Shown piece after piece: positions 1-44,814 of a stretch of 44,814 bases of DNA (positions within the stretch are counted from its first letter, which is position 1; each line of letters starts with the position of its first letter). Source of the DNA: Hyphomicrobiales bacterium. Lineage in GTDB: Bacteria > Pseudomonadota > Alphaproteobacteria > Rhizobiales > JAJFHB01. The notes under the pieces are model-generated. The model was given only the letters and a program-made list of their open reading frames with translations, ran no database searches and was not told the origin of the DNA. Position numbers and translations under genes: made by a program. The DNA lies in the NCBI GenBank assembly GCA_021775615.1, contig JAJFHL010000123.1:1-44814 (forward strand). Reading direction: 5' to 3'.

Positions 1-270
1 GACTGGCCGCTCCTCAATGCGCTGCTCAACTGCGCCGGCGGGGCCACCTGGGTCTCGATCCACCATGGCGGCGGGGTCGGCATCGGCTATTCGCAGCATT
101 CCGGCATGGTCATCGTCTGCGACGGTACCGAAGAAGCCGACGCCCGCATCGCACGGGTGCTGTGGAACGATCCCGCCTCCGGCGTCATGCGCCACGCCGA
201 TGCGGGCTACGATATTGCCAAAGACTGCGCCCGCGAGCATCATCTGGACCTGCCGTCCATAGACGGTTGA
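1..270 (+). CDS. hutU: Urocanate hydratase, C-terminal fragment
   Basis: This is the last 89 codons of a gene that begins before the window. The reading frame is open from base 1 and ends at TGA 268-270. The peptide carries the glycine-rich [15 protein letters not shown] stretch followed by a [19 protein letters not shown]-type end, which is the conserved carboxy end of urocanate hydratase. That enzyme converts urocanate to imidazolonepropionate with tightly bound NAD+, the second step of histidine breakdown, in the cytoplasm. Only the tail is visible, so active-site completeness and the rest of the hut operon cannot be judged. The next gene starts 14 bases downstream on the same strand and is probably cotranscribed, although its product is not a known hut enzyme. 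Confidence 0.93.
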
Positions 271-284
271 GCGGGAGAGAGGTC

Positions 285-1082
285 ATGCAGGCGATCACGC
301 AAGAACACGTCGACGAGTATCAGGCGGACGGCGTTGTCGTCCTCCGTGGCCTGTTCACCGATTGGATCGAACCGCTCAAGCGCGGCATCGATGCCAATAT
401 GGCCGAGCCAAGCTGGCGCGAGCGCACCTACCGGCCGGACGACGGGTCGGCCCCGTTTTTCCAGGATCTGTGCAACTGGCAGCGCATTCCGCAGTATCGC
501 GACTTTGTCATGCAGTCCCCAGTCGGCGAGGCGGCTGCCAGGCTGATGCGTTCGAAATCCGCCCGCATCTTCCATGATCACGTGCTGGTGAAAGAGCCGG
601 GCACCAGCGTCGTCACACCGTGGCATCAGGACCAGCCCTACTATTTCGTCGACGGCCGCCAGTCGGTGAGCTTCTGGCTGCCGCTCGATCCGGTCGCCCG
701 CGGCATCTCCATTGAATATGTGGTCGGCTCGCACCGTTGGGGCAAGGACTTCAAGCCGAAACGCTTCAACGGCCAGGACCTCTACGAAGGTGACCGCGCC
801 GAAGAGGCGCCGGACATCGAGGCGCGGCGCGGCGATTTCGAAATCCGTGGCTGGGAAATGCAGCCGGGCGATGCGGTTGCGTTCAATTTCCGCACCCTGC
901 ACGGCGCGCCCGCCAACAGCTCCGGTCAGCGTCGCCGGGTCATATCCACACGCTGGGTCGGCGACGACGCACGCTTTGCCAAGCGCAACGGTGTCACATC
1001 ACCGCCGTTCCCCGATCTCCAGTTCGAGGATGGCGCGCCATTTGGCGGAGAAGACTTTCCGCTTGTGTTTCCCGCACCATAG
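285..1082 (+). CDS. Phytanoyl-CoA dioxygenase (PhyH) family protein
   Basis: A 265-residue Fe(II)/2-oxoglutarate-dependent oxygenase. The iron triad is visible as H114-x-D116 (in PWHQDQPYY) and H206 (in RTLHGAPAN). R218, in the RRRVISTRW strand, is the likely 2-oxoglutarate carboxylate anchor. The length is normal for the family. The ATG at 285 is preferred over longer in-frame starts because GGGAGAGAGG lies just upstream and because a longer start would overlap hutU. Family members hydroxylate varied small molecules, and the substrate cannot be read from sequence. EctD-type ectoine hydroxylase is longer (about 300 residues) and is not a clear match. The gene follows hutU by 14 bases and precedes a maleylacetoacetate isomerase-like gene, so a role in amino-acid or aromatic catabolism is possible but unproven. 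Confidence 0.85.
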   Translation: MQAITQEHVDEYQADGVVVLRGLFTDWIEPLKRGIDANMAEPSWRERTYRPDDGSAPFFQDLCNWQRIPQYRDFVMQSPVGEAAARLMRSKSARIFHDHVLVKEPGTSVVTPWHQDQPYYFVDGRQSVSFWLPLDPVARGISIEYVVGSHRWGKDFKPKRFNGQDLYEGDRAEEAPDIEARRGDFEIRGWEMQPGDAVAFNFRTLHGAPANSSGQRRRVISTRWVGDDARFAKRNGVTSPPFPDLQFEDGAPFGGEDFPLVFPAP

Positions 1083-1152
1083 GCCCATGGGCATTGCCGC
1101 GCGATCTGCTAAACTCACTGGCCACACGTAGGTATCAAGGGGTTGCACATCC

Positions 1153-1794
1153 ATGAAACTGTTCGGATTTTACCTGAGCTCGGCCGCCTACCGCGTTCGT
1201 ATCGCGCTCAATCTGAAGGGCGTCGAATATGAACAGGTCTCGCTGAAGCTCAGAGAAGGGGAGCACAGGCGGGACGACTATATGGCGCTCAATCCGCAAG
1301 GGCTGGTGCCGGCGCTCGCCCTCAGCGGTGCGGCCTCCGACACGATCCTGTTCCAGTCCATGGCGATACTCGAATATCTCGAAGAGGTCTATCCCGATCC
1401 ACCCCTGCTGCCGGATCACCCCACGTTGCGGGCGCAGGTTCGCGCTGTCGCCGACAACATCGCCTGCGACATTCACCCGCTCAATAACTTGCGTGTTCTG
1501 CTTTGCCTCAAGAACGATCTCGGCCAGGACGACGAAACCATCAACACCGACTGGTATCATCACTGGCTGAAGGCGGGGTTTGACGGCATCGAGCGTTCGA
1601 TCAGCGCCGATCCGTTCTGTTTCGGAAAGACGCCGGGCCTTGCAGACGTGTGTCTCGTGCCCCAGGTCTACAACGCCCGGCGCTTCAAGTTCGATCTGGA
1701 ACCTTATGAAAAGATCCGCGCCGTGGAAGAGGCCTGTCTCGCTCATGAGGCGTTCGACCGTGCGGTGCCCGAGAACCAGCCGGACGCGGCGTAG
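1153..1794 (+). CDS. maiA: Maleylacetoacetate isomerase / zeta-class GST
   Basis: A 213-residue glutathione S-transferase-fold protein with the zeta-class signature SSAAYRVRIALNLKG at residues 9-23. The N-terminal thioredoxin-like half contains the NPQGLVPAL loop and the LFQSMAILEYLEE glutathione-contact segment. The all-alpha C-terminal half follows. Zeta GSTs isomerise maleylacetoacetate to fumarylacetoacetate in tyrosine catabolism; close relatives act on maleylpyruvate in gentisate pathways. The cysteine found in the eukaryotic SSC motif is alanine here, as in several bacterial members. No fumarylacetoacetase or homogentisate dioxygenase gene is visible nearby, so the exact substrate remains open. 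The gene lies 70 bases after the dioxygenase on the same strand. Confidence 0.85.
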   Translation: MKLFGFYLSSAAYRVRIALNLKGVEYEQVSLKLREGEHRRDDYMALNPQGLVPALALSGAASDTILFQSMAILEYLEEVYPDPPLLPDHPTLRAQVRAVADNIACDIHPLNNLRVLLCLKNDLGQDDETINTDWYHHWLKAGFDGIERSISADPFCFGKTPGLADVCLVPQVYNARRFKFDLEPYEKIRAVEEACLAHEAFDRAVPENQPDAA

Positions 1795-1840
1795 AACCGT
1801 TTCCGCGGCACTTCGCGCACGTAATGCAAGTCACGCCAAA

Positions 1841-1870
1841 CCGTCATCCCGAACTTGATACGGGGCCCAG
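1841..1870. repeat. REP-like intergenic half-palindrome
   Basis: The segment begins CCGTCATCCCGAACTTGATA and continues into CGGGGCCC, with a short CCCG/CGGG inverted repeat. It lies between convergent genes. It belongs to the same loose sequence class (TCCCG-ACxTGAT-CGGGGCCC) as the large palindrome at 44596-44679, so it is probably a dispersed REP-type element. Only a single unit is present here. Confidence 0.5.
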
Positions 1871-1890
1871 AGGCGACTTGAAGCCGCTGG

Positions 1891-2868
1891 CTACAGCCCG
1901 TCGAGCGGGATCGATACGCGGGCGAACGGACCGAACTGGAATCGGTGCGCGTTCTTCTCGCCGAACCCGTTGCCGCCGAGGCGGTCGAACTTCACACGCT
2001 GATCGTAGACGTTGAAGAACGCCTCGGCCCGGAAGCCGACCGTGAACTTCATGCCGCCCAGGCCTTCAGGCGTGAACGACAGGGCCGCCGTGCCGCCGAC
2101 GGTGGGCACCACCCGGAAGTCGGTGTCCTTGTCTATGGCGTTGTTTACGGGAAAAACGCTGAAAATCGCTTCAGTGCGGCGCTTGCTGTTGCCGAACAGA
2201 ACCGAACCCTCGCCTGAGAAGTCGAACTGCATGGCGCCGGTCAGCGGCACGACCGCGTCAAAGCCAAGCCGCGGGCCGGCGCCGACGAAGCGCGATTCGC
2301 GCTCCTCGGTGGCCTGGGACACGATGAAACCCACGTAGTTGAGAACCGTATCGGTTTCCGCTTCGAAATAGGCGAAGCGCACTCCCGCCTTGGCGGTGAC
2401 GTCTATGCCATCACCCAGACCGATGTCGCGGCGGGCCTCGAAGTCGACGATGATGCGATGTTCGTTGTGCTCCACCGACGAATCGGTGTTGAAACCAAAT
2501 TGGGCGCCACCGCCCAGAATATTGTAAACCGTGGCTGCGGTTGAGTCCTTTTCTTCGAACGATCCGCCGAACCGGGCGAAGATGCCGATATCATAGTCGG
2601 TATCACCCAACGGCGTCACGAGGCCGACTGCGCCCTGCAGGCCGTCGTCAGGCTCGACATCGAGCCTTCTGTTGCCAAGGCCTTCCGTCCAGTCCTGCAC
2701 GTCGCCGGCATAGATGTCATACCCGAACTCAAGCATCAGCCAGGAGGGTCTCTCACGTTCATCCGCGAGTACAGGTCCCTGGCCAATCATGATGGCAAGT
2801 GCGACGGCCGAGACCCCGGTCAAGGCACGGCGGCGTAGTGAAGCGCAACGGGTATGTGATGTGATCAC
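1891..2868 (-). CDS. Outer-membrane beta-barrel protein, paralog A (Lpg1974-like)
   Basis: A 325-residue predicted outer-membrane protein. A signal peptide (basic RRRALTG, then a hydrophobic stretch, then cleavage after PVLA) is followed by alternating amphipathic strands rich in Gly, Phe and Tyr, such as ARRDIGLGDGIDVTAKAG and MQFDFSGEGSVLFG. The pattern resembles the Lpg1974/Legionella major outer-membrane pore family, a medium-confidence family call. The start is taken as GTG 2866-2868: GGAGGG sits about 5 bases upstream, and the paralog at 3601-4611 has the same GGAGGG-spacer-GTG layout. A longer in-frame ORF reaching 2958 would add about 30 residues ahead of the signal peptide with no matching site. 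The gene forms a tandem pair with paralog B in the same orientation, separated by 732 bp. Confidence 0.75.
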   Translation of the reverse strand: MITSHTRCASLRRRALTGVSAVALAIMIGQGPVLADERERPSWLMLEFGYDIYAGDVQDWTEGLGNRRLDVEPDDGLQGAVGLVTPLGDTDYDIGIFARFGGSFEEKDSTAATVYNILGGGAQFGFNTDSSVEHNEHRIIVDFEARRDIGLGDGIDVTAKAGVRFAYFEAETDTVLNYVGFIVSQATEERESRFVGAGPRLGFDAVVPLTGAMQFDFSGEGSVLFGNSKRRTEAIFSVFPVNNAIDKDTDFRVVPTVGGTAALSFTPEGLGGMKFTVGFRAEAFFNVYDQRVKFDRLGGNGFGEKNAHRFQFGPFARVSIPLDGL

Positions 2869-3189
2869 GGCGGCCCTCCATGTCCGGTTCCCCAATCGAT
2901 CCGGATCGCTCGCCGCCAGCAATTGTTTTTCGCTGGTCGGCATCGTAACAGCTGCCAAGTTTTAATCTGATTTCTGGATGCGTTAAACAATATTCACGCA
3001 TTGTTGCCGCATATTCGTCCTTTTTCTCGCCAGTTGGAAACAAGAATAACAAATTAAAAGTTACGTCATTTGTAGCGCAACGACCGAAAATGTTGATATG
3101 TGAGGTCTGTTCGTCAATTTATACAGACGCGGAGATTCGCACGCCCGATTGACGTGGGGTTTCTCGAAGGGCAAAAGCCAGAGCCATAT
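2869..3189. promoter_or_regulatory. AT-rich leader and promoter region of paralog A
   Basis: There is no convincing gene in this stretch. Bases 2960-3090 are clearly more AT-rich than their surroundings and should hold the promoter of the outer-membrane gene read on the minus strand. The leader just before the start (GGGGAA-x-GGACA-TGGAGGG on the minus strand) is nearly the same as that of paralog B, so the duplication included the translation-initiation region. I could not assign a secure -35/-10 pair. Confidence 0.35.
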
Positions 3190-3190
3190 C

Positions 3191-3455
3191 TAGACCCTTT
3201 CTTCTTCTTACGGAATCACTTGACCGGGTTTTCACGTCTGCTGGCAAGGCACGATCCACGCCGTGGTCTGGCTGACCACAAGTGGGCCGTAACGCGGTCA
3301 GCAGGCGTGAAAATCCGGCCTTCGGTGGGCCAAATCGGCCCGTCGTCAGCGTTGTGGCGCTTGCCCGATACACTGCATCGAACTGCGCACCACGCCTGGC
3401 CAAGCGAACCGATTTGGCACCATCAAGCGTTTCCGTAAGAAGAAGAAAGGGTCTA
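3191..3455. mobile_element. MITE-like palindromic element 1 (CTAG target, TA duplication)
   Basis: Perfect 26-bp inverted repeats occupy 3190-3215 and 3431-3456, counting the flanking CTAG at each end. They start CTAGACCCTTTCTTCTTCTT on the left. The body between the TA dinucleotides is 261 bp and encodes nothing plausible. Nested inside are more inverted repeats: 3224-3243 with 3299-3318 (18 of 20 match), a perfect hairpin GTGGTC-TGGCT-GACCAC at 3263-3279, and GCCAAATCGG 3329-3338 with 3409-3418. Insertion at CTAG with duplication of TA is the known habit of IS630-type transposases, so this looks like a non-autonomous derivative of such an element. No transposase gene is in the window. Confidence 0.65.
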
Positions 3456-3456
3456 G

Positions 3457-3600
3457 AGGCACGGCCTCGATCCAGACGATCCGTACCCGGAAGGCTACAC
3501 CTTGTCGGATGTCTGGCTCAAAGCGATCTGATCACGCTGAATGGTATCGCTGTCGATGACGTATTTCGAGTTAGGCGTATCCACGTAACTCGATCGCGAG
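3457..3600. other. Gene-free spacer with a terminal hairpin
   Basis: This is the spacer between the MITE-like element and the stop codon of paralog B. Just at the 3' end of paralog B is an inverted repeat, GTAACTCG-ATCG-CGAGTTAC (3586-3605), overlapping its TAA stop. It has an 8-bp stem but no T-tract on the minus strand, so it may shape mRNA 3' ends without being a classical terminator. Nothing else is recognisable. Confidence 0.4.
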
Positions 3601-4611
3601 TTACAACCCGTCGAGCGGGATCGTAATGCGCGCGAACGGACCGAACTGGAAGCGGTGAGCGTTCTTCTCGCCGCGTCCGTTGCCGCCGCCCGGATCGAAC
3701 TTCACCCTCTGGTCGTACACGTTGAAGAACGCTTCGGCCTTGAAGCCGACGGTGAATTTCATGCCGCCCAGGCCTTCAGGCGTGAACGATATCCCCGCGG
3801 TCCCGCCCAGCGTCGGCACGACCCGGAAGCTGTGATCGTCGTCGGTAACGGAGAGACCGGCGAGCGCGCCAGTGCCCGTGGCCTCGACCCGGCGCTCACG
3901 GTCGCCAAACAGCAGCGAAGCGTCGCCAGAAAAGTCGAACTGCATGCTGCCGGACATCGGCACAACGGCATCGAAGCCCAGTTTCGGTCCGAAGCCGATA
4001 AAGGTCGAATTCCGCTCCTCGCTGAGCCCGCCGAGGGTGGGGCTTATGCGGCTGAAGTTGGTGTCGGTCTCGGCATCGAAATAGGCAAACCGGAAGCCCG
4101 CCTTGGCGGTGACGTCGATGCCGCCACCCATGCCGATATCGCGGCGCGCCTCAAAATCGACAATGACGTGTTTTTCCTCGTGGTCCACGCTTGCCGAAGA
4201 GAAGCCCGTATAGGTGGTGCCGCCCAAAATGTTGTATGGGGCGCTGGCAAACGGTCCGACTGTAGCCGTCGGCGTGCGTGTCTGGGAACTGTCCTCGTTG
4301 AACGATCCGCCGAACCGCGCAAAAATGCCGATGTCGTACGCGCTGTCCTGCCAGGGCGTAACGAAGCCCACTGCACCATGAAGCCCGTCATCGGGCTCGA
4401 TGTCGCGCACGATCTGCCCCGGAATTTCGGTCCAGCCCTGCTCATCGCCGGCATATATGTCGTAACCGAACTCGAGCATCAGCCAGGACGGTCTCTCGTG
4501 TCCATCCGCGAGGGCCGGCCCCTGACCAACCATGATGGCGAGTGCTACGGCCGAGACCCCCGTCAGAGCCCGTTTGCGCAAGGTCGTGCAGATCATAGGT
4601 GATGCAGCCAC
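3601..4611 (-). CDS. Outer-membrane beta-barrel protein, paralog B (Lpg1974-like)
   Basis: A 336-residue paralog of the product of 1891-2868. The two share the signal-peptide core RALTGVSAVALAIM, the mature start RPSWLMLEFGYDIYAGD, the EARRDIG block and almost the whole last 60 residues (FTPEGLGGMKFTVGF through PLDGL). They differ mostly in two loop regions (after GGSF, and around the AETDT block), as expected for surface-exposed loops of a barrel. The start is GTG 4609-4611, with GGAGGG six bases upstream. The predicted signal cleavage is after PALA. The role is likely a pore or structural outer-membrane protein; a substrate cannot be inferred. Duplication followed by loop divergence is the simplest explanation for the pair. 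Confidence 0.75.
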   Translation of the reverse strand: MAASPMICTTLRKRALTGVSAVALAIMVGQGPALADGHERPSWLMLEFGYDIYAGDEQGWTEIPGQIVRDIEPDDGLHGAVGFVTPWQDSAYDIGIFARFGGSFNEDSSQTRTPTATVGPFASAPYNILGGTTYTGFSSASVDHEEKHVIVDFEARRDIGMGGGIDVTAKAGFRFAYFDAETDTNFSRISPTLGGLSEERNSTFIGFGPKLGFDAVVPMSGSMQFDFSGDASLLFGDRERRVEATGTGALAGLSVTDDDHSFRVVPTLGGTAGISFTPEGLGGMKFTVGFKAEAFFNVYDQRVKFDPGGGNGRGEKNAHRFQFGPFARITIPLDGL

Positions 4612-4977
4612 TTTAAACCCTCCATTGTCCGAATTCCCCAGGATCGGATGGATTGCGGCCGACGTTTCGTCAGCGCCAGCGGCAACACCAGGACCCCCAT
4701 TCTATATCGCAACCGGCATACGGTTGAAACGTGGATTTGCAACTTGTTGCCACGAATTTGACATGGTTGTTGCTTATCGGTCACGCTAGTAACTGGTTTC
4801 GAGTTATGATTCTGGGCGCGCAAACCGTGGTCGACGCATTCTTTGGAGCCATGCCATTGCAGGGCTGCGCTCCGAATCGTACAAATGTCGAGAATCAAGG
4901 GCGCGGTCAGCGTACGATTTTACGTCATGGTGACCGCCAAAGCCACGAATGCAATCGCGACAATACGGACTGTCCCT
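4612..4977. other. Divergent intergenic region, paralog B / sulfotransferase
   Basis: About 366 bp separates divergent genes. A TTGACA hexamer occurs at 4758-4763 on the plus strand, but no convincing -10 follows at 16-18 bp, so it is only a candidate promoter for the sulfotransferase. Longer in-frame starts for the sulfotransferase fall inside this stretch (down to 4843), but they lack a ribosome-binding site. I see no repeat or RNA gene here. Confidence 0.35.
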
Positions 4978-5859
4978 ATGGCCGAAAGTGCCCCCGCATC
5001 GACCCAGCCCAAGGGCCTTATCTGGCTTGCGTCATACCCCAAGTCCGGCAACACCTGGACGCGCAACATCCTGCACAATCTGTTCGACGTCATGGAAGGC
5101 CGCGACAGCTCCAGCCATGACATCAACAGGTTGAACCAGTTCTCCACCTGGGAGCTCAACCCGAAACGCTACGAAGAACTTCTTGGCAAACCGGTGACGG
5201 AGATGACCCGTGAAGAGGTTGCATCCGTGCGGCACACGGTTCAGGAGCAGATCGCCGAGGCGGCAAGTGGCGTTGCCTTCGTCAAGACCCATCACGCCAT
5301 GGTCATGGACCGCGGCCGGACGGCGATCAATTTCGACGTAACCTCCGGCGCCATCTACATCGTGCGCAATCCGCTCGATGTCGCCATTTCGTTCAGCCAT
5401 CACATGAATGTCGACATCGACACAGCGATCAGAAGGATGGCGGAGGACGGTCTGGAGACCACCATGTCGGAAAAGGCCGTTTATGAGATCTACGGCTCCT
5501 GGCGTCAGCATGTGGAGAGCTGGACCCGCAAGCCGCACCGCACCATCTACGTGATGCGCTACGAGGACATGCTGGCGGATCCTCTAAAGACCTTCGGCGG
5601 TCTGGCGCGCCATCTGCGCATCGCGCCGGCGAAGGCGCAGCTTGAGAAAGCAATCGAGCTTTCCTCGTTCGAAAAGCTCAAGGAGCAGGAAGAGGCGGAG
5701 GGCTTCCGCGAAAAGCCGGAGAAGGCGGAACGGTTCTTCCGCAAGGGCACGTCGGGGCAGTGGCGCGAGGAGCTGAGCGAGGCACAGATCCGCCGGATCA
5801 TTTCCGATCAACGCAAACAGATGGAACGTTTTGGGTATGTGCCCGCCGAGTACGCTTAA
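4978..5859 (+). CDS. PAPS-dependent sulfotransferase family protein
   Basis: With the start at 4978 this is a 293-residue cytosolic-type sulfotransferase. The 5'-phosphosulfate loop is YPKSGNTW (residues 20-27). The catalytic histidine is H105 or H106 in VKTHHAM. The 3'-phosphate-binding segment is YIVRNPLDVAISFS (127-140), and the C-terminal RKGTSGQW (255-262) matches the RKG motif that closes over the cofactor. The enzyme should move a sulfonate group from PAPS to a hydroxyl or amine acceptor; the acceptor is unknown. Start choice is uncertain: in-frame ATGs at 4843, 4885 and 4927 exist, none with a good ribosome-binding site, and 4978 puts the domain at the normal distance from the N-terminus. 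It converges on the DeoR-type regulator. Confidence 0.8.
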   Translation: MAESAPASTQPKGLIWLASYPKSGNTWTRNILHNLFDVMEGRDSSSHDINRLNQFSTWELNPKRYEELLGKPVTEMTREEVASVRHTVQEQIAEAASGVAFVKTHHAMVMDRGRTAINFDVTSGAIYIVRNPLDVAISFSHHMNVDIDTAIRRMAEDGLETTMSEKAVYEIYGSWRQHVESWTRKPHRTIYVMRYEDMLADPLKTFGGLARHLRIAPAKAQLEKAIELSSFEKLKEQEEAEGFREKPEKAERFFRKGTSGQWREELSEAQIRRIISDQRKQMERFGYVPAEYA

Positions 5860-5900
5860 AGCCATTTAGTGCTTAGCGGGCCAGTGTCGAAACACGGAAT

Positions 5901-6680
5901 TTAAGCCACCGCCTGCGCCATCGTGGCCGTCTCGGTTTTGACGCCGGCTGCATCAAGCGCCTCGGCGAGCGGACCGGATGGCGCGACATCGGTCACCAGC
6001 ATGTCGAAGTCGGCAAGATCGCAGACCTTGACCAGGCCCTGGCGGCCGAACTTGGAGCAGTCGGACACGACGATGCGGCTGGCGCCGCGTAACAGCACCA
6101 CCCGTGCGAACTCGGCCTCTTCGAGATTGTAGTCCATGGCGCCCGTTTCCGCCGCCAGGGCGCCGATCGAGATGATGGCGTGGTGCACCTGGAAGCGCGA
6201 CACGAAATCGACCGCGGCGTGGCCGAAGGCGGCGCCGCTGTCGCCGCGCAGGGCACCGCCGGCCATGTAGACCGTGTTGCCGTTCACGGTGGCAAGGGTG
6301 CGCGCGATGTCGGAGGAATTGGTGACGACGGTCAGGTCGCGCCGCTTGCGCAATTCGCGCGCCAGATAGCTTGTGGTGGTGCCGGTGTCCAGCATCACCG
6401 AGTCGCCGTCCTGTATGTGCCCTGCGGTCTGCGCCGCGATAGCCCGTTTGGCATCCGCATTTTCCCGCATGCGCCGCTCGAACGGTGCTTCGCCGACCTG
6501 AAACGGCAGGGTGACGGCGCCGTGCACCTTCAACACCTCACCGGCATCGGTGAGCGGCTTCACGTCGCGCCGTATGGTCTCCAGCGATACGCCCATGCGC
6601 TGCGCCAGGTCGGCAATCGAGCAGGTGCCTTCGTCCTGGAGGATGCGCAAAATTGCCGAATGTCGTTTGCTGTAACGCAT
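5901..6680 (-). CDS. DeoR-family transcriptional regulator
   Basis: A 259-residue repressor-type protein. The N-terminal winged helix-turn-helix (ILRILQDEGTCSIADLAQRMGVSLETIRRDV, about residues 10-40) and the sugar-isomerase-like effector domain (VMLDTGTTTSYLAREL, VTNSSDIARTL, MAGGALRGDSGAAFG) are the DeoR layout. The ATG at 6678-6680 is chosen over an upstream in-frame TTG at 6698 because it puts the HTH at the usual position. Members of this family typically respond to phosphorylated metabolites. The gene is divergent from the transporter and amine-oxidation genes starting at 6928, which include two kinases, making it the likely regulator of that block and of itself. Confidence 0.88.
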   Translation of the reverse strand: MRYSKRHSAILRILQDEGTCSIADLAQRMGVSLETIRRDVKPLTDAGEVLKVHGAVTLPFQVGEAPFERRMRENADAKRAIAAQTAGHIQDGDSVMLDTGTTTSYLARELRKRRDLTVVTNSSDIARTLATVNGNTVYMAGGALRGDSGAAFGHAAVDFVSRFQVHHAIISIGALAAETGAMDYNLEEAEFARVVLLRGASRIVVSDCSKFGRQGLVKVCDLADFDMLVTDVAPSGPLAEALDAAGVKTETATMAQAVA

Positions 6681-6689
6681 TGCAACAGT

Positions 6690-6750
6690 TTGCCGCAAAA
6701 GTTGGGAATCTGCAACTTTCAGCCTAAAACTTGGTCAACTTGCCGCAAAA
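6690..6750. promoter_or_regulatory. Candidate DeoR operator: paired TTGCCGCAAAA repeats
   Basis: An 11-bp direct repeat TTGCCGCAAAA occurs at 6690-6700 and 6740-6750, spaced exactly 50 bp start to start (about five helical turns). Between them is an inverted repeat AAAGTTG / CAACTTT (6698-6704 and 6713-6719). The first copy ends 10-20 bp upstream of the regulator's start codon, so binding there could control the regulator and, across the divergent region, the transporter operon. The link to the adjacent DeoR protein is inference from position. Confidence 0.5.
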
Positions 6751-6927
6751 ACTCACATTTCAGCAGCAAAAAACAACAAAACCCCAAAGATTACACGCCT
6801 TGCCGGTTGACAAGAGGTGACGAAGGCAAGAAACTTTTTGGATTAAGGAAACGAATGGCGAATGCCACGCTTGGATGCGCACCAATGGGCGCATGCCAGA
6901 ACTCAGCCGAGAAAGGGAGGCTTGTTC

Positions 6928-7890
6928 ATGCTCAGGAAATCACGGGGCCTGATGGCACTGTTGGGAGGGGCCGCGTTGCTGGGAGTAACGCTGGCGCCGC
7001 AGCCCGCGTTGTCGGAAGTCGAATCCAACGATCCCATCAAGATTACACGCCATGACTGGACCGGTCAGTATGTGACCATCGAGATCATGGGCGAGGCGCT
7101 CAAGGCGGCTGGCTACAATATCGAATATGTCCAGGCCGATTACATTGCCCAGTTTGCCGGCCTCAAGACCGGCGATCTGCATCTGGCGATGGAGATCTGG
7201 GAAACCACCGGCCGCGACGCCATGGACGAGGCGCTTGCCACCGGCAAGGTCGAGAACCTCGGCGAAACCGGCATGAAGGCCATTGAGGAGTGGTGGTATC
7301 CCTCCTACATGAAGGAAAAATGCCCCGGGCTTCCCAACTGGGAAGCGCTGAAGGCCTGCGGCGAGGCGTTCGCAACGTCTGAAACCGCGCCGAAGGGCAG
7401 GTATCTCGGTGGCCCGGTTTCGTGGGAAGGCCGCGATGAAGATCGGGTGGCCGCACTGGATCTTCCGTTTGAAGTCGTGCACGCCGGCACCGACGGCGCG
7501 CTCTTCGCCGAACTGGAATCGGCCTATCAGCGCAAGGATCCCATCATGCTTTGGGTCTACGCACCACATTGGGCGCCGGTGAAGTATGAAGGCGAATGGG
7601 TCGAGTTCCCGGCTTACACCAAGGAATGCTACACCGATGCATCCTGGGGCGTGAACGGAGACGCGGAAGCCGACTGCGGCAAGCCGCGCGGCCCGATCTG
7701 GAAGGTGGCATGGGCCGGTCTCAAGGACAAATGGCCGGGCGCCCACAAGATCATTACCAACTTCAACATCACCAACGACGACATGGGCGGCATGGTCGCC
7801 GCCGTCGACCTTGAAGGCAAGAAGGTCGAGAACGTCGTTGCCGACTGGATGGAAACCAACAAGGACCGCTGGATGAAGTGGATCCAGTGA
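6928..7890 (+). CDS. ABC transporter periplasmic binding protein, glycine betaine/quaternary amine type (OpuAC family)
   Basis: A 320-residue secreted solute-binding protein. It starts with a signal peptide (LRKSR, then a hydrophobic core, likely cleaved after PALS near residue 29). The mature part has the OpuAC/ProX pattern, with tryptophans well placed for a cation-pi cage around a quaternary ammonium group: W44 (HDWTGQ), W91 (MEIWE) and W122-W123-Y124. The ATG at 6928 is chosen for GGGAGG eight bases upstream and because the signal peptide begins there; a longer in-frame ORF has neither. It is the first gene of the nine-gene amine block, next to an ATPase and a permease. The ligand could be glycine betaine, TMAO, choline, carnitine or another methylated amine; sequence alone does not decide. 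Confidence 0.88.
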   Translation: MLRKSRGLMALLGGAALLGVTLAPQPALSEVESNDPIKITRHDWTGQYVTIEIMGEALKAAGYNIEYVQADYIAQFAGLKTGDLHLAMEIWETTGRDAMDEALATGKVENLGETGMKAIEEWWYPSYMKEKCPGLPNWEALKACGEAFATSETAPKGRYLGGPVSWEGRDEDRVAALDLPFEVVHAGTDGALFAELESAYQRKDPIMLWVYAPHWAPVKYEGEWVEFPAYTKECYTDASWGVNGDAEADCGKPRGPIWKVAWAGLKDKWPGAHKIITNFNITNDDMGGMVAAVDLEGKKVENVVADWMETNKDRWMKWIQ

Positions 7891-7916
7891 GTTGGTGATC
7901 TTGCATTGCGAAACCG

Positions 7917-7944
7917 AAAGGGCGGCTCAGGCCGTCCTTTCTTT
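7917..7944 (+). terminator. Hairpin between binding-protein and ATPase genes
   Basis: The arms AAAGGGCGGC (7917-7926) and GCCGTCCTTT (7931-7940) form a 10-bp stem with one G-T pair and a TCAG loop. A short pyrimidine run follows. It lies 27 bases after the binding-protein stop codon and before the ATPase. Such hairpins often act as partial terminators or mRNA stabilisers that raise binding protein over membrane components. Confidence 0.6.
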
Positions 7945-7992
7945 ACCTCGCCGGTGATCTGGTTCCCGGCGGTTAGGATCAGTTGAGGGGCT

Positions 7993-9033
7993 GTGAGCGA
8001 AATGGCGGACCGCGCGGAAAAACTCGTGTGCAACTCGGTGTGGAAGCTGTTCGGCGCCGGAGCGGAGGATCTGCTGAAGCGGACCGGCGGCGCGCCGACG
8101 GTCGAGCAGGTTGCCGAAGGCGGTCTGATCGGCGCCGTCCGGGACGCGAGCTTTAACGTCCTCGAGGGCGAGATCTTCGTCATCATGGGGCTCTCTGGCT
8201 CCGGCAAGTCGACGCTTGTGCGCTGCATGTCCCGTCTTATCGAGCCGACAGGCGGCGAAATCATCTTCGACGGCAACGATCTGCTCAAGGCGACTGCCAA
8301 CGAGATGGTCGAGTTGAGGCGGCACAAGATGGGGATGGTGTTCCAGCACTTCGCGCTTCTGCCGCACCTGACTGTGCTCGGCAACGTCGCTTTCCCTCTG
8401 GAAGTCCAGGGTATTGACCGCGGCACGCGGGAAGAGCGCGCCCGCGAAATCATCGAACTTGTCGGCCTGCAGGGACGCGAGAGCTATTATCCGCGCGAGC
8501 TGTCCGGCGGCCAGCAGCAGCGCGTCGGGATTGCCCGCTCCCTCGCCGTCGAGCCCGAACTGTGGTTCCTGGACGAACCGTTCTCGGCCCTCGACCCTCT
8601 GATCCGCCGCGAGATGCAGGATGAGTTTCTGCGTCTCCAGAACGTGCTGCACAAGACCATTGTCTTCATCACCCATGATTTCGACGAGGCCATACGGTTG
8701 GCCGACCGCATCGCCATCATGAAAGACGGCGCCATAGATCAGATCGGAACACCGGAAGACCTGGTGGTGCGCCCGGCAACCGATTATGTGGCGGAATTCA
8801 CCAAGGACGTGTCGCGCGCCAAGGTTCTCTCGGTCGCCTCGGTGATGTCGCCGGCCCCAAGACGCAAGCCCGCCGGCGGCTATGGCGGCGAGATTCCCGT
8901 CGAGACGAAAATAGGGGAAGTGGCGAGCCGTATGAGCGACGGCGACAAGCCGTTCGCGGTGCTCGGCAGTGACGGCAAACAGGTGGGCCAGGTGACCAAG
9001 GACGCCGTCGTTGGCGTCCTCATCCAGGGCTAG
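7993..9033 (+). CDS. Glycine betaine/proline-type ABC transporter ATPase (ProV/OpuAA family)
   Basis: A 346-residue ATPase. Walker A is GLSGSGKST (residues 66-74), the Q-loop is MVFQHFALLPH, the signature is LSGGQQQRVG (170-179), Walker B is LWFLDEPFSALD (190-201), and the switch histidine is in FITHD. The N-terminal segment with GAGAEDLLKRTGG and the C-terminal CBS-like tail (after about residue 260) are features of the ProV/OpuAA branch. The start is either GTG 7993 (protein MSEMADRAEK) or ATG 8002; GAGGGG at 7985-7990 serves either imperfectly. The protein powers import of the ligand bound by the product of 6928-7890 through the permease encoded 19 bases downstream. Confidence 0.92.
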   Translation: MSEMADRAEKLVCNSVWKLFGAGAEDLLKRTGGAPTVEQVAEGGLIGAVRDASFNVLEGEIFVIMGLSGSGKSTLVRCMSRLIEPTGGEIIFDGNDLLKATANEMVELRRHKMGMVFQHFALLPHLTVLGNVAFPLEVQGIDRGTREERAREIIELVGLQGRESYYPRELSGGQQQRVGIARSLAVEPELWFLDEPFSALDPLIRREMQDEFLRLQNVLHKTIVFITHDFDEAIRLADRIAIMKDGAIDQIGTPEDLVVRPATDYVAEFTKDVSRAKVLSVASVMSPAPRRKPAGGYGGEIPVETKIGEVASRMSDGDKPFAVLGSDGKQVGQVTKDAVVGVLIQG

Positions 9034-9052
9034 AGCATGATGCCGTAGATCA

Positions 9053-11146
9053 ATGGCCGAGACGTCCATCAATCCCCATGTCGGCGACGGCAACAACGCG
9101 GCGCCTTCGCCGCTTGATTGGTTGATCCGGCGGCCGATGCTGCTTGCATGGACCGTGGCCCTTGGTGCGGCGACCTTTTTCTGGTTGTTCGGCCAGCCAT
9201 GGGCCAAATGGGCCTTTAAGTATCCGAGCGCATGGAAGTGGAAGATCTCAAAGGAGATCTCGGCCGGTATGGAGTGGCTGATGAACGAGGCCACCTTCGG
9301 CCTGTTCACCTTCCGCGAACTGACGCGCGCCATCTCGTGGGTCATCGAAAAGCCTTACGAGATCGTTCTCAGCCTGCTGTCGACCGGCTTCCTCGAGGGA
9401 CAGGGCTCGCAGGCCATTCAGATCATTCCGCCGTTGAGCTGGATCGCTGTTCTGACGGTCGTCGTTCTGCTCGGCCGTTATGTGAAGGACTGGAAGCTCG
9501 GCGCGCTGCTCGGCGGCTGCTTTCTCTATCTGGTGGTGTTCGGCCAGTGGGAAAGCGCCATGGTGACGCTGTCGTCGATCATGATCGCGGTGCCCCTCGG
9601 CATCATCGCGGCCCTGTTCGTTGGCCTGCTGGGGTATCGCTCCGTCTGGGTCGAGCGCGCCATTACACCGGTCCTCGATCTGATGCAGACCGTGCCGGTG
9701 TTTGCCTATCTGGTGCCCGTCCTCATCATGTTCGGCTTCAATGCGGTATCGGCCATGATCGCGACGATGATCTATGCGATGCCGCCGATGGTTCGGGTCA
9801 CCATGCTGGCGCTGCGCCAGGTGCCTTCCGAAATTGTCGATCTTGGCACGATGGTGGGGTGCACACGGCGGCAGATGACATGGAAAGTGCTGATTCCGTC
9901 CGCCGTGCCGACGCTGATGATCGGCGTCAACCAGGTGATCATGCTCTCGCTGAACATGGTCATCATTGCGTCAATGATCGGTGCCGGCGGGCTTGGCGCC
10001 GATGTTCTGGCGTCGTTGCGCAGCCTGAACTTCGGTGGCGGCATCGAGGCTGGCTTCGCCATTGTTTTCCTGGCCATTGCCCTCGACCGGCTCAGTCAGG
10101 CCATGGCCGAGAAAGCGCCCGCGTCACATGGTGATGGCCAGAACGAGGGCATTCTGAAGAAGTACCCCTACACCGTGTTCTGCACCGCCGTGGCACTGAT
10201 CACCGGTATCGTCGGGACATCTTGGGGCGTGTCCTGGGCCAGCTGGATCGGAGGACCGTCCTGGGGAATGTATTCGGCGGCGGTGCAGGACTATCCCGAA
10301 GCCTGGACGATCACCACCGGAGCCTTCTGGAGCGACATCATCAAACACATCAATGTGAACTACTTCGATTACATCGATGCGTTCAAGGGCATGTTGCTCA
10401 CGAATTTTCTGGTCCCGTTCAAGCGGTTTCTCGTTTCCCTGCCGTGGATCGCGGTGGTTTTGCTCCTGGGACTTGCCGGCTACACGCTGGGGCGCTGGCG
10501 GCTGGCCTGCCTCTGCATGGTTCTCAGCCTCTTCATCGCGGTCGTCGGTCTTTGGGAGAAGGCGATGATCACGATCTACCTGTGCGGAATTTCCGTGCTG
10601 GTCGCCAGCATGATCGGGATGCCGATCGGAATTGCGGCGGCTCAGCGCGACCGCTTGTGGCGGGTTGTGCAAACCATCATCGATACCCTGCAGACGCTGC
10701 CGTCGTTCGTCTATCTGATGCCGGTCGTTATGCTCTTCAGGGTCGGTGAGTTTTCCGCCATCATCGCGGTGGTCGCCTACGCCGTCGCTCCGGCCGTCCG
10801 CTACACCGCCCATGGCATTCGCCAGGTCGACCCGCAGCTTATCGAAGCGGGCATCGTATCCGGCTGCACACCGTTCCAGCTCCTGACAAAGGTGAAGCTG
10901 AAGCTCGCCTTTCCGGAAATCATGCTGGGGCTCAATCAGACGATCATGCTGTCCCTGTCCATGCTGGTGATCACGGCACTCGTGGGAACCCGCGATCTCG
11001 GACAGGAGACTTTGATCGCGCTCACGCGCGCCAGGACCGGTGACGGGATCGTCGCCGGCCTGTGCGTCGCTTTCATCGCAATTATCGCCGACCGGCTCAT
11101 CCGCGCCGGCGCGGAACGTATGCGTACCCGGCTGGGTCTGCAGTAA
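9053..11146 (+). CDS. Fused double-module ABC permease, glycine betaine/proline type
   Basis: A 697-residue membrane protein containing two ProW-like permease modules in one chain. Each has its own ATPase-contact (EAA-type) loop: one around residues 262-285 (QVPSEIVDLGTMVGCTRRQ) and one around 596-620 (QVDPQLIEAGIVSGCTPFQ). Each is followed by a matching NQxIMLSLxMxxI helix. Between them is a hydrophilic linker (about 355-365, SHGDGQNEGILKK) and extra membrane segments. Ordinary ProW is about half this size and works as a dimer, so this protein probably supplies both halves of the channel. My recollection is that some marine TMAO or betaine importers have similarly long permeases; alignment would be needed. 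The ribosome-binding site is weak. Confidence 0.9.
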   Translation: MAETSINPHVGDGNNAAPSPLDWLIRRPMLLAWTVALGAATFFWLFGQPWAKWAFKYPSAWKWKISKEISAGMEWLMNEATFGLFTFRELTRAISWVIEKPYEIVLSLLSTGFLEGQGSQAIQIIPPLSWIAVLTVVVLLGRYVKDWKLGALLGGCFLYLVVFGQWESAMVTLSSIMIAVPLGIIAALFVGLLGYRSVWVERAITPVLDLMQTVPVFAYLVPVLIMFGFNAVSAMIATMIYAMPPMVRVTMLALRQVPSEIVDLGTMVGCTRRQMTWKVLIPSAVPTLMIGVNQVIMLSLNMVIIASMIGAGGLGADVLASLRSLNFGGGIEAGFAIVFLAIALDRLSQAMAEKAPASHGDGQNEGILKKYPYTVFCTAVALITGIVGTSWGVSWASWIGGPSWGMYSAAVQDYPEAWTITTGAFWSDIIKHINVNYFDYIDAFKGMLLTNFLVPFKRFLVSLPWIAVVLLLGLAGYTLGRWRLACLCMVLSLFIAVVGLWEKAMITIYLCGISVLVASMIGMPIGIAAAQRDRLWRVVQTIIDTLQTLPSFVYLMPVVMLFRVGEFSAIIAVVAYAVAPAVRYTAHGIRQVDPQLIEAGIVSGCTPFQLLTKVKLKLAFPEIMLGLNQTIMLSLSMLVITALVGTRDLGQETLIALTRARTGDGIVAGLCVAFIAIIADRLIRAGAERMRTRLGLQ

Positions 11147-11165
11147 AGGTAGGGGAGACCATGTC

Positions 11166-12050
11166 ATGAGTGAAGCGGCCGAACGGGTGCGGGCACTGTC
11201 GCTATGGACCGGGGAGGTGGATCCGCGGCCGGTGTCGGGCGGTCTCAGCAATGTGAACTTCTGTGTCGAGGATGGCGGCAGCAAATACTTCGTGCGGATC
11301 TGCGAGGATTCGCCTTATCACCACGTTTTCCGCGACGTTGAGGCAAGGTGTTCCCAAGCCGCATTCAAGGCCGGCGTCTCGCCGAAACTGGTTCACTACG
11401 AGACCGGCGCCATGGTGTTCGACTTCAAGGAGGCGCGCACCTATGACGGCGCCGATGTCATCGCCAATATCGACCGGTTGGTCCCGCTGGTGAAGCGCTG
11501 CCACCGTGAGGTGCCCAAGCATCTTCGCGGGGCCGCCCCTTTGTTCTGGGTGTTTCATGTGCTGCGTGACTACGCCCATGTCATACGCGAGGGCAAAAGC
11601 CGCAGCCTGTCGCATCTTGCTCGCTACATGGCCATTGCCGAAGTGCTGGAGGCTGAGACCGGTCAGGTCGAACTGGTGTTCGGCCACAACGACCTCCTGC
11701 CGGCAAACTTCATCGATGACGGCGAGCGCGTCTGGCTCGTCGACTGGGAATATGGCGGCTTCAATACTCCGCTGTTCGACCTTGCCGGCATGGCCGCCAT
11801 GGCGGGATTCTCGAAGGAAGACGAAACCCGGCTTCTCGAAGCCTATTACGACCGCGCCGCCGACGACGCGGTCCGCCGCAAATACAGCGCCATGCGATGC
11901 GCCGCGGCGTTGCGCGAAACCATGTGGGCGATGGTTTCGGAAATGCACCTGACGCCGCCGCCTGGCGCCGACTATGCCGAATACACCACCGAGAACCAGG
12001 AACGATTCGAGGTGTCCCTGGAAATGTTTGAAAGCGAGTTCGGCGGCTGA
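11166..12050 (+). CDS. Choline/ethanolamine-kinase-like phosphotransferase 1
   Basis: A 294-residue member of the aminoglycoside phosphotransferase/choline kinase fold. The catalytic loop is GHNDLLPAN (H174, D176, N181) and the metal-binding loop is VDWEYGG (D193). The N-lobe has a SGGLSNVNF glycine-rich strand (residues 24-32) and FVRICED for the nucleotide lysine/arginine position. The ATG at 11166 follows GGGGAG; a longer in-frame start would overlap the permease. It should phosphorylate a hydroxyl on a small amine or amino alcohol with ATP, in the cytoplasm. Its stop codon overlaps the start of the next gene by one base (TGATG), so translation of the kinase and the flavoprotein is probably coupled. 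A second, distant kinase homologue closes the cluster. Confidence 0.85.
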   Translation: MSEAAERVRALSLWTGEVDPRPVSGGLSNVNFCVEDGGSKYFVRICEDSPYHHVFRDVEARCSQAAFKAGVSPKLVHYETGAMVFDFKEARTYDGADVIANIDRLVPLVKRCHREVPKHLRGAAPLFWVFHVLRDYAHVIREGKSRSLSHLARYMAIAEVLEAETGQVELVFGHNDLLPANFIDDGERVWLVDWEYGGFNTPLFDLAGMAAMAGFSKEDETRLLEAYYDRAADDAVRRKYSAMRCAAALRETMWAMVSEMHLTPPPGADYAEYTTENQERFEVSLEMFESEFGG

Positions 12051-14500
12051 TGATGGCACAGGCACTTCCCTCACACGCACGGTATGTCGTGATCGGCGGC
12101 GGCATCATCGGCTGTTCGACGGCCTATCACCTGGCCAGGAACCATGCGGCCGACGTGGTGGTTCTGGAACAGAGCAAGCTGACCTCCGGGTCGACGTGGC
12201 ATGCGGCTGGCCTGGTCGGGCAGCTCCGCACGTCGGCGACGCTGACTCAACTTCTCAAATATTCCGTCGAACTTTATGGAAAGCTTGAAGAAGAGACAGG
12301 TCTCGCCACCGGATGGAAGCAGAGCGGCTGCCTCCGGCTCGCCTGCACCGAAGACCGCATGATCGAGTTCCGGCGTCAGGTCACCACCGCCCACAGCTTC
12401 GGGCTCGAAATGGAGCTGCTTTCGCCGCAGGAAGTGAAGCGCATGTGGCCCCTGATGGACGTCTCGGATCTCACGGGCGCCTCCTACATGCCGACCGACG
12501 GGCAGGCGAGCCCCTCCGACATCACCCAGTCCCTGGCCAAGGGCGCGCGCGGCCATGGTGCGAAGATCATCGAGGAGGTGACGGTCACCGGCATCGAGGT
12601 GAAGGACGGCCGTGTCACCGCAGTCGAGACTTCGATGGGTCGGATAGAGTGCGAAAAGGCGATCATCTGCTGCGGGCTCTGGTCACGGCAACTGGGCGAG
12701 ATGGCGGGCGTCTCGGTCCCGCTGCAGGCGGTTCAGCACCAGTATATCGTGACCGAACCCATCGAAGGCGGCACCGACGGTCTCGCCACGGTGCGCGATC
12801 CGGACCGCGGCACCTATTTCAAGGAAGAGGTGGGCGGCTTCATGCTCGGCGGCTATGAGCCGAACCCGAAAGCATGGGCGCTTGACGGCATTCCGGATAA
12901 CTTCTCCTTCCAGCTCCTGGAAGACGACTGGGATCATTTCGAGCAGCATATGGAAAAGGCGCTGGAGCGGGTGCCGGCGCTTGAGACGGTCGGCGTCAAG
13001 ACCATGATCAACGGTCCGGAGTCCTTCACGCCCGACGGCAATTTCATGCTCGGGGAAACTGCCGAAGTGCGCAATCTCTTCGTCGGTGCCGGGTTCAACG
13101 CCTTCGGCATTGCCGCGGGCGGCGGCGCCGGCTGGGCGCTGGCCGAATGGGTCGCGAACGGTGAACAGCCACTCGATCTCTGGGTCGTCGACATTCGCCG
13201 CTATTCCGAACTTCACCGCGATGCCGACTGGTCCCGCGACCGGACCCTCGAGGCCTATGGCAAGCATTACACGCTGGCCTATCCGCACGATGAGTATGTC
13301 TCCGGCAGGCCGCGCCTCAAATCGCCGCTCTATGAGCGCATGGCGGGTGCCGGTGCCAGCTTCGGCTCGAAACTTGGCTGGGAGCGGCCCAACTGGTTTG
13401 CGGTCAACGGCGCGGCGCCGGAGGATGTCCTCTCCTTCGGCCGCCAGAACTGGTTCGACGCGGTCGGCGAGGAACATCGCGCCTGCCGGGAGCGCGCCGT
13501 CATTTTCGACCAGAGCTCCTTCGCCAAATACGAGGTTTGCGGCTGCGACGCGGAAGAAGCCCTGAGTTGGATCTGCGCCAATGATGTTTCGAAACCTCCG
13601 GGCAGGCTGACCTATACGCAAATGCTCAACAGCCGCGGCGGGATCGAGTGCGACCTGACGGTGGCGCGGCTGGCCGAAGATCATTTCTATCTGGTAACCG
13701 GAACCGGTTTCCGAACCCACGATGCGGCCTGGATCCGGCAGAACATTCCGGCCGGCCTCGACGTGACCCTTGGCGACATCACCGAGGACTGGGGCACCTT
13801 GTCTCTGTTCGGCCCCAAGGCGCGCGAAGTGCTGTCGGCGGTCACCGGCGATGATCTCTCGAACCAGGGCTTCCCGTTCGCCACCGTGAAGACGATATCG
13901 GTCGCCAGCCATGATGTAAGAGCACTGCGGGTCACCTATGTCGGTGAGCTCGGCTGGGAGCTGCATATGCCGGTCGGCGCCATGGTGGGTGTCTACGATG
14001 CGGTCGTTTCCGCCGGCGCCGGGCATGGACTGGCCCATGCCGGCTACCGCGCCCTGGAAAGCCTGCGGCTGGAAAAGGGCTACCGTGCCTGGGGATCCGA
14101 CATAACGCCGACCGACGCACCGGCGGAGGCGGGCCTTGGGTGGGCGGTGAAACTGAAGTCGAATGCGCCGTTCCTTGGCCGCGAGGCCTCACAGGAGATC
14201 GCCTCGAAGCCGCTCAAGAAGAAATTGGTCTGCTTCACGGTCTCCCATCCCGGCATTGCCTTGAGCGGCCGCGAGACGATCCTGCGCAACGGCGAAGTCG
14301 TCGGCTATCTGACCAGCGCCGGATGGGGCTACACGGTCGAGAAGGCCATCGGCTATGGCTATGTGCGCCATGATGGCGGCGTCGATGAGAGCTATCTGAA
14401 ATCCGGCGAGTATCAGCTTGAGGTGGCCTGTGAGCGGGTGCCCTGCGAGCTGCAGCTGAAAGCGCTCTACGACCCGGAAATGAAACGCGTAAAGATCTAG
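12050..14500 (+). CDS. Dimethylglycine/sarcosine dehydrogenase-like flavoprotein 1 (DAO + GcvT domains)
   Basis: An 816-residue two-part enzyme. Residues about 10-370 form a FAD-binding amine-oxidase domain with the dinucleotide motif VIGGGIIG (14-21). STWHAAG at 48-54 carries the histidine (H51) that, in mammalian dimethylglycine dehydrogenase, is covalently linked to FAD. A linker region (about 375-430) is followed by a GcvT-like aminomethyltransferase domain (about 435-810) with GELGWELHMP and the GYRALESLRLEKGYRAWG stretch. In this family the flavin oxidises an N-methyl group, and the folate domain traps the one-carbon unit as methylene-tetrahydrofolate. Candidate substrates are dimethylglycine, sarcosine or a related N-methyl compound. 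The gene overlaps the upstream kinase by one base. Confidence 0.88.
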   Translation: MMAQALPSHARYVVIGGGIIGCSTAYHLARNHAADVVVLEQSKLTSGSTWHAAGLVGQLRTSATLTQLLKYSVELYGKLEEETGLATGWKQSGCLRLACTEDRMIEFRRQVTTAHSFGLEMELLSPQEVKRMWPLMDVSDLTGASYMPTDGQASPSDITQSLAKGARGHGAKIIEEVTVTGIEVKDGRVTAVETSMGRIECEKAIICCGLWSRQLGEMAGVSVPLQAVQHQYIVTEPIEGGTDGLATVRDPDRGTYFKEEVGGFMLGGYEPNPKAWALDGIPDNFSFQLLEDDWDHFEQHMEKALERVPALETVGVKTMINGPESFTPDGNFMLGETAEVRNLFVGAGFNAFGIAAGGGAGWALAEWVANGEQPLDLWVVDIRRYSELHRDADWSRDRTLEAYGKHYTLAYPHDEYVSGRPRLKSPLYERMAGAGASFGSKLGWERPNWFAVNGAAPEDVLSFGRQNWFDAVGEEHRACRERAVIFDQSSFAKYEVCGCDAEEALSWICANDVSKPPGRLTYTQMLNSRGGIECDLTVARLAEDHFYLVTGTGFRTHDAAWIRQNIPAGLDVTLGDITEDWGTLSLFGPKAREVLSAVTGDDLSNQGFPFATVKTISVASHDVRALRVTYVGELGWELHMPVGAMVGVYDAVVSAGAGHGLAHAGYRALESLRLEKGYRAWGSDITPTDAPAEAGLGWAVKLKSNAPFLGREASQEIASKPLKKKLVCFTVSHPGIALSGRETILRNGEVVGYLTSAGWGYTVEKAIGYGYVRHDGGVDESYLKSGEYQLEVACERVPCELQLKALYDPEMKRVKI

Positions 14501-14511
14501 GACCCCCAACA

Positions 14512-15267
14512 GTGGCGATAAAAGCAGTTACCTTTGACTTCTGGGACACCATCGTTGATGACGATTCCGACGAGCCAAAACGGGCGGCGCAGGGCCTGCG
14601 CTCGAAGCGCGACGAGCGCCGCCATCAGGTCTGGGAGGCCCTCAACACCGTCGAGCCGATTGAGCTGGAACGCGTTTCACTCGCCTATGACACCGCCGAA
14701 GCGGGCTTCAACATCGTTTGGAAAGAGAACCACATCAACTGGACCGTGGATCAGCGGTTGCGCGTGGTCCTGCGGGGGCTGGGCCGCACACTGCAGGACG
14801 CCGCCTTTGCCGATCTTGTTGAGCGGCACGGCCGCATGGAAGTGGATGTGCCGCCCGACCTGATCGAGGGGATCGGCGACGCGATTGAGGATCTTGCCTC
14901 GCGCTACAAGCTTTGCATTGTCTCCGACGCCATCGTCACACCGGGCACGGGCCTGCGGGAAATTCTCGAGAGCTATGGCCTGAAACAGTACTTTTCAGGC
15001 TTCGCCTACTCCGACGAGGTCGGGCACTCAAAGCCCCACCGGTCCATGTTTGACACGGCGGCGTCTCAACTGGGTGTCGACCTGACCGAGATCGTGCACA
15101 TCGGCGACCGGGATCACAACGACGTCAAAGGCCCGCACGCGGTGGGCGCGAAGGCTGTGTTGTTCACCGCCACCAGGCCCAACGACAAAGACGCCACGAC
15201 AGCCGATGCCATTTGCGAACACCACCGCGATCTGCCGGGGGTGATCGACGCCCTGGCCGGCGCCTGA
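14512..15267 (+). CDS. HAD-superfamily hydrolase
   Basis: A 251-residue haloacid dehalogenase-like protein. Motif I is FDFWDT with nucleophile D9. Motif III is in GHSKPHRSMF (lysine), and motif IV is HIGDRDHNDVKG. An alpha-helical cap lies between motifs I and II (about residues 20-110). Position +2 from the nucleophile is W11, not the usual aspartate that acts as general acid in phosphatases. Dehalogenase-type members also lack that aspartate, and FDxW-type motifs are known in uncharacterised HAD proteins, so phosphatase activity is plausible but not assured. The GTG start at 14512 lies 11 bases after the flavoprotein stop. In context it may dephosphorylate a product of one of the kinases. 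Confidence 0.8.
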   Translation: MAIKAVTFDFWDTIVDDDSDEPKRAAQGLRSKRDERRHQVWEALNTVEPIELERVSLAYDTAEAGFNIVWKENHINWTVDQRLRVVLRGLGRTLQDAAFADLVERHGRMEVDVPPDLIEGIGDAIEDLASRYKLCIVSDAIVTPGTGLREILESYGLKQYFSGFAYSDEVGHSKPHRSMFDTAASQLGVDLTEIVHIGDRDHNDVKGPHAVGAKAVLFTATRPNDKDATTADAICEHHRDLPGVIDALAGA

Positions 15268-15282
15268 GACGGGAGGGGAGCC

Positions 15283-16140
15283 GTGGCGGAAAATCCGAGA
15301 TTCCTGATCCTTGACGGCTATGCCAAGGCGGGCCGCGAAGACCTCGAGGCCGGCGGCGCGACAACCGCGGGCAGGCTCTATGAGAAGATGCTTAAGACCT
15401 GCTGCCCGGGCGCCGGGGTAGATACTCTTTATCCGGCCGATCCGGGTGCGGCACTGCCGCAGGGTGCTGCGATCGAGCAATATGACGGCGTTGCCTGGAC
15501 CGGGTCAAGCCTGACCGTCTATCACGAGAACGAATTCGTCACGCCGCAGATCGAGTTCGCTCGGGCCTGCTTCGAAGCAGGGGTTCCGGGGTTCGGGTCG
15601 TGCTGGGCTGCGCAGATCGGGGTGGTCGCCGCCGGCGGTGCCTGCGCCGCGCATCCCAAGGGGCGCGAGATGTTCCTGGCGCGCAAGATCTCGCTGACGC
15701 CGGAGGGACGCGGCCATCCGCTCTATATCGACAAGAAGTCCACATTCGACGCCTGGATCAGCCATGACGACGAGATCACGCACCTGCCGCCAGGCGCGGT
15801 CATGCTGTCGTCCAATGATTTCACCCGGGTGCAGTCCGTCGCGGTGACCCACAAGAAGGGTACGTTCTGGGCACTGCAGTATCACCCCGAGTACGACATC
15901 CACGAGATGGCCCGCCTGTGCTATTGCCGCAAACAGAAACTGGTCGATCGCGGTTTCTTCCTCGACCTCGACGCCGCCCAGAGGTTCGTCGACATGCTCG
16001 AGGCGCTGCATCAGGATCCTTCCCGCAAGGACATCGCGTGGCTTACTGGAATCGACGATGACGTCATGAACGAAGACGTCCGACTTGCCGAAGTGCGCAA
16101 CTGGATCGACCGTTTGGTGATCCCCTCCATGTCTCGTTAG
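15283..16140 (+). CDS. Stand-alone class I glutamine amidotransferase
   Basis: A 285-residue GATase-1 domain protein. The full catalytic triad is visible: nucleophile C107 in GFGSCWAAQ, H201 and E203 in QYHPEYD. The length allows only the amidotransferase domain plus a C-terminal extension of about 75 residues; there is no attached synthetase domain. It resembles GMP-synthase-like or gamma-glutamyl-hydrolase-type members. Known stand-alone relatives hydrolyse gamma-glutamyl amides (PuuD) or glutamine. In this cluster it might release ammonia or a gamma-glutamyl group from a pathway intermediate; that is inference. The GTG start at 15283 follows a strong GGGAGGGG. It sits 15 bases after the HAD gene and 6 bases before flavoprotein 2. 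Confidence 0.82.
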   Translation: MAENPRFLILDGYAKAGREDLEAGGATTAGRLYEKMLKTCCPGAGVDTLYPADPGAALPQGAAIEQYDGVAWTGSSLTVYHENEFVTPQIEFARACFEAGVPGFGSCWAAQIGVVAAGGACAAHPKGREMFLARKISLTPEGRGHPLYIDKKSTFDAWISHDDEITHLPPGAVMLSSNDFTRVQSVAVTHKKGTFWALQYHPEYDIHEMARLCYCRKQKLVDRGFFLDLDAAQRFVDMLEALHQDPSRKDIAWLTGIDDDVMNEDVRLAEVRNWIDRLVIPSMSR

Positions 16141-16146
16141 GCCGCC

Positions 16147-18570
16147 ATGGCATTCAAGGCCGATGAGCATGCCCGGATCGTCATCATCGGTGGCGGCGCC
16201 ATCGGCTGCTCGCTCGCCTATCATCTCGGCCGGGCGGGGGAGAGCGACGTCCTCCTGCTCGAAAAGGCGAACCTGACCGAGGGTTGCACCTGGCACGCGG
16301 CGGGCCTTGTCGGCCAGTTGCGCGGCAAGAAGAACCTCACCCGCCTGATGCAGAACTCGGTTGCGGTCTATGACCGGCTGGAAGAGGAGACCGGCGTCGC
16401 CATCGACTGGCGGAAGGTGGGCTCGTTGCGGCTTGCCGCGTCGCCCGAACGCTGGAGCGAGATCCGCCGCTCCATGACCCAGGCCCGCAGCTTCGGCTTC
16501 GAATGCCACAGCCTCGGGGCCGAGGAAGCTGAAAAGCTGTTCCCTTACATCGATCCTGAAGGTGTCGTCGGTGCCGCGTTCATTCCCTCCGACGGCTATG
16601 TCGACCCTTCGGGCCTCACGCAGGCCTATGCCAGGGGCGCCCGTACTGCCGGGATCACCCTGCGCGAGCGGGTGCTTGTCACCGACATCGTGGTTGAGGG
16701 GTCCCGCGCCGTCGGCGTCGTCACGGACCATGGCACCATCGGCTGCGAAATCCTCGTCAACTGTGCCGGCCTGTGGGCCAAGCGGGTCGGCGAACTCGCC
16801 GGTCTCGCGCTCGCCGCCGGTGTCGTCGAGCACCAGTACTTCGTCACCGAAAAAACTCTCGACTATGCGCCTGATCTGCCGACGCTACGCGATCCCGACA
16901 AGAACTTCTACCTGAAGCCCGATGTCGGCGGCTTCGCCATCGGCGGCTGGGAGGCGGGCTCGAAGAGTTGCTGGCGCTCGAAGCCGCCCTTTGAATTCGG
17001 CCGCGAGTTGTTCGAACCCAATATGGAGCGCCTGGAACTCTTTGCGTTGCCTGCCGCCGAACGGTTGCCGGTTCTCAACGAAGTGGGCATCCAGACCATC
17101 ATCAACGGCCCCATTCCGGTGTCGGCCGATGGCGAACCGGTCATGGGGCTGGCGCCGGAGCTGGACAATGTGTTCGTCGCCTGCGGCTTCACCGCCGGCA
17201 TCGCCGCTTCCGGCGGGGCCGGCGAGGCGATGTCGAACTGGATCCTCCATGGCGACCCCGGCATGGATCTTTGGGCCTTCGATGTCCGCCGCTTTGGCGC
17301 GCCCCATGCGGTGGGCGGGTATCTTGAGGCCCGTTCGATCGAGGCCTATGGCAGCTATTACCAGATCCACTGGCCGCAGGACGAGAGTACGGCGGGGCGA
17401 AACCTGCGGCTGAGTCCTCTGCACGATGTGCTGAAGAACTCCGGCGCGGTATTCGGGTCGAAATTCGGCTGGGAGCGGCCGACCTGGTTTGCCCCCGGGG
17501 GCGTGGAGCCGGTCGACCGGCACAGCTTCGAGGCAAAGCCCAACTGGTTCGAGCATGTCGCAGAAGAATGCCGGGCGATCCGCGAGCGTGTTGCACTGAT
17601 CGACCAGACATCGTTCGCCAAGTTCGAGATCGAGGGCCCCGGCGCCCTGGATGCCCTGCAAAACCTGTGCGCCAACCGGCTTTCCGAAACACCTGGCGTC
17701 TGCACCTATACCCAGCTCTGCAACGAGCGCGGCGGCATCGAGGCGGATCTCACGATCATGCATCTGGAAGAGGACCGCTTCTATCTGGTCACCGGTTCCG
17801 GATTTGGTGTCCGCGACGGTCATTGGGTCCGTTCGCATTTGCCGCGCGACGGCTCCGTGCACATGCGTGAGGTGACGTCGGCGCTCGGCGTCATCAATAT
17901 CTGCGGACCGCGGTCCCGCGACATTCTTCAGGCGGTCTCAAACGCAGACCTCGGCAACGAGGCCTTCCCGTTTCTCGCCGTCCGAAACATCGAGATCGGC
18001 ATGGCTCCGGTTCGGGCAGCGCGTGTCGGCTATGTCGGCGAGCTGGGCTGGGAACTGCATATCCCATCTGAGTATGTGCGCCATGTCTACGAACAGCTCT
18101 GGCAGGCGGGCGAGGACCACGGCATTGCCAATGCGGGCTACCGGGCCATCGACTCCTGCCGCCTGGAAAAGGGCTATCTCTACTGGAGCGGTGACATCGG
18201 GCCGGACTACAACCCTTATGAAGCGGGCCTCGGCTTCTGCGTGGCACTCGACAAGGGACCCTTTCTCGGCAGCGCGGCCCTGGCCGATATTGTCGAAACG
18301 GGGGTGACGCGGCGTCTCTGCTCATTCACCGTCGATGGTTTTGCCCCATTTCACGGTAGCGAGGCAATTATCCACAACGGTGCTACTGTTGGTTATGCCA
18401 CCTCCAGCGGATACGGGCACTCAGTGGAGAAAACCATAAGTTTGGGTTATTTGCCGCTTGAGCTGGTTTTGCAGACGGACTTTGAGATCGAAGCCTTCGG
18501 CAACACTTATCAAGCAGTGCGCGGTCCGCGCTGCCTTTATGACTCTAAAATGCAAAAACTGAAGGCCTGA
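16147..18570 (+). CDS. Dimethylglycine/sarcosine dehydrogenase-like flavoprotein 2 (DAO + GcvT domains)
   Basis: An 807-residue paralog of flavoprotein 1 with the same domain order. The FAD motif is IIGGGAIG (residues 13-20), and CTWHAAGLVGQLR holds the predicted covalent-FAD histidine H50. The DAO domain extends to about 365, and the GcvT-like folate domain runs from about 430 to the end, with GELGWELHIP and GYRAIDSCRLEKGYLYW. Sequence between the shared motifs is clearly diverged from flavoprotein 1, so the two probably act on different substrates or successive steps, as dimethylglycine and sarcosine dehydrogenases do. The gene follows the glutamine amidotransferase by 6 bases and precedes phosphotransferase 2 by 12. 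Confidence 0.88.
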   Translation: MAFKADEHARIVIIGGGAIGCSLAYHLGRAGESDVLLLEKANLTEGCTWHAAGLVGQLRGKKNLTRLMQNSVAVYDRLEEETGVAIDWRKVGSLRLAASPERWSEIRRSMTQARSFGFECHSLGAEEAEKLFPYIDPEGVVGAAFIPSDGYVDPSGLTQAYARGARTAGITLRERVLVTDIVVEGSRAVGVVTDHGTIGCEILVNCAGLWAKRVGELAGLALAAGVVEHQYFVTEKTLDYAPDLPTLRDPDKNFYLKPDVGGFAIGGWEAGSKSCWRSKPPFEFGRELFEPNMERLELFALPAAERLPVLNEVGIQTIINGPIPVSADGEPVMGLAPELDNVFVACGFTAGIAASGGAGEAMSNWILHGDPGMDLWAFDVRRFGAPHAVGGYLEARSIEAYGSYYQIHWPQDESTAGRNLRLSPLHDVLKNSGAVFGSKFGWERPTWFAPGGVEPVDRHSFEAKPNWFEHVAEECRAIRERVALIDQTSFAKFEIEGPGALDALQNLCANRLSETPGVCTYTQLCNERGGIEADLTIMHLEEDRFYLVTGSGFGVRDGHWVRSHLPRDGSVHMREVTSALGVINICGPRSRDILQAVSNADLGNEAFPFLAVRNIEIGMAPVRAARVGYVGELGWELHIPSEYVRHVYEQLWQAGEDHGIANAGYRAIDSCRLEKGYLYWSGDIGPDYNPYEAGLGFCVALDKGPFLGSAALADIVETGVTRRLCSFTVDGFAPFHGSEAIIHNGATVGYATSSGYGHSVEKTISLGYLPLELVLQTDFEIEAFGNTYQAVRGPRCLYDSKMQKLKA

Positions 18571-18582
18571 GGGGAGGACACC

Positions 18583-19515
18583 ATGAGCGATGACGTGAAC
18601 GCGGCCCGCGAAGCGCTGAAAGAGATACCGCTCTTCGCAGGCATCGATCCGGCGGCCGCAGGTATCGTCCGGCTGGGCGGCCTGACGAACCTGGTGTTCC
18701 GGGTCGATCACGGCGGTGACGCCTATTGCCTGCGCATTCCGGGCGAGGGCACCGAGGAATATATCGACCGCAAGACCGAAGCGCAGATGGCGGCCGCCGC
18801 CGCCCGCGCCGGCGTCAGCCCCGAGGTGCTGTTTTCAGACGGTGCAAGCGGCCTGATGGTGACCCGATACCTCGATGGCTTCGAGACCATGAGCCCGGAG
18901 CTCTTCCGCTCCCGGCAGGGCGCGCCGGCCCGCGCCGCAGAAGCCTTCAGGCAGCTTCATACCAGCGGCGAGACCTTCGACTTCCAGTTCGAACTGCTCG
19001 GCATGATCGACGATTACCTGAAGGTCCTGGGCACCAGGGACGTCGAGTTTCCAGAAGGCTATCACGACGTGCTGAAGGACTCCGAAGGCGTGCGCGAAGC
19101 CCTCAATGCACACCCCGTCGAGCGCGTTGCGTGCCACTGCGATCCCTTGTGCGAGAACTTTCTCGATGACGGCGCACGCATGTGGATCGTTGACTGGGAG
19201 TATTCCGGCATGAACGACCCCTTGTGGGATCTCGGTGATCTCTCCGTCGAGGGCGAGTTCACCGCCGAACAGGACGCTGAAATGATCAACGCCTATTTCG
19301 GCGGTGCGCCGGGTGACGCGGATTATGGCCGGGTCATCATCCACAAGGCCATGTGCGACCTGCTGTGGACCCTGTGGGGCCTCATCCAGCATGCCAACAA
19401 CAACCCGGTCGACGACTTCTGGGCCTATTCGACCGGCCGTTTCGAGCGCTGCAAGGCGCTGATGGCGTCCCCCGGCTTTGGCGACCATGTGCGTGCCGTG
19501 CGCAAGGGAACGTGA
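18583..19515 (+). CDS. Choline/ethanolamine-kinase-like phosphotransferase 2
   Basis: A 310-residue kinase-fold protein with catalytic loop CHCDPLCEN (H185, D187, N192), metal-binding loop VDWEYSG (D204), and the N-lobe LGGLTNLVFRV and YCLRIPGEG strands typical of choline kinase/LicA-like enzymes. It starts at ATG 18583 after GAGGGGAGG. It is only distantly similar to phosphotransferase 1, so it is not a recent duplicate. As the last gene of the cluster it lies 12 bases after flavoprotein 2 and converges with the GST gene 6 bases further on. It probably phosphorylates an amino alcohol or a betaine-derived alcohol; LicA-like use of choline is one possibility. Confidence 0.85.
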   Translation: MSDDVNAAREALKEIPLFAGIDPAAAGIVRLGGLTNLVFRVDHGGDAYCLRIPGEGTEEYIDRKTEAQMAAAAARAGVSPEVLFSDGASGLMVTRYLDGFETMSPELFRSRQGAPARAAEAFRQLHTSGETFDFQFELLGMIDDYLKVLGTRDVEFPEGYHDVLKDSEGVREALNAHPVERVACHCDPLCENFLDDGARMWIVDWEYSGMNDPLWDLGDLSVEGEFTAEQDAEMINAYFGGAPGDADYGRVIIHKAMCDLLWTLWGLIQHANNNPVDDFWAYSTGRFERCKALMASPGFGDHVRAVRKGT

Positions 19516-19521
19516 AACGAT

Positions 19522-20130
19522 CTAGTCCCGCATCAGCGTGCAGTGTTCCCGCTCGAAGAGCCGGTCGAGATAGCCGTGCAGATTCGAGAACCGATCCTCC
19601 AGATGTCCCTGGCGGCGGCCCCAGTTCACGGTGTAACCGACGATGATGTCGGTGACTGTGAAGCGGTTCTCGATCAGGTGTTCGCACCCGCCCAACACAT
19701 CATCCAGCACGGCGGCACCGCGCTTGAACATTGCACCGTTCTGCTCGAGGCCCGCGGAAATGCGCTGCTCCTCCGGCAGAACGGCGGTGTTGACCAGGCT
19801 GGCCCATAACCAGGCTTCCATTTCGGTAAGGGCAAACTGGGTCCACTGATCGTGCAGCGTCCGTTCCCAGGTGCCGGCCTTGGCCACCAGATTCCGGTCC
19901 GGCACCAGATCGGCGATGGCGGTTGCAATGGCGGCCGACTCGAACAGCGGTTTTCCGTCGATCACCGCCGCCGGTATTTTGCCGAGAGGGTGTACGCTCT
20001 TCAGCTCGTCCGAACCGATGATGTCGGGGCTGCCGCCGGCCGTCTCATAGTCGAGGCCGGCCTCGAGCAGCGTCCAGCGGCAACGGGCCGAGCGCGTCGG
20101 TTCGAATTCATAAAGCTTGATGGTTGTCAT
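19522..20130 (-). CDS. Glutathione S-transferase family protein
   Basis: A 202-residue GST. The thioredoxin-like N-terminal domain reads MTTIKLYEFEPTRSARCRWTLLEAG, with the HPLGKIPAAV cis-proline loop and LFESAAIATAI glutathione-contact segment. A helical C-terminal domain ends near GYLDRLFERE. The start at 20130 is favoured over a longer in-frame ORF because GAGAGGA lies eight bases upstream and the fold begins there. Substrate and class are not evident; a detoxification role is likely. It is divergent from the quinone reductase at 20328, so the two may share regulation from the 197-bp region between them. Confidence 0.85.
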   Translation of the reverse strand: MTTIKLYEFEPTRSARCRWTLLEAGLDYETAGGSPDIIGSDELKSVHPLGKIPAAVIDGKPLFESAAIATAIADLVPDRNLVAKAGTWERTLHDQWTQFALTEMEAWLWASLVNTAVLPEEQRISAGLEQNGAMFKRGAAVLDDVLGGCEHLIENRFTVTDIIVGYTVNWGRRQGHLEDRFSNLHGYLDRLFEREHCTLMRD

Positions 20131-20327
20131 TGCGTGTCCTCTCGTTGTTCTCATATGTGCCGGAGAGAGCTCTCTCTGGCTCATAGACGAACGAGAAGCC
20201 GCAATATCGACGGGTGCGGAAGGGATTCTTGCGGGGGGAGCATGTCGCTGTATCCGTTGTGATAGGTATGGCGGCGCCAGCACAATGGCGAGTTTGCATG
20301 TGACGTATTTCCGGAGGGACGAATGCC

Positions 20328-20981
20328 ATGCGCATATTGACCGTTTTTGCCCATCCGAACCGCAATTCGTACTCCGGCGCAGTGCTGGATGCGTTTCTTG
20401 CGGGCTTGGGTGAAGCCGGGCACGAATGCGAGTTGGCGGACCTCTATCGGGAAGATTTTGATCCAAGGCTGAAACCCGCCGACTACGCGCAGTTCACAAC
20501 CGGTCCGGGTGACATGCCGGATGATGTGCTTCGCGAACAGGAACGGGTCGGGCGGGCCGAAGCCATTGCATTTGTCTTTCCCGTTTGGTGGTGGTCGTTT
20601 CCAGCAATGCTCAAGGGATGGATCGACCGTGTCTGGTGCAACGGCTGGGCCTACGACTTTACGGTCGAGCGTTCGATCGGACGTCTCGATCTGAGCAAAG
20701 CCGTCCTGCTCTGTCCCGGCGGATCGTCAGCCGATGTCTACAGGCGATATGGGTATCACGAAGGAATGCGCCGCTGCATCGATGTGGGTGTGCTTGGCTA
20801 TTGCGGAATCGACACTGTCGATATGCATATCTTTCCAAGTGTGGATGACGACGCTGATGGGCGAATTGAATACCTGAAAATCGCCGAGCGGGTCGGTCGC
20901 GATTTCGCAAAGAGAGATCCAATTGTGGATTTATCCTCGCTGTCACAGATCGACCGTCCGACAAAACGCAGCAAGGAGTGA
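20328..20981 (+). CDS. NAD(P)H:quinone oxidoreductase-like flavodoxin-fold protein
   Basis: A 217-residue protein of the NQO1/MdaB/KefF branch of flavodoxin-fold enzymes. It begins MRILTVFAHPNRNSYSGAV, the FMN/FAD phosphate-binding start of the family. It has FVFPVWWWSFPAMLKGWIDRVW (about residues 82-103), the conserved flavin-contact and dimer helix, and PGGSSADVYRRYGYHEG near residue 125. The likely role is two-electron reduction of quinones or nitro-compounds, protecting against redox stress in the cytoplasm. GGAGGGACG upstream supports the start. It is divergent from a GST, a pairing that fits a detoxification module. Confidence 0.87.
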   Translation: MRILTVFAHPNRNSYSGAVLDAFLAGLGEAGHECELADLYREDFDPRLKPADYAQFTTGPGDMPDDVLREQERVGRAEAIAFVFPVWWWSFPAMLKGWIDRVWCNGWAYDFTVERSIGRLDLSKAVLLCPGGSSADVYRRYGYHEGMRRCIDVGVLGYCGIDTVDMHIFPSVDDDADGRIEYLKIAERVGRDFAKRDPIVDLSSLSQIDRPTKRSKE

Positions 20982-21074
20982 TCCGTGGTTGGTTGTCCGG
21001 TGCTTCCCGGATATGGCTGATGTCGCAGGCAAGCCGGCGTTTGGCGCCAATTGCGCTGCGCACTGACCCTTGTA

Positions 21075-21281
21075 TCAGTCGCTGATCATCGCCAGTGCGG
21101 CCTTCCGGTCGCCGGGCTTCAGTTTCAGAAACAGCGCGCGGGCGGCCTTGATGTCTTTCTCGGCGCCATTCTCGGAAGCCGTTCTCAATGCAACGGTCGT
21201 TGGATGGTCCGCGCCGCAGATGAACGTCAGGGCCTTGGCCAGGCGCCCAAGTGCGTCCCGGTCGATTGTCATGTCACTCAT
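21075..21281 (-). CDS. Small hypothetical protein, 68 residues
   Basis: I do not recognise this gene. The product is 68 residues, begins MSDMTIDRDALGRLAKALTF and ends KPGDRKAALAMISD. It is mostly helical by composition, with charged residues spaced as in amphipathic helices and no signal peptide or membrane segment. It looks genuine rather than a chance frame because its codon use resembles the neighbours and it lies in an otherwise gene-free stretch. It is codirectional with the small basic protein at 21347-21550, 65 bases upstream. No function is proposed. Confidence 0.55.
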   Translation of the reverse strand: MSDMTIDRDALGRLAKALTFICGADHPTTVALRTASENGAEKDIKAARALFLKLKPGDRKAALAMISD

Positions 21282-21346
21282 ATGTTTCGCCTTTGCTGCG
21301 GGACGACTGCGGTCGGGCGCAACCGATAGAAGAAGCTCGACAGGGT

Positions 21347-21550
21347 CTACCGCGACCGGGCGTTTCCGCGCTGCATCGCCGACAGAGTTTTCACGTCCGC
21401 GCCGCTGCCGATATTCCGCATGGCATTGGATTTGGCGTCAAAATGCCCTTTTGGTGGTTTCTCTGCGGGCTTCGTGCTTTTGGTATCGGGATTTACCACC
21501 TTGGCCGCCGCTCTTGCCTTCGCCCGGGCGCGCGCCTTTGCTTTCGTCAT
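21347..21550 (-). CDS. Small very basic protein, 67 residues
   Basis: The predicted product starts MTKAKARARAKARAAAKVV, a Lys/Arg/Ala-rich helix resembling histone-like tails, and continues to a C-terminal FDAKSNAMRNIGSGADVKTL segment. An earlier in-frame ATG (21598) would add 16 residues of low-quality sequence, so the internal start is preferred. Similar short Ala/Lys-rich proteins occur in rhizobia to my recollection, but I cannot name a family. The basic N-terminus suggests nucleic-acid binding; this is inference from composition only. It is probably cotranscribed with 21075-21281. Confidence 0.55.
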   Translation of the reverse strand: MTKAKARARAKARAAAKVVNPDTKSTKPAEKPPKGHFDAKSNAMRNIGSGADVKTLSAMQRGNARSR

Positions 21551-21829
21551 GACAGTTTCACCATTCCGCCGGCGAGCTTGAGCGGGATGGCCATCCATCC
21601 GTCCCTGAGGCGCCCGGCATTTCTGAGGTTGTTTCGCGTGCGCCGAATGTACGTTGATTCAGCCGACAATGGAAATGCATTCCCTTTGCGCGGTCCGCCA
21701 CGCCGGATGCAATGGCCACCGATCGATCGGCGCCGTCCTTAATCGCAAGCCGCATGAAAACCGGGTTGCCAAACTCCAAGTTAACGTACCTTATCGTCTC
21801 CGGTCGATATTTTGGAGCCGCAGGTTTCA

Positions 21830-22975
21830 ATGACGAATGCAGTGGATCCGAACTGGGTCGTCCACGACCTGGACGCGCTTGCGGCGAATTTTTCGGAAGT
21901 GCGCCGCAGGGTCGGTCCGGATCAGGGCATCTTCGCGGCCATCAAGGGCAACGCCTACGGCCATGGCGCCTTGCCGGTTGCCCGATGCCTTGAGCATGCC
22001 GGCGCCGCCGGGTGCATGACCGGTTCCTTCGATGAGGCCCTTCTGCTGCGCGAGAATGGAGTGGGGCTGCCCGTGGTGTTGTTCGCCGGTGCGCTTGCGT
22101 CCGGGATGCCCGAACTGATTGGCGCAGGGTTGATCCCCACTATCGTCGATATGGCGGCGGCGGACGCCGTGGCTTCGGTGGCCACCCCGGAAGCGCCTGC
22201 CGATGTCTATGTGAAGGTGGACATGGGTCTCGGCCGCATCGGCGTGCCTTCGCATGAGATTGAAGCGTTCTTGAGTGCACTGTCGCAAAGGCCGGCCCTC
22301 AACGTTGCAGGTCTCTACACTCATCTGCCCTTTGGCGACAACGCAGGGCGTGAGTGGGCGAGCGGGAGGTTTCGCGCTTTCGACGATCTGCTTGGGGGGC
22401 TCGATGTCTCTGGTCTTCTGCCGCCGGTCACCCAGGCTGGCGCCAGCAGCAGCGTTGCGGTCGGATTGGCGGACCGGGCGAGTTCGGTCTGTGTCGGCCA
22501 TCTGCTGTTCGGGCTCACTCCGTTCGCCGATTCGTCCGTCGCTGACATCTCCGCCTTCAAACCGGTCATCTGTGAGCTCGGCAGCAGGCTGATCCAGGTG
22601 ACGGCGCATCGTCAGGGTGATGATGTCGCCATTGCAGGCATGTTCGGGCTTCGGCAGGGCAAACGGGTAGGTGTGGCGCCGATTGGCGCTGCCCACGGGT
22701 TGCAGCGGCCGGCTCCCGGCACCGTTCCGATGGCGCTTGTCAGGGGAAAGCGCGTGCCGATCATTGCCGTGTCGCTCGAGCATCTCACGGTCGATCTCGA
22801 CGGGGTCGAGGGGGCCGAGGCTGGCGATACCGTTCTGCTTCTCGGAAGCGATGGGGCAACCGGTATTGACCTCGAAGAATTTGCTGGATGGTCAGGGATG
22901 TCTTGCCTTGATGCGGTGCTGGCACTATCGGAACGGCTCCCCGCACAGTATCGCGGTGGAGCAGAGGGAGGATAG
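21830..22975 (+). CDS. Alanine-racemase-like PLP protein lacking canonical catalytic residues
   Basis: A 381-residue fold-type III PLP protein with the alanine racemase layout: N-terminal barrel with PLP lysine K39 in AAIKGNAYGHG, the VKVDMGLGRIGV substrate-side motif (about 128-139), and a C-terminal beta domain (VSLEHLTVDL). Two hallmark positions are changed. The Arg that contacts the PLP ring nitrogen in alanine racemase (VRPGxxxYG motif) is C221 in VCVGHLLFG. The second catalytic base tyrosine (IGYADG motif) is A287 in IGAAHG. It may therefore racemise another amino acid by a different route, or have another PLP activity. It is seven bases upstream of a DadA-type dehydrogenase, supporting D-amino-acid metabolism. 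The start is ATG 21830; TTG 21812 is possible. Confidence 0.82.
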   Translation: MTNAVDPNWVVHDLDALAANFSEVRRRVGPDQGIFAAIKGNAYGHGALPVARCLEHAGAAGCMTGSFDEALLLRENGVGLPVVLFAGALASGMPELIGAGLIPTIVDMAAADAVASVATPEAPADVYVKVDMGLGRIGVPSHEIEAFLSALSQRPALNVAGLYTHLPFGDNAGREWASGRFRAFDDLLGGLDVSGLLPPVTQAGASSSVAVGLADRASSVCVGHLLFGLTPFADSSVADISAFKPVICELGSRLIQVTAHRQGDDVAIAGMFGLRQGKRVGVAPIGAAHGLQRPAPGTVPMALVRGKRVPIIAVSLEHLTVDLDGVEGAEAGDTVLLLGSDGATGIDLEEFAGWSGMSCLDAVLALSERLPAQYRGGAEGG

Positions 22976-22982
22976 GGACGCC

Positions 22983-24245
22983 ATGGCGAGCGCAGCACGC
23001 ATAGCGGTTCTTGGCGGTGGCATCACCGGTGTCACATCCGCCTACTATCTTGCCCGGAGCGGATTTCAGGTAACCCTGATCGAACGACAGCCCGGGGCCG
23101 GGCTCGAAACCTCTTTCGCCAATGGCGGGCTGGTGACGCCGAGCATGTCTGATCCCTGGGCGGCTCCGGGCATTCCTCGATTGCTGCTGAAATGGCTGGG
23201 ACGGGAAGGCTCGCCCTTTCTTGTGCGCCTTGGTGCGATACCTGGCCTGACGTCCTGGGGGCTTCGGTTCCTTGCGCAGTGCAATGCCCGGTCCTGGCGC
23301 AAAAACACTGAGACGACCCTTCGCCTGTGCACCTACAGCCACCAGAGCCTGAAGGATCTGGTGAGTGAAACCGGCATAGACTACGACGCCAACCGGAGTG
23401 GTACGCTTCATCTCTTTCGCGATGAATTCTCGATGGAGAAGACCAGGCAATCGGCCGAACTTGTCGGCTCGCTTGGTGTGAGGTCGAGCGTTCTGGACGC
23501 CGACGGCTGCGCCGAACTGGAGCCTGCGCTCGCCTCCCAGCTCGATCGGATCTCGGGCGGTATCCACTATCCCGGCGACGAGGCGGGCGATGCCCATATG
23601 TTCACACAGAACCTCGCGACGATCTGTGCCTCCCTGGGTGTCGAGTTCCGCTACGGAGAGACCGTCGAAAGGATTGAGGTCGAGGGTGGGGCAGTGTCCA
23701 CGGTGGTTACGGACCGAGGGGAGGTGGTTGCAGACGCCTGCCTGGTCGCGCTCGGCAACGCCAGCGCCTCATTGTTGCGTCCGCTCGGCATCAAGCTGCC
23801 GATCTATCCGGTCAAGGGATATTCCGTGACCTACCCGGTCGGCGGCTGGAACGGTGCCCCGGTCGTCCCGTTTGTCGATGATGCGCGCAAGATCGGCATC
23901 GTGCGGATCGGCGATCGCGTGCGGGTCGCCGGCACCGCTGAATTCAACGGCCACGACAAAAGCCTGAACCGCAAACGCATCGACAATCTGGAGAGATACT
24001 TCCTCGATCTGTTTCCGGACTATCCCGATCGCGCCAAAGGTGAGGGATGGACCGGGCTGCGGCCGACGACGCCGGACGGCATTCCCTATCTCGGTGCGAC
24101 GCCCGTGCGCGGCCTTTATCTGAACACCGGGCATGGTCATCTCGGCTGGACCATGTCGTGCGGATCGGCGAGGGCGGTTTGCGATGTCATCACCGGCCGT
24201 GATCCGGAAATCGATCTTTCCGGAATGACGCTTCAGAGCAGATGA
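22983..24245 (+). CDS. dadA: D-amino-acid dehydrogenase (DadA family)
   Basis: A 420-residue FAD enzyme. The dinucleotide-binding motif AVLGGGITGVTSAYYLA (residues 8-24) is followed by the DadA signature ETSFANGG and PWAAPGIP near residue 60. The C-terminal substrate/FAD segment has GWTGLRPTTPDGIPYLG and NTGHGHLGWTMSCGSA. The enzyme oxidises D-amino acids to 2-oxo acids and ammonia, passing electrons to the respiratory quinone pool at the inner membrane. The start at 22983 is preferred over a longer ORF because a GGGAGG site precedes it. The upstream racemase-like gene ends seven bases before, and the enolase-superfamily gene follows by 13 bases, so the three form an operon. Confidence 0.87.
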   Translation: MASAARIAVLGGGITGVTSAYYLARSGFQVTLIERQPGAGLETSFANGGLVTPSMSDPWAAPGIPRLLLKWLGREGSPFLVRLGAIPGLTSWGLRFLAQCNARSWRKNTETTLRLCTYSHQSLKDLVSETGIDYDANRSGTLHLFRDEFSMEKTRQSAELVGSLGVRSSVLDADGCAELEPALASQLDRISGGIHYPGDEAGDAHMFTQNLATICASLGVEFRYGETVERIEVEGGAVSTVVTDRGEVVADACLVALGNASASLLRPLGIKLPIYPVKGYSVTYPVGGWNGAPVVPFVDDARKIGIVRIGDRVRVAGTAEFNGHDKSLNRKRIDNLERYFLDLFPDYPDRAKGEGWTGLRPTTPDGIPYLGATPVRGLYLNTGHGHLGWTMSCGSARAVCDVITGRDPEIDLSGMTLQSR

Positions 24246-24258
24246 AGAGAAGACCGGC

Positions 24259-25410
24259 ATGAGGATAACAGGTCTCGAAAGCATTCCGGCCCGCGTTGCC
24301 TATAAGCACGTCGAAGTGAATTCGCTGATCCGCCGTGGCGGAATCACCGACACCATCGTCAAGCTGACGACGGACGATGGCCTGGTCGGCTGGGGCGAAT
24401 GCACCAGGGCCGCGGACGCCGGAGGCATTGACAGCGCCGTCAAGGCCATGGCGCCGTTGGTGATTGGCCGCGACCCCTGGGACAAGGAAGCCATTCGCCG
24501 CGACATCTATGCCCAGGGGCTGTGGGGCTTCCAGCCGATGACCGGCAACTTTGCCTTCGCCGGCATCGACATGGCGCTTTGGGACCTTTGCGGAAAGGCC
24601 TGCGGCCAACCGCTCTACCGGATGTTCGGCGGCGCCCTGCGCGACGAGGTCGATTACTTCTATTATCTGGAACAGGGCGGCGAGGGGGAGGTCGAGGCCC
24701 AGGCGAGCGACGGTGTCGCCCGAGGTTACACCGTGTTCTACCTCAAGGTGGGCATCGATGCGCCAGCCGAAGAAGGCATGTTGGATGCCCTGCGCCGGAC
24801 GATCGGTCCCAATGCAAAGATCCGCATAGACGCAAATCAGGCATGGACGCTGCCTGAGGCGAAGCGGCGACTGACACGCTGGCACGAAGCCTATGATCTC
24901 GATTTCGTCGAGGCCCCGGTCCCAGTCGATCCGGTGGAGAACCTCATCGACCTGAAGAGCCAAATATCAACACCGCTTTGCGTCAACGAGGGCCTGTGGC
25001 GCGAAGCCGATGCCTACCGTGTCATCAAGGCACGCTGCGGCGACTATCTTTGCTACAGCCCGTTCTGGGTCGGTTCTTTGGCGCGGTTTAACGCCCTGAA
25101 CTGGGCGGCGCATCTCGAGGGCTGGCAGGTCTGCAAGCACACCCATGGAGAACTCGGGCTTGCGGCTGCCGCCGGGCAACACCTGATGCTGGCGGCGCCC
25201 AATACGTGTGATGGAAATCAGCAGACCGCGCAGTTCATGGCGGCCGATATCCTGACCCGCCCCATCCCCATCATCGAGGGCCCGAAATGGGGCCGGATAG
25301 ACGGGCCGGGGCTTGGCGTGGATGTCGACGAAGACAAATTGATGGCCCGCCACGAAGACCATCTGCGCGGCGGCGGCTTTACCACCTATGGCGACGGGAC
25401 TGACGACTGA
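24259..25410 (+). CDS. Enolase-superfamily (mandelate racemase/muconate lactonizing type) enzyme
   Basis: A 383-residue protein with the N-terminal capping domain (about 1-125) and the TIM-barrel domain. Metal ligands are visible as D191 (RIDANQAW), E218 (DFVEAP) and E244 (CVNEGLW). A histidine-rich KHTHGELG (H294, H296) stands at the position of the His general base of the mandelate racemase group. The usual KxK base motif at the end of the second strand reads Y161-L-K163, so the first lysine is missing. The reaction is likely dehydration or epimerisation of an acid sugar or amino-acid derivative; it cannot be narrowed further. It follows dadA by 13 bases, which hints at handling a product or substrate related to D-amino acids. 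Confidence 0.85.
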   Translation: MRITGLESIPARVAYKHVEVNSLIRRGGITDTIVKLTTDDGLVGWGECTRAADAGGIDSAVKAMAPLVIGRDPWDKEAIRRDIYAQGLWGFQPMTGNFAFAGIDMALWDLCGKACGQPLYRMFGGALRDEVDYFYYLEQGGEGEVEAQASDGVARGYTVFYLKVGIDAPAEEGMLDALRRTIGPNAKIRIDANQAWTLPEAKRRLTRWHEAYDLDFVEAPVPVDPVENLIDLKSQISTPLCVNEGLWREADAYRVIKARCGDYLCYSPFWVGSLARFNALNWAAHLEGWQVCKHTHGELGLAAAAGQHLMLAAPNTCDGNQQTAQFMAADILTRPIPIIEGPKWGRIDGPGLGVDVDEDKLMARHEDHLRGGGFTTYGDGTDD

Positions 25411-25414
25411 TCCG

Positions 25415-26743
25415 TCAGATCGTCGGCGGCAATTCCTTTACGCCGTCGAGACGCATCCGGATGCGGTCGCGCGCACGCGCATAGCGCATTTGAAGCGCCT
25501 GCAGGGCGGCAAGGCCGGGCAGCGCCCGCTTGAAGGGCTCGACCGGCAGGCTGAGCCCGGCCGGGTCCTTTCCTTCAAGGAGATCGGCAAGCACCGAGCC
25601 TGCCGCGGTCGCCGTCGGCACGCCGCGCCCCGAATAGCCGAGGCAGGAATAGACGTTCTCATCGAGGCGGAAGAGCCGTGGAACCGTGCGGTACTGACCG
25701 TCGAGCAGGCCGTACCAGTAATGCTCCCATTTCACCTCTCCCAGTTGCGGGAAAACCCATTTGGTCTTGCGGGTCATGTAGTCGCGCGTTGCTTCCGGGT
25801 TATTGCCCATGCGTCCGGCAAAGAACACCGTGGTGATCAGGCGGTTGTGCTGCGTCCATTTGTAAAGCACCGGATCGCCATGGGTGTCGACGAGCGAGTG
25901 GTCGCCTTTCAGCACCTCGTCACGGAATTTCGGGTCGAGCGGGCCCGTCGCCAGCCCGGCCACCGGCGTCAGGTCGAACGCCGTATTGAGCTTCGGCCAC
26001 GGCGGGCCGATGGTATAGGCGCCGGTCGCCAGCAGCACCTTGTCGGCAAGCACGCTGCCTTTCGATGTGCGGACGCGCCAGCGTGAGCCATCGCGCTCGA
26101 CACCTGTGACCGGGCTTTCGGTAAAGACCTTTGCGCCTCGTGACAGGGCGGCCCGCGCCAGGCCCCGTGCGTAGCCGAGCGGGTTCAGATGCCCGGCGCC
26201 TTCCATCAGCCAGCCGCCGTGGTAGCGCTCCGATCCGCTCAGGTCGCGGGCCTCGTCGGAGGTCAGCATGTGGCCGCGCAGGCCGTGCGCCTCGTAGAGT
26301 TCTTTTTGTGCCCGCAGGCCCTCAAGATGACGCGGGCTTGCCGCCGGCCGCAAGATCCCGTTGCGCACCGCCTCACACTTGATCTGGTACTGCTCGATGA
26401 TCGAGAACACGTGGTCCGCGGCCTGGGTCTGCATGCGGATGATCCGCTCGGCATAGTCGTCGCCGTACATCTTCTTGATCTTCGCATACGGCCAGAAGTG
26501 AAACGTCGGCGTGCAATGGCCGAGATTGCGGCCCGAGCCGCCAAAGCCCACCTGCCGTGCCTCGACGACGACCGGTTCATGGCCGCGCTCGGCAAGCCGC
26601 AGGGCGGTAACGAGGCCGGTATACCCACCGCCGACGATGGCGATGTCCGATTGCAGGTCTTCTTCGAGCGGCCGCGTCGCTGGCGCCTCTACGGCAGTCG
26701 CGTGCCAGACGCAGTCATCATCGAGTTCGGTGATCTGTTTCAT
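25415..26743 (-). CDS. FAD-dependent amine oxidoreductase (PuuB/OrdL-like)
   Basis: A 442-residue DAO-fold flavoprotein. The FAD motif is AIVGGGYTGLVTALRLAERG (about residues 35-54), followed by ARQVGFGGSGRNLGH, which places the FAD-contact GRN motif typical of gamma-glutamylputrescine oxidase relatives. The C-terminal part has YSCLGYSGRGVPTATAAG for FAD binding. These enzymes oxidise secondary or gamma-glutamyl amines to aldehydes with oxygen as acceptor. No gamma-glutamylputrescine synthetase is nearby, although a stand-alone amidotransferase lies 9 kb away. The ATG at 26743 is used because the conserved N-terminal WHATA block begins close to it; a longer ORF to 26836 is possible. It converges with the enolase-type gene. 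Confidence 0.83.
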   Translation of the reverse strand: MKQITELDDDCVWHATAVEAPATRPLEEDLQSDIAIVGGGYTGLVTALRLAERGHEPVVVEARQVGFGGSGRNLGHCTPTFHFWPYAKIKKMYGDDYAERIIRMQTQAADHVFSIIEQYQIKCEAVRNGILRPAASPRHLEGLRAQKELYEAHGLRGHMLTSDEARDLSGSERYHGGWLMEGAGHLNPLGYARGLARAALSRGAKVFTESPVTGVERDGSRWRVRTSKGSVLADKVLLATGAYTIGPPWPKLNTAFDLTPVAGLATGPLDPKFRDEVLKGDHSLVDTHGDPVLYKWTQHNRLITTVFFAGRMGNNPEATRDYMTRKTKWVFPQLGEVKWEHYWYGLLDGQYRTVPRLFRLDENVYSCLGYSGRGVPTATAAGSVLADLLEGKDPAGLSLPVEPFKRALPGLAALQALQMRYARARDRIRMRLDGVKELPPTI

Positions 26744-26890
26744 CTGGTGCCGGCCCGCCCGTTGGACTTCCTTGCGCGCCGCGAATGCGACGCACATCAG
26801 CCTCACAAGCCGTAACGGCAATGTCAACCAGATCACGATCGACCTGGGTGGGCCCGTCTAAGTCGATAAAACGTGATCGTTTCCAATATT
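26744..26890. other. Upstream region of the PuuB-like gene
   Basis: The stretch before the repeat elements has no plausible gene beyond the optional N-terminal extension of the PuuB-like ORF (to 26836). I see no secure promoter or operator; a motif search across homologues would be needed. Confidence 0.3.
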
Positions 26891-26944
26891 CTGGAGCGGG
26901 ATCGGACGGAACACCCGTATCCACTTTTCCTGATCCCGCTCTAG
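26891..26944. repeat. Rhizobial-type intergenic palindrome (RIME-like)
   Basis: The arms 26891-26903 (CTGGAGCGGGATC) and 26932-26944 (GATCCCGCTCTAG) match at 12 of 13 positions. They flank a short centre containing ATCCACTTTTCC. This AGAGCGGGATC/GGAAAAGTGGAT pattern is the one I know from dispersed intergenic palindromes of Rhizobium-group genomes. Its right end supplies the CTAG at which MITE-like element 2 is inserted. Confidence 0.65.
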
Positions 26945-27209
26945 GTCATGAACTCATAAATGGCACGCATTCTGCGCTGACTGATTTGCGTTGCGAGCAG
27001 GCGCAAAGGTGCCCGAAACCTTCCGGTTTTCAAACCTTTGCAACGCCCGCGCGGCGCACATCCGACGCGCCCGCAGGGTTAGGCCAGGAGGGCCCGCCTG
27101 CAGGCAAACAATGCTCGATACGGCGCAAAGCCTGATCTTGCGCTTGTTTTCCAGCATTCGAACCCTCCTGACCAAACAGAATGTGCGCCATTTATGAGTC
27201 CATGACCTA
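26942..27209. mobile_element. MITE-like element 2 with 31-bp inverted repeats at CTAG
   Basis: Terminal inverted repeats lie at 26944-26974 and 27177-27207 and match at 28 of 31 positions; the left one starts GGTCATGAACTCATAAATGG. The 264-bp body is flanked by TA (26942-26943, 27208-27209) inside CTAG on both sides. An inner hairpin, GCAAAGGT (27003-27010) with ACCTTTGC (27034-27041), is present and no protein is encoded. Terminal sequence differs completely from element 1, so it derives from a different family. The right-hand CTAG overlaps the mmcB stop codon (read as TAG on the minus strand). The left end lies in the rhizobial palindrome. Confidence 0.7.
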
Positions 27210-27689
27210 GCCAAGCCCCGCCTCAGGGTCGTTCATGCCGTGCAGCCGCAGCGCACCGGCGCGGCCGAAGCGCAGGATCACCGCCTTGCGCCGCGCCGCG
27301 CTGAGCCGCTGTTCTGCGACGTCGCGGATCACTTCGGCGCCGTACCGGTCGGCCACGATCAGCCCGGTTTCAGCCGGAATAATCTCCTGCGGCACGTCAT
27401 GGGGTATGGCGAAGAACAGCCGGTCGCAGTGCTCCCAGTAGTCGGGCCATTTGTGATCGGCGCGAAAGTCTTCGACGCTTGACTTGATCTCCACGATCCA
27501 GATGTCGCCGGTCCGGTTGACGGCGACGACATCGGCGCGCCGGCCGGTGCTCAGCGGCAGTTCGGTCAGGGTGGCAAAGCCCATTTCGAGAAACAGGCGT
27601 CCGACGCCGCGCTGCACTTCCGCCGCCCGGAGCGACTGGCGCCCGTCGGGAATGACCAGATCGCGGTCTTCTGGAAGATGCGAATCCAT
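27207..27689 (-). CDS. mmcB: MmcB family DNA repair protein
   Basis: A 160-residue protein matching the MmcB/PF06319 pattern: GRRADVVAVNRTGDIWIVEIKSSVEDFRADHKWPDYWEHCD. The acidic-lysine set D53, E67 and K69 fits a PD-(D/E)xK nuclease-like core. MmcB was described in Caulobacter as an SOS-associated protein needed for resistance to mitomycin C damage. The length is normal for the family. Its stop codon TAG lies at the right CTAG of MITE-like element 2, so the element landed exactly at the end of the gene without changing the coding sequence. No LexA box could be confirmed upstream. Confidence 0.88.
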   Translation of the reverse strand: MDSHLPEDRDLVIPDGRQSLRAAEVQRGVGRLFLEMGFATLTELPLSTGRRADVVAVNRTGDIWIVEIKSSVEDFRADHKWPDYWEHCDRLFFAIPHDVPQEIIPAETGLIVADRYGAEVIRDVAEQRLSAARRKAVILRFGRAGALRLHGMNDPEAGLG

Positions 27690-27817
27690 GGGCCGAAATT
27701 TAGACCATATCCGATCCTGGCGGAATGGCTCAGCGCGTTGCCCCGGCGCAGCCTACGACTGGACCGGGGCGAATGTTCTTCGATAAGGAATTCAGCGGTC
27801 TTGCGGCGAGTCCCAGC

Positions 27818-28504
27818 TCAGCACAGTCCGCCGGTGCAGAAATGATAGTTGATGCCGGCCCGGACCACATGGAGTTCCGGTTCGATGCGTGCCGACGCGG
27901 GAGCCGCCGCCAGAGAATCAGATTCAAAATTCATATAGAGATACTCAACCTTGGCGCTCCATTGCGGGGAGAACGAATGCTCTATCCCGGCACCGATCGC
28001 AAAACCCAGGAGAACGTCGGAATCACTGGCCGGCGGCGGGACCGCCGCCGCGGCCGTCGGGGTGACGCTAAGATCCACATCCATCAGGGCAAGGCCGCCG
28101 GTCGCATAGTACAGAGTTCTGTCGTCGGCATAGCCGGCGCGGGCGCGGATTGTGGCGAACCAGTCGACGTCGAGACTGAAAGAGGCTCCGGGCAGTCCGG
28201 CAGTCGTGCCGGATTCGTTGACATCGAGGTAGTTGAAGTCGCCCTCGACGCCGAGCACCCACACGTCATGCTGCCAGTTGTAGCCGGCCTGACCGCCGAA
28301 CGTGAAGCCGGTATCGTTGAAATTGAAGTTTGTCGGTGCGGCTACGCCCGTGATGCTCGCGTCTCCATCAAGAAACGCGACGCCGGCATTGGCGCCGAGA
28401 TAGGGGCCGGTCCAGTCGAAAAGAGGATCGATCATGTCCGCCGCATGCGCGGACGCGGCGCTCAACGCTAAAACCGATACGGCCGCGAGCAGAGTGTTTT
28501 TCAT
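27818..28504 (-). CDS. Omp25/Omp31-type outer-membrane beta-barrel protein
   Basis: A 228-residue porin-like protein. It has a signal peptide cleaved after AHA (about residue 21), the mature start ADMIDPLFDWTGPYLGANAG, then repeated amphipathic strands (FTFGGQAGYNWQ, DWFATIRARAGY, LLGFAIGAGIEH, WSAKVEYLYMNF). The order matches the eight-stranded Omp31/Omp25 family that is abundant in Brucella and other rhizobia. Barrel proteins usually end with an aromatic residue. Here a GINYHF strand is followed by six extra residues, CTGGLC, so the terminal aromatic is not last and two cysteines are added. That could affect assembly or allow a disulfide. It lies downstream of dnaN on the same strand. Confidence 0.85.
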   Translation of the reverse strand: MKNTLLAAVSVLALSAASAHAADMIDPLFDWTGPYLGANAGVAFLDGDASITGVAAPTNFNFNDTGFTFGGQAGYNWQHDVWVLGVEGDFNYLDVNESGTTAGLPGASFSLDVDWFATIRARAGYADDRTLYYATGGLALMDVDLSVTPTAAAAVPPPASDSDVLLGFAIGAGIEHSFSPQWSAKVEYLYMNFESDSLAAAPASARIEPELHVVRAGINYHFCTGGLC

Positions 28505-28646
28505 GAGTTGCAGTCCCCGAGCATGGAATTCATTACCGGTAAACTACAGGGGAGTGCATGGCGCCGCTATGACATATCGGCAACACTTGGGGAAAATGTT
28601 ACGCCCGTACAGGATAAAACAGAACTTGATGCCAGTTACGGGCCGT
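28505..28646. other. Spacer between dnaN and the Omp gene, with inverted repeat
   Basis: The inverted repeat GCCCGTA (28603-28609) / TACGGGC (28637-28643) just after the dnaN stop could form a 7-bp stem with a long loop. It is not a classical terminator. The rest should hold the promoter of the outer-membrane gene, which I cannot define. Confidence 0.3.
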
Positions 28647-29765
28647 CTACACCCGCAGCGGCATCAGCACATAGAGCGCGGTTTCATCGCCCTTGTCGCG
28701 GACGATTGTCGGCGAACTTGAATCGGCCAGCAGAAAGCTTGCGGTATCGGAATCGAGCTGCCCGGCGATATCGAGGAGATAGCGGGCGTTGAAGCCGATA
28801 TCGAGCGGGTCGTGCTTGTACTCGGCCACCAGTTCCTCTTCGGCGCTTCCGCTGTCCGGGTTGTTGACCGACAGCGTGAGCTTCTCGCCATCGATATTGA
28901 GTTTGACCGCACGGCCCTTCTCGCTCGATATGGTCGAAACCCGGTCGACCGCCTGGGCGAACAGCTTGGTGTCCACCTCCATGGTCTTGTCGTTGTCCTT
29001 CGGGATCACTCTCTCGTAATCCGGAAACGTGCCGTCGATCAGTTTCGAGGTCAGGATGACGGAGCCGAAACTGAACCTGATCTTGCCGGTGGACAGGGTG
29101 ACGTCGATGCTGCCGTCCTGATCCTCGATCAGCTTGTGCAGTTCCATCACGGTTTTGCGCGGAACGATGACCCCGGGCATTCCTTCGGCGCCCGCGGGCA
29201 GGGGCAATTGCACCTGGGCAAGCCGGTGACCGTCCGTCGCCACCGCCCGCAGGCAGGGGGACGGCTCGGCCTCGATCTGATGCAGGTAGATGCCGTTGAG
29301 ATAGTACCGCGTCTCCTCGGTGGAAATGGCGAAGCGGGTTTTCTCGATCAGCTTTTTGAGATCGTCGGCGGGCACGGCGAACTTGTGGTCGAGGCTGCCC
29401 GTGGAAATGTCCGGAAAATCTTCCGCCGGCAGCGCCTGAAGCGCAAAATTCGAGCGCCCGCACCGCACCGCAAGGCGGTGCTCGTCGGGGCCCTGACTGA
29501 TTTCAAGCTGCGCGCCATCGGGGAGCTTGCGCACGATGTCGTAGAGCATATGGGCGGGCACCGTGGTGCCGCCCGCCTGGCCGACATCGGCGGCGACCGT
29601 CTCCACCACCTCGATGTCGAGATCGGTCGCGGTCAACTTGACCGAATTTTCCTCGGCCTGCACCAGCACGTTCGACAGGATTGGTATGGTGTTGCGTCGC
29701 TCCACCACGCTTTGCACATGGTTCAACGATTTGAGGAACTCGGATCGTTCTATTGTCACCCGCAT
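28647..29765 (-). CDS. dnaN: DNA polymerase III beta subunit (sliding clamp)
   Basis: A 372-residue clamp with the three repeated domains of the family: it starts MRVTIERSEFLKSLNHVQSVV, the middle domain carries RYYLNGIYLHQ, and the end is YVLMPLRV, the conserved C-terminus that contacts clamp-binding motifs. It forms a dimeric ring on DNA and tethers the replicative polymerase. The ATG at 29763-29765 is well supported. It is codirectional with dnaA but separated from it by 295 bp with a terminator. The usual dnaN-recF junction is absent: the next gene is an Omp25-like barrel, so recF must lie elsewhere or be missing. Confidence 0.97.
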   Translation of the reverse strand: MRVTIERSEFLKSLNHVQSVVERRNTIPILSNVLVQAEENSVKLTATDLDIEVVETVAADVGQAGGTTVPAHMLYDIVRKLPDGAQLEISQGPDEHRLAVRCGRSNFALQALPAEDFPDISTGSLDHKFAVPADDLKKLIEKTRFAISTEETRYYLNGIYLHQIEAEPSPCLRAVATDGHRLAQVQLPLPAGAEGMPGVIVPRKTVMELHKLIEDQDGSIDVTLSTGKIRFSFGSVILTSKLIDGTFPDYERVIPKDNDKTMEVDTKLFAQAVDRVSTISSEKGRAVKLNIDGEKLTLSVNNPDSGSAEEELVAEYKHDPLDIGFNARYLLDIAGQLDSDTASFLLADSSSPTIVRDKGDETALYVLMPLRV

Positions 29766-29985
29766 GGTCGATCTCGCTGATTGTACTGTGGCAGTTTGCT
29801 GCCAAAGCGGAGGGATCTACTGGCTGGCGCAAAGGCCTGTTTGCGCCCGAACCCCTTTCACTGCCACAGAGGAATGAAATTTCCAAGACCGGAAGCACTG
29901 ACGCCCCGGGCGAATCTGGCGCGCCAGCGAAGCCGGCGCAAGGCCGCATGGTCCTATTTCCAAAGATTTATGGGGAAAACACCGG

Positions 29986-30024
29986 GAAAAACATGCCGCC
30001 CCGGCGGTCAGGCCGGGGCGGCAT
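29986..30024 (-). terminator. Rho-independent terminator of dnaA
   Basis: A perfect 13-bp inverted repeat (29993-30005 with 30012-30024) with a 6-base loop. On the minus strand it is followed by GTTTTT. The strong GC stem and T-tract, 36 bases after the dnaA stop, make this a classical intrinsic terminator. dnaN therefore needs its own promoter between here and 29766. Confidence 0.8.
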
Positions 30025-30060
30025 GGATTTAAGGTGTTTGCAGCGCTCCAGGGCTACTCG

Positions 30061-31659
30061 CTAGGGCTGCTCGAGCAGCCGTACGAGAAGCTGGATCTCA
30101 CGCGCCAGTTTGTCGTCCTGCTGCATCAGGGATTCAATCTTGCGTACGGCATGAAGAACCGTCGAATGATCCCTGCCGCCGAACCTGCGGCCGATCTCCG
30201 GCAACGACCGTGTGGTCAGGGTCTTCGCCAGATACATCCCGATCTGACGCGGACGCACGATGCTGCGCGCACGCCGCGGCGACAGAAGGTCCGCCTTGGG
30301 CACATTGAAGTGCTTGCCGATGATCCGCAGGATGTCGTCGATTTTCACCCGCTGTCCGTTGCTCGGATTGACCAGGTCGCGGATGGCGACCGATGCCATG
30401 TCAACGGTTATCGCGGACTTCGTCAGCTGCTGGGTGGCGATGACCCGCGTCAAGGCCCCTTCCAGCTCGCGGCCGCCGCCACGCACCCGGTTGGCGATGA
30501 ATTCGACGATATCATCGGCCACCACAACGCCGGTGTCCCGGCGTGCGGCATCGCTGACCCTCGCCTTGAGGATCTCGCGCCGCAGCTCGATCTCCGGAGG
30601 TTCGATGTCGACCACCAGCCCGCCGGCGAGCCTCGAGCGCATCCGCGCATCGATATTGTCAAGCTGCGCCGGCGGCAGATCCGCCGCGATGACAACCTGA
30701 CGCTTCGAGTCCACCAGCGAATTGAAGGTGTGGCAGAATTCCTCCTGCATCGCCTTGCCGGTGAGAAACTGGAAGTCATCGATGAGCAGAACATCCGTGC
30801 CCTGGAAATGATCCTTGAACGACAGCATGTCCTTGGCATTGAGCGCCGCCTTGAACTGGTACATGAACCGTTCTGCGGTCACGTACAGCACCTTGCGGTT
30901 CGGTTGAGCGTTGCGGATATGCGCCGCGATGGAGCTCAACAGATGCGTCTTGCCGAGGCCAGACTGCGAGTGGATGTAAAGCGGGTTGAACCCGCTCGGT
31001 GCATTGATCTGCGCATCTGCGGCGCGAATTGCCGCGGAATGGGCCAGCACATTGGACTTGCCGACCACGAAGGTTGCGAATTCCAGTGAATGGTCGAGCG
31101 TTGCACCGCCATCCACCGCCGCCGGACGCATCTCATTGCACCGCGGTGCAATGCGCTGTCCGTTGCCGGCTGCATGGCTGGGCAGCCCACCGGTCTCTGC
31201 CGCGCCTGTTTCCGCTTTCGCGACAACCGGCGTAACGGGTTTGCCGCGCGGTCGCACGCGGATGTCGACTTTGCCGATATCGCCGAGCTCTTCATCGCAG
31301 AGCTTGAGCAGGCGGTCGACGTAATGTGTTTGGATCCAGCTTCGCAGGAACCTTGTGGGCACGGAGACAACGACCGTGTCGTCATACCGCCCTTCCAGTT
31401 CCAGACGCCTGAACCAGCTCGTGTAAAGATCCTCTCCCAGTTCCGCCCTCAGTCTAAGAGCAACCTTGCTCCACCTTTCCTTGAGTTTTGTTCCTTCATC
31501 ATCTGCGCTGGATTTGGTCACCGTCTCCGTCTGTCTCCGGCCTCTTATGTCCACGATCCGCGCCTCTTCTGGCATCGTCGACGATGGTTTGCTTTCCTGT
31601 CCTTGAAGCGCGCGTGCTTCTGTTCCTGTTTGTGTTTTTCTCTGTGTCTGTCCCACCAT
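30061..31659 (-). CDS. dnaA: Chromosomal replication initiator protein DnaA
   Basis: A 532-residue initiator. Residues about 58-140 are domain I (WSKVALRLRAELGEDLYTSWFRRL). A variable linker follows to about 190. The AAA+ core has Walker A GLGKTH (234-239) and Walker B VLLIDDFQFL (290-299), then the arginine-finger region RSRLAGGLVVDI. The C-terminal helix-turn-helix has the DnaA signature GRRFGGRDHSTVLHAVRKIE. The N-terminus (to about residue 57) is longer than usual; ATG at codon 29 is an alternative start. A terminator follows the stop. The protein is made in the context rpsT-dnaA-dnaN, all minus strand. Confidence 0.96.
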   Translation of the reverse strand: MVGQTQRKTQTGTEARALQGQESKPSSTMPEEARIVDIRGRRQTETVTKSSADDEGTKLKERWSKVALRLRAELGEDLYTSWFRRLELEGRYDDTVVVSVPTRFLRSWIQTHYVDRLLKLCDEELGDIGKVDIRVRPRGKPVTPVVAKAETGAAETGGLPSHAAGNGQRIAPRCNEMRPAAVDGGATLDHSLEFATFVVGKSNVLAHSAAIRAADAQINAPSGFNPLYIHSQSGLGKTHLLSSIAAHIRNAQPNRKVLYVTAERFMYQFKAALNAKDMLSFKDHFQGTDVLLIDDFQFLTGKAMQEEFCHTFNSLVDSKRQVVIAADLPPAQLDNIDARMRSRLAGGLVVDIEPPEIELRREILKARVSDAARRDTGVVVADDIVEFIANRVRGGGRELEGALTRVIATQQLTKSAITVDMASVAIRDLVNPSNGQRVKIDDILRIIGKHFNVPKADLLSPRRARSIVRPRQIGMYLAKTLTTRSLPEIGRRFGGRDHSTVLHAVRKIESLMQQDDKLAREIQLLVRLLEQP

Positions 31660-32367
31660 GTCGCCCCTATAATATTGCGTGCCGCAAACGCAACCGGCGG
31701 CCTATTATCGGAATTTGGGTTAGCCCGTTTGTCGTCTTTTCGTTGTTTCCGGCCTGCCGGGCGCCCCACGCCTCCCGGTCTCGGCTATACTGTCTGTCAC
31801 ACCTCCATGTATTGTCGCATCCAAATTTAGAACAAAGAAACTCCGTTGCCGGGAAGTCTAAAAAACTTTCCTGAACACAAGTTTACTTTGATTTTAGAAG
31901 TAACTTAGACGCGAACGAGCTGCTGGATATCCCATGCCCGCTCAAGAAATTCTACTTAAACACTTACTGGGCGATTTAATCTGTATTTCCCCGTTTCGAG
32001 GCCCGGTTATTCTCGTCCGGGTATGAGGGCACAATAACGCGGCCATTCTGTCCATGCAACAGGAGAATCGTACGATCCGTATACGGACTAAGTGTTTCTG
32101 CCTTGATTCCCGTTCCGCCAAAAGTCCCCCGAAATTTGCAAATTGTTGAGTCCGTTGACGGAATCGGAACTGTTACGCAAACAGAACGAAGGCGCAATTT
32201 TTTTCAGAAATCTGCGGTTTTTTGGGGGGTCGGGGTGGTTCTTGAAGGCTCAAAAACGCTGTCACAATTCTGACAAAACTAAGCCATTGTTATGTCAAAG
32301 AAACTTTTGACCGGTGCGCGTCCGGCATCTTTGTGCCGCAAACTGGCGCCGCCATCCGACCGGCAGC
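31660..32367. other. Long dnaA-rpsT intergenic region
   Basis: About 740 bp separates rpsT from dnaA and contains no credible gene. It is AT-richer than the surroundings in 31800-31990 and has homopolymer runs near 32205-32235 (a T7 run, a T6 run and G-rich stretch GGGGGGTCGGGGTGG). A TTGACA hexamer on the minus strand (32293-32298) has no good -10 partner. I found no exact TTATNCACA DnaA box, so evidence for a replication origin is lacking; the region presumably holds dnaA promoters. Confidence 0.4.
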
Positions 32368-32391
32368 AAAAGGCCCGCACGAGGCGGGCCT
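32368..32391 (-). terminator. Rho-independent terminator of rpsT
   Basis: The arms AGGCCCGC (32371-32378) and GCGGGCCT (32384-32391) form a perfect 8-bp stem with a 5-base loop. Read on the minus strand they are followed by TTTTG. It sits 13 bases beyond the rpsT stop codon. Confidence 0.8.
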
Positions 32392-32404
32392 GATGGGGTC
32401 GTCT

Positions 32405-32671
32405 TCAGTTGGAGAGCGCCTTTACGCGCCGCGACAGCCGCGAGATTTTCCGCGATGCCGCATTTTTATGGACGATACCTTTTTGCGCTGAGCGCATGAT
32501 TTCCGGTTGAGCCGATTGCAGCGCGGCACTGGCCGCGGCGGCATCGCCACTGGCGATTGCCTCTTCGACCTTGCGTATCTGACCGCGCATCATGCCGCGG
32601 CGGTGCCTGTTGACCGCCGTCTTGCGTGAAATCTTCCGTATCGCCTTCTTTGCAGAAGGGGTGTTTGCCAT
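32405..32671 (-). CDS. rpsT: 30S ribosomal protein S20
   Basis: An 88-residue basic helical protein: [26 protein letters not shown], then a long helix through VEEAIASGD, ending in [16 protein letters not shown]. This is the standard length and sequence pattern of S20, which binds 16S rRNA early in small-subunit assembly. The ATG at 32669-32671 is used; a longer in-frame ORF to 32758 would add an implausible N-terminal extension. AGGAT lies upstream. An intrinsic terminator follows. The position just upstream of dnaA is a conserved alphaproteobacterial arrangement. Confidence 0.96.
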
Positions 32672-32880
32672 GTCACATGATCCTTGCTTTGTCGGCCCCA
32701 ATTGAACCGCTTCGTTTCGCCATGCCGCCGTTTCGGCCAATGCAGGACGTCTCATCACATCCGAAGCGTTCAGAATATGGCTTGCCGGAGCGGCTTATAG
32801 CCAGCCCGTCGACCATCGTCAACAGCCCATATACGGCACCATGCCGGGGCCAACCCCATAGGCGTGAATGTCGATTGGCC

Positions 32881-33654
32881 CTAGCGGTTCTTGAACTGCG
32901 GCTTGCGTTTCTCGACAAAGGCCTTCATGCCCTCGCTCTGATCTTCCGTGGCGAACATGGAATGGAACAGGCGGCGTTCGAACCGCACACCCTCGGCCAG
33001 GGTGGTTTCGTAGGCCCGGTTGACCGATTCCTTGGTCATCATGAGGGCGGGCAGCGACAGCTCGGCAATTTTCGCCGCCGTCGCGATGGCGTCGTCCATG
33101 AGATCCGCCGCCGGCACGATGCGGCTGACCAGTCCTGAACGCTCCGCCTCGTCCGCGTCCATCATCCGCCCGGTCAGGCACATCTCCATGGCTTTCGACT
33201 TGCCGACGAAACGGGTCAGGCGCTGCGAGCCGCCGGCGCCCGGCATGACGCCCAGATTGATTTCCGGCTGGCCGAATTTCGCACTGTCGGCCGCGATGAT
33301 GAAATCGCACATCATGGCCAGTTCGCAGCCGCCGCCGAGCGCATAACCGGCAACCGCTGCGATGACCGGCTTGCGCGCCAGAGTGATACGCTCCCAGGAC
33401 ATGATGAAGTTGCCCCGGTAGGCATCCATATAGTCCTTGTCTTCCATCTCCTTGATGTCGGCCCCGGCCGCGAACGCCTTTTCCGAGCCGGTCACCACGA
33501 TACAGCCGATCTTGTCGTCCGCCTCGAGCTTGTCGAGCGCGTCGTTGAGTTCATCGATCAGTTCGCTGTTGAGCGCGTTCAGGGCTTTCGGGCGGTTGAG
33601 GGTGATCACCCCGACTGCATCCTTGGTGTCGAGCAGAATCGAACTGTACGCCAT
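32881..33654 (-). CDS. Enoyl-CoA hydratase
   Basis: A 257-residue crotonase-fold protein with the family signature around residues 97-112 ([16 protein letters not shown]). The two catalytic glutamates are present: E111 in [10 protein letters not shown] and E131 in [12 protein letters not shown]. The oxyanion-hole AAGADIKEM loop lies near residue 62-70. It should hydrate 2-enoyl-CoA to 3-hydroxyacyl-CoA in fatty-acid or amino-acid breakdown; short-chain preference is usual for this length. A single gene 209 bases upstream of rpsT, transcribed the same way, in the order commonly seen in rhizobia. The start ATG at 33654 follows GGGAGACCTCAC on the minus strand. Confidence 0.93.
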
Positions 33655-33781
33655 GTGAGGTCTCCCGATGAGAAGCGCTGAAAAATGTGCCGGGCACTAG
33701 ACTGCGGTTCGCACGCGATCGCAAGAAAAAACCGATTTGCGTTGACCTGCCGCGCGATCTTGCTATTGCCCGCAGCTTGCG

Positions 33782-34741
33782 ATGGCGCGGCGTGAGAACC
33801 CGAGTATGACCGTAGGAGCCAAAAGCGAAGTGGCGCACCGGGCGTTGCCGGTTTGGGCGATTGCCGCAATGATCAGCGCCAGCGCGCTTGTCGCCGCCAC
33901 ATCGCTCATCGCCAAGGCGCTCGGTCTCGACGTTACCGGGGAGCCGCTTCACCCGCTGCAGATAAGTGCCGGCCGATTTGGCTTCGGACTTCTGGCGCTG
34001 TCCATCGTCTCATTGCGGTGGCGGCCCGCTCTGTCGGATGTGCCGTGGTCGCTGCACGTGGCACGCTCGGCCTTCGGCTGGCTCGGTGTCACCTGCGTGT
34101 TCGCCGCCGCCGCCCGCATGCCGTTGGCTGATGCGACCGCAATCAGTTTCCTCAGCCCCCTTGTCACCGTTGTGCTTGCCGCGATGCTGCTGAAGGAAAG
34201 GGTCGGGCTTCGGCGTTGGCTGGCCATCCTCGTTGCCGCCGCCGGTGCACTGGTCCTGGTGCGTCCGGGGACCGAGGCATTTCGCCCGGTTGCGATCGTG
34301 GCGCTGTCATCGGCGGTCCTGATGGGGCTTGAAGCAATCTGTATCAAACGGCTCAGCGATCGCGAGCCTCCGATGCGCATTCTGCTCATTAACAATGCCA
34401 TTGGAGCGGTGATCTCGATTTCCGCCGCAACGTTCGTCTGGCGCTGGCCCGGGCCGGAGCAATGGGCATTGCTTGCCATTCTCGGGTTCACCATGGTGCT
34501 TGGCCAAAGCCTGTTCATCCAGGCGATGCGGCGGGGCGAGGCAAGCTACGTCATGCCGGCCTTCTATGCGACGCTGATATTCGCGGCCTTTTACGACTAC
34601 CTGATTTTCGCCGTCATCCCGGACGGCTTCGCCATTCTGGGGGCCGCGCTGATCGTTGCCGGCGTGCTTGTTCTGGCCTTCGCCCTGAACGGCAGGCGCC
34701 GGCCCGCATCACCGCTGACAGACCGGGCAGAAGAACGTTGA
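33782..34741 (+). CDS. EamA/DMT-family transporter
   Basis: A 319-residue integral membrane protein with about ten transmembrane helices in two EamA repeats. Examples are [21 protein letters not shown] near residue 25, [37 protein letters not shown] around 102-138 and the second-repeat equivalent [32 protein letters not shown] around 246-277. These are drug/metabolite exporters; substrate is not inferable. The start could be ATG 33782 or an in-frame ATG at 33806, with no clear ribosome-binding site. Its 3' end overlaps the convergent mutM gene by 33 bp. Confidence 0.85.
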
Positions 34742-35599
34742 CCGGCCAGACTGCACGATGCGCCCGACGGTTCCCGAGCACCGCGGCCGCACGCATGGAT
34801 CGCCCTCCCGGTCGTAGACCTGAAACCGATGCTGGAAATAGCCGAGTTCGCCGTCTGTCTGCACATAATCGCGCAGAGTCGAGCCGCCCGCCGCCACGGC
34901 CTCGCTCAGGACGTCGCGAATGGTTTGGGCCAGGTGTTCGCTGCGGGCCGTCGCGCCGCCCGCCGACGTAATCGTTCGGGCCAGCCGGCGCGGCGACAGA
35001 CCCGAGCGAAAAAGCGCCTCACAGGCGTATATGTTGCCGATGCCGGCAACAATCCGCTGGTCGAGCAGCGCTGCCTTGAGCGGTGTCTGCTTGGTTCTCA
35101 GCGCCTGATTGAGAAAGGCGCCGGACAGCTCATTGCCCAGAGGCTCGATCCCGAGATCCTTCAGAAGCTTGTGGTCGGGAAGCTCAGACCGGGCAAACAG
35201 GTCCATCATTCCAAAGCGCCGCGGGTCGCAATAGACAACCCGGACGCCGTTCTCGAGCGTGAACACCACATGGGCGTGCGGGTCATTCGTTCCGCCGTCC
35301 GTGTTAACATCGTGATGGAACGCACCGGGACGCCCTTCGGCACCGTCTTCGTGAATGGTGAACCGCCCTGACATGCCCAGGTGCATGAGCAGAATGTCGC
35401 CGTCCGACATATGCGCCAGAATGTATTTGGCGCGCCGGCCCAACGCCTCGAACCGCTGGCCGGCGAGCCGTTCGGCAAAGCCGGCCGGGAACGGAAATCG
35501 CAGATCGGGGCGGTTGAGCTGAACATGCGCGATCCGCGCGCCTTCCATGACCCTGGCAAGGCCGCGCGCGACGGTTTCGACTTCTGGCAACTCAGGCAT
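34709..35599 (-). CDS. mutM: Formamidopyrimidine-DNA glycosylase
   Basis: A 296-residue base-excision repair enzyme. It begins [15 protein letters not shown]2 is the catalytic nucleophile and E3 the proton donor after Met removal. The C-terminus has the zinc-finger cysteines (CVRPRC and CPVC) ahead of the last residue. It removes oxidised purines such as 8-oxoguanine and cleaves the resulting abasic site. The start at 35599 is certain because the family requires an N-terminal Pro, and AAGGA lies four bases upstream; a longer ORF to 35662 is not used. It is divergent from ubiE. Its 3' end overlaps the EamA gene tail-to-tail by 33 bp. Confidence 0.96.
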
Positions 35600-35705
35600 C
35601 TGTCCTTGGAATCTCGCGTCGTTTTCGCGGTAACCAGAACGGCAATTTGTCACGCCGCCCAAGTTTGCATCAATAGCGCGCGCGGCCCGCCTGCGCTATG
35701 GTCGA

Positions 35706-36488
35706 ATGACCATGGCCACAAAGACTTCCGATCCCGACGACACGCCGGCACAAAGGCATTTCGGCGCGCGCGCCATTGATGCCGAAGACCGCCAGCACCT
35801 CGTCAATGACGTGTTCGACAAGGTTGCCGGCCGTTACGACCTGATGAACGACGTGATGTCCGGCGGAATGCACAGGCTGTGGAAGGACGCCATGGTCGAC
35901 TGGCTGGCCCCGCCGAGATCGGGACGCCGCTTTGAGGTTCTCGACGTGGCCGGCGGCACCGGTGATATCGCGTCACGCATCGTCGAGGCCGGCGGAGAGG
36001 GCACCCATGTGACCCTGTGCGACATCAATCCGGCGATGATGCGCGAGGGCCGCGGCCGGGCACCTGGCCTGTCCGAGCGCATGCAGTATGCCGCGGGCAA
36101 TGCCGAACACCTGCCGTTTCCCGATCGCAGCTTCGACGCCTACACGATTGCCTTCGGCATTCGCAACGTCACTCATATAGAGCGCGCGCTCGAAGAGGCT
36201 TACCGGGTGCTGCGGCCCGGAGGCCGGTTTCTCTGCATGGAGTTTTCCTCGGTTCAGGTGCCGGGGCTCGACACGATCTATGATGCCTTTTCCAATGCCG
36301 CCATCCCGGCGCTTGGCAAGGCGGTGACCGGAGACGGTGCACCCTACCGCTACCTGGTGGAAAGCATCGCCCGGTTCCCCGATCAGCGCACATTCTCCCG
36401 CATGATCGAAGGTGCCGGCCTGGCCCGCGTGAAACACCGCAACCTGACCGGCGGCGTTGTGGCGATCCATTCGGCCTGGCGGCTGTAG
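35706..36488 (+). CDS. ubiE: Ubiquinone/menaquinone biosynthesis C-methyltransferase UbiE
   Basis: A 260-residue SAM-dependent methyltransferase. The SAM-binding motif I is [11 protein letters not shown] (79-89), with the family stretch [24 protein letters not shown] (37-60), [14 protein letters not shown] and the C-terminal [12 protein letters not shown]. It C-methylates 2-methoxy-6-polyprenyl-benzoquinol in ubiquinone synthesis, acting at the inner membrane. ATG at 35706 or 35712 are both possible and differ by two residues. It is followed by ubiB with a 12-base gap, the standard ubiE-ubiB pair. Confidence 0.96.
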
Positions 36489-36500
36489 CGCAGTGCCCCA

Positions 36501-38102
36501 ATGTTGAATGCCGTTAGACATCTGATCCGGCTGGCCCGCGCGGGACGCACCCTTGCCCGCTATGACGCTATTGCCGACCCCAGGCACATCGCGGCGCTTC
36601 CGGGCGCTGCGAAATTCGGGCTCGCGCTTGCCAGGATCAGGCTGCCGTTCGAGAAGAAGCCGTCCGAGGGAACCGACGACCGTGGCGAAAGGCTTTCGGC
36701 CGCGCTGATCGCGCTGGGACCCACCTACATAAAACTCGGCCAGTTTCTGGCAACGCGGCCCGACATCGTCGGCGCCGATGCCGCCAGCGACCTTTCCATT
36801 CTGCAGGACCGGCTGCCCCCGTTTTCGCTGGAGGAGGCGCGCGAGGAGATCCGGCTTGGCCTCGACTGCGACCCGGACGACATCTTCGAAGAGCTCGGCG
36901 AACCGGTGGCCGCCGCCTCCATCGCCCAGGTTCACAAGGCGCGGACACGCGAAGCCGATGGCGCCTCGCGCCAGGTTGCGGTGAAGGTTCTCAGGCCCGG
37001 CATCGAAGCGCTGCTTGCCAAGGATCTCGACAGTTTCTTCTTTGCCGCGCGTCTCGGCGAAAGACTGCACGCGCCGTTGCGCCGGTTGCGCCCGGTCGAT
37101 GCGGTCACGACGCTTGCCCATTCGATGCAGTTGGAGCTCGATCTCAGGATGGAGGCCGCAGCCATATCGGAAATGGCGGAAAACACCAGGGACGACCCGG
37201 GCTTCCGGGTGCCGGGCGTCGACTGGCACCGCACTTCGCGCCGGGTGCTGACGCTGGAATGGGTCGATGGCACACCCTTAAGCGACCTGCAGGCGTTGAA
37301 AGAGACCGGCTTCGACCTGCCGCGGCTCGGCGATACCGTGATCCAGACATTCCTGCGGCACGCCATGCGCGATGGCTTTTTCCATGCCGACATGCACCAG
37401 GGAAACCTCTTCCTCGACGGTGACGGCGATCTGGTGGCGGTTGACTTCGGCATCATGGGCCGCCTCTCGCCCAAGGACCGCCGGTTTCTGGCGGAAATCC
37501 TCTACGGTTTCATCACCCGCAATTACACAAGGGTGGCCGACGTGCACTTCGAGGCGGGCTACGTGCCGCCGGAGCACTCGTCGCATATGTTCGCCCAGGC
37601 GCTGCGCTCCATCGGCGAGCCGCTGATGGACCGCGAGGCGGAAGACATCTCCATGGCGCGGCTGCTGGGCCAGCTGTTTCACATCACCGAGCAGTTCGAT
37701 ATGAAGACCCAGCCGCAATTGCTGCTTCTGCAGAAGACCATGGTGGTGGTGGAAGGGGTTGCGCGCATGCTCAACCCCAGGCTCAACATGTGGATCACCG
37801 CCGAACCGGTGGTCGAGGAGTGGATGCAGTCGAAACTCGGCGCCGAGGGCCGCCTGCTGGAAGCCGGCGAGGGCGCGGCCTCACTCGGCCGTTTCGTCAC
37901 CGACCTGCCCGAACTGCTTGGCCAGGCCGGTCAGGCCGCCCATATATTGGGAGACATGGCGTCCAGTGGCGGCCTGAAACTCGATCGTGAGACGACCCGG
38001 GAACTGGCCCGCGCCCAGGCGAGCGAGAACCGTTCGACCCGCATCGCCATCTGGCTCGGCGCGGCGGCTCTGGTGATTCTGGCGGTTTCGCAGCTGGTGT
38101 GA
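36501..38102 (+). CDS. ubiB: Ubiquinone biosynthesis protein UbiB
   Basis: A 533-residue atypical kinase (ADCK/UbiB family). The KxGQ motif is in TYIKLGQFLATRPDI (about residues 75-88), the alanine-rich loop region is VAAASIAQVHKA, the catalytic region is FHADMHQGNLF, and the metal-binding motif is VDFGIMG. Two C-terminal hydrophobic helices end in IAIWLGAAALVILAVSQLV and probably anchor it to the inner membrane. It is needed for ubiquinone production, probably through ATPase-linked lipid handling. It lies 12 bases after ubiE and is likely cotranscribed. Confidence 0.95.
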   Translation: MLNAVRHLIRLARAGRTLARYDAIADPRHIAALPGAAKFGLALARIRLPFEKKPSEGTDDRGERLSAALIALGPTYIKLGQFLATRPDIVGADAASDLSILQDRLPPFSLEEAREEIRLGLDCDPDDIFEELGEPVAAASIAQVHKARTREADGASRQVAVKVLRPGIEALLAKDLDSFFFAARLGERLHAPLRRLRPVDAVTTLAHSMQLELDLRMEAAAISEMAENTRDDPGFRVPGVDWHRTSRRVLTLEWVDGTPLSDLQALKETGFDLPRLGDTVIQTFLRHAMRDGFFHADMHQGNLFLDGDGDLVAVDFGIMGRLSPKDRRFLAEILYGFITRNYTRVADVHFEAGYVPPEHSSHMFAQALRSIGEPLMDREAEDISMARLLGQLFHITEQFDMKTQPQLLLLQKTMVVVEGVARMLNPRLNMWITAEPVVEEWMQSKLGAEGRLLEAGEGAASLGRFVTDLPELLGQAGQAAHILGDMASSGGLKLDRETTRELARAQASENRSTRIAIWLGAAALVILAVSQLV

Positions 38103-38182
38103 GAGGTGCGGAAATGGCGTTTACCCTTGGATTTGCCAAATATGGCATAATGGGACGTTGCTGAACGGAGTTGGCTGGAACA

Positions 38183-39406
38183 GTGCTTGAGAACAGGCGC
38201 ATATTGCTGATCATCGGTGGCGGCATCGCGGCCTATAAGTGCCACGAGCTGATCCGCCGCCTGCGCGATCGTGGCGCCACGGTGCGGGTTGTGCTGACCC
38301 GGGCCGGGTCGGAGTTCGTCACGCCCTTGTCGCTGGCCAGCCTGTCGGGCGAAAAGGTGCTGCAGGACCTGTTCGATCTGACCGATGAGTCCGAGATAGG
38401 CCATATCCAGCTCTCCCGCGAGGCGGACCTTCTTGTGGTGGCGCCGGCGACCGCGGATCTGATGGCCCGCATGGCGACCGGCCAGGCCAACGACCTTGCC
38501 ACCACCGTGCTGCTCGCCACCGACACGCCTGTGCTGATGGCCCCGGCAATGAACGTGCGTATGTGGCAGCATCCCGCAACCCGGAGAAATCTCGAAACCC
38601 TCCAGGGCGACGGTGTCCGCGTGGTCGGGCCCAATGACGGCGACATGGCCTGCGGCGAGTTCGGCCCCGGCCGCATGGCCGAACCGGGAGAGATCCTCGA
38701 GGCGATCGAAAGGTTTTTTCGAAACGCCGAAGCCGGGCCTTTGACCGGCAGGCGTGTGCTGGTCACCGCCGGGCCGACCCACGAGCCGATCGATCCGGTG
38801 CGCTATATCGCCAACCGGTCGTCGGGGAAGCAGGGCTATGCGATTGCCGCTGCGGCTGCCGCCCAGGGCGCCGAAACCATATTGGTCACCGGTCCGAGCA
38901 CCGAACCGGCGCCGCAGGGGGTCACCGTGCGCAAGGTCCAGACCGCAGAGGAAATGCTTGCGGCCTGCCGTGCCGAGCTGCCCGTCGATGTGGGCATTTT
39001 TGCCGCCGCGGTCGCCGACTGGCGGGTTTCAGCATCTGATCAGAAGCTCAAGAAAGACGGAACCGGCGCGCCGCCGGCTCTCGAACTGTCGGAAAACCCG
39101 GACATTCTCAAAACCATCGCCGGGTTCGGTGAGCAGCGCCCCGGTCTGGTCATCGGATTTGCCGCCGAAACCCATGACGTCATCGCACATGCCCGCGCCA
39201 AGCTCGAGCGCAAGGGCTGCGACTGGATCATCGCCAACGACGTCTCGACCGGCACCGGCGTCATGGGCGGCGATGAGAACACGGTCCATGTGGTCACGGC
39301 CCAGGGGGTCGACGACTGGCCAAAGCTCTCCAAGGCGCAGGTTGCGGACCGTCTTGTCGCGCGCATCGTCGACACGCTCGGCCGCCCGGCCCGTGCGGCG
39401 GAATAG
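38183..39406 (+). CDS. coaBC: Bifunctional phosphopantothenoylcysteine decarboxylase/synthetase
   Basis: About 407 residues. The N-terminal CoaC half starts RILLIIGGGIAAYKCHELI, has the active-site histidine in IGHIQLSREAD, the flavin/substrate motif APAMNVRMW, and the active-site cysteine in MACGEFGPGRMAEP. The C-terminal CoaB half has VTAGPTHEPIDPVRYIANRSSGK. Together they join cysteine to phosphopantothenate and decarboxylate the product, two steps of coenzyme A synthesis. The start is GTG 38183, or an in-frame TTG 38171 that lies directly on GGAG with no spacing; the GTG is favoured. dut follows by 12 bases. Confidence 0.94.
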   Translation: MLENRRILLIIGGGIAAYKCHELIRRLRDRGATVRVVLTRAGSEFVTPLSLASLSGEKVLQDLFDLTDESEIGHIQLSREADLLVVAPATADLMARMATGQANDLATTVLLATDTPVLMAPAMNVRMWQHPATRRNLETLQGDGVRVVGPNDGDMACGEFGPGRMAEPGEILEAIERFFRNAEAGPLTGRRVLVTAGPTHEPIDPVRYIANRSSGKQGYAIAAAAAAQGAETILVTGPSTEPAPQGVTVRKVQTAEEMLAACRAELPVDVGIFAAAVADWRVSASDQKLKKDGTGAPPALELSENPDILKTIAGFGEQRPGLVIGFAAETHDVIAHARAKLERKGCDWIIANDVSTGTGVMGGDENTVHVVTAQGVDDWPKLSKAQVADRLVARIVDTLGRPARAAE

Positions 39407-39418
39407 CGTTTCCCTGCC

Positions 39419-39874
39419 GTGAGCGCACCTGTGCATGTCAAGATCCGCCGCCTTGGCCACGGCACCGGGCTCGACCTCCCGGCCTATCAGTCGGCGCAGG
39501 CCGCCGGAATGGATCTCTATGCCGCGGTGGACGCCTCGCTCATGATTGCGCCCGGCGCCCGCGCCATGGTGCCGACCGGCATCGCCATCGCGCTCGACGC
39601 CGGATATGAGGCGCAGGTGCGGCCCCGCTCGGGCCTTGCCGCCAGGAACGGCGTCACGGTGCTCAACACGCCGGGTACCATCGATGCGGACTATCGCGGA
39701 GAAATCAAGGTGATCCTGATCAATCTCGGCGATGCCCCGTTCGAAGTGGCCCGCGGCGATCGTATCGCCCAGATCGTGGTGCATCCCGTAGCGCGTGTTG
39801 AGTGGAACGAAGTCGATGAGCTCGAGGAGAGCGCCCGCGGCGACGGCGGTTTTGGCTCCTCAGGGCGCACTTAA
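39419..39874 (+). CDS. dut: dUTP diphosphatase
   Basis: A 151-residue trimeric dUTPase with all five family motifs: [35 protein letters not shown] and the flexible C-terminal [10 protein letters not shown]. It hydrolyses dUTP to dUMP and pyrophosphate, keeping uracil out of DNA and feeding dTMP synthesis. The start is GTG at 39419, 12 bases after coaBC; no better upstream start exists. The gene order coaBC-dut is standard in alphaproteobacteria. Confidence 0.96.
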
Positions 39875-39883
39875 GGAACGGCC

Positions 39884-40690
39884 ATGGCCTTTTCCGAAGA
39901 CGAACTTGAACGCTACGCCCGTCACATTCTTCTGCACGACGTCGGCGGCCCCGGCCAGCAGAAGCTGAAACAGGCCAAAGTGCTTGTGATCGGCGCCGGC
40001 GGGCTCGGCTCTCCGGTCATCATGTATCTGGCGGCGGCCGGCATCGGCACCATCGGCGTGGTCGACGACGACGTGGTCTCGCTCTCCAACCTGCAGCGCC
40101 AGATCGCCCACACCTCAGACCGCGTCGGTGTGCCCAAGGTGGAAAGCGCCGCCGAGACGGTGAAGGCGCTCAATCCGAACGTCGAATTTGTGCCGCACGC
40201 CTTTCGGCTCAACGCCGAGAACGCTTATGAACTGGTGTCCGCCTATGACGTGGTTGCGGATGGTTGCGATAATTTCTCGACCCGCTTTGCGGTGTCCGAT
40301 GCCTGCTATTTTGCCGCCAAGACGCTGGTATCAGCGGCGGTCGGCCAGTTTGACGGCCAGATTTCGACCTTCAAGCCGCACCAGACCAAACCGGACGGCA
40401 CGCCCTATCCGACATACCGCTGCCTGCTGCCCGAAGCGCCACCGGCCGGTTCCGTGCCAACCTGCGAGGAAGCCGGCATCCTCGGCGCACTGACCGGCAT
40501 CGTGGGCTCCATCCAGGCGCTTGAGGTGATCAAGGAGATCCTCGATATCGGCGACAGCCTGGCGGGTAAGCTGATGCTGTATGATGCGCTTGCCGCCCGC
40601 TTCCAGACCTTTAATCTGCCGTGGGACAGCAACAATCCCCTCACCGGCGACACTCCGACAATTGCGCCGCCGGCAGTTGTCACAAAATAG
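39884..40690 (+). CDS. HesA/MoeB/ThiF-family adenylyltransferase-like protein
   Basis: A 268-residue ubiquitin-activating-like protein. The ATP-binding motif is VIGAGGLGSP (35-44), followed by the DDDVVSLSNLQRQIAH acidic and arginine region and the DGCDNFSTRF segment. A conserved cysteine, C195, lies in SVPTCEEAGILG. The zinc-binding CxxC pairs of typical MoeB/ThiF are incomplete: the first reads T178-Y-R-C181, and no CxxC is seen near the C-terminus. The family adenylates a small sulfur-carrier protein (MoaD or ThiS) before sulfur transfer. A role in molybdopterin synthesis would fit the molybdenum enzyme encoded 140 bases downstream, but the missing cysteines leave the call open. Confidence 0.82.
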   Translation: MAFSEDELERYARHILLHDVGGPGQQKLKQAKVLVIGAGGLGSPVIMYLAAAGIGTIGVVDDDVVSLSNLQRQIAHTSDRVGVPKVESAAETVKALNPNVEFVPHAFRLNAENAYELVSAYDVVADGCDNFSTRFAVSDACYFAAKTLVSAAVGQFDGQISTFKPHQTKPDGTPYPTYRCLLPEAPPAGSVPTCEEAGILGALTGIVGSIQALEVIKEILDIGDSLAGKLMLYDALAARFQTFNLPWDSNNPLTGDTPTIAPPAVVTK

Positions 40691-40827
40691 TCCTGTATCG
40701 CGCAGTACAGTTTCACCATCGACCGGCGGCGACTTCGAAAGCTTCTCACCAGTTTTCCATCTGGCATTGCGCGCCCGTGCGGTGCGGGCCGTGTCGTCGG
40801 CGGTGTGAATACGGGAGGGAAACCGTC

Positions 40828-41277
40828 ATGAAACTCACTGTGAATGAAGTCGAACGCACTTTTGACGGCGATAAATCTACGCCGTTGCTGTGGTACGTGC
40901 GTGATGAATTGGGACTGAACGGCACAAAGTATGGCTGCGGCACCGGGCTTTGCGGTGCCTGTACCGTTCACGTGGACGGCGTCGCCGTGCGCGGCTGCCT
41001 CGCCACGGTCGGCGATGCGGAAGGCGCTGAGGTGCGCACCATCGAGGGATTGCACGCGACCGGCGACCATCCCGTACAGCAGGCCTGGCGCGAACAGAAC
41101 GTGCCGCAATGCGGGTTCTGCCAGGCCGGCCAGATCATGCAGGCCGCGGCGCTCCTGGCGGCGAACCCGAATCCGACCGATCAGGAAATCCTGCGCGGTA
41201 TGGACGGCAACATCTGCCGCTGCGGCTGCTATCAGCGCATCGTATCGGCGGTTCGCCATGCATCGACGGGGGCCTGA
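40828..41277 (+). CDS. iorA: Isoquinoline 1-oxidoreductase alpha subunit (2Fe-2S)
   Basis: A 149-residue iron-sulfur subunit of a molybdenum hydroxylase. The plant-type [2Fe-2S] cluster ligands are C37, C42, C45 and C57 (CGTGLCGAC and RGC), and the second cluster ligands are C95, C98, C130 and C132 (CGFC, CRC). It transfers electrons from the Mo-containing beta subunit. GGGAGGG upstream supports the ATG at 40828. The beta gene begins 3 bases after its stop, so they are translated together. iorA is used because the two-subunit arrangement lacks a FAD subunit; the actual substrate could be another N-heterocycle or aldehyde. Confidence 0.88.
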   Translation: MKLTVNEVERTFDGDKSTPLLWYVRDELGLNGTKYGCGTGLCGACTVHVDGVAVRGCLATVGDAEGAEVRTIEGLHATGDHPVQQAWREQNVPQCGFCQAGQIMQAAALLAANPNPTDQEILRGMDGNICRCGCYQRIVSAVRHASTGA

Positions 41278-41280
41278 CAC

Positions 41281-43635
41281 ATGTTGGATCAAATTCTCGA
41301 ATTTGCAGATCGCTCCGGTGTTTTCCCGGCGAACGCGTTGAAGGCCGTCATTACCAATGTCAGCGGCGCCAAAGTGAGCCGCCGCGGCGTCCTGAAAGGC
41401 CTCGGCGGCTTTGTTCTGGCCATGCACGTGCTGCCGGCAGGCGAGGCCAGGGCCTTCGTGCCATACCCGACCTTCGGCACCGGCATGCCGCACGGCATTG
41501 TCGCCGACCCACATGTCTTCGTGTCGATTGCCGCTGATGGACAGGTGACGATCATCGCGCACCGGTCCGAACTCGGCACCGGTTCGCGCACCACGCTGCC
41601 GATGATCATCGCCGATGAAATGGAGGCGGACTGGGACCGGGTCACCGTGCTTCAGGCACCCGGAGACGAACCGAAATACGGCAATCAGGACACCGACGGA
41701 TCGCGCAGCCTGCGCCATCACATTCAGCCGGCCCGTGAGATCGGTGCGTCCGTGCGCGGAATGCTCGAGCAGGCAGCCGCTGAAAAGTGGGGCGCGGATC
41801 TGGCGGACGTACAAGCCGCCGGCCATCAGGTGATCCACAAGACACTTGGCGAACGGCTCGACTACGGTGACCTTGCCGAGGCCGCCATGGCGCTCGAAAC
41901 CCCGGCCCGCGAAACACTCAGCTTCAAGGATGAAGCCGAGTTCCGCTACATCGGCAAGGGCCAGGTCCAGATTGTCGATCTGCACGACATCACCACCGGC
42001 AAGGCGGTTTATGGCGCCGATGTGGTTCTGCCCGGCATGAAGGTCGCGGTAATTGCCCGTCCGCCGGTGGTCGGGGCCCAGATCAAGTCGGTCAACGATG
42101 CCGCGGCGCTCGCCGTTGCGGGCGTTGAGAAGGTGATCCGCATCCCCCTGGCTCCGCTCGGCTCCAAGTTCAAGCCGCTTGGCGGTGTCGCGGTGGTTGC
42201 CGCCAACACCTGGTCGGCGATCCAGGGCCGCGACGCGCTCGAGATCGATTGGGATCGCGGTGAGCACGGCTCGTTCAACACAGAAACCTACGAAGCCGAA
42301 CTGCGCGCGGCGACCGCCGCAAAGGGATCATCGGTGCGAAATCAGGGCGACGCCGACACGGCGCTGTCCAATGCGGCCCGTGTGCTCACCTATGAGTACT
42401 ATCAGCCGCATCTGGCCCATGCCCCCATGGAGCCGCCCGCCGCGGTGGCGAATTTCGCCGACGGCAAGTGCGAAATCTGGGCGCCGGTGCAAAGTCCGTA
42501 TGTGGCGCGCACCGACACGGCGGAGTACATCGGCCTGGATGTTGAAAACGTCACGCTGCATGTCACGCTTCTGGGTGGCGGTTTCGGCCGCAAGTCCAAG
42601 GCCGATTTCGCCACCGAGGCGGCATTCCTCGCCAAGGAAATCGGCGGTCCGGTTCGGGTGCAGTGGACCCGTGAGGACGATATCCGTCACGGTTACTTCC
42701 ACACCTCATCGGTGGAACGCATCGATGTGGGACTGGACAAGGACAACGCGGTGGTCGCCTGGCGCCATCGCAGCGCCGCCCCTTCGTTCCTGTCGACGTT
42801 CACCGCGGACGCCGGTGTCCAGCACGAGATCGAGATCGGCATGGGGCTTGAAAACCTGCCCTATGACATCGCCAATATCAGTGCCGAGCAGTGCAAGGCC
42901 CTCGCCCATACCCGCATTGGCTGGTACCGCTCGGTGTCGAATATCCCGCGAGCCTTCGCGGTGCAGTCGGCGACCGCCGAACTTGCCGCCGAACTGGGTC
43001 TCGACCAGAAGGACTTTCTGCTCAAGATGATCGGCGACCGCCGCATCCTTGATGCCGCGCAGTCCGGCCTGCCGGGCAAGTTCTGGAACCAGTACGAACC
43101 CTATGAGGAGTTCCCGTTCGACACCGGCCGTCTCAGCGATGTGGTGCGTCTGGCTGCGGACAAGGCCGGCTGGGGCAAGACGTTGCCGGAAGGCGAGGCC
43201 CTCGGCATCGCCGTTCATCGCAGCTTCGTGTCCTACATCGCGATGGTGGTCCACGCCAGGGTCGACAAAGGCACGGTCCACGTGCCGGAAGTGCATGTCG
43301 CCATCGACTGCGGTTTTGTCGCCAATCCCGAGCGGGTGCGCTCGCAAGTGCAGGGCGCCTGCGTCTTCGGCATGACGGCGACGGTGCATTCGGGCATCAC
43401 ATTCGCGGACGGTGAGGTGCAGGAGAGCAACTTCCACGACTATGAAATACTGCGCTCGAGCAATTTTCCCGAGGTCGTGCACACGCATATCGTGCCGCAC
43501 AAGTTCGAGGTTCATGCGACAGGCGTCGGCGAACCAGGTGTGCCGCCGTTTCTGCCGGCGCTCACCAACGCCATCTTCAACGCCACCGGCAAACGCATCC
43601 GCAACCTGCCGATCGGCAATCAGCTGGACGCCTGA
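41281..43635 (+). CDS. iorB: Isoquinoline 1-oxidoreductase beta subunit (molybdopterin-binding)
   Basis: A 784-residue molybdenum hydroxylase large subunit of the xanthine oxidase family. A Tat-like signal SRRGVLKGLGG (residues 33-43) precedes a hydrophobic stretch and an ARA site (56-58), but it lies after an unusual 32-residue N-terminal extension. The C-terminal molybdenum-site motif GVGEPGVPPFLPALTNAI holds the catalytic glutamate. Two-subunit members of this group hydroxylate N-heterocyclic compounds and donate electrons to membrane acceptors, and the Tat motif suggests periplasmic location with a partner iron-sulfur subunit. An intrinsic terminator follows the gene. Confidence 0.88.
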   Translation: MLDQILEFADRSGVFPANALKAVITNVSGAKVSRRGVLKGLGGFVLAMHVLPAGEARAFVPYPTFGTGMPHGIVADPHVFVSIAADGQVTIIAHRSELGTGSRTTLPMIIADEMEADWDRVTVLQAPGDEPKYGNQDTDGSRSLRHHIQPAREIGASVRGMLEQAAAEKWGADLADVQAAGHQVIHKTLGERLDYGDLAEAAMALETPARETLSFKDEAEFRYIGKGQVQIVDLHDITTGKAVYGADVVLPGMKVAVIARPPVVGAQIKSVNDAAALAVAGVEKVIRIPLAPLGSKFKPLGGVAVVAANTWSAIQGRDALEIDWDRGEHGSFNTETYEAELRAATAAKGSSVRNQGDADTALSNAARVLTYEYYQPHLAHAPMEPPAAVANFADGKCEIWAPVQSPYVARTDTAEYIGLDVENVTLHVTLLGGGFGRKSKADFATEAAFLAKEIGGPVRVQWTREDDIRHGYFHTSSVERIDVGLDKDNAVVAWRHRSAAPSFLSTFTADAGVQHEIEIGMGLENLPYDIANISAEQCKALAHTRIGWYRSVSNIPRAFAVQSATAELAAELGLDQKDFLLKMIGDRRILDAAQSGLPGKFWNQYEPYEEFPFDTGRLSDVVRLAADKAGWGKTLPEGEALGIAVHRSFVSYIAMVVHARVDKGTVHVPEVHVAIDCGFVANPERVRSQVQGACVFGMTATVHSGITFADGEVQESNFHDYEILRSSNFPEVVHTHIVPHKFEVHATGVGEPGVPPFLPALTNAIFNATGKRIRNLPIGNQLDA

Positions 43636-43666
43636 CCGAAGTATCGGCGACCAGAACGAGCAGAAC

Positions 43667-43695
43667 GCAGGCGGCCGTTCGGCCGCCTGCTTTTC
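43667..43695 (+). terminator. Rho-independent terminator after iorB
   Basis: A perfect 10-bp stem (GCAGGCGGCC at 43667-43676, GGCCGCCTGC at 43681-43690) with a GTTC loop is followed by TTTT. It lies about 30 bases after the iorB stop. Confidence 0.9.
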
Positions 43696-43757
43696 GTTCA
43701 GGCGGCAAATGGCGTTGTGACCGTATCACTTGGCAAATGCGCCATAACCGCAGATGA

Positions 43758-44573
43758 TTGAGGGGATTGTTTCCTTACATCCAAAGCGTTTGCGTTTTGC
43801 CCCACACCGCACCCCCTATATATCCCGTTCATCCCTATCTTTCAGATGCGCCCTTCGCCTGCATCGCCCATCGCGGCGGCGGCCAAGAGCATCCGGAAAA
43901 CACGAACCGTGCTTTCGCTGCGTCCGCGGCGCTCGGCTACCGCTATATCGAAACCGATGTTCAGGCCACGTCCGACGGGACGGTGATTGTCTTCCACGAC
44001 GACACGCTCGACGAGCTTACGGACGGCTCGGGCGTTGTTTCCCAGATGCCGTTCTCGGCGGTTTCGCGAGCGCGCACCGGCGGCGCCGAACCGGTCATGA
44101 CCCTCGAGGAGGCGTTTGACGCGTTTCCCGGACTGCGCTTCAGCATCGATGTGAAGACCGACCACGCGCTTGAACCGACACTGGAACTGGTTCGCCGCAT
44201 GGATTGCCTCGAGCGTGTCTGCCTTGCCTCCTTCTCCGACAGGCGACTGAAGGAGATTCGCAAGGCGCTGGGGCCGGAAGCCTGCACGGCGGCGGGTCCC
44301 AAAGACGTGACGGTGCTCAAATTCGCGTCCTGGGGTGCGCCGGCGCGTTCGGTTTCCTGCCGATGTGCACAAGTGCCGCTCCGCGCCTATGGCATCAATC
44401 TGGTGACCCCGCGCTTCATACGCCAGTGCCAAGCCCTTGGTGTCGTCGTGCACGTCTGGACCATCGACGACGAAGCCGAGATGCGCCGGCTGATCCGTCT
44501 GGGGGTCGATGGTATCATGACCGACCGACCGAGCCTGTTGAAGGCGGTGGCGATCGAAGAGGGTGTCTGGTGA
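43758..44573 (+). CDS. Glycerophosphodiester phosphodiesterase family protein
   Basis: A phosphodiesterase TIM-barrel protein, 271 residues from the longest in-frame start. The catalytic histidine-arginine pair is CIAHRGGGQEHPENT (about 35-49), with ETDVQATSDGTVIVFHDDTLD (about 65-85) carrying the metal-binding Glu and Asp and the second catalytic histidine. The C-terminal part VHVWTIDDEAEMRRLIRLGVDGIMTDRP is the classical family end. It releases glycerol 3-phosphate and an alcohol from lipid-derived glycerophosphodiesters. The start is uncertain: only TTG codons (43758, 43767, 43797) occur upstream of the domain in this frame. It follows the iorAB block by about 120 bases. Confidence 0.88.
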   Translation: MRGLFPYIQSVCVLPHTAPPIYPVHPYLSDAPFACIAHRGGGQEHPENTNRAFAASAALGYRYIETDVQATSDGTVIVFHDDTLDELTDGSGVVSQMPFSAVSRARTGGAEPVMTLEEAFDAFPGLRFSIDVKTDHALEPTLELVRRMDCLERVCLASFSDRRLKEIRKALGPEACTAAGPKDVTVLKFASWGAPARSVSCRCAQVPLRAYGINLVTPRFIRQCQALGVVVHVWTIDDEAEMRRLIRLGVDGIMTDRPSLLKAVAIEEGVW

Positions 44574-44595
44574 CACAGGGCACTAAGTCAGAACT

Positions 44596-44679
44596 GTGTC
44601 CCGCACCTGATGCGGGGCCCGGGGCAATGGCGCACGGTCCTGCGTGTGGCCCCAGGATCCCGCATCAGGTGTGGGACAC
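44596..44679. repeat. Large imperfect palindrome (REP-like)
   Basis: The left arm 44596-44625 starts GTGTCCCGCACCTGATGCGG. The right arm 44649-44679 is its imperfect complement, with about 26 of 30 positions paired and one indel. The arms can form a long hairpin around a 23-base loop. It ends two bases before the likely ATG of the ModA-like gene. It shares the TCCCG-ACxTGAT-CGGGGCCC core with the half-palindrome at 1841-1870. Confidence 0.75.
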
Positions 44680-44680
44680 G

Positions 44681-44814
44681 ATGCGTGGCGCGCCGATGCG
44701 ATCCGCGATCCGCCTTGCAGCCCGCAACCTTCTTGCAGCCGGCATTCTCCTCATCTGTATGGTGACCGTCGCAAGGGCAGAACCGGTCATCACGGTGTTC
44801 GCTGCGGCCAGCCT
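44681..44814 (+). CDS. modA: Molybdate ABC transporter substrate-binding protein, N-terminal fragment
   Basis: The first 44 codons of a gene running off the window. A signal peptide (RSAIRLAARN, then a hydrophobic stretch, cleavage after ARA) is followed by EPVITVFAAAS, the conserved start of ModA-type molybdate-binding proteins. The start may be ATG 44681 or in-frame ATG 44696; neither has a strong ribosome-binding site, and the large palindrome lies directly upstream. It sits downstream of a molybdenum hydroxylase and a MoeB-like gene, which fits molybdate supply to that enzyme. The assignment rests on only about 15 mature residues. Confidence 0.75.
   Translation, partial: MRGAPMRSAIRLAARNLLAAGILLICMVTVARAEPVITVFAAAS

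Follow-up and report, generated by a model that had tools for sequence, protein, structure and literature searches.

IS711 of Brucella, an 842-bp insertion sequence with 20-bp ends and two overlapping frames with a -1 frameshift, duplicates the TA of YTAR, and Bru-RS palindromes are reportedly its preferred targets (PMC2266754, PMC3163539). The IS427 group of the IS5 family, which includes ISPaes1 and IS1248 of Paracoccus, comprises elements of 832-865 bp that have 13-21 bp ends, mostly duplicate 2 bp and carry a frameshift motif along with two overlapping ORFs (PMC3281130). On a smaller scale, QMITE2 of Coxiella and other bacterial MITEs are short, carry terminal inverted repeats (TIRs), form a stable stem-loop and constitute recombination hotspots (PMC10969869). 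The element described here lies within a 44,814-nucleotide stretch of DNA (the window) and has in common with QMITE2 its short length, TIRs, stable stem-loop and apparent role as a recombination hotspot, but it is flanked by duplicated TA rather than by duplications of 7-9 bp. Like IS711, it uses YTAR and the ends of palindromic repeats, although IS711 is autonomous whereas the MITE is 264 bp long and non-coding, and its palindromes belong to a RIME-like repeat instead of Bru-RS. RIME is a Rhizobium-specific intergenic mosaic element; the left neighbor of the MITE, a two-palindrome intergenic repeat apparently of rhizobial type, is here called RIME-like. At this locus the RIME-like repeat is the target and the MITE is the mobile unit.

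The initial annotation placed a multicopy, MITE-like element with inverted repeats at the stop codon of mmcB, and our analysis bears this out. The features of the locus are as follows.

26944-27207, no strand assigned: the MITE proper, GG...CC, 264 bp and non-autonomous (from the sequence, copies and target analysis).
26942-26943, no strand assigned: left copy of the duplicated TA (from the sequence and asymmetric CTAA and TTAG targets elsewhere).
27208-27209, no strand assigned: right copy of the duplicated TA (on the same basis as the left copy).
26944-26974, plus strand: left terminal inverted repeat, the outer stem of the fold (28/31 match; covariation of helix 1 across families).
27177-27207, minus strand: right terminal inverted repeat (28/31 match to the left end; covariation).
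26974-27070, plus strand: arm 1 (helices 2-4) of the conserved fold (compensatory changes in 28 of 36 pairs).
27078-27177, plus strand: arm 2 (helices 6-7) of the conserved fold, the best conserved stretch (compensatory changes in 15 of 35 pairs).
About 26830-26944, plus strand: RIME-like two-palindrome repeat with CTAG at its end (genome copies aligned with their flanks).
27207-27689, minus strand: mmcB-like gene (PF06319, E = 2.8e-62).
25415-26836, minus strand: DAO-family FAD oxidoreductase, the left neighbor of the MITE (PF01266).

With the outer CTA included, the inverted repeats (26941-26974 and 27177-27210) are complementary at 31 of 34 positions. CTAG flanks the MITE on both sides (26941-26944 and 27207-27210), and the right-hand CTAG does contain the minus-strand TAG stop of mmcB (27207-27209), which is made up of the duplicated TA and the terminal base of the MITE. 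The palindrome CTGGAGCGGGATC / GATCCCGCTCTAG (26891-26944) finishes at the left CTAG, as had been claimed, but it is not a complete unit: it forms only the right half of the longer two-palindrome repeat. A reading of that repeat as a TA-flanked element starting at 26858 was rejected, as its copies show the repeat extending upstream. It is also literally true that excision restores CTAG, the gene and the palindrome; however, since CTAG-like letters stand at both ends of every copy, the same would hold for any pair of repeat-joined junctions, and the restoration is no proof that palindrome and mmcB once adjoined. The hairpin formed by the whole MITE is far beyond chance (z = -11.3). The longest ORF lying wholly or almost wholly within the element has 86 amino acids, and the frames of small ORFs are disrupted by single-base indels among copies. 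The element is thus short and non-coding with terminal inverted repeats, and the many copies, target duplication and empty sites described below complete the characteristics of a MITE.

Across the 6.26-Mb genome (392 contigs) we located 47 TIR sites, corresponding to about 30 elements, many of them cut at contig ends; both flanks were assignable in 14 copies. The proposed target rule holds as to its CTAG type, but not strictly. Copies on contigs C36, C318, C205, C364 and C304 sit in CTAA and one on C267 sits in TTAG, showing that the duplication is confined to TA and that the element targets YTAR. Empty sites in related genomes were found for other copies, three of them orthologous: the flanks of the C304 copy are contiguous in relative G002, those of copy C367b are contiguous in relative G001, and the G001 locus corresponding to copy C367a is without both RIME and MITE. 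G001 in turn has a copy at the TAG stop of a histidine-kinase-like gene adjoining the actR-like gene, where this genome has none. The suggestion that insertion at repeat ends recurs is borne out by 5 copies at RIME ends and 4 junctions at the ends of element 1. This second element (window 3189-3457) is bounded by CTAG and has inverted repeats, but its ends have only CTAG in common with those of the MITE, and two unrelated families with one target rule do coexist in this genome.

We also observed several arrangements around these copies. Element 1 is joined end to end with the MITE on C240, and on C205 the order is element 1, RIME, MITE. Flanking element 1 in the window are diverged direct copies of about 1 kb (1885-2861 and 3595-4604; 75-84%), apparently a duplicated gene. 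Solo terminal repeats of about 20-22 bp, GGYCATGGACTCATAAATGGCC, occur in genome G000 at C54:19757 (L149), C62:4860 (L148) and C386:566 (L131), with YTAR-like letters around them and no interior; at the C54 site another CTAG element comes next. These may be footprints or mini-insertions.

In 400 kb of the genome there are 111 CTAGs, where a trinucleotide (Markov) model predicts 303 and base composition 1401, a 13-fold deficit relative to composition. By a simple ORF rule (at least 100 codons, no curated annotation), 43 of 103 usable CTAG sites (42%) are ORF stops; of the 14 copies, 9 touch such a stop, which is not significantly more (p = 0.15). Special targeting of stop codons was accordingly rejected as unnecessary. 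The copies lie at stops because CTAG is scarce in coding DNA, not from a preference for stops, and their position needs no cause beyond this scarcity. When copies beside CTAG-ended palindromes were counted, as the initial annotation had proposed, 5 of 14 copies touched RIME ends, compared with 3 of 103 CTAGs in the background (p = 0.0005, a post hoc figure; binomial p = 0.005 over about 30 elements), and the MITE appears to prefer them. With up to 3 mismatches allowed, the genome contains 135 right ends of the RIME-like repeat. Enrichment at element 1 ends was rejected, the 4 junctions being comparable to 13 of 103 background CTAGs.

IS5-family elements about 840 bp long have ends similar to those of the MITE, GGTCATGRACTCATAAATGG. 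An intact-looking IS of this kind lies in the same genome (C106:1-843), bounded by CTAG on either side; it has two overlapping frames and matches to NF033580 (E = 7e-40 and 4e-46), PF13340 and PF01609. It is similar to the IS427 group in size and in its two overlapping ORFs, and its layout is that described for IS711; the 2-bp duplication (TA) of the MITE is likewise that of the IS427 group. Full-length relatives occur in Methylocella, Aminobacter and Roseibium plasmids, and all of these ISs, that of C106 and one in genome G107 included, have TAGG...CCTA ends; those of Methylocella and Aminobacter carry an IS5 family annotation. The MITE thus shows both TA duplication in YTAR and a TIR in common with an IS5-family element, the latter by partial similarity only: its TIR matches the left end of an IS in genome G107 at 19 of 20 positions and that of the C106 IS at 15-16 of 20. 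No IS with the exact MITE ends, of the IS427 group or otherwise, was found in this genome, where the C106 IS is the only intact-looking one; given its imperfect ends, the true transposase partner may be missing or extinct. A scan of 84,980 genomes with the exact TIR for an autonomous partner returned only other MITEs or single ends, and neither a plasmid search with the MITE nor a literature search by TIR and core letters gave a match. From the termini, we infer that the MITE is probably mobilized in trans by IS5-family, IS427-type transposases. In marine Rhodospirillales and in unclassified or other proteobacterial MAGs (L212-L228), we found MITEs (about 170-275 bp) that combine these ends with a different interior, and ends and interiors have thus been swapped between families. 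Loci of genome G005 (e.g., C367:10052-10214) hold another such combination, a short MITE, about 160 bp long, whose ends are GGTCATGAACTCATAAACAG.

When 18 elements were aligned and folded with RNAalifold, the result was a fold of three arms and 100 pairs in which 95.7% of cells are paired. Sixty of the 100 pairs are changed on both sides, where shuffles gave 30.1 such pairs and slid controls no more than 20, and these covarying base pairs, of the kind that mark a structured RNA, occur in the interior arms as well as the termini. Homologues in other families have a constant length (263-268 bp) and YTAR-type flanks, and their ends drift to forms such as GGGTCAGGACCCATTAAT that are complementary in every case. 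Of 397 genomes from the order, 35 contained arm 2 according to a covariance model (R1), with a patchy spread over about 20 families. Conservation of the three-armed fold over about 20 bacterial families is unusual for a MITE, and we know of no claim that a bacterial MITE keeps a covarying fold across many families while its ends drift. Interior DNA identity to other families is about 75-87%, compared with 69-72% for mmcB to genera of its own family; this excess suggests transfer or constraint. As a guide to RNA or DNA, G-U was compared with A-C: there are 80 versus 27 cells, yet by pairs the counts are 33 and 23 (p = 0.23), and it was on this strand that the fold was predicted. Rfam returned no match over its gathering score, only a sub-threshold one of 17.5 bits (cut-off 38), and known RNA family and tRNA identities were rejected. 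At L075, L076 and L084 (genomes G043 and G082), only the hairpin of MITE positions 59-106 (CAAAGGTGC..GGTTTTC..CCTTTGC) is shared, within elements that have other ends, and this hairpin may be a separate module.

Gene order in relatives bears on how the MITE came to stand between its present neighbors. In relatives G001, G003, G004 and G012, mmcB runs directly into a conserved response regulator gene (regA/actR-like), and the predicted empty site, with the palindrome joined to mmcB by one CTAG, was not found. Here the actR-like gene lies on C240, a contig that starts with half a MITE copy, followed by element 1 and then the regulator. In G001, a relative of the same genus, the DAO oxidase lies next to a gene for an AraC-type regulator (PF12833, PF01965), which in this genome is on C36, with its TAG stop at another MITE copy. 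Both adjacencies are absent and their partners stand at other copies; therefore, the ancestral adjacencies were broken exactly at copies, as judged from draft assemblies and a single same-genus relative that is 61% complete (G001). The element does lie between palindrome and mmcB, as first described, but a single insertion between them is improbable, and recombined copies are the probable source.

From this broken synteny, we lean toward a real recombination between MITE copies as the origin of the DAO-RIME-MITE-mmcB junction. The same observation, that both flanks have other ancestral partners, would also be expected if the repeat had led the assembler to link two separate loci by mistake. 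At MITE copies the overlap between contig ends is exactly 141 nt, which indicates assembly at k = 141 and an assembler unable to resolve many of the copies, and at k = 99 a 128-nt stretch of this copy is ambiguous. However, this copy is unlike all others: it has at most 113 nt in common with the other fetched copies and no common 119-mer or 141-mer, so that its path is unique at k = 141, and we regard a chimera as unlikely. A plainer history still, in which one MITE entered a CTAG formed by the RIME end and the mmcB stop and nothing recombined afterward, would explain why the rejoined flanks keep a single CTAG, the gene and the palindrome, and it accords with the repeated use of RIME ends and with the AraC-type gene, where a RIME end coinciding with a TAG stop at a copy fits equally. 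Against it stand the actR-like gene, which follows mmcB in the four relatives but here lies beside another copy on a different contig, and the AraC-type gene, which is next to DAO in G001 but here lies elsewhere, likewise at a copy; together they make simple insertion improbable.

The nature of the element itself also admits other readings. IS630 elements duplicate TA and prefer CTAG, and a MITE derived from IS630/Tc1-mariner would fit the TA duplication and CTAG target just as well. Yet the sole DDE_3 (PF13358) match in the genome (C380:15382-15792) was not linked to the MITE ends, and all ISs found with such ends belong to the IS5 family; with no DDE_3 transposase found to bear MITE ends in this genome, we rejected this derivation, which has very little probability left. 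The covariation, too, has a rival explanation. Near-palindromes are homogenized by template-switch correction, from which compensatory changes can arise, and the termini must match for the transposase regardless of any selection on the fold. Correction would tend to remove bulges, though, whereas interior loops and bulges persist across families, the length is constant at 263-268 bp and, in arm 2, conservation is among the highest at unpaired and loop positions; template switching as the whole cause seems to us doubtful. Selection on the fold itself, as RNA or as extruded DNA, is a possibility that we put forward tentatively: the element would then be a structured nucleic acid that is mobile and passes between families, with ends that change in step, perhaps to suit the resident IS5/IS427 transposase.

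We hold with good confidence the core of an account in which an IS5/IS427-type MITE, a YTAR target and the scarcity of CTAG explain the position of the element. A transposase would recognize GGTCAT-type ends and insert the element at YTAR with duplication of TA; such insertion and duplication are seen directly in the copies and empty sites. The termini restore TAG/CTA on both sides, and the sequence shows that insertion into a stop, whether TAG or TAA, still leaves a stop. With CTAG depleted except at stops and repeat ends, a CTAG-preferring element would mostly spare genes, and gene sparing through this depletion is statistically evident. Two copies, one between RIME and the AraC-type gene and the other between mmcB and the actR-like gene, would then have recombined in their near-identical interiors, joining DAO-RIME to mmcB. 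Over about 20 families the interior is kept, as the covariation shows, as a three-armed fold of RNA or DNA; we would guess that it serves either the element's own life or that of a transcript into which the element has inserted.

These results describe an element family that appears not to have been described before; its interior fold is conserved in about 20 families of an order, and its copies are probable breakpoints of gene-order change. They offer a testable, quantitative reason for gene sparing by some transposable elements, namely, that coding DNA has been cleared of the target word, which persists at stops and repeat ends. The conserved interior fold, moreover, makes the old question of MITE interior function testable.
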